Below are positions 1 through 37,615 of a DNA stretch of 37,615 nucleotides, piece after piece. Within the stretch, counting starts at the first letter, position 1. Each line of letters begins with the position of its first letter. The translations under genes were made by a program, and so were the position numbers. Origin of the DNA: an uncultured Spirochaetaceae bacterium (GTDB lineage Bacteria > Spirochaetota > Spirochaetia > Sphaerochaetales > Sphaerochaetaceae); contig CALXLH010000013.1 in assembly GCA_944389145.1 (NCBI GenBank), forward strand, positions 1 through 37,615, read 5' to 3'. The notes below the pieces were generated by a model that was given only the letters and a program-made list of their open reading frames with translations, made no database searches and was not told the DNA's origin.

Positions 1-37
1 GATCAAGGTCGCCCATGATCCTCATTCCTGATTCAAT

Positions 38-69
38 GGGCCGCGTCCGCTCAGGCTAAGACACGGCCC
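38..69 (-). terminator. Hairpin downstream of left GLUG lipoprotein gene
   Basis: Arms GGGCCGCGTC (38-47) and GACACGGCCC (60-69) pair with one mismatch around a 12-nt loop. It lies about 65 nt past the stop of the minus-strand lipoprotein gene, so it may end the cassette transcript. There is no clear U-run, so a role as an intrinsic terminator is uncertain. The same hairpin is at 34277-34308. Confidence 0.5.
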
Positions 70-132
70 GTTCATCAATAATCCTGGAAGATCTGGAAAC
101 TCTCGTTTGCCAAATCGAATTCCCTTAGTCAG

Positions 133-1287
133 TTACGGCTGTCCGATGGCGGACATGTCATCAGCTGTAGCGGAAGCGATTGTTTCCGATACATCAGCAC
201 CAATCACGATGGTATTATCAGAGCCGTATACAGCAGAACCGCTAGCAACGATTGCTGCAGCCTTCGGTTCCGAAGAAGTTGCGTCACAGCTGATCTGAGA
301 AGCATCTGAAAGAATCACATGGTTATCAGAGAACGTCACATTCGATCCGGCATTGCCGCAGATTCCTGCCGCATTCTTGGCTGAAGCAAAAATCTGACCG
401 CCTGCAGAAAGATCCACGGTATTTCCAGAAATCGTAATATCAATCGTTGTACCATGCTGCGGATCATTCTTACTTGCGCAACCTACGATGCCACCAGCAT
501 TGTAGTTTCCGGTATGGTTACCACTCTCGTTTGCCTCGGCATAATCAATTGTGGTATCCGTTGCAAGCACAGCGGTATTCTCAACAAAACAATCAGTGAT
601 GCTTCCACCATCATAGAGCCTGCCTACGACAGCACCCACTCCCTGAGGTCCCATGATCGTTGAATTGATAACTCTGATATGTGAAATCTCAGCCTTCTCT
701 GCATAGCCTACTGCGAAGCCTGCCGTATTCGTATTGGAAACAAGCGTACAGTTCTCAAATGTAAGATTAGAAATCTTAGCTGGGACTGCATCGGTTCCGA
801 CGACTGCGCCGAAGAACCCAACAGGAGTCCCATCTTCCTGAGCCTCTGTAATCGTACCAGTCTCGTCAACAGGATATGAGAGGTTCACATTCCTGAATGT
901 ACTGTAATTCCCATCGAACTCGCCCTTAAAGGCCTTGTAGGTAGCGCTGTCCTTCCTATCAGTAGCACTTCCAAGGAATGAGGCAACGCCATCATTGGTC
1001 TGAGAAACCTTGGAAAAATCATATACTCCATTCTTCAATATGATCTGCTTATCGGAGAAGTCCTCGCCTTCCTCAATCAGCTTACCGATTCCAAGGATCT
1101 CATTCGCGGTGTCAAGTACGAAATATGTCGCATCTTCGTTGTACCAGTTGGTATCAGGCTGGGTTGCATAGATAGCAAGGAAATCTTCCCACTTATCTGC
1201 GTTGTCATTTGCAGCGCTATTGTCACATCCTACAATCACGAGGAGTGCCATAAGCACCACTGCGATCAGGCCGCCTATCTTTCTCAT
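133..1287 (-). CDS. GLUG-type repeat lipoprotein (left cassette)
   Basis: This predicted surface or periplasmic lipoprotein has 384 aa. The N-terminus MRKIGG is followed by a hydrophobic stretch and a lipobox ending VIVGC, with the lipidated Cys near residue 21. The body contains glycine-rich, short-strand repeats such as GFFGAVVG, GFAVGYAE, GAVVGRLYDGG and GGIVGCAS. These are typical of GLUG-motif or right-handed beta-helix surface proteins. It is paralogous to the gene at 34364-35776: signal peptide and overall plan are shared, but the internal sequence diverges and the paralog is 86 aa longer. It is the third gene of the cassette, after the Ig-like lipoprotein and the HTH gene. A GAGGGG ribosome-binding site precedes the ATG. 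The ligand or host target is unknown. The family call is moderate; the lipoprotein call is strong. Confidence 0.85.
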   Translation of the reverse strand: MRKIGGLIAVVLMALLVIVGCDNSAANDNADKWEDFLAIYATQPDTNWYNEDATYFVLDTANEILGIGKLIEEGEDFSDKQIILKNGVYDFSKVSQTNDGVASFLGSATDRKDSATYKAFKGEFDGNYSTFRNVNLSYPVDETGTITEAQEDGTPVGFFGAVVGTDAVPAKISNLTFENCTLVSNTNTAGFAVGYAEKAEISHIRVINSTIMGPQGVGAVVGRLYDGGSITDCFVENTAVLATDTTIDYAEANESGNHTGNYNAGGIVGCASKNDPQHGTTIDITISGNTVDLSAGGQIFASAKNAAGICGNAGSNVTFSDNHVILSDASQISCDATSSEPKAAAIVASGSAVYGSDNTIVIGADVSETIASATADDMSAIGQP

Positions 1288-1321
1288 CTTTTCCCCTCTG
1301 TCCCCTTTCCAGGTTCCATAA

Positions 1322-1343
1322 GGGCCCAGCCTAGGCTGAGCCC
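1322..1343 (-). terminator. Near-perfect palindrome between HTH and GLUG lipoprotein genes
   Basis: A 22-nt inverted repeat (arms GGGCCCAGCCT and AGGCTGAGCCC, one mismatched pair) lies 41 nt past the HTH stop and upstream of the lipoprotein ribosome-binding site. It is conserved at 35811-35832. With no U-run after it on the minus strand, it may be an attenuator, an RNA-processing site or a protein-binding palindrome rather than a terminator. Confidence 0.5.
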
Positions 1344-1384
1344 AAAAGCATAAAATATTCGGAAGAGCTATAACTCTCTTCTAC

Positions 1385-1579
1385 CTATTTCATTCCGTAC
1401 GCCCACGACGTATCACCGCTGGCGTACTTCCGTCTGTAGTCCCTGACGGTGTAGGTGTTGAGGCCGGTTATGGTTGCCGTCCTCTTATACCCGTTCCCCT
1501 TCTCGAAGAGGTCTAGGCACTCCTGCCTCTTCTCCACGGGGATCCTCGGCTTCCGGAGGGACGTAGTGACTTCTTCCAT
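1385..1579 (-). CDS. Small helix-turn-helix protein (left cassette)
   Basis: This 64-aa basic protein resembles the homeodomain-like HTH at the N-terminus of transposases and resolvases. The segment from about residue 17 to 52 (ECLDLFEKGNGYKRTATITG, then NTYTVRDYRRKY) reads as helix-turn-helix with a recognition helix starting near TYTVRDY. It has no catalytic domain and no transposon ends were seen. A strong AAGGAGGAGGAG ribosome-binding site precedes the ATG. It lies between the two lipoprotein genes in both cassette copies. Against the copy at 35873-36067 only residues 19 (Gln/Lys) and 51 (Lys/Arg) differ, while 17 codons differ silently. That shows selection to keep the protein. A likely role is DNA binding within the cassette, as a regulator or recombination accessory, but this is inferred only. 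Confidence 0.8.
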   Translation of the reverse strand: MEEVTTSLRKPRIPVEKRQECLDLFEKGNGYKRTATITGLNTYTVRDYRRKYASGDTSWAYGMK

Positions 1580-1601
1580 CTCCTCCTCCTTCCTGAACGC
1601 T

Positions 1602-1625
1602 TGAGGCCCGGTTTCCCAGGCCTCA
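1602..1625 (-). promoter_or_regulatory. Hairpin in the leader of the left HTH gene
   Basis: Arms TGAGGCC (1602-1608) and GGCCTCA (1619-1625) form a 7-bp stem just upstream of the HTH ribosome-binding site. Both the sequence and the distance are conserved in the right copy (36090-36113). It could stabilise a processed transcript or serve as the operator of the HTH protein. No direct evidence separates these. Confidence 0.5.
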
Positions 1626-1640
1626 GCCCTCGTCAGGATT

Positions 1641-1671
1641 CCTAAGCATACCTGAATAATGTATGCCTAGG
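1641..1671 (-). terminator. Hairpin after the left Ig-like lipoprotein gene
   Basis: Arms CCTAAGCATAC (1641-1651) and GTATGCCTAGG (1661-1671) form an 11-bp stem with one mismatch, 15 nt past the lipoprotein stop. No U-run follows on the minus strand, so termination would be partial at best. It is absent from the right cassette, which instead has the 14-nt palindrome TTGAGTAAACTCAA at 36134-36147 over its stop codon. Confidence 0.5.
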
Positions 1672-1686
1672 CGATTTCAATCAGGA

Positions 1687-3090
1687 TTAATTTGCCTTAG
1701 TAGCAACCGTCACGGTCTTTGCCCACTCAGGATGATCAATCGGCGTGATAGTGATATCAATCGGGGCTCCAGGCATCCTGTTGTCAGAAGAGACTTCTTC
1801 AGGAGTGATATTGTAGCCATCGGTCTTGCCATTGAAGGTAAGCTCCTTCGTAGAATCAGTACCATCAGTAAGCTTGTAAACGACCTTAAGGCCAGCTCCA
1901 CTTGCAGATACATCAGCTGCTGTAACTTCCTCAGTGTCTGCACTGTAATCAGTGTCAAGAGCATACTTGAAAGTTCCAACAGTAATGGTTATTCCTGCAG
2001 GGACATTCTCAACAACTTCAATATCCCTAGAAGAAACGGCATCAGTTGTGAATCCAGAAACAACATCAGTCGTTCCTTCATAAGAAGCCCAAAGCTTGAT
2101 GCTGTTACCAGAGACGCTTGTAAACTTAAGCTGTGTAAGATCGCTCATCGTTACAGTAGAAGTCTTGGTACCGTCAGCCGTAAGAGCTACTTTTACACTT
2201 GCCGCAGTTGTTGCCGCTCCAGTCTGCCCATTGACCATGTTAGCAAGGACTGCGATAGGAGCCTTTGCACCGATCGATGCAGCTGCAGGAGTCGCGTCCT
2301 CTGCATAATAGATTACATAATCATCATCGATATCAAAGTAGATAGATGTAATCAGATTCTTCTCATACTTGGCATCGAATGTTGTAGTCGCAGGGGTTGC
2401 ATCCTTCGTCGAAACCTGAACAACAACCTTATCACCAGCGGTATAGTCAGTCATAGCTGCTGTTGCGCTCTTCCAGCCAGCAAGATCAATAGCTTCAAAT
2501 TCGTCATTATCTGCATCGATATAACCGAGAGCTACATCGTAAGCATCCTCATCAAGAACCTTAGTCTCAGTACCGTTGTAGGTAGCGGTAACAACGAGTC
2601 CGGCCTTGCTGACAGTCATGAACTTACCATACTTCTCATCCGTAACAGCCGTTACACCAGCAAGATTCGCATCGCCATCCATTGCTACGATGTTGTAGTA
2701 TGTCTTCACAACATCATCAGCAGTCGCATCAACGGTGATCTTATCGATCTCATAAACAGTCACAGGCACCGTGATCGCAGGAACAGAGACAACACCAGCA
2801 TATGTGAATCCGGTCTTATCCATGTCCTTGGTAAGCACGACGTCAGAAGAGAACAGGGAAGAAGCCATGTTCTCGATCACGACATTGCCAGCTGCATCAT
2901 AGCCGGTGAACGTATAGTCTGCCGGATCGGCCTTCTCACCCTCAAGGTAGACGACATCGCCCTTGGCGGTGGCTTCGATATAAGCAACATCGAGCTGGCT
3001 AGCAGCGCCAGAATTAGCAGTGCTGTTGTCGCAAGCCGCGAAGCCGAATACGACGGCAAGAGCAAGCATTGCAATCATCAACTTTCTCAT
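1687..3090 (-). CDS. Ig-like (Big_3-type) repeat lipoprotein (left cassette)
   Basis: This 467-aa exported lipoprotein has an N-terminal MRKLMIAMLAL hydrophobic run and a lipobox ending GFAAC (Cys near residue 20), then a Ser/Asn/Gly linker. The body consists of repeated beta-rich segments with patterns such as ITVDATADDVVKTYYN and LVVTATYNGTETKVLDEDAY. These are reminiscent of bacterial Ig-like (Big_3-type) domains. It is Thr/Ala/Val/Asp rich and nearly Cys-free after the lipidated residue. The start at 3090 was chosen over an upstream in-frame ATG at 3156. A GGAGG site precedes it, the signal peptide begins there, and the upstream codons cover the promoter. It is the first gene of the cassette and is probably surface exposed. 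The paralog at 36144-37490 shares the export signal but has a different body. Confidence 0.85.
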   Translation of the reverse strand: MRKLMIAMLALAVVFGFAACDNSTANSGAASQLDVAYIEATAKGDVVYLEGEKADPADYTFTGYDAAGNVVIENMASSLFSSDVVLTKDMDKTGFTYAGVVSVPAITVPVTVYEIDKITVDATADDVVKTYYNIVAMDGDANLAGVTAVTDEKYGKFMTVSKAGLVVTATYNGTETKVLDEDAYDVALGYIDADNDEFEAIDLAGWKSATAAMTDYTAGDKVVVQVSTKDATPATTTFDAKYEKNLITSIYFDIDDDYVIYYAEDATPAAASIGAKAPIAVLANMVNGQTGAATTAASVKVALTADGTKTSTVTMSDLTQLKFTSVSGNSIKLWASYEGTTDVVSGFTTDAVSSRDIEVVENVPAGITITVGTFKYALDTDYSADTEEVTAADVSASGAGLKVVYKLTDGTDSTKELTFNGKTDGYNITPEEVSSDNRMPGAPIDITITPIDHPEWAKTVTVATKAN

Positions 3091-3125
3091 CTTAAAAATC
3101 CTCCGAATGAATCTTTGATGCACTA

Positions 3126-3156
3126 AGCCTACCCCCCCCCCGTAGGCTTTTGTCAA
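3126..3156 (-). promoter_or_regulatory. Promoter with G-tract spacer, left cassette
   Basis: On the minus strand a perfect TTGACA -35 (3151-3156) and a TAGGCT -10 (3126-3131) flank a 19-nt spacer. The spacer consists of AAAGCCTAC plus ten G. The AT-rich sequence upstream of the -35 is also conserved with the right copy. The lipoprotein start codon lies 35 nt past the -10. Since 17 nt is the sigma-70 optimum, slippage in the tract would tune promoter strength; this last point is inference. Confidence 0.8.
3132..3141 (-). repeat. Homopolymeric G10 tract inside the promoter spacer
   Basis: Ten consecutive C are read on the plus strand (G on the coding strand), flanked by the inverted heptamers AGCCTAC and GTAGGCT. 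The equivalent tract at 37532-37540 has nine. It is a simple-sequence repeat prone to slipped-strand mispairing. Confidence 0.9.
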
Positions 3157-3291
3157 GAGGTATTTTCACTTTTTATCGCTTTTATGATGATTGGTGCGTC
3201 AGGGACTATCTTCTTTGCTATTAAGGAATTGGCTTTATTTTAGCGGATTGATGTAACCTTTTTCGGGTTCGTTGGTTATGGTTTGTTTGAT

Positions 3292-3315
3292 GCAGGAGCC
3301 TTTGAAGGCCCCTGC
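3292..3315 (-). terminator. Hairpin after the 279-aa lipoprotein gene
   Basis: Arms GCAGGAGCC (3292-3300) and GGCCCCTGC (3307-3315) lie just past the minus-strand stop at 3322. They pair fully in minus-strand RNA if one G-U wobble is allowed, around a 6-nt loop. No U-run follows. The rest of 3157-3291 shows only AT-rich sequence upstream of the cassette promoter. Confidence 0.55.
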
Positions 3316-3321
3316 TCTCAG

Positions 3322-4161
3322 TCAGTCCTCATTAAGCTCAAGCATCACCTGAACCTCATCGGTTATGCTGAATATGGAGAATATGCCGATGATGATGGCC
3401 GTAAGGACCGGAGAACGGCCGAGGGAAGAGCCAAGGTTGATCATCGCCGCGGCTATAGCCCAGGAGGCAGATGGCACGGTGACGACATCCTCAAGCCAGG
3501 TCTCGAATGACTCATCCAGCTCCCTGTCCAGCTTGTAATGCTCTATTATCGTGAGGATGGTAGTGGAGACGACGCCTGCAGCCACGGCAACCGCGGCAGC
3601 TGCCGTTATCTTCCCCCAGAAGACAAGCTCAGGGACGAATGCATACACGACCGCTGCGGTAAGGAGGACCGCTGTCTTTATGACAAGGGCCTTCAGGGCG
3701 GCAACGAACTCCTCCTGCTCGTCTGGCGTAAGCATCCTGGACAGAGGCATCATCTCCTTCAGCAGCCTTGCCTCATACCCCTCCACGTCACTGCGTATCC
3801 TATCGAGCTCAGAGGCAGGAACGAGCGGGGACGCGGCCTCAAGCACATCATCGATGGACTCGAAGCGCTCTGTCTCCAGGCAGAACGCAAGATATTCCTC
3901 TCCCCCATCCTCTCCTAGCGCCCTCGCCGCTATCTCATAGCCATCGAGTCCGGTTATATCCTCTCCTTCAGGGATATCATCGGCAATCGCCTGGCGTACC
4001 ACCTTGATATTCTCATCGATCAGCCTGCCTGCCGTCGATACCAGCTGACGAGGATCGGCCTGCCCCGGACCCGTCACCGGCATAGAGCAGGAGACGATCA
4101 GCGTCACGGCTGCCAGGATAAGCACCACGCCCCTGTTCATCAGCTCTTTCAGTCTTACCAT
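3322..4161 (-). CDS. Lipoprotein with hydrophobic C-terminal half
   Basis: This 279-aa protein has an N-terminal hydrophobic run and a lipobox LIVSC (Cys25). It therefore appears to be a lipoprotein. Residues about 30-150 are acidic and helical. Residues about 160-205 and 230-265 contain long hydrophobic, Ala/Ile/Val-rich stretches that may be membrane segments, which is unusual for a lipoprotein. An AAAGGAGG site 5 nt before the ATG supports the start. It lies 11 nt after the small outer-membrane protein gene on the same strand, so the two are probably co-transcribed. I do not recognise a family and assign no function beyond the envelope location. Confidence 0.7.
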   Translation of the reverse strand: MVRLKELMNRGVVLILAAVTLIVSCSMPVTGPGQADPRQLVSTAGRLIDENIKVVRQAIADDIPEGEDITGLDGYEIAARALGEDGGEEYLAFCLETERFESIDDVLEAASPLVPASELDRIRSDVEGYEARLLKEMMPLSRMLTPDEQEEFVAALKALVIKTAVLLTAAVVYAFVPELVFWGKITAAAAVAVAAGVVSTTILTIIEHYKLDRELDESFETWLEDVVTVPSASWAIAAAMINLGSSLGRSPVLTAIIIGIFSIFSITDEVQVMLELNED

Positions 4162-4172
4162 TGATTCCTCCT

Positions 4173-4679
4173 TTAGAATGTGAATCCTGTCATCAGGGAT
4201 ATCCTGAACCGAGAGTATTGCGGCACGGCCTGCGAGAGGACGGAGAGCCTTCCCTCTTCCGAGGAGAAGGCATCGGTTATCGATATCCTTGGCTCAATGA
4301 AGAAATGAGGAAGATCGAAGGTCCAGCCTACCGAGGCCTCCGAGAACAGGAGCAGCGGATCCTCTGGGGCTTCCAGGCCCCAGAAGTACCCAGCTCGAAG
4401 GAGGGACACGGATGCAAAGAAGCCGTATCCCTCGAACGGGTAGACCGAGACGGCCAGCCCTGTCTCGATGAAATCAAGCTCGTGGCTCATCGAATGCGAG
4501 TAACGGAGAGGGATGGATACCCTCACTTCGGAAAAGCGGTACGAGAACTCACCGTCGACCCGCACTGCAGGATAGAAGAAGGAATCGGCACACCTTAGAT
4601 CAATGCCGACCCGGAAGGCCGATGCCGATGCATGGCACGCCGCTATCATGATGATCGATAGGACCACGAGCTTTCTCAT
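4173..4679 (-). CDS. Small outer-membrane beta-barrel-like protein
   Basis: This 168-aa protein has a signal peptide (MRKLVVLSIIMIAACHASASA) and then alternating hydrophobic and polar strands rich in Phe and Tyr. It ends in FRISLMTGFTF, a C-terminal aromatic residue typical of outer-membrane barrels. The length fits a barrel of about eight strands. It could be an adhesin-like or small porin-like barrel, but no specific family is recognisable. The ATG at 4679 lacks a good ribosome-binding site (TAGCCTAGAGCC upstream), so the start is the weaker part of the call. It sits just upstream of the 279-aa lipoprotein gene, perhaps as a two-gene envelope unit. Confidence 0.65.
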   Translation of the reverse strand: MRKLVVLSIIMIAACHASASAFRVGIDLRCADSFFYPAVRVDGEFSYRFSEVRVSIPLRYSHSMSHELDFIETGLAVSVYPFEGYGFFASVSLLRAGYFWGLEAPEDPLLLFSEASVGWTFDLPHFFIEPRISITDAFSSEEGRLSVLSQAVPQYSRFRISLMTGFTF

Positions 4680-4755
4680 GGCTCTAGGCTAATGCAGCGT
4701 ATCACCCGGCATAAGGTCGCAATGCGGCCATCTTGGCAGAGTCCGTCTGGACGCC

Positions 4756-5241
4756 CTATTCCTCCGGCCAGCCCAGGGCCGCGCGGAAGCGGCCCTCCTC
4801 CTTCGCTATGGAGCGGGAAGCGAACTTCACCTCCTGGCTCTCCCCGGAGAGCGAGAGGATTATGCCGTTATGCCAGTCATCCACCTTCTTTAGCGTGTAT
4901 CCCTCTATCTCAGGCACGAAGCATGACCAGGCAGGGCGCACCCCGCCCTTGGCGCCCTTTCTCGCATAGAAGACGATCTCGCTCTGCGTCACTGCCAACG
5001 CGCCCGGGGTAAGGCTCGTGCCATCCTTTGAGACAAGGGATGCGCGGAATGAGAAGAAGCCAGACTCTCCCCTGGCCTTCTCAAGCATCCGCCTCGTGAC
5101 AAGCGACGTGGTCACATAGTAGAGCGCAAGGAGGACCGCAACAGGGATCATCAGCGGCCATACGATGATGCCCCTGAATGATATCAGATAGACGAAGACG
5201 CCGAAGAGAGCGAGTATCGCAAGCAGTATCGCACGGCTCAT
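4756..5241 (-). CDS. Small membrane protein with C-terminal soluble domain
   Basis: This uncharacterised 161-aa protein has two adjacent transmembrane segments at about residues 5-22 and 27-47. A cytoplasmic-looking beta-rich domain of about 100 residues follows (GTSLTPGALAVTQSEIVFYA, then HNGIILSL) and resembles a PH/GRAM-like fold in style only. Its ATG overlaps the stop of the upstream EIIA gene by 4 nt, so the two are translationally coupled. That pairing suggests it works with, or is regulated alongside, the PTS-like protein. No enzyme motif was seen. Confidence 0.65.
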   Translation of the reverse strand: MSRAILLAILALFGVFVYLISFRGIIVWPLMIPVAVLLALYYVTTSLVTRRMLEKARGESGFFSFRASLVSKDGTSLTPGALAVTQSEIVFYARKGAKGGVRPAWSCFVPEIEGYTLKKVDDWHNGIILSLSGESQEVKFASRSIAKEEGRFRAALGWPEE

Positions 5242-5654
5242 GAGAGGAAGACCTCCTCAACCTCGGCCTCGCTCCTGGCTGAAAGCACGGCATTCCTTCC
5301 CTTCTCCGTCGATACAGCCGACACAAGGCGGGAGAGAAGCTCCACATCGGAGCTGGTCTCGCTCTCCGGAAGGAGGATCATCATTATTATCGATACAGGG
5401 GTTCCCGAATAATCCACTCCGCAGCGGCTGATGCCCACGATGACCTCGGCTGCTGAAATCCCTGGGATCTTCGCATGGGGCACGGCGACGGAGCTGCCGA
5501 TCGCGGTGCTTCCCTGCCCCTCACGGCGAAGGAGCGCATCAAGAGCCGCCGCATCACCTTCCAGGCCTGCATGAGACAGGAGCTCGGAAAGGGAGCCTTC
5601 CATATCAACGGCCTGCATTTCCATGACAACGCTGAAGTTGATTGCTTCACTCAT
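5238..5654 (-). CDS. PTS EIIA type 2 (fructose/nitrogen-PTS-like) protein
   Basis: This 138-aa single-domain EIIA belongs to the mannitol/fructose/PtsN class. The phosphorylatable histidine is His60 in the motif SSVAVPHAKI, followed by VIVGISRCGVDYSG, VSIIMMILLPE and the C-terminal helices typical of the fold. Proteins of this class accept phosphate from HPr or EI-Ntr. They either feed a sugar permease or act as regulators. No EIIB or EIIC gene is nearby, so a regulatory (PtsN-like) role is more likely than transport. The start codon has no Shine-Dalgarno sequence, and a -10-like TAGAAT ends only 7 nt before the ATG. It overlaps the next membrane-protein gene by 4 nt. Confidence 0.8.
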   Translation of the reverse strand: MSEAINFSVVMEMQAVDMEGSLSELLSHAGLEGDAAALDALLRREGQGSTAIGSSVAVPHAKIPGISAAEVIVGISRCGVDYSGTPVSIIMMILLPESETSSDVELLSRLVSAVSTEKGRNAVLSARSEAEVEEVFLS

Positions 5655-5661
5655 GATCGGG

Positions 5662-5690
5662 ATTCTATAGGAATATCGAGGATTTGTCAG
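5662..5690 (-). promoter_or_regulatory. Candidate promoter for EIIA gene, possibly leaderless
   Basis: On the minus strand CTGACA (5685-5690) and TAGAAT (5662-5667) are separated by 17 nt. Transcription would start at or next to the ATG at 5654, consistent with the absence of a ribosome-binding site. Confidence 0.45.
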
Positions 5691-5744
5691 CGAACGTTGG
5701 CAAAATGGACGGCTCAGGGCGTATAGGGGTTAAAGGAGAAGCAT

Positions 5745-7775
5745 ATGAGAAGAATGATGATCATGCTTGCCATCGCGCTACCGCTTGCACTCATGGCCTC
5801 ATGCGAGGAAGCACAGAGCCATGGAACGCTAAGGATAAGCCTGGAGAGCGACTCCAGATCGATAGTCCCCGCAGGCTATCCCCTGGAGACGGCCAGCTAC
5901 AGGATACTGGGATCCGGACCTTCAGGAGCCACGCTCGACATGGAGACGTCGAAGACCTCAGTGACCGTCGAGGGGCTTGCGGTAGGCGAATGGAATCTTG
6001 AGGCAAGGGCGCTGAATGAGAATGGCGATGAGCTGGTACGGGGAGAGACTTCCGTACGGCTCACCGGACGGACGAACAGCGCCACTATCATACTCGATGA
6101 GCTCATAGGGACAGGAAGCATAACGCTCAATCTCTCATGGAACGTGGATATCCTCTCTGACGATCCCACGATCGAGGTGGAGCTTGAGCCGGAATACGGC
6201 ACGGATGATGTGAGGCAGCTGGAAAGGAGCGCCTTCGATGCTGCGGCAGGAACAGCCACATACAGCGGAAGCGGCTACCCATCCGGCTCGTACAGGGTAT
6301 CCGCGAGGCTCTATGAGAAAGGCGTGCTGCTTGCAGGCTTCACGGAAGCAGTGAGGGTCGCCGGCGATCAGGATTCTGTGGGAGACATCGAATTCGACCT
6401 CGATAAGTATCCAACGGAACCTGCGGTGATAGAGCTGGTGAACATGACGGGCGTGCCTGTCACCCTTTCCATCACAGGCATCAATGATACAGTTACCGCA
6501 GATATTCCTATATCGGTATCACTTGAATCTGATTCAGATGACGTCGATTCCTTTCAGATCACATGGCACCTCAATGGAGAGCAGATAGGGACGGGAAGGA
6601 CGATCTCCTTCACGCCGGCAGTGGGAGTGCATAGGCTCGATGCGGTAGCCTCGACCTCACGGACAGGCTCATCAGGATCTGCCTCCTTCAACTTCGAAGC
6701 AGTCTCTGCATCGGAGACAGGAGCCCCGAACCAAGGCAATATCGTCACAGCCGCTTCCTCCGGAATAAACATGGGCCCTGGCATGGCCGTCGAGTTCCTG
6801 CCGGACGGCAGCGTGATGATCGCATCCAACACAGAGAGGACGGTACAGATCTGCTCCATAGTCAGAAGCACGCTGAGCCTTGAGAAGACCTACAGCTATG
6901 AATCCCTCGGCATCGCGTCAGGGCAGCAGATAGCCGATTTCGCGGCAGGAGAGAAGACCACCGCAGAGCATAAGATCTTCATGCTCTTCAATTCACCGCT
7001 CAACGCCGCCGTATACAGCTACAGCCCGGCAGCGATGACGATGACGCGGGCAGTAAGCGGCATGACAGAGTCAGACATGAACTTCCAAGGAGAGACATAC
7101 ACGCCGAGCGAGGCTCATTTCGCAGGGATCAACGTCGACCGTGACGCAGGCATCGCGATACTCTCCGATGATACAGGCAGGCGATTCTCATCATTCCTGT
7201 TCACGCTGAGCGCCCAGTCCTCAAACGCGTTCAAGGATACGCTCGACGGCAACAACTTCGGCGCGATGTTCAAGGAGGATCCGATAAGATACTTCACCTA
7301 TGACGATGATGCATACTTCGCGGGTGGAGGAAGCCTCTATGCCGGACATATGGACACGACAGCCGAAAATCCATATGCGATGTCGATCAGCCTCGCGCTG
7401 GGACAGGACGAGTTCACGAACACGACAGGAATCGCGCTGCTCGGGCCGGAGCACCTGATCGTGACAGGCGATGATGCCACGATAATGTCTGATCAGGGAT
7501 TCTGGAAGGTAGCCTCATCCGAACCGCTCGGATTCGTCGCTGCCGGCGTGACGGCCTCCCCCGACAAGCGCTACCTCTACATGATCGACACTACGGACGG
7601 CGAGCTCGTGAGCTACAAGATCATCAACGGAGGCGAGAGCATCGAGGAGATCGCATCCACGCCTGTCAAGGGAGACGGGCTGGATGAGCTGAGGATATCT
7701 GATAGCGGGCATTCGCTGATACTGTTCAGCAGCGGCTCATGCGATGCGATAACCGTAATGAGCGTAAACAGATAG
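5745..7775 (+). CDS. Large lipoprotein with Ig-like and propeller-like regions
   Basis: This 676-aa exported lipoprotein has a lipobox LMASC (Cys20). Residues about 25-230 contain two beta-rich, carboxypeptidase-regulatory-like segments (TSVTVEGLAVGEWNLEARAL and SGYPSGSYRVSARLY). Residues about 240-325 form a PKD/Ig-like domain with ITWHLNGEQIGTGRTISFTP. From about residue 330 to the end, short repeated strands (VEFLPDGSVMIAS, YLYMIDTTDGELVSYKI) resemble a beta-propeller. An AAAGGAGAAG site precedes the ATG. It is transcribed alone, divergent from the EIIA gene and convergent with the hydrogenase operon. Function is unknown; a surface binding role is plausible. Confidence 0.8.
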   Translation: MRRMMIMLAIALPLALMASCEEAQSHGTLRISLESDSRSIVPAGYPLETASYRILGSGPSGATLDMETSKTSVTVEGLAVGEWNLEARALNENGDELVRGETSVRLTGRTNSATIILDELIGTGSITLNLSWNVDILSDDPTIEVELEPEYGTDDVRQLERSAFDAAAGTATYSGSGYPSGSYRVSARLYEKGVLLAGFTEAVRVAGDQDSVGDIEFDLDKYPTEPAVIELVNMTGVPVTLSITGINDTVTADIPISVSLESDSDDVDSFQITWHLNGEQIGTGRTISFTPAVGVHRLDAVASTSRTGSSGSASFNFEAVSASETGAPNQGNIVTAASSGINMGPGMAVEFLPDGSVMIASNTERTVQICSIVRSTLSLEKTYSYESLGIASGQQIADFAAGEKTTAEHKIFMLFNSPLNAAVYSYSPAAMTMTRAVSGMTESDMNFQGETYTPSEAHFAGINVDRDAGIAILSDDTGRRFSSFLFTLSAQSSNAFKDTLDGNNFGAMFKEDPIRYFTYDDDAYFAGGGSLYAGHMDTTAENPYAMSISLALGQDEFTNTTGIALLGPEHLIVTGDDATIMSDQGFWKVASSEPLGFVAAGVTASPDKRYLYMIDTTDGELVSYKIINGGESIEEIASTPVKGDGLDELRISDSGHSLILFSSGSCDAITVMSVNR

Positions 7776-7787
7776 CATGCATTGGAA

Positions 7788-7809
7788 AAGGCTGCCTCGC
7801 GGCAGCCTT
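7788..7809 (-). terminator. Terminator of the hydrogenase operon
   Basis: A 9-bp perfect stem (AAGGCTGCC and GGCAGCCTT, 4-nt loop) is followed on the minus strand by TTTT. It lies between the convergent lipoprotein and hydrogenase genes and may serve both, though only the minus side has a U-run. Confidence 0.85.
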
Positions 7810-7830
7810 CGAATTACCTGATACCCTCGC

Positions 7831-9576
7831 TCAGTCCTTATAGATAGGAATCTGATCGTACTCGGTATGAAGGAGATGGTGAGCCTTCTCCGAAAGAGGC
7901 TGGCCAAGATACTCCGCATAGAGCTTCTGGATGGAAGGATTCTGATGAGAGCATCTCTTCACCGACCTCTCATCGTCGGTGTAAAGGCCTTCGATCCTCT
8001 CCTCCCTGACCTCGTCATCGGTCCCATATGGCTGTCCGCCGCCGGCTATGCAGCCACCGCGGCAGGCCATGATCTCGATGAAGTCAAGATCGCTCTCGCG
8101 CCCTGCGGCCTTATCGGCCTTGATCTTCTCAAGAAGCTCCTTGGCATTGCTCATGCCATGGACGACGGCAACGCGCACCTTCCGGCCCTCCACATCGACC
8201 TCGCCGCGCTTGACCTCATCCAGGCCTCTCACGAGCTTGATCTCAGGATCGGCAAGCTCCTTTCCCGTAAGGCCATAGTATGCCGTGCGGATAGCCGCCT
8301 CCATCACGCCTCCGGTAACGCCGAAGATCGTACCGGCACCTGTGTACTCGCCGATCGGGCTGTCAGCCTCGCTCTCAGGAAGGTTCTTGAAATCAAGGCC
8401 GCGGGAGAGGATGAGGCGGGCAAGCTCACGGGTGGTAAGCACGAGATCGACATCGCGGCAGCCAGAGGACGAGGCATGCTCGCCATCCCTGCTGATCTCT
8501 GTCTTCTTAGCCGTGCAAGGCATGATAGCGACGCTGTAGATCTTCTTCTTATCGATGCCAGCCTTCTCGCTCCAGTATGTCTTGGTGATGGCACCCTGCA
8601 TCATCATCGGGCTCTTGGCGGACGAGAGGTTATCGAGAAGCTCCGGATAGTACTCCTCGACATAGTTCACCCATCCCGGGCAGCAGGATGTGATCTGAGG
8701 CATCACGCCGCCGTTCTTGATCCTGTCCAAGAGCTCATAGCCCTCTTCCATGATCGTCAGGTCAGCGCCGAAGTTCGTGTCGAACACATAATCGATGCCC
8801 AGGCGGCGGAGAGCGGTATAGAGCTTGCCTGTGGAGATCTCACCCGGCTTGAGGCCGAACTCCTCACCGATGGCTACGCGTACCGCTGGCGCGATCTGCA
8901 CAGCGACGACCTTCTCAGGATCGGCGATCGCCTTCATCAGGTCATTCGTCTGATCCTGCTCATAGATGGCTCCTACGGGACAATGCGTGATGCACTGGCC
9001 GCACTTGATGCATGGCGAGGAATTGAGGGGAAGCGCCGCGGCAGGGCTCATCGTGGTCTTATCGCCACGTCCGATGAACTCCAGCGCATATACTCCCTGC
9101 AACCCCTGGCAGACCTGCACGCAGCGTCCGCACTTGATACACTTCTCGGGATCGAGGACGATGGCACCGGTCGAGCGGTCCTTCTTATCCTCGGCAAGGC
9201 GCACCTCGAACGGCTGCTCGCGCACGCCATATTCGATGGCAAGCTTCTGCAGCTCGCACTTGTTGTTCTTCGTGCAGAGCAGGCATGATGATGGATGGGT
9301 ACTCATCGTCAGCTCAAGGATCGTGCGCCTCACCTCATAGAGATCCTGGTCATGTGTGATGATCCTCATGCCCTCGGCAGCAGGCGTGGAGCAGGCGCGG
9401 ATGATCTTCGCGGATCCTTCCTGCTTGCAGACACACAGCCCGCACGAGCCGAACGGCTTGAGATCGGGATGGTAGCAGAGCGTAGGGATCCTGATGCCCG
9501 CCTTCCTGGCGGCCTCGAGCACGGTCGTCCCTTCTGCGACCTCAACTTCTATTCCCTGTATGGTTAGATGAATCAT
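7831..9576 (-). CDS. hydA: [FeFe]-hydrogenase catalytic subunit (HydA/HndD)
   Basis: This 581-aa cytoplasmic enzyme reduces protons to H2, or the reverse. The domains in order are as follows. A plant-type [2Fe-2S] domain has Cys34, 45, 48 and 62. A His-ligated [4Fe-4S] site has His94 with Cys98, 101 and 107. Two [4Fe-4S] ferredoxin motifs have Cys146/149/152/156 and Cys189/192/195/199. The H-cluster domain carries TSCCPGW (Cys298, 299), MPCTAKKTE (Cys354) and EIMACRGGCIAGGGQP (Cys505, 509). A small-subunit-like C-terminal tail follows. All active-site residues are present, so it should be functional. It is the last gene of the operon, 10 nt after the flavoprotein gene, with a good GGAGG site. 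The full operon indicates an NAD(P)-linked, possibly electron-bifurcating enzyme rather than a simple ferredoxin hydrogenase. Confidence 0.96.
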   Translation of the reverse strand: MIHLTIQGIEVEVAEGTTVLEAARKAGIRIPTLCYHPDLKPFGSCGLCVCKQEGSAKIIRACSTPAAEGMRIITHDQDLYEVRRTILELTMSTHPSSCLLCTKNNKCELQKLAIEYGVREQPFEVRLAEDKKDRSTGAIVLDPEKCIKCGRCVQVCQGLQGVYALEFIGRGDKTTMSPAAALPLNSSPCIKCGQCITHCPVGAIYEQDQTNDLMKAIADPEKVVAVQIAPAVRVAIGEEFGLKPGEISTGKLYTALRRLGIDYVFDTNFGADLTIMEEGYELLDRIKNGGVMPQITSCCPGWVNYVEEYYPELLDNLSSAKSPMMMQGAITKTYWSEKAGIDKKKIYSVAIMPCTAKKTEISRDGEHASSSGCRDVDLVLTTRELARLILSRGLDFKNLPESEADSPIGEYTGAGTIFGVTGGVMEAAIRTAYYGLTGKELADPEIKLVRGLDEVKRGEVDVEGRKVRVAVVHGMSNAKELLEKIKADKAAGRESDLDFIEIMACRGGCIAGGGQPYGTDDEVREERIEGLYTDDERSVKRCSHQNPSIQKLYAEYLGQPLSEKAHHLLHTEYDQIPIYKD

Positions 9577-9586
9577 TCAAAGCCTC

Positions 9587-11374
9587 CTAGTGAATCTCGA
9601 TAGCGCCGAACTTGCAGGTCTCCTTACAGACACCGCACTTTATGCAGACGTTGCCATTGATCTTATGAGGCTTCTTGACCTCTCCGGAAATGGCGCCGAC
9701 CGGGCACTTGCGGGAGCAGGCGGTACAACCGATGCACTTCGACGGGTTGATCTCATAGCTGATGAGCTTCTTACACTTTCCTGACGGACACTTCTTATCC
9801 TGAATATGGGCCTCGTACTCCTTCGGGAAGTAGCGCAGGCTGGAGAGTACAGGATTAGGAGCCGTCTGGCCAAGCGCGCAGAGCGATCCGACACGCATTG
9901 CGTGCGCGATCTGCTGGATCTGATCGATATCTCCGGGCTCTCCCTTGCCCTGGGTTATCTTCTCCAGGATATTGCAGAGGCTCTTTCCGCCGATGCGGCA
10001 TGGAGCGCACTTTCCGCAGGACTCATCGACGGTGAAGTTGAGATAGAACTTCGCGACATCGACGATGCAGTCATCCTCATCCATTACGATCATTCCGCCC
10101 GATCCCATCATCGAGCCGATCTTCTGAAGACCGCCGAAGTCGATCGGGGTATCGAGATTCTCCTCGGTGATCACGCCGCCGGAAGGACCGCCGGTCTGAA
10201 CGGCCTTGAACCTCTTTCCATGGGCGATTCCTCCGCCGATGTCATAGACGATCTCGCGGAGCGTCGTTCCCATAGGAACCTCGACAAGGCCGGAGTTGCA
10301 GATCTTGCCGGTAAGGGCGAATACCTTGGTTCCATGGCTGTCGGCAGTACCGATGGAAGCGAACCAGGCTCCTCCCTTATTGATGATCTGAGCGACGTTT
10401 GCCCAGGTCTCGACATTGTTGATGACCGTCGGCTTGCCCCAGAGCCCCTTCACGGCCGGGAATGGCGGACGCGGCTGAGGCATGCCCCTGTGTCCCTCGA
10501 TGGACTGCAGGAGCGCAGTCTCCTCACCGCAGACGAACGCGCCGGCACCAAGCCTGATCTCGATATCATAATCAAAGCCGGATCCGAGGATATCCTTGCC
10601 AAGAAGGCCATACTCCCTGGCCTGCTTCATGGCAACCTCAAGGCGATGGATGGCGAGAGGATACTCTGCGCGGATGTAGATATAGCCATGATGCGCGCCG
10701 ATGGTATGGCCGCAGATCGTCATGGCCTCAAGCACGGAGTGCGGATCGCCCTCAAGCGTGGAGCGGTCCATGTATGCGCCCGGGTCTCCCTCATCGGCAT
10801 TGCAGACGACATACTTCTCATCGCCCTCTGCCTGCTTCGTGAAGTTCCACTTCATCCAGGTCGGGAATCCAGCACCGCCGCGGCCACGGAGCCCGGCCGT
10901 CTTCAGCTCGTTGATGACATCATCCGGAGTCATCTCGAAAAGCACCTTCTCAAGCGCCTTATAGCCATCGGCCGCGATATACTCATCGATATTCTCAGGA
11001 TCGATCGAGCCGCAGTTGCGGAGCACGATCCTCAGCTGCTTCTGATAGAACTTGATATCCTCGACTTCCTCATAGGCCTTGCGCGGAGCCTTGTTGTAAA
11101 GCAGCCTCGTGACCTCACGGCCCTTGATGACATGCTCAGCGATAAGCTCCCTGGCGTCCTCAGGCTTCACCTGCACATAGAATGAGTCCTCAGGAAGGAT
11201 CTTCACGATCGGTCCCTGCTCGCAGAAGCCGAAGCAGCCCGTCTTGATGACCTGCACCTGATCTGCGACGCCCTGGGCCTGCGCCTCATCGATGAGGGAA
11301 TGATAGATCTGATCGGAGCGGGATGACTCGCATCCTGTGCCTCCGCATACTAGGATATAGTTCTTGAAACCCAT
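9587..11374 (-). CDS. hydB: NADH-binding flavoprotein subunit (NuoF-like HydB/HndC)
   Basis: This 595-aa subunit binds FMN and NAD(P)H. It passes electrons between the nicotinamide pool, ferredoxin and the hydrogenase subunit. An N-terminal thioredoxin-like [2Fe-2S] domain has Cys10, 15, 47 and 51. The NuoF core has the GRGGAGFPTWMKW glycine-rich motif at about 163-176, and a [4Fe-4S] site from Cys453, 456, 459 and 499 (ESCGKCAPCR). Two C-terminal ferredoxin clusters are CIGCTACSRKCP at about 547-558 and CIKCGVCKETC at about 577-587. The layout matches HydB and HndC of bifurcating or NADP-reducing hydrogenases. It starts 1 nt after the preceding gene, so translation is coupled. Confidence 0.95.
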   Translation of the reverse strand: MGFKNYILVCGGTGCESSRSDQIYHSLIDEAQAQGVADQVQVIKTGCFGFCEQGPIVKILPEDSFYVQVKPEDARELIAEHVIKGREVTRLLYNKAPRKAYEEVEDIKFYQKQLRIVLRNCGSIDPENIDEYIAADGYKALEKVLFEMTPDDVINELKTAGLRGRGGAGFPTWMKWNFTKQAEGDEKYVVCNADEGDPGAYMDRSTLEGDPHSVLEAMTICGHTIGAHHGYIYIRAEYPLAIHRLEVAMKQAREYGLLGKDILGSGFDYDIEIRLGAGAFVCGEETALLQSIEGHRGMPQPRPPFPAVKGLWGKPTVINNVETWANVAQIINKGGAWFASIGTADSHGTKVFALTGKICNSGLVEVPMGTTLREIVYDIGGGIAHGKRFKAVQTGGPSGGVITEENLDTPIDFGGLQKIGSMMGSGGMIVMDEDDCIVDVAKFYLNFTVDESCGKCAPCRIGGKSLCNILEKITQGKGEPGDIDQIQQIAHAMRVGSLCALGQTAPNPVLSSLRYFPKEYEAHIQDKKCPSGKCKKLISYEINPSKCIGCTACSRKCPVGAISGEVKKPHKINGNVCIKCGVCKETCKFGAIEIH

Positions 11375-11375
11375 A

Positions 11376-11753
11376 TTACTCCCCCTCCTTCAGCTCGATC
11401 CTCTTGTCCTCAAGGACCTTGCCGCCTGCAAGATGCTCATCGACGATACGCACGGCCGTATCCTTGTCGACAGAGCCATATACGACCAGACCCTCGTTCG
11501 GGGTATAGACCTCGACGACAGGCTCCGGATTCGGGGCAGCCGAACCAGTCTGGGTTATGATCACATTCTCCAGCCCCTTCTTCTCCACCTCATCGGCAAG
11601 AGCGTTAAGGGTCAGCTTGGCACCTGCATTGATGCCAGATGTACCCATTGCGACCACCACATGCACCGAGCGTCCGTGGATGTCGCGCTTCTTCAGATTC
11701 CTTTCCTCGCGCACCCTTATCTCGCGAAGGTCGGAAAGCGAAAGCTTAGCCAT
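11376..11753 (-). CDS. Cysteine-less thioredoxin-like ferredoxin (HndB-like)
   Basis: This 125-aa protein occupies the usual HndB position between the ATPase-like gene and the flavoprotein. It keeps the thioredoxin-like ferredoxin fold pattern (VHVVVAMGTSGINAGA, then VIITQTGSAAPNPEPVVEVY). Family members normally have four cluster-binding cysteines, in GTCG and TGCxGxC contexts. Here these positions read GTSG and TGSAAPNPEP, and the protein contains no cysteine at all. It therefore cannot hold the [2Fe-2S] cluster and is probably a structural or regulatory remnant kept in the complex. The reading frame is intact, with 8 nt overlap with the upstream gene and a 1-nt gap to the next. Confidence 0.85.
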   Translation of the reverse strand: MAKLSLSDLREIRVREERNLKKRDIHGRSVHVVVAMGTSGINAGAKLTLNALADEVEKKGLENVIITQTGSAAPNPEPVVEVYTPNEGLVVYGSVDKDTAVRIVDEHLAGGKVLEDKRIELKEGE

Positions 11754-12231
11754 AGATCTCTCCTTCTTTCTGCCTCACCATCTCCCTGAATCTTCCGATG
11801 GCTCCGGCCCTATCAGGGAAAGCATCAGCATCCCTGAGTTCTCCAGTACGGAGCGTCATGCTCCTACCGGCCATATCGATCGTCAACGCTATCTCAGCAG
11901 GGAAGAGGAATATCGGAAGGAGCGAGGACGAAAGCCCTTCTCCCAGCCGCGCATCGTCCACATGGAACCTCAGCACGGTCCTCCCATTCCAGCGTTCCAG
12001 CGAGCATCTGCCGGATGAGGCTTCCCGTATCAGGGAAAGCCCATCGCCCCGCCCGATGCCCTTCGTGGTGCATCCCCTCTCGAACGGATCCCCATCCACA
12101 GACAGGACTCCGTCATCAGAGACCGCCACGCTGCCGCCCCCGTCCGCCATGCTGACCGAAACCTCTATGAAGCTGGCTCCGGCCTCGACGCTGTTCTCCA
12201 CAGCCTCACGGACGAGATCAAGGATATCCAT
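11746..12231 (-). CDS. GHKL-fold ATP-binding protein of hydrogenase operon
   Basis: This 161-aa protein has a histidine-kinase/anti-sigma-type ATPase domain without a phosphoacceptor domain. An N-box (REAVENSVEAGA), a G1-like VSDDG and a G2-like TTKGIGRGDGLSLI are visible in the first 70 residues. Small proteins of this type are regularly encoded between nuoE-like and nuoF-like genes in Hnd-type hydrogenase operons, but their role is not established. The C-terminal 60 residues are less conserved-looking. The start codon shares one base with the upstream stop (TGATG), and its end overlaps the HndB-like gene by 8 nt, so the operon is tightly coupled. Confidence 0.75.
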   Translation of the reverse strand: MDILDLVREAVENSVEAGASFIEVSVSMADGGGSVAVSDDGVLSVDGDPFERGCTTKGIGRGDGLSLIREASSGRCSLERWNGRTVLRFHVDDARLGEGLSSSLLPIFLFPAEIALTIDMAGRSMTLRTGELRDADAFPDRAGAIGRFREMVRQKEGEIYG

Positions 12232-12695
12232 CAGGCGAACTTATCGAGTATCCCGTGGATCTGGTCCTTGGTAACCTTGCCGAAGACCTCTCCAGATATC
12301 GTCATGACCGGCGCAAGTCCGCAGCATCCCACGCAGCGTACCGCCTCAAGCGAGAACTTACCGTCATCGGTAAGCCCGCCGACCTCCAGCCCGAGCTCCT
12401 TACCCAGCTGCTCGACGATGATGTCGCCGCCCTTAAGGTAGCAGGCCGTTCCAAGGCATACCTGGATGTTGTACTTGCCTGGCTTGTTGAGCTTGAAGAA
12501 ATGATAGAAAGTGAGTACCCCCCAGATCGTAGCCATCGGAATGCCGAGCTGTCTTGCGACCTCGTCCGCGGCCTCGCGGGAAACATACCCGAACTCCTCC
12601 TGGACCCTATGAAGGATCATGATGAGATTGCCTGGCTTTTCCTTCCATTCGGAAATAAAGGCATTAAGCTCATCGGAGAATATGCTTTGAGCCAT
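12231..12695 (-). CDS. hydC: NuoE-like [2Fe-2S] subunit (HydC/HndA)
   Basis: This 154-aa thioredoxin-like [2Fe-2S] subunit sits beside the flavoprotein in NAD(P)-linked hydrogenases. The cluster ligands Cys80 and Cys85 (VCLGTACYLKGG) and Cys121 and Cys125 (CVGCCGLAP) are intact. The N-terminal helical bundle includes LIMILHRVQEEFGYVSREAA and WGVLTFYHFF, as in NuoE. The ATG at 12695 was chosen over an upstream TTG because AAAGGAGG lies 4 nt before it. It is the first gene of the five-gene operon, preceded by a good promoter and divergent from rex. Confidence 0.93.
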   Translation of the reverse strand: MAQSIFSDELNAFISEWKEKPGNLIMILHRVQEEFGYVSREAADEVARQLGIPMATIWGVLTFYHFFKLNKPGKYNIQVCLGTACYLKGGDIIVEQLGKELGLEVGGLTDDGKFSLEAVRCVGCCGLAPVMTISGEVFGKVTKDQIHGILDKFA

Positions 12696-12721
12696 AACTC
12701 CTCCTTTAATCAAGTAATTCT

Positions 12722-12755
12722 ATTGGATTCTATCCAATGGCATGGAATCTTTCAA
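12722..12755 (-). promoter_or_regulatory. Hydrogenase operon promoter with overlapping palindrome
   Basis: On the minus strand TTGAAA (12750-12755) and TAGAAT (12727-12732) are 17 nt apart. A perfect inverted repeat, ATTGGAT-TCT-ATCCAAT (12722-12738), covers the -10 box, an ideal position for a repressor. It does not match the usual Rex consensus (TTGTTAA or TTGTGAA half-sites), so the bound protein is uncertain. Confidence 0.7.
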
Positions 12756-12799
12756 GAAACACATGAACGGAAGATAAGAGGAACATTATCAATGATTTA

Positions 12800-12826
12800 T
12801 TGACATTAACACACAATTAATATACT
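12800..12826 (+). promoter_or_regulatory. Candidate rex promoter with Rex-like site
   Basis: TTGACA (12800-12805) and TATACT (12821-12826) have a short 15-nt spacer. The stretch 12800-12816 begins TTG and ends CACAA, partly resembling a Rex operator, so rex may autoregulate and co-control the divergent operon. The match is imperfect. Confidence 0.4.
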
Positions 12827-12853
12827 TCTATTCACATAAACAAGGAAAATCAG

Positions 12854-13495
12854 ATGAATAGTGACATGCTCATAAGGATTACACGCTACTACAGGGCCCT
12901 TAATCGGCTCAGAGCGATCGGTTTAGAGAAGGTGTTTGCGCACAATCTCGCTGATGCGGCCGGCGTATCGGCGGCGGTCGTCAGGAAGGATTTCTCACTG
13001 CTCGAGATACACGGGCAGAAAAGAGGGGGCTACGAGATCACGGAGCTGATAGAACGCCTGAGCGTGATACTCGGCAAGGGAGAGGCGCAGGATACGGTCA
13101 TAATCGGCTGCGGCAGGATCGGAAAGGCGCTCATGCACTACTCCGGATTCGAGCCGGACGGCATCAGGGTCGTGGCAGGATTCGACACCGATCCCGTCGT
13201 CTACGCGGATGCTTCCAATCCAGTGCCTGTATATCCCATGTCAAGGCTTGACGAGGTCATCGCCGCACTCGGCGTGAAGGTCGCCATCATAACGGTTCCG
13301 GAGTCCGCTGCCGCCGATACTGCGGAAAAGCTCTTCGATGCCGGGATACGCGGCATACTGAACTTCTCCCCCATCACCCTGAAGCCACATCCAGCGGCAC
13401 CGGGGGAGAATCCCGTGGTGATACACAACATCAACATCGCGCTGGAGCTTGAGCAGATCTTCTACGAGCTTCAGTTCCCGATGGTCAGGAAATAG
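12854..13495 (+). CDS. rex: Redox-sensing transcriptional repressor Rex
   Basis: This 213-aa regulator senses the NADH/NAD+ ratio and typically represses fermentation and hydrogenase genes when NAD+ is high. Residues 1-75 form a winged helix with the hallmark SAAVVRKDFS at about 39-48 and GGYE in the wing. A Rossmann domain follows, with the nucleotide-binding IIGCGRIGKAL at about 83-93. The swapped C-terminal helix is ALELEQIFYELQF. It lies divergent from the hydrogenase operon, as in many anaerobes, which supports direct control of that operon. The last 11 nt overlap the convergent glycosylase gene. Confidence 0.95.
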   Translation: MNSDMLIRITRYYRALNRLRAIGLEKVFAHNLADAAGVSAAVVRKDFSLLEIHGQKRGGYEITELIERLSVILGKGEAQDTVIIGCGRIGKALMHYSGFEPDGIRVVAGFDTDPVVYADASNPVPVYPMSRLDEVIAALGVKVAIITVPESAAADTAEKLFDAGIRGILNFSPITLKPHPAAPGENPVVIHNINIALELEQIFYELQFPMVRK

Positions 13496-14231
13496 ACCTT
13501 ATCCATGAGAAGAGGTACTGCTGCGAAAGCGCCTCATATGGATGGAAGTATGACACGTCCTTGCCAGGGTAATACTCGGCAAGGACCTTCTTCATCCACA
13601 CGTCTATCGGAAAGCCATCGCGCCTCTGATACGAGAATATGAGGATGCAGGAGGCCACCTTCGGGCCGATGCCCCTTATCGTCATCAGACGCCTCTCGGC
13701 CTCCTCATAGGAAAGCCCGTCCAATGTCTCCAGGATGTCACGCCTGGCGATCGCATCGAGGATGAACGGAGCCCGGAAGCCTACGCCAAGGCCCCTCAGC
13801 TCCTCCTCCGTTGCCCCTGCCATCTCCTCTGCCGTAGGAAATGAGAAGCGCCCAGGCTCTACCTCATGGCCGTAGCGCCGTGAAAGCCTGTCATAGAGCC
13901 CTGTGATGCGCTTGATATTATTGTTCTGGGAGAGTATGAAGGAAACAGTCGCGATCCAGTGGTCCTGATGCAGGAGCCTTATGAGTCCCGTGCTCTCGAC
14001 AGCAGCGCGGAGCGTCTCATCCCTTGCGGCTATCGCCTGCCTTGCCCCCTCATAGTCATACCCGAGGTCGAAATACGAATAGAGGAACGGATCGGATGCC
14101 GCGTCCTCGATGCTCCTTATCCTGTATACCCGCTCGTTAAGCACTGCGGAGAAGGCTCCATCGGCCTCCTCCCTCCAGCTGAACGACTGCCCGCCCATCA
14201 GCGTCTCACGAAGATTCTCTTCCATGGCCAT
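13485..14231 (-). CDS. OGG1-type 8-oxoguanine DNA glycosylase/AP lyase
   Basis: This 248-aa base-excision repair enzyme removes 8-oxoguanine and nicks the abasic site. The N-terminal OGG_N-type region contains LMGGQSFSWR (11-20). The HhH-GPD domain follows. In it MTIRGIGPKVASCILIF supplies the hairpin and the likely catalytic Lys191, and FPIDVWMKK supplies Asp210. QDHWIATVSFILSQNNNIKRI (about 89-109) is the conserved substrate-pocket helix. It resembles the eukaryote-like OGG1 branch found in some anaerobes rather than MutM. The start is 11 nt past the upstream lipoprotein gene, with a weak ribosome-binding site, so coupling is likely. Its 3' end overlaps rex by 11 nt. Confidence 0.88.
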   Translation of the reverse strand: MAMEENLRETLMGGQSFSWREEADGAFSAVLNERVYRIRSIEDAASDPFLYSYFDLGYDYEGARQAIAARDETLRAAVESTGLIRLLHQDHWIATVSFILSQNNNIKRITGLYDRLSRRYGHEVEPGRFSFPTAEEMAGATEEELRGLGVGFRAPFILDAIARRDILETLDGLSYEEAERRLMTIRGIGPKVASCILIFSYQRRDGFPIDVWMKKVLAEYYPGKDVSYFHPYEALSQQYLFSWIRSIS

Positions 14232-14242
14232 TATCTTAGCGG

Positions 14243-15205
14243 CTAATCGGGATGGCGGAAAGTGGCGATGACAGGAAGATGGTCGGAGAAGCCCCTGCCG
14301 GTGGAAGGATCGAAGCGAAGCGGACGCGAGAGCGGATCAAGGAGGCTGAACGAGGAGACTATCCCTATCGACTCGAACTCAAGCGCGTTACCATCGATAG
14401 CATCCTTTCCCATGATGATGGAGTCATAGATATGCCAGGCATCATCATAGAAATACGTTCCGGGCGGCGAGAGCGCGATATCCTGATCGAGCAGAGGTGA
14501 ATACATCACGCCGATCCCTACCCTTCCCGGATCTGCGGAGACAGGTATCACCGTCCCTGCAGAAAGCGCATCAGGGTACTCGCTCATAGGCTCATCGGGG
14601 CGGCGGGGATCGAGGTTGAAGTCACCGGCTACGATGACGAATGAGTCATCATGCTCCGCGATAAGCGCCTTCAGATGCTCAAGCTGTCCCCTGCGGATAT
14701 CCTCGCTGCCCGTCTCAAGGCGGCTTCTGAGATGGACGCCGAAGACCGTGACTAGCCCGCCAGGGATCAGGAAGGTAAGCTCCAGCATCGGCCTCTCGCC
14801 CTCAAAGGAATGGATATGGGAGGAAATGGGTCCTATGCGTGACACGAAGCCGACATTCACCGCATCGCTGCCATCTGAGGCAAGGCCATAGTAGCGGTAG
14901 CCCTTCCTTCCCAGGCCCCGCTCCAGGAGATCCATCAGCACGATCTCGCTCTCGACCTCCTCAAGGATGATCACATCGGCATCGACCTCCCTGCCCAGCA
15001 TCACGGCAAGGTTACGGATCCTCTCATCGTATACGGCCTCGCTGTAGCCGTCCGCCTTCCTGAAGCCCTCGAACTCATCGCCATCGCCTATCCCGTCGAA
15101 GAGGCAGTACGCGTTGTACGTCGCAACCGAAAAGATAGCTCCCTCAGGAGAGGGAGCGCATGATGTAAGCATGATCGAAACGATCAGAAGCGCCTGCAGT
15201 CTCAT
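14243..15205 (-). CDS. Endonuclease/exonuclease/phosphatase-family lipoprotein
   Basis: This 320-aa exported lipoprotein has lipobox MLTSC (Cys16). The mature part is an EEP (DNase I-like) fold. Catalytic-site motifs are VATYNAY (about 27-33), ILEEVE (Glu83), FGVHLRSRL, VAGDFN and the C-terminal FSDHLPVIATF. Family members hydrolyse phosphodiesters in nucleic acids or phospholipids; the substrate here is unknown, though an extracellular nuclease scavenging nucleotides is plausible. No Shine-Dalgarno sequence is seen. TATATA ends 4 nt upstream of the ATG, so translation may be leaderless. It precedes the glycosylase gene by 11 nt. Confidence 0.85.
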   Translation of the reverse strand: MRLQALLIVSIMLTSCAPSPEGAIFSVATYNAYCLFDGIGDGDEFEGFRKADGYSEAVYDERIRNLAVMLGREVDADVIILEEVESEIVLMDLLERGLGRKGYRYYGLASDGSDAVNVGFVSRIGPISSHIHSFEGERPMLELTFLIPGGLVTVFGVHLRSRLETGSEDIRRGQLEHLKALIAEHDDSFVIVAGDFNLDPRRPDEPMSEYPDALSAGTVIPVSADPGRVGIGVMYSPLLDQDIALSPPGTYFYDDAWHIYDSIIMGKDAIDGNALEFESIGIVSSFSLLDPLSRPLRFDPSTGRGFSDHLPVIATFRHPD

Positions 15206-15240
15206 ACCATATATAAGATGCAGGTACGGCTTCCTGCCAA

Positions 15241-15810
15241 TCAGATCTCGGAACGGGACGAGACTATGCGGGACAGGAGCCCATAGGCCTTAGCCTCCTC
15301 TGCGCTCATCCAGCAGTCCCTCTCCGTATCCTTCTCAACCTCCTCGCGGCTCTTGCCGGTGGCTGCGGCAATCACGTCATCAAGCTTATGGCGGAGCGCC
15401 TCTATCTTCTCGGCATAGATAGCCACATCGATCGCGACACCCTTGAGCTGGGAAAGCGGCTGGTGGATAAGATAGGTGGAATTAGGGAACGCCACCCTCC
15501 TCTCAAGCGGAACGGAAAGAAAGATCAGCGCGGCCGCGGAGGCCACGAGGCCCATGCCCACGACCGTCACGGGTGATTTCACGAACCTTATCATGTCATA
15601 TATGGCAAAGCCTGAATCCACATCGCCGCCAGGGCTGTTGATATACACATAGATCGGATCGGCTGACTCCGAATCCAGCACCAGCATCTGGCGGGCGAAC
15701 TCATCTGCCCTGTCCTTGTTGATCTCTCCGGAGATGATTACGATGCGGTTCTTCAGCAGCCTGTCGCCAAGGCTCGGATCGGGCCTGTATTCCTTATTCT
15801 CATTATCCAT
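15241..15810 (-). CDS. clpP: ATP-dependent Clp protease proteolytic subunit
   Basis: This 189-aa serine protease subunit forms the double-heptamer barrel fed by ClpA/C/X. The triad is Ser91 in GLVASAAA, His116 in LIHQPL and Asp165 in DTERDCWMS. The INSPGGDVDSG loop (58-67) and the hydrophobic N-terminal part are typical. The nucleophile motif reads VASAAA rather than the usual AASMGA, suggesting a divergent paralog (spirochaetes often carry more than one ClpP). The start is uncertain. I chose the ATG at 15810; an in-frame ATG at 15828 would add six residues, and neither has a clear ribosome-binding site. A longer frame extends into the permease gene and is rejected. Confidence 0.9.
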   Translation of the reverse strand: MDNENKEYRPDPSLGDRLLKNRIVIISGEINKDRADEFARQMLVLDSESADPIYVYINSPGGDVDSGFAIYDMIRFVKSPVTVVGMGLVASAAALIFLSVPLERRVAFPNSTYLIHQPLSQLKGVAIDVAIYAEKIEALRHKLDDVIAAATGKSREEVEKDTERDCWMSAEEAKAYGLLSRIVSSRSEI

Positions 15811-15852
15811 GCCTTGGATGATAACCATTAATAGGCCATGGGGCAAGGGAAA

Positions 15853-15873
15853 GGCCGCTGGATGCCAGCGGCC
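15853..15873 (-). terminator. Terminator of the purine permease gene
   Basis: A perfect 9-bp stem (GGCCGCTGG and CCAGCGGCC) with a 3-nt loop lies 20 nt past the permease stop. TTTCCC follows on the minus strand. Confidence 0.85.
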
Positions 15874-15893
15874 AGGATAGGAGATACGAAGCC

Positions 15894-17291
15894 TTACACT
15901 CCGGTAGCCTTGAGTATGAAATCGACGATGAAGAGGATCGACGCACCCGCGATGATAGGATGGATCTCCGTCGCCTTCTTCGTGCAGATCTTCGTCAGGC
16001 AGTACATGATGAAGCCGGCCGCGATACCATTCGTGATGCCATATGTGAAGCTCATGACGGCAACGGTGAAGAACGCAGGAACGGCCTCGCTGAGATCGGA
16101 CCAGTTGATCTTCGCGAACGGCTCGACCATCAGGATACCTACCACGATGAGAGCCGGGGACGTCGCTGCGGACGGCACCATCCCGATAAGCCCCGCGAAC
16201 GGCAGGCACAGCAGGAAGAGGATCGCGGTGGTAAGGCTGGTCAGCCCAGTGCGTCCGCCGGCTGCGATTCCTGCAGAGCTCTCGACATACGTCGTAGCGT
16301 TCGATGTTCCCAGAAGCGCTCCGATGCTGGTGGCGAAGCTGTCCGCTACAAGGGCCTTATCCAGGCGGCTCTTGAATCCGCTGCCCTCAAGGGCCTTCTC
16401 ATCCTCGGAGTCGAATATGCCGCTCTTGCGTCCCGTGCCTATGAAGGTACCGATCGAATCGAAGGTATCGGAGAGGCACATCGAGAAGATCGTCACGAGC
16501 ACGAACGGGATCTTCGCCGGATCGCTGAAGAGCGAGCCGAATCCGCCCTCTGCTCCGAAGAATGCCAGCGACACCTCCTTGAACCCGGTCCATGTTCCGG
16601 AATCAGAGAAGATAGAGGCAGGTATCTGCGTGACGCCCATCGGTATTCCGATGATCGTGGTGGCCGCTATTCCGATGAGGATCGAGCCCTTCACGTTCAG
16701 CACCATCAGGGCAACGATGATCAGCAGCCCTATGACGGCAAGCACGAGAGACGGGGAGCTGAAGCTCATCATGCCGGGAGTGACGCCTGAGTTGAGCACG
16801 AGCGATCCCGCAGACGGGGCGGTAAGGGTGAATGAGATGAGGCCCGCGTTATTGAGGCCCAGATAGGCGATGAAGAGGCCTATCGCACCGCCGATGGCGT
16901 TCTGCATGCTCTCCGGAATCGACTTCACGATCGACTTGCGGAGCTTCGTTATCGTTATGATGATGTTGATAAGGCCGCAGATGAATACCATCGTCAGGGC
17001 CTCTCTCCAGGTGAATCCGCCAGCAAGGCAGACGGTGTACGCGAAGAGCGCGTTCAGTCCCATTCCCGGAGCGACGGCATATGGCACGTTCGCGAACAGG
17101 GCCATTATCAAGGTGCCGATCGCGGCAGAAAGGCAGGTGGCGACGAAGACGCCTTCAAAGCTCATGCCAGTGGCGCTCAGCATACCCGGATTAACGAATA
17201 TGATATACGCCATCGTAAAGAACGTGGTGACGCCAGCGACGATCTCAGTCCTGACGGTCGTGTTCTTTTCCCTCAGACCGAAGAAATCCAT
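15894..17291 (-). CDS. NCS2 purine permease (AzgA/PbuG type)
   Basis: This 465-aa inner-membrane symporter has about 12-14 hydrophobic segments. The N-terminus EIVAGVTTFFTMAYIIFVNPGML is the family signature. Later motifs include AVAPGMGLNALFAY, ESMQNAIGGAIGLFIAYLGL, DTFDSIGTFIGTG and LLGTSNATTYVESSAGI. AzgA/PbuG members import adenine, guanine or hypoxanthine with protons. The divergent adenine deaminase gene makes adenine or hypoxanthine the likely substrate. AAGGAGGAATT precedes the ATG. A leader of about 75 nt contains a small hairpin (AGACC and GGTCT arms) but no recognisable purine riboswitch. Confidence 0.93.
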   Translation of the reverse strand: MDFFGLREKNTTVRTEIVAGVTTFFTMAYIIFVNPGMLSATGMSFEGVFVATCLSAAIGTLIMALFANVPYAVAPGMGLNALFAYTVCLAGGFTWREALTMVFICGLINIIITITKLRKSIVKSIPESMQNAIGGAIGLFIAYLGLNNAGLISFTLTAPSAGSLVLNSGVTPGMMSFSSPSLVLAVIGLLIIVALMVLNVKGSILIGIAATTIIGIPMGVTQIPASIFSDSGTWTGFKEVSLAFFGAEGGFGSLFSDPAKIPFVLVTIFSMCLSDTFDSIGTFIGTGRKSGIFDSEDEKALEGSGFKSRLDKALVADSFATSIGALLGTSNATTYVESSAGIAAGGRTGLTSLTTAILFLLCLPFAGLIGMVPSAATSPALIVVGILMVEPFAKINWSDLSEAVPAFFTVAVMSFTYGITNGIAAGFIMYCLTKICTKKATEIHPIIAGASILFIVDFILKATGV

Positions 17292-17372
17292 AATTCCTCC
17301 TTCTTAAGCAAGACTAGAGACAATCGCGGCACCAGACCAGCAATATAGGTCTCAGACACTCTAACCGAATTC

Positions 17373-17401
17373 AGTATAAATGCGAAAACTTGAGTGCGCA
17401 A
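17373..17401 (-). promoter_or_regulatory. Permease promoter
   Basis: TTGCGC (17396-17401) and TATACT (17373-17378) on the minus strand have an exact 17-nt spacer. The same -35 sequence is used by the divergent deaminase promoter about 50 bp away. Confidence 0.75.
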
Positions 17402-17452
17402 ACAGATAATTCCAGACATTTCTTATGATTTGGAAAATCTGAAATCATTTCT

Positions 17453-17481
17453 TTGCGCCAATCTTAAGATTGGGCTAGACT
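17453..17481 (+). promoter_or_regulatory. Adenine deaminase promoter with central palindrome
   Basis: TTGCGC (17453-17458) and TAGACT (17476-17481) are 17 nt apart. The spacer is filled by the perfect 16-nt palindrome CCAATCTTAAGATTGG (17458-17473), a strong candidate operator for a purine-responsive repressor. Confidence 0.75.
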
Positions 17482-17497
17482 TTTAATGGAGGCTCAC

Positions 17498-19234
17498 ATG
17501 GACAGAAGCAAGGCCTATATGCTGATAGAGGCAGCCATGGGAAGATCGGAATCCGATCTCGTGATAAGGAATGCCGAGGTCGTCGACGTCTACTCGCGCT
17601 CATCATTCAGGAGCGATGTCTTCATCAAGGACGGGATGATCGTTGGCTTCGGCGGAGAGAGGAAGGCTAAGGCGGAGCATGATGCCGCGGGACGCTACCT
17701 CATACCAGGACTGATAGACGCCCATTGCCACATAGAGAGCTCGCACCTCTCCCCTTCCGAGTTCTCCGATGCAGTCGTTCCATGCGGCACGACGACCGTC
17801 ATCGCCGATCCGCATGAGATCTGCAACGTATGCGGCCTTGACGGGATGGACTATATGCTCAAGGCCTCAGAGGACATACCCCTATCCGTATTCCTCATGT
17901 TCCCCTCCTGCGTCCCCGCCACGCCCTTCGAGCATTCAGGAGCCATCCTCGGCGCGGAGGATATCGAGAGATATATAGATGATCCGAGGATCCTTGGACT
18001 CGGAGAGATGATGAACTATCCGGGGATAGCCGCAGCAGACAGCGATGTGCTCGCGAAGCTGGAGAAGGCCTATAGCCGGGGAAAGAACATCGACGGACAC
18101 GCGCCATCGATCACCGGAATGGGGCTTGACGGATACATAGCGGCAGGAATCTCGACAGACCACGAGTGCGAGAGCGCGGAAGAGCTCAGGGAGAAGGTGC
18201 GCAAGGGCATGTATGTGATGCTGCGCCAGGGTACCGCGTGCCGCAACGTGCTGCAGCTCCTGCCGGGAGTCGACGAAGGAAGCTGGAGGCGCATCCTCTT
18301 CTGCACCGACGACAGGCAGCCCCAGACGATCAAGGAGGAAGGAGCGCTGAACTACGGCGTATCGCTGGCGATACGGAACGGCCTCGATCCGATCACCGCC
18401 ATAGCCATGGCATCGCTGAACGCTGCGGAGTGCTACCATCTTACCGACCGTGGCGCGATAGCTCCGGGAAAGAGGGCCGATCTGATCATCACCTCCTCCA
18501 TAGCTGATGGAGTGGTACCGGAGGAGGTCTTCATCAACGGCACCCTCGTGGCAGAGAACGGAAGGATGCTCAGGAAGGCCAGGCATACGGCGCCGGAGAA
18601 CGTGAGAGGACGGATGGATGTAAGGGGATTTTCCAAGGAAAGGCTCTCATACCGCCCCGGCTCCGACCACGTAAGGGTGATAGACATCATCCCCGGCGGC
18701 GTCGTCACGGGAGCTGGAGACGCCATGATAAGAAGGGACGGGAACGGTGAATGGATCCATGATGATGCGGATGACGTGCTGAAGCTCGCGGTGATAGAGC
18801 GCCATCATGGAACCGGCAATGCCGCCGTGGCGCTTATCCGGGGCTACGGCATGAGGCATGGCGCGGTCGCCACCTCGATAGCCCATGACTCGCATAACAT
18901 CATAGTGATCGGAGACAACGACGATGACATGGCGGCAGCGGTAGAGCATCTCATATCGATCGGCGGCGGGATCACGATGTTCAAGGACGGCAGGGAGCTT
19001 GGAACCCATGTGCTTGAGATAGCAGGACTCATGACGGACGAGAGCGTTGAGGAGGTGGTAGGGTGCCTTGAGAAGATGCACGAGACGGCAGAGAAGGAGC
19101 TTGGCGTGAACAAGGAGATAGATCCATTCATGACGCTCTGCTTCATGGCGCTTCCGGTAATCCCGGCATATAAGCTCACCGACTGCGGGCTCTTCGACGT
19201 AAGGTCATTCCAGTTCGTCGACAGCGCGCTCTGA
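17498..19234 (+). CDS. ade: Adenine deaminase
   Basis: This 578-aa amidohydrolase converts adenine to hypoxanthine and ammonia in purine salvage. The metal-binding motif LIDAHCHIESSH (about 72-83) is followed by ADPHEICNV, DGHAPSITG, STDHECES and CTDDRQP, all diagnostic of Ade. The C-terminal adenine-deaminase domain contains HHGTGNAAVALIRGYG and AHDSHNIIVIGDND. The ATG at 17498 was preferred over 17486 because GGAGG lies between them and the promoter -10 ends at 17481. It is divergent from the purine permease gene. Its 3' end overlaps the convergent recX gene by 30 nt. Confidence 0.95.
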   Translation: MDRSKAYMLIEAAMGRSESDLVIRNAEVVDVYSRSSFRSDVFIKDGMIVGFGGERKAKAEHDAAGRYLIPGLIDAHCHIESSHLSPSEFSDAVVPCGTTTVIADPHEICNVCGLDGMDYMLKASEDIPLSVFLMFPSCVPATPFEHSGAILGAEDIERYIDDPRILGLGEMMNYPGIAAADSDVLAKLEKAYSRGKNIDGHAPSITGMGLDGYIAAGISTDHECESAEELREKVRKGMYVMLRQGTACRNVLQLLPGVDEGSWRRILFCTDDRQPQTIKEEGALNYGVSLAIRNGLDPITAIAMASLNAAECYHLTDRGAIAPGKRADLIITSSIADGVVPEEVFINGTLVAENGRMLRKARHTAPENVRGRMDVRGFSKERLSYRPGSDHVRVIDIIPGGVVTGAGDAMIRRDGNGEWIHDDADDVLKLAVIERHHGTGNAAVALIRGYGMRHGAVATSIAHDSHNIIVIGDNDDDMAAAVEHLISIGGGITMFKDGRELGTHVLEIAGLMTDESVEEVVGCLEKMHETAEKELGVNKEIDPFMTLCFMALPVIPAYKLTDCGLFDVRSFQFVDSAL

Positions 19235-19654
19235 CAGCACGGCCTGAGCCGCCCTTACCTCAGATGATGAGAAGCCCTTGCGATAGAGTGCGGCGAGGGC
19301 TTTTTCCCTGCCCTTCTTCCGCTCAAGCTCCTCAAGATACGATGCAAGCGGCATGAGATAGTCCTCACGTTCCCATGCCTCAGAGAGCGCCTTTCTCGCG
19401 ACCGCGTCAGGGCATCCACGCTCGCGGAGCCTCATCGAGAGGATAGCCCTCCCCTCCGGAAGCTTCCGCAGGCGCGAACGTATGAATACCTCTGCAAAGC
19501 GCTCCTCGGAGAGCAGCCCTTCACGCCTCAGCCTTCCGATGGCAGCGTCTATATCATCCGGAGAGAAGGATCTTGCCGCAAGCTTCTCCCTGATCTCCTT
19601 CTCCGTATGCTCACGCATGGCCAGAAACGAGACCGCCTTATCATATGCTTCCAT
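19205..19654 (-). CDS. recX: RecX-family RecA regulator
   Basis: This protein of about 149 aa resembles RecX, which modulates RecA filaments. Three-helix repeats are visible. The first, AYDKAVSFLAMREHTEKEIREKL, is followed by DIDAAIGRLRREGLLSEERFAEVFIRSRL, the family signature, and then SMRLRERGCPDAVARKAL. The start is ambiguous. I chose the ATG at 19654, and a TTG at 19669 would add five residues; neither has a good ribosome-binding site. recA is not in the window. The 3' end overlaps ade by 30 nt in convergent orientation. Confidence 0.85.
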   Translation of the reverse strand: MEAYDKAVSFLAMREHTEKEIREKLAARSFSPDDIDAAIGRLRREGLLSEERFAEVFIRSRLRKLPEGRAILSMRLRERGCPDAVARKALSEAWEREDYLMPLASYLEELERKKGREKALAALYRKGFSSSEVRAAQAVLSERAVDELE

Positions 19655-19672
19655 GCCCGCATGATACAAAAA

Positions 19673-19694
19673 GAGGCTGGACGATGCCAGCCTC
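19673..19694 (-). terminator. Terminator after small exported protein gene
   Basis: An 8-bp stem (GAGGCTGG and CCAGCCTC, 6-nt loop) is followed on the minus strand by TTTTT. It lies 8 nt past the stop at 19703, and the U-run overlaps the region just before recX. Confidence 0.88.
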
Positions 19695-19702
19695 CATTAC
19701 GG

Positions 19703-20149
19703 TCACTCAACCGAGATCGAGCATAGCGATACCGCGCTGCCGTCCGCAGAGCCGATGGAATATGATCCGTCAGCCTCTATCGGATACTCGATGAAGGCCC
19801 TGGATCCATCCGATGAAAGAGCATCGACCGTCTCGCTCACCCCCGCATTCGAGGAGATGGCGAGCGAGAGATGGCTACCATCAGACGGGACGGGCCCGAT
19901 TACCGTGAGCGTCTCACCCGCGGCCGCCTCTACGGAAAGCCTGGCATCGCCTGAAAGCGTCAGTACCTGGCCATCATCCGAAGAGGACACCTCGGCAGAG
20001 CCGCTGCCAAGCGTGAGGCTCACCCCGCCAAGCTCGGCATCCCCAGCCACGGCTCCGAGAGCGAGGTCATCAGCATCTACGTTCACGGCTGCAGAGAGCG
20101 TGAACCCGGCACAGAGAAGGATACACAGTGCAATAATCAGTCTTTTCAT
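19703..20149 (-). CDS. Small exported protein of unknown function
   Basis: This 148-aa protein has a clear signal peptide (MKRLIIALCILLCAGFTLSAA, cleavage likely after Ala) and a Ser/Asp/Gly-rich beta-strand mature part with no recognised domain. GGAGGAAGGAA precedes the ATG at 20149. A longer frame to 20290 only adds codons from decayed upstream sequence and is rejected. It is a single gene with its own terminator. Location is probably periplasmic or outer surface. Confidence 0.7.
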   Translation of the reverse strand: MKRLIIALCILLCAGFTLSAAVNVDADDLALGAVAGDAELGGVSLTLGSGSAEVSSSDDGQVLTLSGDARLSVEAAAGETLTVIGPVPSDGSHLSLAISSNAGVSETVDALSSDGSRAFIEYPIEADGSYSIGSADGSAVSLCSISVE

Positions 20150-20220
20150 TTCCTTCCTCCTTGCCCCAGAGATTAGAAGCGTTCCGTGACGATATCGAAG
20201 AGGAATGATGGCGATATGAT

Positions 20221-20465
20221 GTATAGAAATCGAAGATGATATTCTCCATGATATGCGTCGGCTCCTGCTGTCTGAAGCCGAGACGGACATTCCTCAATCC
20301 GATATCCTTCGCATAATGCTTCGAGAGGGAATCGAAATAGCGCTTTCCCTTTATGCTGTATCTTAAAGCCTTGCGGAAGAGGAAGGAATCCTTAAGGAGA
20401 TTCGTATATCTTAAACGATCGTCCTTGAGGAATCCATGTAGCTAAGGATCCCTTTTGATTTCCAT
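20221..20465 (-). pseudogene. Decayed AAA+ DUF4143 ATPase with internal deletion
   Basis: A ribosome-binding site (AGAGGGTGT) and ATG at 20465 begin MEIKRDP, the classic first residues of the AAA/DUF4143 ATPase family, and then a TAG stop follows at once. In the same frame the sequence continues as the family's late section: FLFRKALRYSIKGKRYF, then HYAKDIGLRNVRLGFRQQE and THIMENII. The Walker motifs and most of the roughly 400-aa protein are missing, so a large internal deletion joined the start to the DUF4143 region. Homology ends near 20221. The remnant is non-coding now. The family recognition is from memory of its conserved motifs. Confidence 0.8.
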
Positions 20466-20474
20466 ACACCCTCT

Positions 20475-20549
20475 ATTTTGCAGATAATAATACGCAAAAT
20501 AAAAATAAATACGATTTTGGCTTACTTTTTACTGCAAACTGGCAGTAAA
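20475..20549. repeat. Two inverted repeats upstream of the decayed ATPase
   Basis: ATTTTGC (20475-20481) pairs with GCAAAAT (20494-20500). TTTACTGC (20528-20535) pairs with GCAGTAAA (20542-20549). Both are perfect and sit just upstream of the dead gene's start codon, in very AT-rich DNA. They may be an operator or a mobile-element end retained from the intact gene. Confidence 0.6.
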
Positions 20550-20799
20550 TCATAACAATAACGAGGCATGAGGCTTATCCATGAAACCAACCTGGCTCAG
20601 GCCTGATAGAATGAACATGGATGATTCCTACGTTCTGATATAAGGAAATCCTATCCTTTCAATAATCCAGCATCATGAATGAGGAATCAGGCTATATTCC
20701 ATATATGCAAGGGACGTACCGCTACAGGCTATGCAGATGTGGATGGCTAGAGGATCTTAGGTAAGGTTGTTGGATAGTTGATTTGACAGGAGGGGAAAG
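20550..20799. other. Gene-free stretch before the AbiF-like gene
   Basis: No protein-coding gene is supported here. Inverted repeat ATCCATG (20577-20583) and CATGGAT (20616-20622) encloses a small CCTG/CAGG hairpin. AbiF genes are known to be accompanied by a structured RNA, so this stretch or the next 100 nt could encode one, but I cannot match a model by eye. Confidence 0.35.
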
Positions 20800-20811
20800 A
20801 TGATGTACTTT
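20783..20811 (+). promoter_or_regulatory. Candidate promoter upstream of AbiF-like gene
   Basis: A perfect TTGACA (20783-20788) and weak TACTTT (20806-20811) are 17 nt apart. Transcription would start inside the 28-codon ORF, so the promoter would make a leader RNA or the abi transcript rather than that ORF's message. Confidence 0.4.
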
Positions 20812-20886
20812 GTTATTGATAGTGTCACCCAGGGCTATGTCCAGCATGCTGGTTATCCCCAAATGTGGTGGCCGATTTTGTTTTAA
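20800..20886 (+). CDS. Possible 28-aa small protein upstream of AbiF-like gene
   Basis: This short ORF begins at an ATG (a second ATG follows immediately) preceded by AGGAGGGGAAAG, one of the best ribosome-binding sites in the accessory region. It ends 9 nt before the abi start. The peptide begins MMYFVIDSVTQGY and ends PQMWWPILF, hydrophobic and Trp-rich at the C-terminus. It could be a leader peptide, a tiny antitoxin or toxin partner, or a chance ORF within a structured RNA: the palindrome CCAGCATGCTGG lies inside it. I recognise no homolog. Confidence 0.35.
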   Translation: MMYFVIDSVTQGYVQHAGYPQMWWPILF

Positions 20887-20895
20887 GAGGTATCT

Positions 20896-21840
20896 ATGCT
20901 GGAAAAGCAAAAGATACCCTTCTCAAAGCCAGCAACATCCATTGATCAGCAATTCGAGATACTTAAATCAAGAGGATTGAATACCAGCAACGTGGATGGA
21001 TATGAAGAACTTGTCAAAAGGACTCTTCTCCACAACAATTATTATCGACTAGAGGGCTATTGGTTTGACTTTTATGCCCCAGGAAGCTATCCAGCCCATA
21101 AGTTTCTGCCAGGCATATCATTCCAACAGATTTGGAATAATTATAGAGGAGATACGCTCCTTCGCCTGTTCACATTTGCAATAATAGAGCTGATTGAGGT
21201 TTCATTCAGATCTGTATTCGCGTATGTGCTGGCTAATAACCATGGTCCTTTCCCATATAAGCAGGAAAATCTTAATTGCAGCATAGATACATATCTTCAG
21301 GCACTAAATCGGATGAAAGAGGATATTTCTCATTCAAAGGATAGATTCATACATTCCTTCAGGGAAAAATACTCTGATGATATACCTCCTATATGGATGA
21401 TGGTTGAGATAATGTCTATGGGTGAGATATCCAAATGGTACGGAGACTGCATAAAGGAATCTGACAAGAAGGAGATCGCAAGATATTATGGGATCCCTGC
21501 AAAGGTACTGGAATCCTGGATGCGTTCAATATCCATGGTCCGAAACCGTTGCGCCCATCATAATAGGCTGTATGGGATATCAATATCAGGAGGTTTTGTT
21601 ATACCCAAGAAGCTGGGCAATGAGAAATACCGCCGTATCTTCAATGATAAAGATATCAATGGTTTTTATAACATAATCGTCGCCTGCTGTTATATGGCTG
21701 AGTCCATGGGAGAAAAAATAGAAGTAGAAGAATATATAGATAATATAATACGGCTAGTTGATGATTTCGGCCTTGAAGAGGAAAAGATGGGATTCCCTGA
21801 AGGAAAGACCGCAGTACAGCTCTTTCAAGATATTAAATAA
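20896..21840 (+). CDS. Abi_2 (AbiF/AbiD-type) HEPN abortive-infection protein
   Basis: This 314-aa protein belongs to the Abi_2 family of phage-defence proteins. The N-terminal motif runs from residue about 33 to 58 (DGYEELVKRTLLHNNYYRLEGYWF). The HEPN-type RNase motif is SMVRNRCAHHNRLYG, giving R216-N-x3-H221 (RNRCAH). Abi_2 proteins are toxins or RNases thought to be silenced until phage infection, and AbiF members are linked to a cis-encoded RNA antitoxin and are considered relatives of Cas13 ancestors. The ribosome-binding site AAGAGG is adequate. It lies between a decayed ATPase and the ribosomal protein genes, in AT-richer DNA than its neighbours, suggesting acquisition. Confidence 0.88.
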   Translation: MLEKQKIPFSKPATSIDQQFEILKSRGLNTSNVDGYEELVKRTLLHNNYYRLEGYWFDFYAPGSYPAHKFLPGISFQQIWNNYRGDTLLRLFTFAIIELIEVSFRSVFAYVLANNHGPFPYKQENLNCSIDTYLQALNRMKEDISHSKDRFIHSFREKYSDDIPPIWMMVEIMSMGEISKWYGDCIKESDKKEIARYYGIPAKVLESWMRSISMVRNRCAHHNRLYGISISGGFVIPKKLGNEKYRRIFNDKDINGFYNIIVACCYMAESMGEKIEVEEYIDNIIRLVDDFGLEEEKMGFPEGKTAVQLFQDIK

Positions 21841-22051
21841 ACTGAGCCGCACCCCAGCTACCAACTCGTGCATGGCCCATCGCAACGCAGTAAGAAGCAT
21901 TGCTATACCAGTATGGAACAGGCTTCTTTGCAATCCGGAAAGATAAACACGATATCTATTACCTGCACCACTCTTATCACTTTCGTGATGGGGCAATGCT
22001 TACGATCCTTCCTATCTGCCTTGCAAGATCAACAGGATGGAAGCCAACAGA
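21841..22051. other. Gene-free stretch after AbiF-like gene
   Basis: No gene is supported. GTAAGAAGCATTGC (21890-21903) and GCAATGCTTAC (21993-22003) are inverted copies apart from a 3-nt insertion, and a small ATCAC/GTGAT hairpin lies at 21976-21989. This may fold as the 3' end of the abi transcript. Confidence 0.3.
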
Positions 22052-22075
22052 AAAGGCCAGCCGAAGCTGACCTTT
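22052..22075 (-). terminator. Terminator of the rplM-rpsI operon
   Basis: On the minus strand a stem AAAGG-CAGC / GCTG-CCTTT with one internal mismatch and a 4-nt loop is followed by TTTT, 23 nt past the rpsI stop. Confidence 0.8.
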
Positions 22076-22097
22076 CCATATACCGTACGGGTTCCCT

Positions 22098-22505
22098 TTA
22101 TCTCTTGGAGAACTGGAAGCGCCTTCTTGCACCTCTCTGACCGTACTTCTTCCTCTCGACCATCCTTGGATCCCTGGTCATGTAGCCAGCCTGGCGGAGA
22201 GCCTTCCTGTAAGCCTCGTCATATGCGACGAGAGCCCTTGCAAGACCATGCCTGCAAGCCTCAGCCTGCGAGCAGATTCCGCCGCCGGCAACGGTGATGA
22301 CGACATCGTACTTGCCCTCTGTCTCCGTCACTGCGAAAGGCTGAACGACCTTAGCCGCGTTGATGGCATCCACGAAGTATGCCGCGACATCCTTGCCGTT
22401 GATCGTCACCTTGCCGTTTCCATCTCTCAGATAGACCCTAGCAACCGAGGTCTTGCGGCGGCCTACGCCGTGACCGAGATTGATTGACTTATTATCATTT
22501 GCCAT
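22098..22505 (-). CDS. rpsI: 30S ribosomal protein S9
   Basis: This 135-aa small-subunit protein contacts P-site tRNA through its C-terminal tail. Landmarks are GVGRRKTSVARVYL, VTVAGGGICSQAEACRHGLARAL, DPRMVERKKYGQRGARRRFQFSKR. The C-terminal KR end is intact. AAGGAGTGACGAT precedes the ATG. It follows rplM by 11 nt in the universally conserved L13-S9 pair. Confidence 0.97.
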   Translation of the reverse strand: MANDNKSINLGHGVGRRKTSVARVYLRDGNGKVTINGKDVAAYFVDAINAAKVVQPFAVTETEGKYDVVITVAGGGICSQAEACRHGLARALVAYDEAYRKALRQAGYMTRDPRMVERKKYGQRGARRRFQFSKR

Positions 22506-22516
22506 ATCGTCACTCC

Positions 22517-22945
22517 TTAAAACTCAACAGCGATCGGCTGCTGTGCCTGATGCGGATGCTCAGGGCCGGCATAGATCTTCACGTTCGTGAAGAGCCTCTT
22601 ACCAAGCTTTCCATGAGGAAGCATTCCCTTGATGGCATGCTCCATAGGATAGGTAGGCTTCCTCTGAAGCATCTTCTCCAGGGACTCAGCCTTCAATCCG
22701 CCTGGATACATGGAATGGCGATAATAGATCTTATCTTCCATCTTGTTGCCGGTGACGCTTGCCTTGGCTGCATTGATGATGATCACGTAGTCACCAAGAT
22801 CCTGGTGAGGTACGTACTCGGCCTTGTTCTTGCCCCTGAGGATCTTAGCAGCTTCCGCTGCCACGCGTCCGAGGGTCTTGCCTTCCGCGTCGATCAGATA
22901 CCATTTCTTCACGACTGACTGCGGCTTTACGAAAATAGTCTTCAT
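22517..22945 (-). CDS. rplM: 50S ribosomal protein L13
   Basis: This 142-aa early-assembling large-subunit protein has the landmarks WYLIDAEGKTLGRVAAEAAKIL, DYVIIINA, KIYYRHSMYPGGLK and AIKGMLPHGKLGKRLFTNVKIYAGPEHPHQAQQP. It is full length and is the first gene of the L13-S9 operon. The promoter is about 285 nt upstream, leaving an unusually long leader. Confidence 0.97.
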   Translation of the reverse strand: MKTIFVKPQSVVKKWYLIDAEGKTLGRVAAEAAKILRGKNKAEYVPHQDLGDYVIIINAAKASVTGNKMEDKIYYRHSMYPGGLKAESLEKMLQRKPTYPMEHAIKGMLPHGKLGKRLFTNVKIYAGPEHPHQAQQPIAVEF

Positions 22946-23227
22946 AAACTCAACCTTCTTATATCTTCCCTTGGGGCATCATCCCCTCCCGATCCAGGGC
23001 AAAGCTCCCTTTTCAGGCGCATCGATCCAGCCAAAAGGATCCCTGAGAGCTCCAGGTTCACCGAATCCTGGCATCGCGTTCCATCCGTGGGCTCTCCGGG
23101 GAAAGGAAGTATTCTGAAGATCGCTCTTCGGACCCACGTCCGTTCGGACATATGCAAGGATATCCTGAAAAGGCATCAGCCCTTCTCAAGTCATGCGAGG
23201 GTTGTGCAGATAACTGCACGATTTGGC
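22946..23227 (-). ncRNA. Long structured leader of rplM-rpsI
   Basis: Between the promoter and rplM lie about 280 nt without a convincing gene. A perfect hairpin GTGCAG-ATAA-CTGCAC (23204-23219) occurs right after the predicted start site. Further small inverted repeats follow (GTCCG/CGGAC and CCAGG/CCTGG arms). A ribosomal-protein autoregulatory leader is possible, but the known L13 leader structure could not be confirmed by eye. Confidence 0.4.
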
Positions 23228-23257
23228 ATTATATAGAAATAACGGCAGGAATGTAAA
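23228..23257 (-). promoter_or_regulatory. Promoter of rplM-rpsI
   Basis: A perfect TATAAT (23228-23233) and TTTACA (23252-23257) on the minus strand are separated by 18 nt. Confidence 0.75.
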
Positions 23258-23292
23258 GTACGGAAGGAAAAGAATCTGCCAAGGCGCCATCA

Positions 23293-23337
23293 GGCAGGGC
23301 CGGATATGCCACGATAAGCATAATTCCTTGCCCTGCC
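23293..23337 (-). terminator. Long hairpin after the UvrD/PcrA-like gene
   Basis: Arms GGCAGGGC (23293-23300) and GCCCTGCC (23330-23337) pair perfectly, with an inner TATGC/GCATA stem in the loop. It begins 9 nt past the helicase stop. There is no adjacent U-run; TTCTTTTCC lies about 20 nt further on. Confidence 0.6.
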
Positions 23338-23345
23338 GCGACTAG

Positions 23346-25547
23346 CTAGATCTTCTCAAGCTTCGCGCTTCCTTCAACGAACTTCGCGGTGGAGGACGGG
23401 AAGCGCACGGAGAGGATCTTATTGACGCCGGCCTTCTCGACGGCTATCACCTCGCCTTCCCCGAACGCCTCGCTCCTGACCCTGTCTCCGACCTCGAAGC
23501 GGACAGGCGCGGATGGACGGCTCTCGCTCTTCTTCCTATGAACGACGACGCCTTTGCGGCTCCATGACGGCTCGGACGAGACAGGGGTGCGCGGCCTGTA
23601 ATGAAGCGTATCGCCGACATGGGACGAGTAGGAGGAACGGGCAGCCGGGGCAGAAAGGGCCCCAGCCTCGCCTCCGAGGAACATCTGGGGAATATCCGTG
23701 AGGAAGCGCGACGGCCTGTGGTACTCCGTGTGCCCCCACATCAGGCGCTGCGCGGCATATGACAGATAGAGGCTCTTCCGTGCCCTCGTCATCGCCACAT
23801 ACATGATCCTCCGCTCCTCCTCGACCTCGGATGGCGTATCATCATGGCGGCCTGGGATCACCTCCTCCTCCACTCCGGCCACGAAGACGCGGTCGAACTC
23901 AAGGCCCTTGGTATTATGCATCGTCATCAGCGTCACGCCGCTCTCGGATGCAGGATCATGGTCGCCGAGCATCGTGGAATCAAGGGTAAGCTTCTCAAGG
24001 AACGCAGAGAGGGCGTCCCTGCCCTCACCCGCCTCATGAAGCACGTTGACAAGCTCCCCGAGGTTCTCGATCTTCGTCTTCCTTGTCGTCCGGTCCGGAT
24101 CGCTGTTGTAGAGATCATAAAGCCCGGTATCGAGCAGAAGGTCATTGAGTATATCTCCGAGATTGATTCCCTCCCCAAGCGCCTTCTCAGCCCTCTCCCA
24201 TGCGGAGAGGAACGACTCGGCACCTTCCCGGGCGCTCTTCGGAGCCTTGCCGGAGAACGAGCGGAGAGCCTCCATCAGATCATCGCCTTCGGAGAGTATC
24301 ATCTGCAGCTTGGCGCTGCCGATGCCTCGCGATGGCTTGTTTATCACGCGGCGGAAGCTCACCTGGTCACGGTGGTTCATCATCAGGTACAGGAGCGAGA
24401 GCGCGTCCTTGACCTCCTCGCGCTCATAGAACCTGAGCGCACCGATCACCTTGTAGGGAATCCTCCTGTCAGTCAGCTTCTGCTCGAATATCTGGGACTG
24501 GGCGTTTGTGCGGTAGAGTATCGCGGTATTGTCATAGTCCCCGATGTTGCGTATCAGGTCGGCGATCCTCTCGCCCTCGCTGGTACCGGTCATGCAGAAA
24601 AGCACCGCAGGCTTCGATCCAGTGGTGCCATAGGCGCTCACGAGCTCCTTCTTATGCCTCTCCTTGTTCTTTGATATAAGCGCTGAGGCGGCTGCAAGGA
24701 TCTGAGAGGTCGAGCGGTAGTTCTTCTCCAGCTTTATCTCACGGACATTGGAGAAGGAGGATGCGAACGTGAGGATGTTCTCTATCTCGGCACCGCGGAA
24801 GGAGTAGATGGACTGATCATCATCCCCTACCGTCACCAGCCTCGTCTCAGGTCCGACCAGCGCGCGAAGCATCTCGAACTGCATGCGGTTGGAGTCCTGA
24901 TACTCATCGACGAGTATCATCCGGAAGCGGTTCCGGAAGTACGATGCCACCTCCTCATCCTCTTCCAGAAGCCTGGTGCTCTTGCCGATGAGATCGGCGA
25001 AATCCACGTTGCCGGAAGCCTCAAGCGCATCCTCATAGCGCTGGAACGAGGTACGGAAGTCATAGTCAGGAAGCAGTTGCTCCACGCCAGGCGAAGAAGG
25101 CCCCAGCCCCCTGTCCTTCGCGCTCGATATAGCCTTCTGTATCTGCCTCAGGTCCTTCTTGTCCAGCGTCGGAACGACCGTGGACAGAAGCGATACGGAA
25201 TCATTGTCATCATAGATGCAGAATGTCGGAGAGAGCCCGATGCGGGAGCCATAGCGGCGGAGCATATAGGCACCGAAGGAATGGAAGGTACGCATCTCAA
25301 GCCCGCTGAGATCCGTATCCGGAAGCATCGCCTCAACCCTCTCCCGCATCTCTCCTGCGGCACGGTTGGTGAAGGTGACCGCAAGGATCTGGTAAGGCTT
25401 GCATATCCCCTCGGATATGGCATAGGCGATCTTGCTTGTTATCGTGCGGGTCTTGCCTGAGCCCGCGCAGGCAAGGATCAGCAGGTTATGGTCGAAATCC
25501 AGGACGGCAGAGCGCTGCTCCTCGTTCAGATCATCAAGGTCAATCAA
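23346..25547 (-). CDS. UvrD/PcrA-type superfamily 1 DNA helicase
   Basis: This 733-aa ATP-dependent 3'-5' helicase acts in repair and replication restart. Motif I is LACAGSGKT (25-33). Motif Ia is VTFTNRAAGEM, motif II VDEYQDSN, motif III VGDDDQSIYSFRGA. The late motifs are TMHNTKGLEFDRVFVAG and RRIMYVAMTRARKSLYL. Residues past about 660 are a PcrA-like C-terminal tail with a Tudor-like stretch (FEVGDRVRSEAFGEGEVIAV). The start is a TTG at 25547 with GGGGG upstream. It overlaps the end of rimO by 8 nt, implying coupled translation. PcrA is a better size fit than UvrD or Rep, but I leave the symbol blank. Confidence 0.93.
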   Translation of the reverse strand: MIDLDDLNEEQRSAVLDFDHNLLILACAGSGKTRTITSKIAYAISEGICKPYQILAVTFTNRAAGEMRERVEAMLPDTDLSGLEMRTFHSFGAYMLRRYGSRIGLSPTFCIYDDNDSVSLLSTVVPTLDKKDLRQIQKAISSAKDRGLGPSSPGVEQLLPDYDFRTSFQRYEDALEASGNVDFADLIGKSTRLLEEDEEVASYFRNRFRMILVDEYQDSNRMQFEMLRALVGPETRLVTVGDDDQSIYSFRGAEIENILTFASSFSNVREIKLEKNYRSTSQILAAASALISKNKERHKKELVSAYGTTGSKPAVLFCMTGTSEGERIADLIRNIGDYDNTAILYRTNAQSQIFEQKLTDRRIPYKVIGALRFYEREEVKDALSLLYLMMNHRDQVSFRRVINKPSRGIGSAKLQMILSEGDDLMEALRSFSGKAPKSAREGAESFLSAWERAEKALGEGINLGDILNDLLLDTGLYDLYNSDPDRTTRKTKIENLGELVNVLHEAGEGRDALSAFLEKLTLDSTMLGDHDPASESGVTLMTMHNTKGLEFDRVFVAGVEEEVIPGRHDDTPSEVEEERRIMYVAMTRARKSLYLSYAAQRLMWGHTEYHRPSRFLTDIPQMFLGGEAGALSAPAARSSYSSHVGDTLHYRPRTPVSSEPSWSRKGVVVHRKKSESRPSAPVRFEVGDRVRSEAFGEGEVIAVEKAGVNKILSVRFPSSTAKFVEGSAKLEKI

Positions 25548-26853
25548 TCCTTACCCCCTCAAGATCAAGGCCGCGCACCTTCGTGATCCCGACACGGACC
25601 ACATCGCCGGGATTCATGTCCCGACCCATTATCACAGTGAGGCCATCGACATCAGGAGCCTGTGAGTATATGCGTCCGATAGCAAGCTCCTCACCCTCTA
25701 TCCTGTCCTCGATCAGAGCCGTGTACTCATGGCCGACGAAGCGCTCAAGACGCTCCTCAGTCACCTTCTCCTGAGCCGCCTCAAGCTCCTTCTGCCAGCG
25801 CGCTGCCGCCTTATGGGCCTTCTCATGCTCCTTCTCGCCGCGCATGCCATACGCCGGAGTGTCTTCCTCACGGGAATAGAGGAACGAGCCCATCCAGTCG
25901 AAGCGGGCCTCTTCCACGAAGCGCAGCAGCTCTTCGAACGCAGCCCTGTCCTCCCCGGGATATCCGAGCATCAGCGTCGTGCGGATCACGGCATCGGGAA
26001 GCGCCTCCCTTATCCTCCTGACAAGGGCAACGTAGCTCCCACGGTTTCCCGTACGCCTCATCGAACGCAGCACCGCGCCATCCGCATGCTGGAACGGGAT
26101 ATCGAAATAAGGAAGGATGTTCCGTCTTTCCTTCACAAGCCCGATAAGCCCCTCAGGGAATGTATCCGGATGGATATAGAGCATCCTCAGCACGAAATCG
26201 CCCTCAAGGGACGAGAGCCTGTCCATGAGCTCGACGAAGCGGGAAGGCCCGCTGTCGGTACCATATGCACCAAGGTCCTGCGCTATCACGCATATCTCAT
26301 ATACGCCGCGCGCGATAAGATCCTCCGCATCAGCGATGATCCTCTCCATGGGCCTGGAGCGGAGAGGTCCGCGGATGACAGGGATCGCGCAGTACGAGCA
26401 GCGGTGGTCGCAGCCCTCGCTGATCTTCAGGTAAGCGCTCCTCGGATAGCCTAGAAGCACATCCCGCTCATCAGCCTCCCTGTCCGGATCGGGATAGTCA
26501 GGTATCAGGACCTCCTTCTCATCAAGGGATGAAAGGAGATCGGAGAACTTACCCAGATCATGGTTGCCGAATATAGCATCGGCCTCCTCCAGATCCATCT
26601 CCGAGCCATAGCGCTGGGCAAGGCAGCCGGCCATGATGATCTTCGCATCCGGATTGGCATCATGGAGGGAGAAGAACGTGTCTATCGATTCCGCCTTGGC
26701 ACTCTCGATGAAGCCGCAGGTATTCACGACGATGAGATCGGCCTCTGCCGGATCCTCGGTGCGGACATAGCCCTTATGCAGGGCCTGTGTAAGGAGTATC
26801 TCTGAATCAACCTGGTTCTTGGCACAGCCAAGGCTCTCTATGTAGATCTTCAC
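25540..26853 (-). CDS. rimO: Ribosomal protein S12 methylthiotransferase
   Basis: This 437-aa radical-SAM enzyme adds a methylthio group to an aspartate of ribosomal protein S12. The N-terminal MTTase domain has SLGCAKNQVDSE (Cys10), NTCGFIESAK (Cys46) and AGCLAQRY (Cys77) for the auxiliary cluster. The radical-SAM motif is CDHRCSYC (Cys148/152/155). A C-terminal TRAM domain follows. SLGCAKNQVDSE and the overall length favour RimO over MiaB. The GTG at 26853 was chosen because the protein then starts MKIYIESLGC as in the family; the upstream frame adds 12 unlikely residues. Confidence 0.93.
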   Translation of the reverse strand: MKIYIESLGCAKNQVDSEILLTQALHKGYVRTEDPAEADLIVVNTCGFIESAKAESIDTFFSLHDANPDAKIIMAGCLAQRYGSEMDLEEADAIFGNHDLGKFSDLLSSLDEKEVLIPDYPDPDREADERDVLLGYPRSAYLKISEGCDHRCSYCAIPVIRGPLRSRPMERIIADAEDLIARGVYEICVIAQDLGAYGTDSGPSRFVELMDRLSSLEGDFVLRMLYIHPDTFPEGLIGLVKERRNILPYFDIPFQHADGAVLRSMRRTGNRGSYVALVRRIREALPDAVIRTTLMLGYPGEDRAAFEELLRFVEEARFDWMGSFLYSREEDTPAYGMRGEKEHEKAHKAAARWQKELEAAQEKVTEERLERFVGHEYTALIEDRIEGEELAIGRIYSQAPDVDGLTVIMGRDMNPGDVVRVGITKVRGLDLEGVRID

Positions 26854-26929
26854 GGCCCTAACTCTAAACCAAAGGCAGAGGAGGCACAAGGACGGGAATC
26901 AATCATAGCCCATGTCGGCATTTTCCGGC

Positions 26930-26935
26930 TATAAT
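26930..26935 (+). promoter_or_regulatory. -10 box of the AAA-PD-(D/E)XK gene
   Basis: A perfect TATAAT lies 20 nt before the start codon, with CAAAGGAG between. No good -35 is seen 17 nt upstream. Confidence 0.45.
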
Positions 26936-26955
26936 ACAGGCAAAGGAGCCAGAGG

Positions 26956-28614
26956 ATGAGCGATGACAGGCTGATGCTTCCCGTCGGCAAGGCGGATTTC
27001 ACCTCGATACGGGAAGGCGGATACTACTATATCGACAAGACCAGGATAATCAGCAGCCTTATCCGCGATGGCGCGGATTCCATCCTCTTCACGCGTCCTA
27101 GGCGTTTCGGGAAGACCCTGACGCAGACCATGCTCGCCTCGTTCTTCGATATCCGCCGCGATAGCGCTTCCCTATTCGAGGGGCTGGATGTGATGGATGA
27201 CGAGAAGGCTGTGGAGGAGTGGATGAACCGCTACCCGGTCATCTACCTTACGTTCAAGGATGTTGATGGCCTGGATTTCGATAGCGCCTTCTCCATGCTG
27301 GGAAGGGCCATAATAGATCTCTTCGAGAGCTACGGCTTCCTGCAGGACGATGAGATGATCGGGGCGGATCGGCAGATATTCCGCAGCATACTGTCAGGAG
27401 CAGCCTCCATCAGCGATATAAAGCAGTCGCTGAAGGTGCTTGCAAAGCTCCTGAGGTCGCATTACGGGCAGAAGGTCATAATACTGATAGACGAATACGA
27501 TGTCCCTCTGGATAGGGCTGAGCAGAATGGTTATTACAGGCCAATGCTCGATATACTCCGGGCGATGTTCTCCTCCGTGCTGAAGGATGATCCTGATATA
27601 AGGAAGGGAATCCTTACCGGGTGCCTGAGGATATCCAAGGAGAGTCTCTTCACAGGACTTAACAACCTCGCGTCATACTCCCTCACAGGTACGGACTATA
27701 CCGATTCATTCGGCTTCACGGAGGAGGAGGTCGGACGCCTCCTTGGCGATGCCGGCCTCTCCGGCAAGGCTGACACCTTCCGCAGATGGTACGATGGCTA
27801 CCGGATCGGAGACCATTCGATATACACGCCATGGGATGTGATCTCATATGCAAGGGATCTCTTATCGGATAGGACCTGCTCCCCTCGCAACTACTGGGCA
27901 GACACCAGCGGCAACAGCGTCATACGCCGCATGATCGATGAGACCGATGCCTCGGTAGCCGATGAATACAGCACGCTCATCGCAGGTGGTACCATTGGAA
28001 AACACATAACCGAGAACCTCACATACGACGATCTCTACCACGATGAGGGGAATATCTGGAGCCTGATGGTCGAGACAGGGTATCTCACGCTCGCAGGCCC
28101 ATATGCCGAGAACGGCGATACGCCTCTCCGCCTTCCCAACGAGGAGATGCGCAATCTCTTCATAGAGAGCGTGAACAGATGGTTCTCGGACATGGTAAGG
28201 AAAGCCGATCTCGCTCCCCTCTTCCGTTCCATCTGGGAGAAGGACGCGGAGAGCCTTTCCGCATTGCTATCAGAGTACCTTGAGCGTTCGATAAGCTACT
28301 ACGACTACAGCGAGAGCTTCTACCACGCCTTCGTATCAGGTCTCATGTCTGCATCCGGCTACAAGGTGCTTTCCAACAGGGAATCAGGGACAGGAAGGCC
28401 GGATCTTATCATCACCGATGTAAGGGGAAGACGCTCCGCCATCTTCGAATTCAAGGTCTCGAAGTCCTATGACCACCTTGAAGAAGGAGCCCTTGATGCA
28501 CTGAGGCAGATCAGGGAGAACGGCTATGGCTCTGACCTGAATCCAGGATATGGTATCGTCAGATTCGGTGTCGCCTTCTTCAAGAAGAGCGCCAGGGCCC
28601 TGGCCGATGCATAG
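26956..28614 (+). CDS. AAA-ATPase-like protein with C-terminal PD-(D/E)XK domain
   Basis: This 552-aa protein is of the widespread AAA-ATPase_like/PDDEXK_9 class. The N-terminal part has YYYIDKTRII and a degenerate Walker A, RPRRFGKT (47-54). Walker B is IILIDEYDVP (about 176-184), followed by the domain's GCLRISKESLFTGLNN and FGFTEEEV motifs. The C-terminal nuclease-like part has GTGRPDLIITD and IFEFKV, the Asp and Glu-x-Lys of PD-(D/E)XK. The family is usually multi-copy in gut anaerobes and its role is unproven (defence or mobile-element functions are suspected). The downstream SprT-like gene overlaps its stop by 8 nt. Confidence 0.88.
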   Translation: MSDDRLMLPVGKADFTSIREGGYYYIDKTRIISSLIRDGADSILFTRPRRFGKTLTQTMLASFFDIRRDSASLFEGLDVMDDEKAVEEWMNRYPVIYLTFKDVDGLDFDSAFSMLGRAIIDLFESYGFLQDDEMIGADRQIFRSILSGAASISDIKQSLKVLAKLLRSHYGQKVIILIDEYDVPLDRAEQNGYYRPMLDILRAMFSSVLKDDPDIRKGILTGCLRISKESLFTGLNNLASYSLTGTDYTDSFGFTEEEVGRLLGDAGLSGKADTFRRWYDGYRIGDHSIYTPWDVISYARDLLSDRTCSPRNYWADTSGNSVIRRMIDETDASVADEYSTLIAGGTIGKHITENLTYDDLYHDEGNIWSLMVETGYLTLAGPYAENGDTPLRLPNEEMRNLFIESVNRWFSDMVRKADLAPLFRSIWEKDAESLSALLSEYLERSISYYDYSESFYHAFVSGLMSASGYKVLSNRESGTGRPDLIITDVRGRRSAIFEFKVSKSYDHLEEGALDALRQIRENGYGSDLNPGYGIVRFGVAFFKKSARALADA

Positions 28615-29623
28615 GACGATAGGCGTACGCAGCACGCTCACCGATGGCTGGATACGGAGATTCAGGGAGATAGAGAAGGAGAAGGAAGCATCGCTCTCCA
28701 TCTTCCCTCCGCTTGTATCAATGATAGTGATAGCCCCAATGACAGAGGAGTCCAGGCTCGGCTTCTTCCGTCCCGATAACGCCTCCATCGTCATCAGCGA
28801 GAGCCTTATCAGGAATGGCAGTGATAGGGATATCATCAACGTGTTCCTCCATGAGCTTGCCCACGCCCTCGACTACAGGATGCACGGTGATACAGGTCAC
28901 GGTCCCTCATTCCGCGAGTGCTGCCGCCACCTCGGCATGGATGAAGGCTTCGACAAGAGCCATATAAGGATTGAGATAGGAAACAAGGAGAGAAGAAGCG
29001 AGAAGATACGGAAGCTCCTATCCTTTTCCTCCTCCCCATTCGAGAACGAGAGCGCCATAGCCATCCAGAAGGCACGGAAGCTGATGATGGAGAACGGCGA
29101 TGAAGACAGGAGCGATGAGAGGATCTATGAAACAGCGCTCCTCTCATCCTCACGCTTCTCATATGGCCTCAAAGAGGTGCTGAGCTACACCGAGCGCACG
29201 AGCGGCATATTCCTCCTCTACGTCCCATCTCCGGAAGGACGCTCCGCCATGGCCTACGGCAGCCTTGATGAGGTAGAGTTCGCCATCTACCTCCTCGATT
29301 ACCTCCTCTCATCCTCGGAAAGGGCCATACGATCGCTCAGGAAAGAGGGGAAGCACATAACGAAGGACAGCTTCCTCAAAGGAGCGATCGACGTGCTATC
29401 AGAGAGAACAAGGGAAGAGAGCATCGACAATGCCCTCATCGCCCTGCGCACGGAGAACGAGAAGGCCGCCCGCACGATCGTCTACCCGGAGACACGCCTC
29501 GTAAGGCGTTCCATACGTTCCTCCTCTCTCTTCGACCGCTCAAGCTACGACAGCGGCAAGGGCTTCGGCAGATCCTTGGATATATCGAGAAGCAGAAAAC
29601 GGAAGCTGATAGAGAAGGGCTGA
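28607..29623 (+). CDS. SprT-like zinc metalloprotease with DUF2786 domain
   Basis: This 338-aa protein has an N-terminal SprT/WLM-like metalloprotease: VFLHELAHALD (His82, Glu83, His86) and GHGPSFRECCRHLG (His98 as the likely third ligand). A DUF2786-like segment follows at about 125-165 (KIRKLLSFSSSPFENESAIA, then KARKLM). The rest is a helical tail ending in a basic, Ser/Arg-rich stretch. SprT relatives cleave DNA-protein cross-links. The combination is also seen in phage and mobile elements. The ATG at 28607 overlaps the previous stop (ATGCATAG), so translation is coupled. A longer upstream frame lies inside the ATPase gene and is rejected. Confidence 0.82.
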   Translation: MHRTIGVRSTLTDGWIRRFREIEKEKEASLSIFPPLVSMIVIAPMTEESRLGFFRPDNASIVISESLIRNGSDRDIINVFLHELAHALDYRMHGDTGHGPSFRECCRHLGMDEGFDKSHIRIEIGNKERRSEKIRKLLSFSSSPFENESAIAIQKARKLMMENGDEDRSDERIYETALLSSSRFSYGLKEVLSYTERTSGIFLLYVPSPEGRSAMAYGSLDEVEFAIYLLDYLLSSSERAIRSLRKEGKHITKDSFLKGAIDVLSERTREESIDNALIALRTENEKAARTIVYPETRLVRRSIRSSSLFDRSSYDSGKGFGRSLDISRSRKRKLIEKG

Positions 29624-29647
29624 AATACAAAGGATATATTCTCCTTC

Positions 29648-29676
29648 TTTACTGTCATACATTTGTATGCTATGCT
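29648..29676 (+). promoter_or_regulatory. Toxin-antitoxin promoter with operator palindrome
   Basis: TTTACT (29648-29653) and TATGCT (29671-29676) have a 17-nt spacer. The palindrome CATACA-TT-TGTATG (29656-29669) fills it, fitting autorepression by the RHH antitoxin. GGAGGAAGAAA precedes the antitoxin ATG. Confidence 0.75.
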
Positions 29677-29694
29677 ATTTTCAGGAGGAAGAAA

Positions 29695-29925
29695 ATGAAG
29701 ATAATTAGCCTACGTCTGAATGAAGAGGAACAGTCTTTCGTGGAAGAAGCGGCCCAGGTGTATGGCTGCAGCCCCTCAACGATGATAAAGCGTCTGGCCT
29801 TTGAGAAGCTCGAAGATGAGTTCGATATGAAGGCCATAGAGGAATATGAAAAGGAAAAGAAGAACGGAACGCTTGTCATTAAGGATTTCGATGAACTCCT
29901 GAGAGAAACGGGAATCGAGTGCTGA
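29695..29925 (+). CDS. RelB-like ribbon-helix-helix antitoxin
   Basis: This 76-aa protein has an N-terminal beta strand and helix pattern, MKIISLRLNEEEQSFVEEAA then STMIKRLAFEKLEDEF, typical of RHH antitoxins of the RelB/DUF6290 type. It would dimerise, bind the palindrome upstream, and neutralise the toxin through its acidic C-terminal half (KNGTLVIKDFDELLRETG). The toxin gene starts 4 nt after its stop. Cognate pair and operator make the assignment strong. Confidence 0.9.
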   Translation: MKIISLRLNEEEQSFVEEAAQVYGCSPSTMIKRLAFEKLEDEFDMKAIEEYEKEKKNGTLVIKDFDELLRETGIEC

Positions 29926-29929
29926 TATT

Positions 29930-30196
29930 ATGGGATATAGGATCAGGATAACAGGAATATTCGAAAGGAAATTCAAGAAGCTTGATTCCGTCTCGCAGAG
30001 ATTCATCACAAAATGGATTAAGAAGAATCTTCGGGATTGTGATGATCCAAGGCTCTATGGCAAGGCGTTATCAGGACCATTGAAAGGCTATTGGCGCTAT
30101 CGCATCGGGGATTATCGTCTTATTGCAGAGATCCATGACAAAGAGCTTGTGATAATCGCAATCGATATAGGGCACCGTAGGGAAGTATATAGATAA
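29930..30196 (+). CDS. RelE/ParE-family toxin
   Basis: This 88-aa toxin matches the RelE mRNA-interferase fold: IRITGIFERKFKKLDS, LYGKALSGPLKGYWRYRIGDYRLIAEI and IAIDIGHRREVYR. The basic C-terminal HRREVYR is characteristic. It would cleave ribosome-bound mRNA when freed from the antitoxin. There is no separate ribosome-binding site, so translation is coupled to the antitoxin gene. Complete and apparently functional. Confidence 0.92.
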   Translation: MGYRIRITGIFERKFKKLDSVSQRFITKWIKKNLRDCDDPRLYGKALSGPLKGYWRYRIGDYRLIAEIHDKELVIIAIDIGHRREVYR

Positions 30197-30242
30197 TCGA
30201 TATCCACAATGCCCGTTAAGAGCGGCTTGAACGCCATATGAG

Positions 30243-31439
30243 ATGATAAGCTTCGATTATAACTATATCGCCCAGACAGAGGATGGAAGGATCTGCACGG
30301 ATCTTTATGAGATATCAGAGAAGGATATTCTACGCCTACTTCAAATCTCCGAGATTGAGGCCAATGAGTGCAGGAGGGTAACGGAAAGCTCATGGCGAGG
30401 CGAAACATATTACGCAGACGATGGCAGGCCAGGCAACGAAAAGATAAAAGACCCTCACCTAGCCTTTCATAAAGAGTTAATATACCGAGATGCCAAGACA
30501 GATAGATTCTTGTTTGGCCATATCCACGGAACAGTGATCAGGCAGGCAGAGCGTAACCACTACTTCAGAGGGGAGAATGCCATCTATCCATCAAGCCTAC
30601 CCTCATTCTTCCGCGGTCGTCCTAAGGATCCTGAAAAGAGATTCATATATGACCTGACCGCAGACCTGATGATTGCCGAGTTCGATACGCTCATACACAG
30701 GCTAGACTGTGTCAAGGAATGGGAAAGAAGAGGACTCACAGTACTCACAGAGGTCCTTGCCCAACACTACGGCCTCAAGACCCGATGGCTCGATATAACA
30801 AATGACTTTCCCACTGCCCTTTTCTTCGCATCCTGCTATTTCAAGGATGGGAAATGGCACTACTTCAAGCAGGAGGATATACAAGCCAACAACCAATACA
30901 GCGTGATTTACCAGATGCCCAGGTGGAGAGCCGAAGAGGATCTGATGGTATACACATTGGAGCCATCAATAGAAATCCACCCCATCCTTCCGATAGGCTA
31001 TCAGCCATTTCTGAGATGCAGCAATCAATACGGCTACGGAATACGGATGGATGAGCCCGTTGCCCTTACCTCCATAGGCTTCGAGAAGCTATGCTTCAAG
31101 AAGAGCGCGAAGCTCTCCCGCTGGATCTACGAATACATGGATGGAGGCAGGAAGATATATCCAGCTGACAGCCTTACTCAATTCGAATCAACGCTGAAGG
31201 ACCTCGCCTCAGCAACATCATTCTCAGAGAAAGCCCTCCGAAGTGTCCTCTCAGCACGAAATCAGATGGATGAATATACGCAGATCAAGGAGAAGCTGCA
31301 GAACCACGGAATCACGATAGGAACAACACCCCTATCCCAAGACGTTGAAAGCCTCATAAGGCTCCAGAACAAGCGAGACAGGAACTTCAGCATCCCACCA
31401 TACCTTACAAGGCCTGTGTATACCCCTCCAGAAGACTGA
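30243..31439 (+). CDS. FRG-domain protein
   Basis: This 398-aa protein has an FRG domain at about 107-200: HYFRGENAIYPSSLPSFFRG and LAQHYGLKTRWLDITND, FPTALFFASC. FRG proteins have no proven biochemistry but are often found in defence and mobile regions. The N-terminal 100 and C-terminal 200 residues are without recognised domains. It begins 46 nt after the toxin gene with a weak ribosome-binding site, so it may depend on the toxin-antitoxin transcript. It is convergent with a second FRG gene. Confidence 0.82.
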   Translation: MISFDYNYIAQTEDGRICTDLYEISEKDILRLLQISEIEANECRRVTESSWRGETYYADDGRPGNEKIKDPHLAFHKELIYRDAKTDRFLFGHIHGTVIRQAERNHYFRGENAIYPSSLPSFFRGRPKDPEKRFIYDLTADLMIAEFDTLIHRLDCVKEWERRGLTVLTEVLAQHYGLKTRWLDITNDFPTALFFASCYFKDGKWHYFKQEDIQANNQYSVIYQMPRWRAEEDLMVYTLEPSIEIHPILPIGYQPFLRCSNQYGYGIRMDEPVALTSIGFEKLCFKKSAKLSRWIYEYMDGGRKIYPADSLTQFESTLKDLASATSFSEKALRSVLSARNQMDEYTQIKEKLQNHGITIGTTPLSQDVESLIRLQNKRDRNFSIPPYLTRPVYTPPED

Positions 31440-31497
31440 CTGCATATCCATCTGCCTCAAACAGAGGAAGCCCAAGGCAGGTGAGAAAAGTACCTGA

Positions 31498-33627
31498 TCA
31501 GCGATCATCTATCTCATAGGCAGTGGTCTCGGGACTTCGTCCCATGGTCGCCTTATTGATACCTATGAATTTCAGCTGCTTCTTAATCTCTGGCCTATCG
31601 GTATTAGCTATCTCATATACATCAGCCTTCATCACATACTTCAGGAATGACTTGATTGAAGAGGTTTCATATCCATCCTTCGCATTTTGTTTCTGCACCA
31701 AGAAGCTATAATCATTGAATATGAGATATTTCAGGATATCATCATACCCCTTCCCTAAACTCCCGAAGTATCTTATCGCCAGACCTACATTCCAGAAGTT
31801 GGATAGACCGAAGAGCATAAAGGATCCCTGCTGCGCAACCATCCTATCCGAAGTGGAAACTGGACTTACGAACGTCCCATTGAGAAGATCAATAGGACGA
31901 AGACACATCTTGAACGATGGATATTCATTCAAGACCTTAGCATGAAGTATTAGCATCTCCTCGTTAGCATATTCGCCTGTCTCTGGGTTGATATAGAATG
32001 GCGAATGATCATATTCCTCAAGGAATGAAATCAACGCAGGATCATCAATGTAGAAGATGATATAATTTGGCGATTGCGACATTCCCGATTCCTTATCCTC
32101 ACTACCTGTACTGATGGAGGATATCTCCTTGCATATGAATCTCACGCCCCATAGATCAAAACTCGAATCATCGACAATATCAAAGGAATCGATGATCTTA
32201 TCGATTTTGTGGATCATAGGCTTGATCAAACTATCAAGAGGACAGAAGTATTCACCCGCCTTCTTATGAGCAATGATCCTAATCTCGTTGATTAAGACAT
32301 TCTTAGAACTTTTACAATCACTTAATGCTTTCGATGGCGACTCCTTATCTTTGATTCCAGCTAACAGATTCTGTAGGATTATATGCAGGGTATTAGCTAT
32401 TATCTCTGTCTTCACGGTATGAGTCTTGATCCCATGATAATCCATCATGAATAAAACATAAGCCTGGATGAAATGATCCATCATAGCCTGGAATCTAAGC
32501 TCCTGCTGCTGCCTGGAGTTGAGAAATGGAAGTGCGGATAAGATCCGGCAGGTATCTGAATCAAAAGCCTTGATCTCATCCTTAGCGACGGGAAATCGGA
32601 AGAAGAAGGACGAATTAATACTAAGCTTCGGAGTTCTCTTGTCGTCTTTAGTCAAGCCATCGAATTTATCTTCCTTTATGCTGTTGAAGCTTGAGACCGC
32701 AAAGAACATACTGACCTGGGGATTAGATGAAACATCCATCATCCTCGTTGGAATCAAATAGTGCTGCATCTTAGAAAGCCGCTGAAGATTCGTTATCCCA
32801 TTGTATTCATCCGGATGCTGGCTTATGACAGAAATAAACAGGTTCCTTTCATAATCCTTAGGCTTATTAGCTCTAAGGACAGAAGGCAAAAGAGGATAAT
32901 TCAGTCCAAGCTGTCCTCTATAAAAAACCGATTGATCCGAAGAAAGTGTCAGGTTATTCAGCTTCTGGAGATCCCATAGGCTTTTTAGACTTGATGAATC
33001 ATCACTAGGAGCATCATCCGCAAGCTTAATGGAAAGAGTCAGATAAAAGAATGCCTTTCCACGCCCACCTAATTCCTCTATATCAGAATACTTACTCCAC
33101 TTGAAATCGTATGGATTACTTATCTTGAACGATAAATCATCATATGAATATGTATCCGGATCGACATGACGGCCCCACCAAATCGTCACGTCATCCCTTT
33201 TATTATCTCTATCGCTAGACTTGATATACGACACATCGTTAGTAAGGAAGATGATATAAGCACGATTATTAGGGAATTGCCTCCTATATGCTTCAAGATC
33301 CTGCATGGCACCCCAAAACCGGCAAAGGGTCTGATTTGTGGCAGTACTGGTATCAGGAGCTAAGAAGTAAATTCCATCAAATACGATATTAATACCCCGC
33401 GCCTTATAGAATAAGACAATGGAATAGTCCACCTGACCATATGAAAGAATCATATCTACAGAAGACGTGCCAGCAACATGGGTTATGGATTCAGCCTTCA
33501 CCATCAGGGATGGATACATCCTAAGCGATTCCTCTATGAAAGCAGCCTTGAAATCACGCTTATTCGCAAACACTGGCCTTTGCTTACTAAGACTTTCTAA
33601 AACCCGATCTATATTGAACTCTTCCAT
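31498..33627 (-). CDS. FRG-domain protein with degenerate nuclease-like N-terminus
   Basis: This is a 709-aa protein. Residues about 20-200 resemble a PD-(D/E)XK-like module: SVDMILSYGQVDYSIVLFYKA then NNRAYIIFLTND. In active relatives the strand reads as Asp, then Glu-x-Lys (IELKYK-like). Here it reads IVLFYK, so the Glu and Lys are replaced and the module is probably catalytically dead. An FRG domain follows at about 234-310 (SVFYRGQLGLNYPLLPSVLR and LSKMQHYLIPTRMMDVSSNP). The C-terminal 400 residues are unassigned. AAAGGAGAAAAGGA precedes the ATG. The gene is AT-rich relative to the core genome and lies 38 nt after a 163-aa unknown gene, probably one operon. Confidence 0.8.
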   Translation of the reverse strand: MEEFNIDRVLESLSKQRPVFANKRDFKAAFIEESLRMYPSLMVKAESITHVAGTSSVDMILSYGQVDYSIVLFYKARGINIVFDGIYFLAPDTSTATNQTLCRFWGAMQDLEAYRRQFPNNRAYIIFLTNDVSYIKSSDRDNKRDDVTIWWGRHVDPDTYSYDDLSFKISNPYDFKWSKYSDIEELGGRGKAFFYLTLSIKLADDAPSDDSSSLKSLWDLQKLNNLTLSSDQSVFYRGQLGLNYPLLPSVLRANKPKDYERNLFISVISQHPDEYNGITNLQRLSKMQHYLIPTRMMDVSSNPQVSMFFAVSSFNSIKEDKFDGLTKDDKRTPKLSINSSFFFRFPVAKDEIKAFDSDTCRILSALPFLNSRQQQELRFQAMMDHFIQAYVLFMMDYHGIKTHTVKTEIIANTLHIILQNLLAGIKDKESPSKALSDCKSSKNVLINEIRIIAHKKAGEYFCPLDSLIKPMIHKIDKIIDSFDIVDDSSFDLWGVRFICKEISSISTGSEDKESGMSQSPNYIIFYIDDPALISFLEEYDHSPFYINPETGEYANEEMLILHAKVLNEYPSFKMCLRPIDLLNGTFVSPVSTSDRMVAQQGSFMLFGLSNFWNVGLAIRYFGSLGKGYDDILKYLIFNDYSFLVQKQNAKDGYETSSIKSFLKYVMKADVYEIANTDRPEIKKQLKFIGINKATMGRSPETTAYEIDDR

Positions 33628-33665
33628 TCCTTTTCTCCTTTATCTTCTTTCTGATATCTAGAACA

Positions 33666-34157
33666 TCAATCCTTGTTCAACGGCTGCAGATAACACTCCC
33701 CATCATGGAACATATTTCCAGCCATCCTATATCCCTGCTCCTTGATAAGCTTCTCCGTCATATATTCAACCATAGTTAGATCTGGATAGCAGACGACGAT
33801 GAATGATGGAAATGGCGTTGGATCAGGCTTCCGGGGAGGGAACATATCCTCCATTGCAATATTGTCTTTCGTTTTATCCAAAGGGACGATATACCTTGAT
33901 CTGGTCAATTCAGGTCTCAAAGACCTGTCTCTATAATTCTCCGGCTCATAAAAGATAAATGGAAACTCGTCATATTCAAGGACAGCAACCAGCTTCTTAG
34001 ACTTGACGGAAGGATCATTCGCAGCATCAAGAAGACTGTCCTTATCATTACTGAAATAAGCGTATGATCCGATGGGAGAAGATCCTTTGAAGCCGTTTAG
34101 CAGCTTCCATTGGGATATATCTAATATTTCGTCTGCGGTATATCTATCAAATGCCAT
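33666..34157 (-). CDS. Unknown protein paired with FRG protein
   Basis: This 163-aa protein of no recognised family has mixed alpha/beta composition with aromatic-rich stretches (FPFIFYEPENYRDRSLRPEL, FPSFIVVCYPDLTMVEYM). No signal peptide or membrane segment is visible. It directly precedes the 709-aa FRG gene by 38 nt on the same strand, so a partner or regulator role is the best guess. The ribosome-binding site is weak (AGGTG). It might be the small component of a two-gene defence system. Confidence 0.6.
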   Translation of the reverse strand: MAFDRYTADEILDISQWKLLNGFKGSSPIGSYAYFSNDKDSLLDAANDPSVKSKKLVAVLEYDEFPFIFYEPENYRDRSLRPELTRSRYIVPLDKTKDNIAMEDMFPPRKPDPTPFPSFIVVCYPDLTMVEYMTEKLIKEQGYRMAGNMFHDGECYLQPLNKD

Positions 34158-34189
34158 TGCATCACACCTGAAATAATCCCTAAGTAAGT

Positions 34190-34308
34190 GGGCTGTCCCC
34201 GCACAAGCTAAGAGACAGCCCGTTTATAAACTTTCGGAAGATCAAGGTCGCCCATGATCCTCATTCCTGATCCAATGGGCCGCGTCCGCTCAGGCTAAGA
34301 CACGGCCC
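34190..34308 (-). repeat. Two tandem related hairpins downstream of right cassette
   Basis: Unit one has arms GGGCTGTC and GACAGCCC (34190-34221). Unit two has arms GGGCCGCGTC and GACACGGCCC (34277-34308). Their loops share GCTAAGA, and the sequence after each is alike (CGTTTATAAA versus CGTTCATCAA). They are diverged tandem copies 87 bp apart. They may act as terminators of the lipoprotein cassette or as recombination sites. Unit two equals the hairpin at 38-69. Confidence 0.6.
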
Positions 34309-34363
34309 GTTCATCAATAATCCTGGAAGATCTGGAAACTCTCGTTTGCCAAATCGAATTCCC

Positions 34364-35776
34364 TTAGTCAGTTAGCACGCCTGCATTCGTGTTCGCGCTG
34401 TCATCGATGGTGATTTCAGCAGCATTACCGATCTTAATGGTGTTGTCTCCAGATGCCAGACTGATTGAGGCATCTCCACCATAGATAGCTCCCTTTGCTG
34501 ATGCAGCAGAAATCTGGCTCTTATCTGCAATCACGACAGAATTCGAGCTGAATGTAGAGGTAGCCGTCGCATTGCCGCTGATTCCGCCTGCGTTCTTCGA
34601 TGCAGCCTCGATGGAGCTGGTTCCATTCAGGGTGACTATGTTTCCAGAGAAATCGCTTCCAGAAGAGCTGCCGCAGATTCCACCAGCGCCATCTGTCGTA
34701 CCACTTGCCTTAGACGAGCTAATGCTTGCGTTGCCGTTCAGAGTGACCTTGTTACCAGTAAACGTCACCTTATTCGTTGATTTCATGCCTGTGCTTCCAC
34801 AGATTCCGCCAGCAAAGTAATCAGCTGCGGATATCTTGTTTCCGTTTCCAAGCGTTACCTGATTATCTTCGATAGCTATTGCGCCATACTCAGGATCTGG
34901 GGCTGCTACATCCCAGGAACTTCCCCTCGTGCTATAGCTGGCGATTCCGACGATTCCTCCGACATTATAGTTGCCAGTCCTGGGTCCCTCATAATTCACG
35001 TCAACATCGGATGCGATCACAGAGGTATTCTCAACAACGCAGTCCGATATCTCTCCGCTGTTATAGAGCCTTCCGACCACTCCACCTACTCCCTGAGGAC
35101 CAGTGATCGTGCAGTTCCTAACCGTGATTCCGCTGATGATCGCGTTCTCAGCATATCCCACTGCGATACCGGTCGTATTGGATGTGGAGAACAATGTGCA
35201 GTCCTCGAATACGAGATCCCTAACCTCAGCAGGTGCAGCAGCCGTTCCCTTTACGACGCCGAAGAAGCCGACTGCTACATCAGACTCCTCCGCCTCAGTC
35301 AGAGTTCCATCCTTGACTCCCTCTGGATATGAGAGATCGACTCCCTTTATGACAGCGCCATTTCCGTTGAACTTGCCCTTGAAGAAAGCCCTTGAGTCTT
35401 CAAACTGACTATCCTCATAGTACTTCCTGCTTCCGAAGCCGATGAATGAAGGATCCCCCTTCTTGCTCTCGGAAACCTGCGAGAAATCGAACTCTGCATT
35501 TGCAGGAAGGGTTATATTTGCCCCTTCGAATTCCTCACCGCCATTCACAAGCTCCATAAGGCCATAAAGCTCGTTAGCGGTAGTAAGCTTATATGTCTTA
35601 CCAGAAGTGGACTCACCCTCAGTGAACCAGGACGTATCCGGCTGGGTTGCGATTATCCCGTTAATATGGTTGATCCACTCATCATTCCCGTCATTCGTGA
35701 CGGTGCTATTATCACATCCTACAATCACAAGGAGTGCTACAAGCACCAATGCGATCAGGCCGCCTATCTTTCTCAT
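34364..35776 (-). CDS. GLUG-type repeat lipoprotein (right cassette)
   Basis: This 470-aa lipoprotein is paralogous to the gene at 133-1287. It has the same MRKIGG signal and VIVGC lipobox, then GLUG-like segments (GFFGVVKG, GIAVGYAE, GVVGRLYNSG, GGIVGIAS, GGICGSTG). It has more of these repeats than the left copy, which accounts for the extra 86 residues. The body is Ser/Asn/Gly-rich and fits a right-handed beta-helix surface protein. The ribosome-binding site and upstream palindrome are the same as in the left copy. The stop lies 8 nt further downstream in the repeat, and in a different frame, than in the left copy. Confidence 0.87.
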   Translation of the reverse strand: MRKIGGLIALVLVALLVIVGCDNSTVTNDGNDEWINHINGIIATQPDTSWFTEGESTSGKTYKLTTANELYGLMELVNGGEEFEGANITLPANAEFDFSQVSESKKGDPSFIGFGSRKYYEDSQFEDSRAFFKGKFNGNGAVIKGVDLSYPEGVKDGTLTEAEESDVAVGFFGVVKGTAAAPAEVRDLVFEDCTLFSTSNTTGIAVGYAENAIISGITVRNCTITGPQGVGGVVGRLYNSGEISDCVVENTSVIASDVDVNYEGPRTGNYNVGGIVGIASYSTRGSSWDVAAPDPEYGAIAIEDNQVTLGNGNKISAADYFAGGICGSTGMKSTNKVTFTGNKVTLNGNASISSSKASGTTDGAGGICGSSSGSDFSGNIVTLNGTSSIEAASKNAGGISGNATATSTFSSNSVVIADKSQISAASAKGAIYGGDASISLASGDNTIKIGNAAEITIDDSANTNAGVLTD

Positions 35777-35810
35777 CTTTTCCCCTCTGTCCCCTTTCCA
35801 GGTTCCATAA

Positions 35811-35832
35811 GGGCCCAGCCTAGGCTGAGCCC
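35811..35832 (-). terminator. Palindrome between right HTH and GLUG lipoprotein genes
   Basis: It is identical in arms to the palindrome at 1322-1343 and in the same position relative to both genes. Conservation supports a function in the cassette transcript. Confidence 0.5.
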
Positions 35833-35872
35833 AAAAGCATAAAATATTCGGAAGAGCTTAACTCTCTTCTAC

Positions 35873-36067
35873 CTATTTCATCCCGTACGCCCAGGACGTG
35901 TCTCCCGATGCATACCTCCGTCTGTAGTCCCTGACGGTGTAGGTGTTGAGGCCGGTTATCGTCGCCGTCCTCTTGTACCCGTTCCCCTTCTCGAAGAGAT
36001 CCAGGCATTCCTTCCTCTTCTCGACGGGAATCCTTGGTTTCCGGAGGGACGTAGTGACTTCTTCCAT
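35873..36067 (-). CDS. Small helix-turn-helix protein (right cassette)
   Basis: This 64-aa protein is almost identical to the copy at 1385-1579: residue 19 is Lys and residue 51 is Arg here. Nineteen synonymous base changes in 17 codons separate the genes, against two amino-acid changes, both conservative. It has the same strong AAGGAGGAGGAG ribosome-binding site. It is in the same place between the Ig-like and GLUG lipoprotein genes. The preserved reading frame and protein show it is under purifying selection. The function is unknown; DNA binding is expected. Confidence 0.82.
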   Translation of the reverse strand: MEEVTTSLRKPRIPVEKRKECLDLFEKGNGYKRTATITGLNTYTVRDYRRRYASGDTSWAYGMK

Positions 36068-36089
36068 CTCCTCCTCCTTCCTGAACGCT

Positions 36090-36113
36090 TGAGGCCCGGT
36101 TTCCCAGGCCTCA
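36090..36113 (-). promoter_or_regulatory. Hairpin in the leader of the right HTH gene
   Basis: It has the same TGAGGCC/GGCCTCA stem as at 1602-1625, directly upstream of the HTH ribosome-binding site. Confidence 0.5.
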
Positions 36114-36143
36114 GCCCTCGTCAGGATTTCCTATTGAGTAAAC

Positions 36144-37490
36144 TCAAACTGTTGCAATCTTCGATGTTACTGTCTTGCTGAATCCACCAGCAGAAACAGT
36201 TACGGTTACCGGAGTACCTTCAAGATAATCCTTCGAAGAGAATGTAGTAGGATTAATCGTATAACCGTTAGTCGTAGCATTCAGCTTAAGCGTCTGGCCA
36301 GCAGTCTTGGAAGCCATCTCATAGGCTACCGTGAAGTCAGCAGGAGCAGTTGCAGTAGTTGCACTATAGTCTGTATCAAGAGTGAATCCAGTAGATCCAA
36401 CAGTGACTACAAGTCCAGTGATACTATCCTTCTCAACAGGAACGCTAGCAGAAACAGCGACCTGCTTGAAATCAGGAACAACACCCTTTGCAGACTCAAG
36501 CTTTGCCCAGACCGTTACGGAAGTTGCGCCAGTGAGGTCAAGGGATGTAATGTCTGTGGAATAAGTACCATTCTGTGTAAGCGAATACTTAACCACATTG
36601 GCTCCAACCAAAGAAGAAGAAAGCGCAACTCCCTCCTGGCCGTTTACCATGACACCCTTTGCAACTACATCATCAGCAGACAGCTTTGTTGCAGAAGCGA
36701 GGCTAGACTCATCAATACCATAGTAGAGAACATAGTCATCAGCGACATCGACATAGATTGAGCTTACAGCATTGTCACTGTATGTCACTGGATAGTAATC
36801 AACAGCGCTTGTTCCAGCCATGGAAACCTGAACGACAGCATCCTTACCACTCAAGGTCGTTGCTGCAGCGGTTGCCCAATTAGCTCCAGAGATAGCAGCA
36901 AAGCCAGTCTCTGTTCCTGTAGTTACGGTACCAAGAACAGCAATATAATCATCTGCATCGATAACCTTCTCGCTGGTTCCGTTGTAGGTAGCAGTCACTA
37001 CAAGATCGGTCTTGTCAACAAGCGTATACGAATAGTAATCGCCGCCCTCTACCGTGCTTGTAGCATCAACAGCAACAGCACCTACCTGTGAGATCGTGTA
37101 ATATGCATCCTTGACAGTGTCAGCCTTTGCATCAACAGTGATCTTCTCGATTTCATAAACAGACACTGGAACCTTGATGGAAGGAACCGTCACCGCTCCC
37201 GTATAGGAGAAGACAGCCTCATCGTCACCCTTCGCGAAAGCCTTGGTTGCCGAGAAGAGGGTAGAAGCCATGTTCTCAATTACGACGTTTCCGGCTGCAT
37301 CATAGCCAGTGAAGGTGAAGTCTGCCGGATCAGGAGTCTCGCCAACAAGATAATCCGTAGCTGTCTTCTCAACAGCCTCGATATAGGCAACATCAAGCTG
37401 TGACGCACCAGAATTAGCAGTGCTGTTGTCGCAAGCCGCGAAGCCGAATACGACGGCAAGAGCAAGCATTGCAATCATCAACTTTCTCAT
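36144..37490 (-). CDS. Ig-like (Big_3-type) repeat lipoprotein (right cassette)
   Basis: This 448-aa lipoprotein is paralogous to the gene at 1687-3090. The signal peptide and first residues (lipobox GFAAC, then DNSTANSGASQLDVAYIEA) are shared, but the body diverges and is 19 residues shorter. Beta-rich Ig-like patterns include ITVDAKADTVKDAYYTI and LVVTATYNGTSEKVIDADDY. The ATG at 37490 with GGAGG 9 nt upstream was preferred over a frame starting at 37568 that would run through the promoter. The promoter spacer is 18 nt here against 19 in the left copy. Confidence 0.86.
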   Translation of the reverse strand: MRKLMIAMLALAVVFGFAACDNSTANSGASQLDVAYIEAVEKTATDYLVGETPDPADFTFTGYDAAGNVVIENMASTLFSATKAFAKGDDEAVFSYTGAVTVPSIKVPVSVYEIEKITVDAKADTVKDAYYTISQVGAVAVDATSTVEGGDYYSYTLVDKTDLVVTATYNGTSEKVIDADDYIAVLGTVTTGTETGFAAISGANWATAAATTLSGKDAVVQVSMAGTSAVDYYPVTYSDNAVSSIYVDVADDYVLYYGIDESSLASATKLSADDVVAKGVMVNGQEGVALSSSLVGANVVKYSLTQNGTYSTDITSLDLTGATSVTVWAKLESAKGVVPDFKQVAVSASVPVEKDSITGLVVTVGSTGFTLDTDYSATTATAPADFTVAYEMASKTAGQTLKLNATTNGYTINPTTFSSKDYLEGTPVTVTVSAGGFSKTVTSKIATV

Positions 37491-37525
37491 TTCTAAAATC
37501 CTCCGAATGAATCTTTGATGCACTA

Positions 37526-37555
37526 AGCCTACCCCCCCCCGTAGGCTTTTGTCAA
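37526..37555 (-). promoter_or_regulatory. Promoter with G-tract spacer, right cassette
   Basis: TTGACA (37550-37555) and TAGGCT (37526-37531) are separated by 18 nt, which include nine consecutive G (37532-37540). It matches the left copy but for the tract length. Confidence 0.8.
37532..37540 (-). repeat. Homopolymeric G9 tract inside the promoter spacer
   Basis: Nine C are read on the plus strand. The left copy has ten. Confidence 0.9.
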
Positions 37556-37615
37556 GTGCTTTTTTCACTTTTTGACGCTTTTATGCAAGTTGGTGCCTTC
37601 TGTGCTATCTCCTTT

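Follow-up and report, generated by a model that had tools for sequence, protein, structure and literature searches.

A poly-G promoter spacer as a putative switch of lipoprotein cassettes in gut spirochetes of the genus Ca. Ornithospirochaeta

A run of ten G residues lies between the -35 and -10 boxes of a promoter that precedes a lipoprotein cassette in an uncultured spirochete. Is this tract a switch that turns the cassette on and off by changing its length, or is it a chance homopolymer, an assembly error, or an element with another function? The window examined here, a stretch of 37,615 nucleotides (nt), makes up all of contig C13 in a draft genome of 2.13 Mb and 42 contigs. Its genus was taken as Ca. 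Ornithospirochaeta, a largely uncultured group of gut spirochetes named from chicken metagenomes, because two promoter sites of the same-genus genome G029 (C54, 3548 to 3578, and C164, 6692 to 6723) share their contig coordinates with sites in Ca. Ornithospirochaeta stercoravium records. We consider it highly probable, on sequence comparison and with transcription inferred, that the locus is a sigma-70-type promoter whose slippage-prone G-tract spacer switches a lipoprotein cassette.

Promoters and genes of the two cassettes

On the minus strand, positions 3156 to 3126 of the window read TTGACA-AAAGCCTAC-GGGGGGGGGG-TAGGCT, where GGGGGGGGGG is G10 and the spacer is 19 nt long. The original prediction had described a TTGACA and a TAGGCT separated by 19 nt with a G10 tract at this position, and its coordinates and spacing proved exact. 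It had also proposed a second cassette with nine G and an 18-nt spacer. This cassette is present at the right end of the window, where the hexamers and AAAGCCTAC are the same as in cassette 1 but the tract is G9 (37540 to 37532) and the spacer is 18 nt. As predicted, each cassette contains three genes, two of which encode lipoproteins, in the order lipoprotein A, small gene B, lipoprotein C. The features are as follows, with the promoter elements and the Shine-Dalgarno motif read from the sequence.

3151..3156, minus strand: -35 box TTGACA of cassette 1, the hexamer common to 208 genus elements (required by the search)
3142..3150, minus strand: fixed spacer part AAAGCCTAC of cassette 1, 9 nt
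3132..3141, minus strand: G10 putative slippage tract of cassette 1, total spacer 19 nt
3126..3131, minus strand: -10 box TAGGCT of cassette 1, abutting the tract (genus consensus TAGNCT)
3100..3104, minus strand: Shine-Dalgarno motif GGAGG of gene A, cassette 1
1687..3090, minus strand: gene A of cassette 1, 467-aa lipoprotein (MRKLMIAMLALAVVFGFAAC-DNST...), no confident Pfam family
1385..1579, minus strand: gene B of cassette 1, 64-aa putative helix-turn-helix (HTH) protein, HTH_23-like, conserved promoter partner
133..1287, minus strand: gene C of cassette 1, 384-aa lipoprotein with GLUG-like repeats, third cassette gene, cotranscription inferred
37550..37555, minus strand: -35 box TTGACA of cassette 2
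37532..37540, minus strand: G9 putative slippage tract of cassette 2, spacer 18 nt, at a junction where the ends of contigs C26 and C27 have G10
37526..37531, minus strand: -10 box TAGGCT of cassette 2
36144..37490, minus strand: gene A of cassette 2, 448-aa lipoprotein, 49% identical to gene A of cassette 1
35873..36067, minus strand: gene B of cassette 2, protein 97% identical to gene B of cassette 1
34364..35776, minus strand: gene C of cassette 2, 470-aa lipoprotein with a GLUG motif

The ATG of gene A in cassette 1 lies 35 nt downstream of the -10 box, and the positions of the -10 box, Shine-Dalgarno motif, and ATG are compatible with a transcription start just 3' of the -10 box, the start itself being inferred. 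The genus consensus TAGNCT resembles TATAAT poorly, agreeing only at T1, A2, and T6. A consensus promoter scanner did not detect the poly-G element, since it accepts spacers of 16 to 18 nt only.

In both window copies, the sequences AAGCCTAC...GTAGGCTT that flank the tract can pair into a stem of 8 bp (z = -2.3), and a hairpin or cruciform could in principle control the promoter. This stem, however, is not conserved in the genus or even within the same genome, where the sister copies with TAGCCT lack the 8-bp arms. The hairpin was therefore rejected, and we give it practically no credence.

Expression of genes B and C from the poly-G promoter, and thus a response of the whole cassette, is inferred from gene order. 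G+C-rich inverted repeats (for example, GGGCTCAGCCTAGGCTGGGCCC) occupy the gaps between genes A and B (1580 to 1686, minus strand) and between genes B and C (1288 to 1384, minus strand), and these repeats may reduce read-through to gene C. Comparison of window positions 1 to 3216 with 34240 to 37615 revealed that the two cassettes are mosaics. The promoter and signal peptide are 97% identical, the gene B region is 92 to 97% identical, and the 3' end is 99% identical; the body of lipoprotein A, by contrast, is only 49% identical at the protein level. This combination of near-identical and divergent segments suggests recombination between cassettes.

Distribution of the promoter frame and its partner genes

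The G runs of the window are only mildly unusual in themselves: five overlapping G8 matches were found against 1.35 expected, a count reached by 4 of 100 shuffles. Throughout the genome, 10 runs of at least nine G were seen versus about 20 expected from composition. Six of these 10 sit in the TTGACA/TAGNCT promoter frame; two others lie just upstream of lipoprotein genes, and a further one precedes a gene whose product looks secreted. A chance homopolymer is thus ruled out by where the runs are located, not by how many there are. The last of the 10 runs, a G9 in contig C37 of genome G000 (L230, 28384 to 28392, minus strand), falls within lipoprotein signal-peptide codons (MNTHKGQHFSRILRGGVAFCLLLLLSSC), where switching would be translational and not transcriptional.

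The census of genomes was built on pattern searches and selected stretches. Within the genus, where the layout TTGACA-N7..10-G8..12-TAGNCT is widespread, the pattern TTGACA-N7..10-G6+-TANNNT matched 208 times in 33 of 48 species genomes, whereas the reversed-pattern control matched once. When 84,980 species genomes were scanned with the exact pattern, 89 stretches were recovered, 80 of which were named; 79 of the 80 are from spirochete metagenome-assembled genomes (MAGs), including Ca. Ornithospirochaeta. The lone nonspirochete, a Planctomycetota MAG, carries a G11 promoter before a lipoprotein-like gene (L148, 2514 to 2545). Of the 393 genomes of the phylum, 48 contain the frame with a tract of at least eight G, in several further families of the class, and the reversed pattern matched once. 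A genome that carries the promoter has as few as one copy and as many as about a dozen. One genome of the same class and another family (G337) has 18 poly-G spacer promoters, in which the fixed part is commonly AAATGGC and the spacers are mostly 15 to 16 nt, a mirror image, about 17 nt, of those in the window's genus. Contigs C26 and C27 and the window all terminate at the same cassette promoter, indicating that repeated cassettes break the assembly and that their copy number is probably underestimated.

A lipoprotein signal is present in the first gene downstream of the promoter in 67 of 68 genus cases, compared with 27 of 377 (7%) other genes of the same loci (Fisher P = 4e-56). Of 42 elements inspected outside the genus, 23 are followed by a lipoprotein when judged by this simple signal rule, and for several more a lipoprotein was recognized by eye. 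In contig C25 of genome G000 (L228, 4671 to 9095, minus strand), a G10 promoter is followed by a phage-looking open reading frame (ORF) of 1,446 aa and not by a lipoprotein; the cassette lipoprotein lies behind this ORF, and a frameshift at a run of eight G in its coding sequence breaks it in two. The ORF was considered as a restriction-modification or defense gene and rejected, as PADLOC gave no match, Pfam gave none that was convincing, and the ORF appears by eye to be phage derived.

Almost every poly-G promoter of the genus is also accompanied by a conserved HTH partner gene of 60 to 80 aa, gene B. Among 81 distinct gene B loci in the genus, the promoter lies upstream in the same orientation at 63 and is absent at 1, and the flank of the other 17 is too short to judge; conversely, gene B is found downstream of 39 of the 45 promoters with enough flank. 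The gene is under purifying selection (median dN/dS, 0.16). Forty-two of 46 family members match PF13384 with an E value below 0.01 (best, 5e-9), and the window copy scores 23.8 bits, just under the Pfam cutoff of 24.6. The predicted structure has three helices (residues 15 to 26, 31 to 38, and 42 to 53) with a pLDDT of 82, and its fold matches are all weak; a sequence search of the PDB with gene B returned nothing significant. On these predictions, gene B is a small three-helix HTH protein of the HTH_23 homeodomain-like kind, and DNA binding is inferred.

Tract length and spacer length

In the 144 genus elements listed, the tract contains 7 to 12 G, most often 9, and is always upstream of the -10 box. 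Fifteen within-genome sets share the same spacer sequence and -10 box, and tract length differs in at least 11 of them. Likewise, 21 of 27 promoter pairs with a flank identity of at least 88% differ in tract length, as do all 4 pairs at 98% identity or above; one self-pair was removed, and the pairs are not independent. Tract length therefore varies among near-identical copies, which are paralogues and loci of related species, not isolates. A conserved frame whose tract changes length between near-identical flanks supports the original prediction of a phase-variable promoter spacer.

The strongest local evidence is an assembly seam, where the length variation may extend to a single junction. 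The ends of C26 and C27 share one 127-nt sequence with G10. The right end of the window, read on the reverse strand, starts at the same base and matches exactly over the 75 nt that lead into the tract and the 42 nt that follow it, but it has G9. That one assembly holds both lengths of this junction suggests a mixed population, although the difference could also stem from read errors or from a third locus whose flanks are the same. All of the data come from metagenome assemblies, and the tract lengths might be homopolymer artifacts of sequencing or assembly. Yet the frame is common to assemblies from different projects, and tract lengths are tied to the total spacer. Tracts of 7 to 12 G can also be resolved by short reads. 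An artifact is accordingly very improbable.

Ordinary promoters of the genus, which lack the G tract, have -35/-10 distances that peak at 17 nt (16 seen versus about 3 in shuffles). The poly-G spacers of the 144 genus elements are instead mostly 18 nt (33 elements) or 19 nt (71 elements), and those of other Spirochaetia genera are 15 to 16 or 18 to 19 nt, with a gap at 17 nt. Across the class, a total spacer of 17 nt was found in 21 of 240 elements, compared with 41.9 expected if tract length is independent of the length of the fixed part (permutation P < 5e-5). The depletion was also seen outside the genus (12 versus 27.5 expected) and with one element per genome (5.0 versus 13.4 expected). 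It was marginal when lengths were shuffled within genomes (P = 0.06), a comparison of low power, and weak in the genus alone (10 versus 14 expected; P = 0.1). Since ordinary promoters peak at the very length that the poly-G promoters avoid, total spacer length itself appears to be the quantity that matters. This evidence is indirect, without transcription data. A search requiring a perfect TTGACA could miss 17-nt elements that have evolved a weaker -35 box, and that too would mean that spacing matters.

The gene TP0126 of Treponema pallidum, an OmpW homologue, has a variable poly-G tract between its -35 and -10 boxes, and experimental tests, as described in a later paper, are reported to place its optimum at 17 nt (PMC7864442). 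In the simplest reading, a spacer of 17 nt, or eight G in the window promoters, is the ON state and most assembled loci are OFF in most cells, which fits both this optimum and the length at which ordinary promoters peak. This direction of switching is inferred without expression data. The window spacers of 19 and 18 nt exceed the ordinary 17 nt, and cassettes 1 and 2 as assembled are therefore most likely weak or OFF.

Promoters with the same frame and interrupted tracts (GGGGAGGGGG and GGGGTGGGGG) were observed at 19 to 20 nt (L227, 12373 to 12403, plus strand; also L029, L146, and L151), and these are possibly locked states of the switch. As such tracts are more stable and also sit at 19 to 20 nt, a 19-nt spacer may not be fully inactive. 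The tract could indeed be hypermutable with an effect that is graded or tuned differently: a stiff, A-form-like G tract might work best in a spacer of 18 to 19 nt, making the assembled state ON, and a gain or a loss of G would then reduce expression. The genus modes of 18 and 19 nt would then be the working lengths, and interrupted tracts would be retained close to them. Both the peak of ordinary genus promoters and the optimum reported for TP0126 stand at 17 nt, however, and an 18- to 19-nt optimum leaves unexplained why other genera have 15 to 16 and 18 to 19 nt with a gap between. We regard this alternative as unlikely while keeping it in view.

Alternatively, the tract might serve as a structural or protein-binding element that tolerates changes in length, such as an operator for protein B, with no switch and with neutral length differences. 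Its edges are conserved, with ACC before the tract and TAGNCT after it (the fixed part ends in AC, ACC, or ACT in nearly all genus elements), and the HTH partner gene is nearly constant. A binding element, however, would not explain why the tract always lies between the -35 and -10 boxes and ends directly at the latter, or why the constraint falls on the total spacer and not on tract length alone; moreover, other genera differ in the edge sequences while keeping the tract and its position. This explanation is improbable. The phase-variable promoter that had been predicted is further supported by the two lengths assembled for one junction, the lipoprotein genes downstream, and the underrepresentation of 17-nt spacers.

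Proposed switch and its relation to known systems

By replication slippage, the tract would gain or lose single G's, shifting the -35 box relative to the -10 box while leaving both intact, and promoter strength would change. Loss of one G from an 18-nt spacer, or of two from a 19-nt spacer, would give 17 nt and turn the cassette ON. As the promoters precede lipoprotein genes in up to about a dozen copies, independent switching would produce a population with many combinations of lipoproteins, whose surface exposure is inferred. The copies need not be independent: the HTH proteins made from ON cassettes might act back on the shared promoter sequence and couple the switches, for example by mutual exclusion. 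Without binding data, we offer this coupling only as a tentative and rather doubtful possibility.

Multigene lipoprotein families of the vlp type in Mycoplasma are switched by homopolymer slippage near their promoters. The cassettes described here resemble them in joining multiple lipoprotein genes to homopolymer promoters and differ in that the vlp tracts are poly-A and belong to another phylum. In Neisseria meningitidis, porA has a poly-G tract in the -35/-10 spacer and is described as losing transcription off the optimum spacing (PMC7864442). The window promoter is like porA in the placement of its tract. To our knowledge, porA is one porin gene of a betaproteobacterium, with no paired HTH gene and no genome-wide set.

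Poly-G length also controls transcription of the T. pallidum surface-protein genes tprE, tprG, tprJ, and tprL, and the tprL tract has 7 to 11 G, with 9 the commonest, according to the same paper (PMC7864442). That paper also states that the tprL tract overlaps the -10 region and leaves the -35/-10 spacing unchanged (PMC7864442). In the window's genus, unlike in a tpr-type promoter, whose tract overlaps or lies downstream of the -10 box, the tracts are upstream of the -10 box in all elements and alter the spacing. The window tract lies between the -35 and -10 boxes of a sigma-70-type promoter (TTGACA-N9-G10-TAGGCT), as in the porA/TP0126 kind; since the tprL tract acts differently, the element belongs with that kind and not with the tpr kind.

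TP0126 is a close parallel, being a spirochete gene for an outer-membrane protein reported to be switched through a poly-G spacer (PMC7864442). Unlike TP0126, a single locus encoding a beta-barrel, the element found here is a standard promoter that one genome may place before as many as about a dozen lipoprotein genes, in the genus together with an HTH partner. The mechanism is thus not new, being already described in spirochetes for TP0126 (PMC7864442), whereas the genus-wide module appears to be new. Our literature search found no description of a repeated promoter-lipoprotein-HTH module in a commensal genus or of its spread through Spirochaetia, and no phase-variation work on Ca. Ornithospirochaeta, an absence that is not proof. 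Homopolymer tracts have been counted in treponemes without, in the part of that study available, being placed in promoters (PMC8049484).

The known cases of slippage in promoter spacers are single genes, mainly of pathogens. Here one design, tied to lipoproteins, is found repeatedly in a genus of gut commensals and, at lower density, in Spirochaetia at large. The TP0126 case from syphilis is thereby placed within a wider family of architectures. The more than 200 spacers form a natural series for asking which spacing is ON, and through them metagenome reads could reveal combinatorial surface expression directly. They also raise the question of why each switched lipoprotein has its own DNA-binding protein. 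If protein B does act on the shared promoter sequence, the switches of these spirochetes would be coupled.

Follow-up and report, generated by a model that had tools for sequence, protein, structure and literature searches.

A family of lipoprotein cassettes with promoter G-runs, mosaic bodies and a linked HTH gene in an uncultured Spirochaetaceae lineage

Gene conversion at Borrelia vlsE and Treponema pallidum tprK produces recombination mosaics in which conserved flanks surround a variable part. Surface variation may also be controlled at the promoter, and the poly-G tract of T. pallidum TP0126 is described as lying between the -35 and -10 elements, with its length setting their spacing (PMC7864442). 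Spacing matters as well in MerR-regulated promoters, in which an over-long spacer of 19-20 bp is read by a DNA-binding regulator (PMC8113463 and PMC11049809). We propose that the two cassettes of the locus described here probably belong to a dispersed family of contingency cassettes for surface lipoproteins, in which G-run switching, exchange of lipoprotein bodies and coordination by an HTH protein would be combined.

The window, that is, the whole stretch of DNA analysed, measures 37,615 nt and is the entire contig C13 (CALXLH010000013.1) of an uncultured Spirochaetaceae bacterium (GCA_944389145.1), so that both cassette copies in it (copy 1, approximately 1-3216; copy 2, 34240-37615; Table 1) are cut by contig ends. 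The original prediction of a duplicated lipoprotein-HTH-lipoprotein cassette with similar ends and differing middles was confirmed by aligning the copies in 50-base steps, and the direct orientation it assigned to them was also correct, as both are on the minus strand. Three conserved blocks were found, with divergent lipoprotein bodies in between. The first spans the promoter, 5' UTR and signal peptide (copy 1, 3150-3001; copy 2, 37549-37402), with 49/49, 47/50 and 46/49 matches in successive steps; the second contains a hairpin, the HTH gene, another hairpin and the second signal peptide (copy 1, 1612-1213; 43-50 of 50 per step), and the third the 3' hairpins (copy 1, 124-1; 50/50, 49/50 and 24/24). 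In both bodies, matches mostly fell to 16-37 per 50-base step, and the gaps were ragged. At the protein level, the HTH proteins are 97% identical, lipoproteins A are 49% identical and lipoproteins B are 55% identical across residues 1-282. Between the copies lie rpsI, rplM and a UPF0004/radical-SAM/TRAM protein fitting rimO, in agreement with the earlier claim that a deletion between them would remove these genes, although the consequence attributed to such a deletion is presumptive.

Table 1. Positions of the cassette features within the window
Feature	Positions	Strand	Description
Copy 1, promoter	3126..3156	-	TTGACA, 9-nt pre-tract, 10 G (3132-3141), TAGGCT; spacer 19
Copy 1, lipoprotein A	1687..3090	-	467 aa
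Copy 1, hairpins between lipoprotein A and HTH	1580..1686	-	one body-specific, one common to copy 2; z -5.75
Copy 1, HTH gene	1385..1579	-	64 aa
Copy 1, lipoprotein B	133..1287	-	384 aa
Copy 1, conserved 3' block	1..132	-	cut by contig end
Copy 2, promoter	37526..37555	-	TTGACA 37550-37555; 9-nt pre-tract ending TAC 37541-37549; 9 G 37532-37540; TAGGCT -10-like box 37526-37531; spacer 18
Copy 2, lipoprotein A	36144..37490	-	448 aa; signal peptide ends FAAC; predicted chain of beta domains
Copy 2, hairpin between lipoprotein A and HTH gene	36068..36143	-	RNA fold z -4.95
Copy 2, HTH gene	35873..36067	-	64 aa, HTH_23-like
Copy 2, intergenic stretch HTH / lipoprotein B	35777..35872	-	near identical to copy 1
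Copy 2, lipoprotein B	34364..35776	-	470 aa, GLUG motifs
Copy 2, conserved 3' block with terminator-like hairpin	34240..34363	-	z -3.93 for 34235-34363; 72-127 bases shared with the contig ends of C26 and C42

These two copies are not the only cassettes of the genome but members of a larger dispersed family. The 64-aa HTH gene has six copies in this genome and was found in 30 of the 48 genomes of the genus. Upstream DNA could be read for 68 HTH copies. A lipoprotein gene precedes 65 of them, and in 59 of the 68 this gene has a G-run of at least 6 in front of it; a hairpin separates lipoprotein and HTH in 56 of 59 cassettes. In the window, the copy 2 stretch between the HTH gene and lipoprotein B, taken as a whole, folds no better than its shuffles (z -0.50). 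The promoter pattern is present in 29 of the 30 genomes with the HTH gene and in 7 of the other 18 (Fisher p 1.4e-5, with kinship ignored). Signal peptides and predicted folds suggest that the lipoproteins are on the cell surface.

In both window copies, 9 or 10 consecutive G lie exactly between the -35 element (TTGACA) and a -10-like box (TAGGCT), while 0.31 runs of 9 G are expected in the window by chance. G-runs are similarly placed elsewhere in the genome, and the reversed-pattern control gave zero. Of 70 cassette promoter regions, 56 fit the pattern TTGACA-n-G-run-TA box and 14 do not, and the -10 box, TAGNNT, is weak; the spacer distribution of these regions includes one row (L182, spacer 13) that was parsed wrongly, from an alternative -35 element. 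Five tracts have exactly 6 G, all with a spacer of 18, and two of these (L083 and L084) have identical spacer sequences. Tract lengths differ among copies, with 9 and 10 G in the window and 11 and 12 in L162 and L163, as read from assembled consensus sequences in which homopolymers can be miscalled. Among the six HTH copies of this genome, the cassette on contig C25 lacks a tract at the start of its own lipoprotein gene, and the second cassette on C4 has an interrupted one. The layout is that of slipped-strand, phase-variable promoters, from which we infer that these promoters may switch. The original prediction attributed variation to recombination, for which there is support, and overlooked the G-run, which, by analogy with described promoters, is a more direct and better-precedented mechanism. 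A viral or prophage origin was also considered, but a scan of viral contigs for TTGACA-N7-ACC-G8 retrieved a single contig, with the site among phage head-type genes and no lipoprotein listed after it, which we took as chance.

Cassettes of one genome may agree fully in signal peptide and HTH, with bodies that are 22-28% identical. Bodies are less than 35% identical in 105 of 109 within-genome pairs, in 24 of which the HTH DNA reaches 90% identity or more. The identity profile drops at the cysteine of the lipoprotein and recovers at the ribosome-binding site of the HTH gene, with mosaic sequences between conserved flanks. Such cassettes might be old paralogues that arose by ancient duplication, with ends kept by purifying selection, fast-diverging bodies and the G-run as the sole mechanism of variation, without recombination. 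Constraint on promoter, signal peptide and HTH is plausible, and distant homology between the bodies of different species can often be recognised. Nevertheless, identity of the ends is also seen at third codon positions and in non-coding sequence: L160-L163 have the same signal peptides and the same HTH core DNA, and non-coding blocks of the window reach 50/50. The explanation is further weakened by L162 and L163, which step from approximately 95% identity to background in mid-body, a breakpoint inside the gene. Furthermore, the body of L078 is 67% identical to that of another species, yet its HTH is closer to its paralogues (95% vs. 75%); the only other cross-genome pair with similar bodies is concordant with its ends. 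We consider old paralogues unlikely. The genome-wide search and breakpoint test suggested by the original prediction uncovered, instead of only two copies with smooth divergence, six HTH copies, a genus-wide family, step-like profiles, the L162/L163 breakpoint and one cross-species discordance between body and ends, and recombination at the conserved ends is supported because of these results. Judging from these comparisons, the cassettes are recombinational mosaics. Thus, the earlier reading that recombination or gene conversion generates surface variants is supported as to recombination at the conserved ends, while gene conversion itself, and a rate high enough to yield population variants, are presumptive.

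It could also be argued that the HTH comes from a mobile element, as a relic or as a component, and that cassettes spread as units, the G-run promoter being incidental or inherited along. The cassettes do lie at unrelated sites, with identity stopping near the promoter and shortly after the HTH, and the Pfam matches of the protein are HTH_23, HTH_28 and HTH_29 only (HTH_23 scores of 25.3 bits for copy 2 and 23.8 bits for copy 1, with a gathering cut-off of 24.6 bits). Its predicted model most resembles the HTHs of transposases and paired domains, with Z up to 7.0, but values below 8 may mean a common fold only. Foldseek gave no match for the model at E 0.001 or better, NCBIfam matched no named family, and PHROGs returned weak matches only (best 0.0048 for the window protein). 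Moreover, the 64-aa protein is an HTH alone, with no transposase catalytic domain; it is conserved as a protein (1274 synonymous vs. 497 non-synonymous codon differences) and stands in a single fixed order behind a lipoprotein. We hold a mobile element to be quite improbable. Wrong joins by assemblers at repeats and G-runs, which would make the mosaics chimaeras, are harder still to credit. Contigs often end within cassettes (17 of 44 HTH copies are at most 200 bp from a contig end, against 1.15 expected), exactly 127 bases are common to the ends of C26/C27 and of C42/C26, and the relatives are metagenome assemblies. However, the architecture recurs across many genomes, the assemblers stopped at repeats instead of bridging them, and wrong joins reshuffle partners but cannot make many bodies with one common front and back. 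A search of the genome with both lipoproteins for a silent, promoterless donor archive found only cassette genes, in an assembly that is 95% complete and probably lacks at least one cassette.

[A/T]AC stands to the left of the G-run at 82 of 97 sites in genomes with the HTH gene but at 0 of 13 in those of the genus that lack it (kinship ignored), and the median spacer is 19 (n=97) rather than 16, copy 2 itself having 18. The motif is also found at 22 of 27 sites without a linked HTH gene in HTH genomes, and in an HTH-less genome of another genus (G001). A strict TACC/GGTA palindrome was rejected as the HTH site: the left side is TAC in only 24 of 48 cassette promoters and AAC in 18, and we therefore claim only [A/T]AC. 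As motif and spacer length track the HTH gene, these sequences hint that the HTH protein acts on G-run promoters. It is conceivable, although doubtful, that it binds [A/T]AC-Gn-GTA in the over-long spacer and either offsets spacer length, MerR-like, or represses sister cassettes; a MerR-type winged HTH domain is not among its Pfam matches. If true, the protein would be a regulator reading a phase-variable tract, and a trans-acting factor would couple random slippage to the expression of exchangeable lipoproteins, in a coordinated or mutually exclusive manner. One small protein and a set of short probes would allow a direct test of the link between HTH and promoter.

In the mechanism that we propose, each cassette has a fixed front (TTGACA, about 8-12 G, a TAGNNT box, a ribosome-binding site and a lipoprotein signal peptide), an exchangeable body that carries its stop codon and hairpin with it, and a fixed back with a ribosome-binding site and the HTH protein of about 64 aa, followed in this species by a second lipoprotein. 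Since the G-run sits in the promoter spacer, slipped-strand changes in its length would alter the distance between -35 and -10, and transcription could be switched or tuned in each cell. Exchange between these fixed parts by homologous recombination or gene conversion, to which the observed mosaicism points, would place different bodies on the same front and back, and the presumably co-transcribed HTH protein, as the correlation above suggests, may bind G-run promoters, also in trans, and coordinate the family. The cassettes look like a joint on/off and part-swapping route to cell-surface variation. Dozens of species of this lineage, which is known from metagenome genomes, can be compared for their fixed ends, exchangeable bodies and linked HTH gene, providing a natural experiment in which slippage, recombination and a trans-acting factor would act together to vary the cell surface.

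Compared with vlsE and tprK, each cassette here has its own promoter, and a single expression site with silent donors was not found in the genome. The median spacer of 19 matches the 19-20 bp of MerR-type promoters (PMC8113463 and PMC11049809), but the putative regulator is HTH_23-like and the spacer is a slippage-prone G-run. The poly-G tract of Neisseria meningitidis porA also lies between -35 and -10 (as discussed in PMC7864442), but porA is a single gene without a cassette family or HTH. Close parallels are T. pallidum TP0126, tprE/G/J and tprL, which, according to the same source, likewise have poly-G of similar length in spirochaete surface-protein promoters. The spacers described here centre on 18-19 rather than 17 and belong to many lipoprotein cassettes whose bodies are exchangeable and to which an HTH gene is linked. 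A search by title and beginning of abstract, with subscription journals mostly outside its reach, found no paper on phase variation in Sphaerochaeta or this group. In the literature so covered, spirochaete poly-G switching concerns T. pallidum, and the genus-wide, multi-copy cassette form described here belongs to another spirochaete lineage.

The duplicated cassette of the original prediction, with its conserved ends and variable middles, is present in two copies on the minus strand of the window, and pairwise alignment in 50-base steps showed a step-like identity between them. The promoter, 5′UTR and signal peptide are about 100% identical, the HTH block, including the hairpins on either side and the second signal peptide, keeps 86–100% per step and the 3′ hairpins 98–100%, and both lipoprotein bodies (the parts after the signal peptide) mostly drop to 32–74%. 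The promoter is indeed shared, as had been predicted, but the G-run within it had been overlooked. Read in the direction of the genes, each copy has TTGACA-AAAGCCTAC-G(9 or 10)-TAGGCT, followed by a ribosome-binding site, and the lipoprotein starts some 40–50 nt past the tract. Nine-G matches occur three times in the window, overlapping and all within these two tracts, against 0.31 expected, and only 2 of 100 shuffled windows reached three.

The window comprises all of contig C13 from a 2.13 Mb genome assembled in 42 contigs (95.3% complete). A search of this whole genome for TTGACA-N4-14-G7 returned sites on C4, C13 (two), C14, C22, C25, C26 and C27, and the reversed pattern, used as a control, gave zero matches in the same search. 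C26 and C27 finish with the same 127 bases, which, except for one extra G, also match the promoter end of copy 2. A stretch of 127 bases that includes the 3′ hairpin block is likewise shared between the C42 end and the C26 start. Shared ends of such length are the typical leftover of a k-mer assembler at repeats. Given that these ends need two promoter-to-terminator paths and C13 provides one, we infer that at least one further cassette is probably missing from the assembly. Among relatives, a contig ends no more than 200 bp away from 17 of 44 HTH copies, where 1.15 would be expected. The table lists the window cassettes together with other features observed in the window and at related loci; FRG-domain and AAA-ATPase-like/PD-(D/E)XK proteins are of kinds often tied to defence islands.

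Positions of the cassettes and of further features in the window, on other contigs of the same genome and at a related locus
Feature	Position	Strand	Remarks
Cassette copy 1	window ~1-3216	-	
Cassette copy 2	window 34240-37615	-	
Abi_2 (abortive infection-like) gene	window 20896-21840		between copies 1 and 2
AAA-ATPase-like/PD-(D/E)XK protein	window 26956-28614		close to copy 2
DUF6290/ParE toxin-antitoxin-like pair	window 29695-30196		between copies 1 and 2
FRG-domain protein	window 31498-33627		adjoins copy 2
Another cassette on C4	start 18937		tract interrupted, GGGGAGGGGG
8-G run within the coding frame of a same-family lipoprotein gene	C25:23452 (G000, the genome of the window); fetched locus L034, ~4553	-	gene out of frame at the run; HTH gene comes after; resembles translational phase variation with the gene switched off
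10-G poly-G promoter, then 1450-aa phage-like gene	C25:28079 to 23623 (G000, L034)		lipoprotein-HTH pair directly behind, without its own G-run promoter, as if the phage-like gene had been inserted between promoter and pair
Tandem HTH pair behind a single lipoprotein	L081:5689-6188 (fetched locus)		second HTH has diverged further (52% vs the window protein)

The HTH protein was found in 30 of the 48 genomes of the genus, in up to 16 copies per genome. Across the class, 27 of 394 genomes gave matches, 22 of them from this genus and the remaining five weak (E about 1e-5 to 9e-4); the named relatives with HTH (44 loci) are uncultured Spirochaetaceae or Spirochaetales genomes. Of 91 parsed copies, 68 were usable, having a gene upstream that is itself preceded by 100 bp or more of sequence; the locus L081 enters twice for its two HTH genes. 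A lipoprotein gene directly precedes HTH in 65 of these 68, and a G-run of at least 6 lies ahead of the upstream gene in 59 (at least 7 in 48). The G-runs of parsed cassettes are typically located 42–54 nt before the start codon. The arrangement TTGACA, 5–13 nt, G-run and TA box fits 56 of 70 promoter regions and does not fit the other 14, and the spacers in the fitting regions measure 18 in 16, 19 in 25 and 20–22 in 13.

Such promoters are not confined to HTH cassettes, as poly-G lipoprotein promoters occur in a second genus, at L104, L107 and L108, and four loci with lipoprotein B relatives (L267, L268, L269 and L274) have a nearby G-run. Among fetched loci, most of which were picked for HTH or for the pattern, 103 of 113 TTGACA-n-G7 sites lie ahead of a lipoprotein-like gene. 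Across the whole family, 60 of 139 genomes and 7 of 22 genera have the pattern (counted from the table of genomes), and the reversed pattern gave 9 matches in all 139 genomes together. In G125, a genome from a different genus within the family, the poly-G promoters at nine sites carry another fixed pre-tract sequence, ending in TGC, TGCT, TGCCA or TGCTGA, with spacers of 15–17.

The divergence of the bodies extends well beyond the window. Among 70 cassettes, bodies are less than 35% identical in 105 of 109 within-genome pairs, and HTH DNA identity reaches 90% or more in 24 of these 105. For instance, four cassettes of the genome CALXQU (L160–L163) share one HTH core DNA sequence and one signal peptide; of the six body pairs among them, five are 22–28% identical and the sixth reaches 56%. 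Averaged over the 29 within-genome pairs whose HTH DNA reaches 90% identity or more, identity is 0.80 just ahead of the lipoprotein cysteine and 0.31–0.36 from 15 nt past it, and it does not recover before the HTH ribosome-binding site. Although its sequence varies with the body, the hairpin that separates body and HTH is almost always there (z below -2 in 56 of 59 hairpin regions vs 3 of 74 control segments), so the unit of exchange appears to be the body with its stop codon and hairpin. Partial sharing was also seen: between -66 and about +580, identity of L162 and L163 is about 95%, after which the two fall to background until about +1150 and are once more identical from the HTH ribosome-binding site onward, and L226 of G073 and L225 of G075 (lengths 433 and 439) have 93% identity in their first 213 residues. 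Two cross-genome pairs have bodies at least 50% identical; L069/L070 is concordant, and L078/L233 is discordant, with 67% identity in the body and 75% in HTH DNA, the latter being 95% identical to a paralogue. Lipoprotein A is predicted to fold as a chain of beta domains (mean pLDDT 78), and the best Foldseek matches of this model are S-layer proteins and cadherins; since TM-scores are low, we claim only this general type.

Within genomes, HTH changes at codon positions 1, 2 and 3 number 443, 258 and 1536, and of the 1771 codons that differ, 1274 do so synonymously; although overlapping pairs make these counts non-independent, such excesses indicate that the HTH gene is maintained as a protein. 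Its predicted structure is built on three main helices (mean pLDDT 82), with transposase-type and paired-domain HTHs as nearest structural neighbours (Z at most 7.0). With kinship ignored, 15 HTH genomes have [A/T]AC ahead of the G-run, with at most one further base between, at 82 of their 97 sites. The motif is absent from all 13 sites of seven HTH-less genomes in this genus and from all 10 sites of two genomes belonging to a third genus; an earlier listing, leaving out the own genome and the partly listed G040, gave 34 of 43 vs 1 of 29. The distance from TTGACA to the tract end, again with kinship ignored, has a median of 19 (n=97) in HTH genomes vs 16 (n=23) in HTH-less ones. In ten HTH genomes, the motif is present at 32 of 36 sites with an HTH gene within 4 kb downstream and also at 22 of 27 without one, which suggests that the HTH protein acts in trans on G-run promoters; for some of the 27, the contig may stop before 4 kb.

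We propose that the HTH protein regulates the cassette family. Two papers on MerR systems describe an activator that reads 19–20-bp spacers (PMC8113463, PMC11049809), which offers a lead on its possible mode of action and implies no family assignment. Tract slippage would switch the cassettes, combined with recombination of the bodies. The same promoter layout is found in Treponema pallidum TP0126 and Neisseria porA, in which, according to PMC7864442, the length of the poly-G fixes the distance between -35 and -10.
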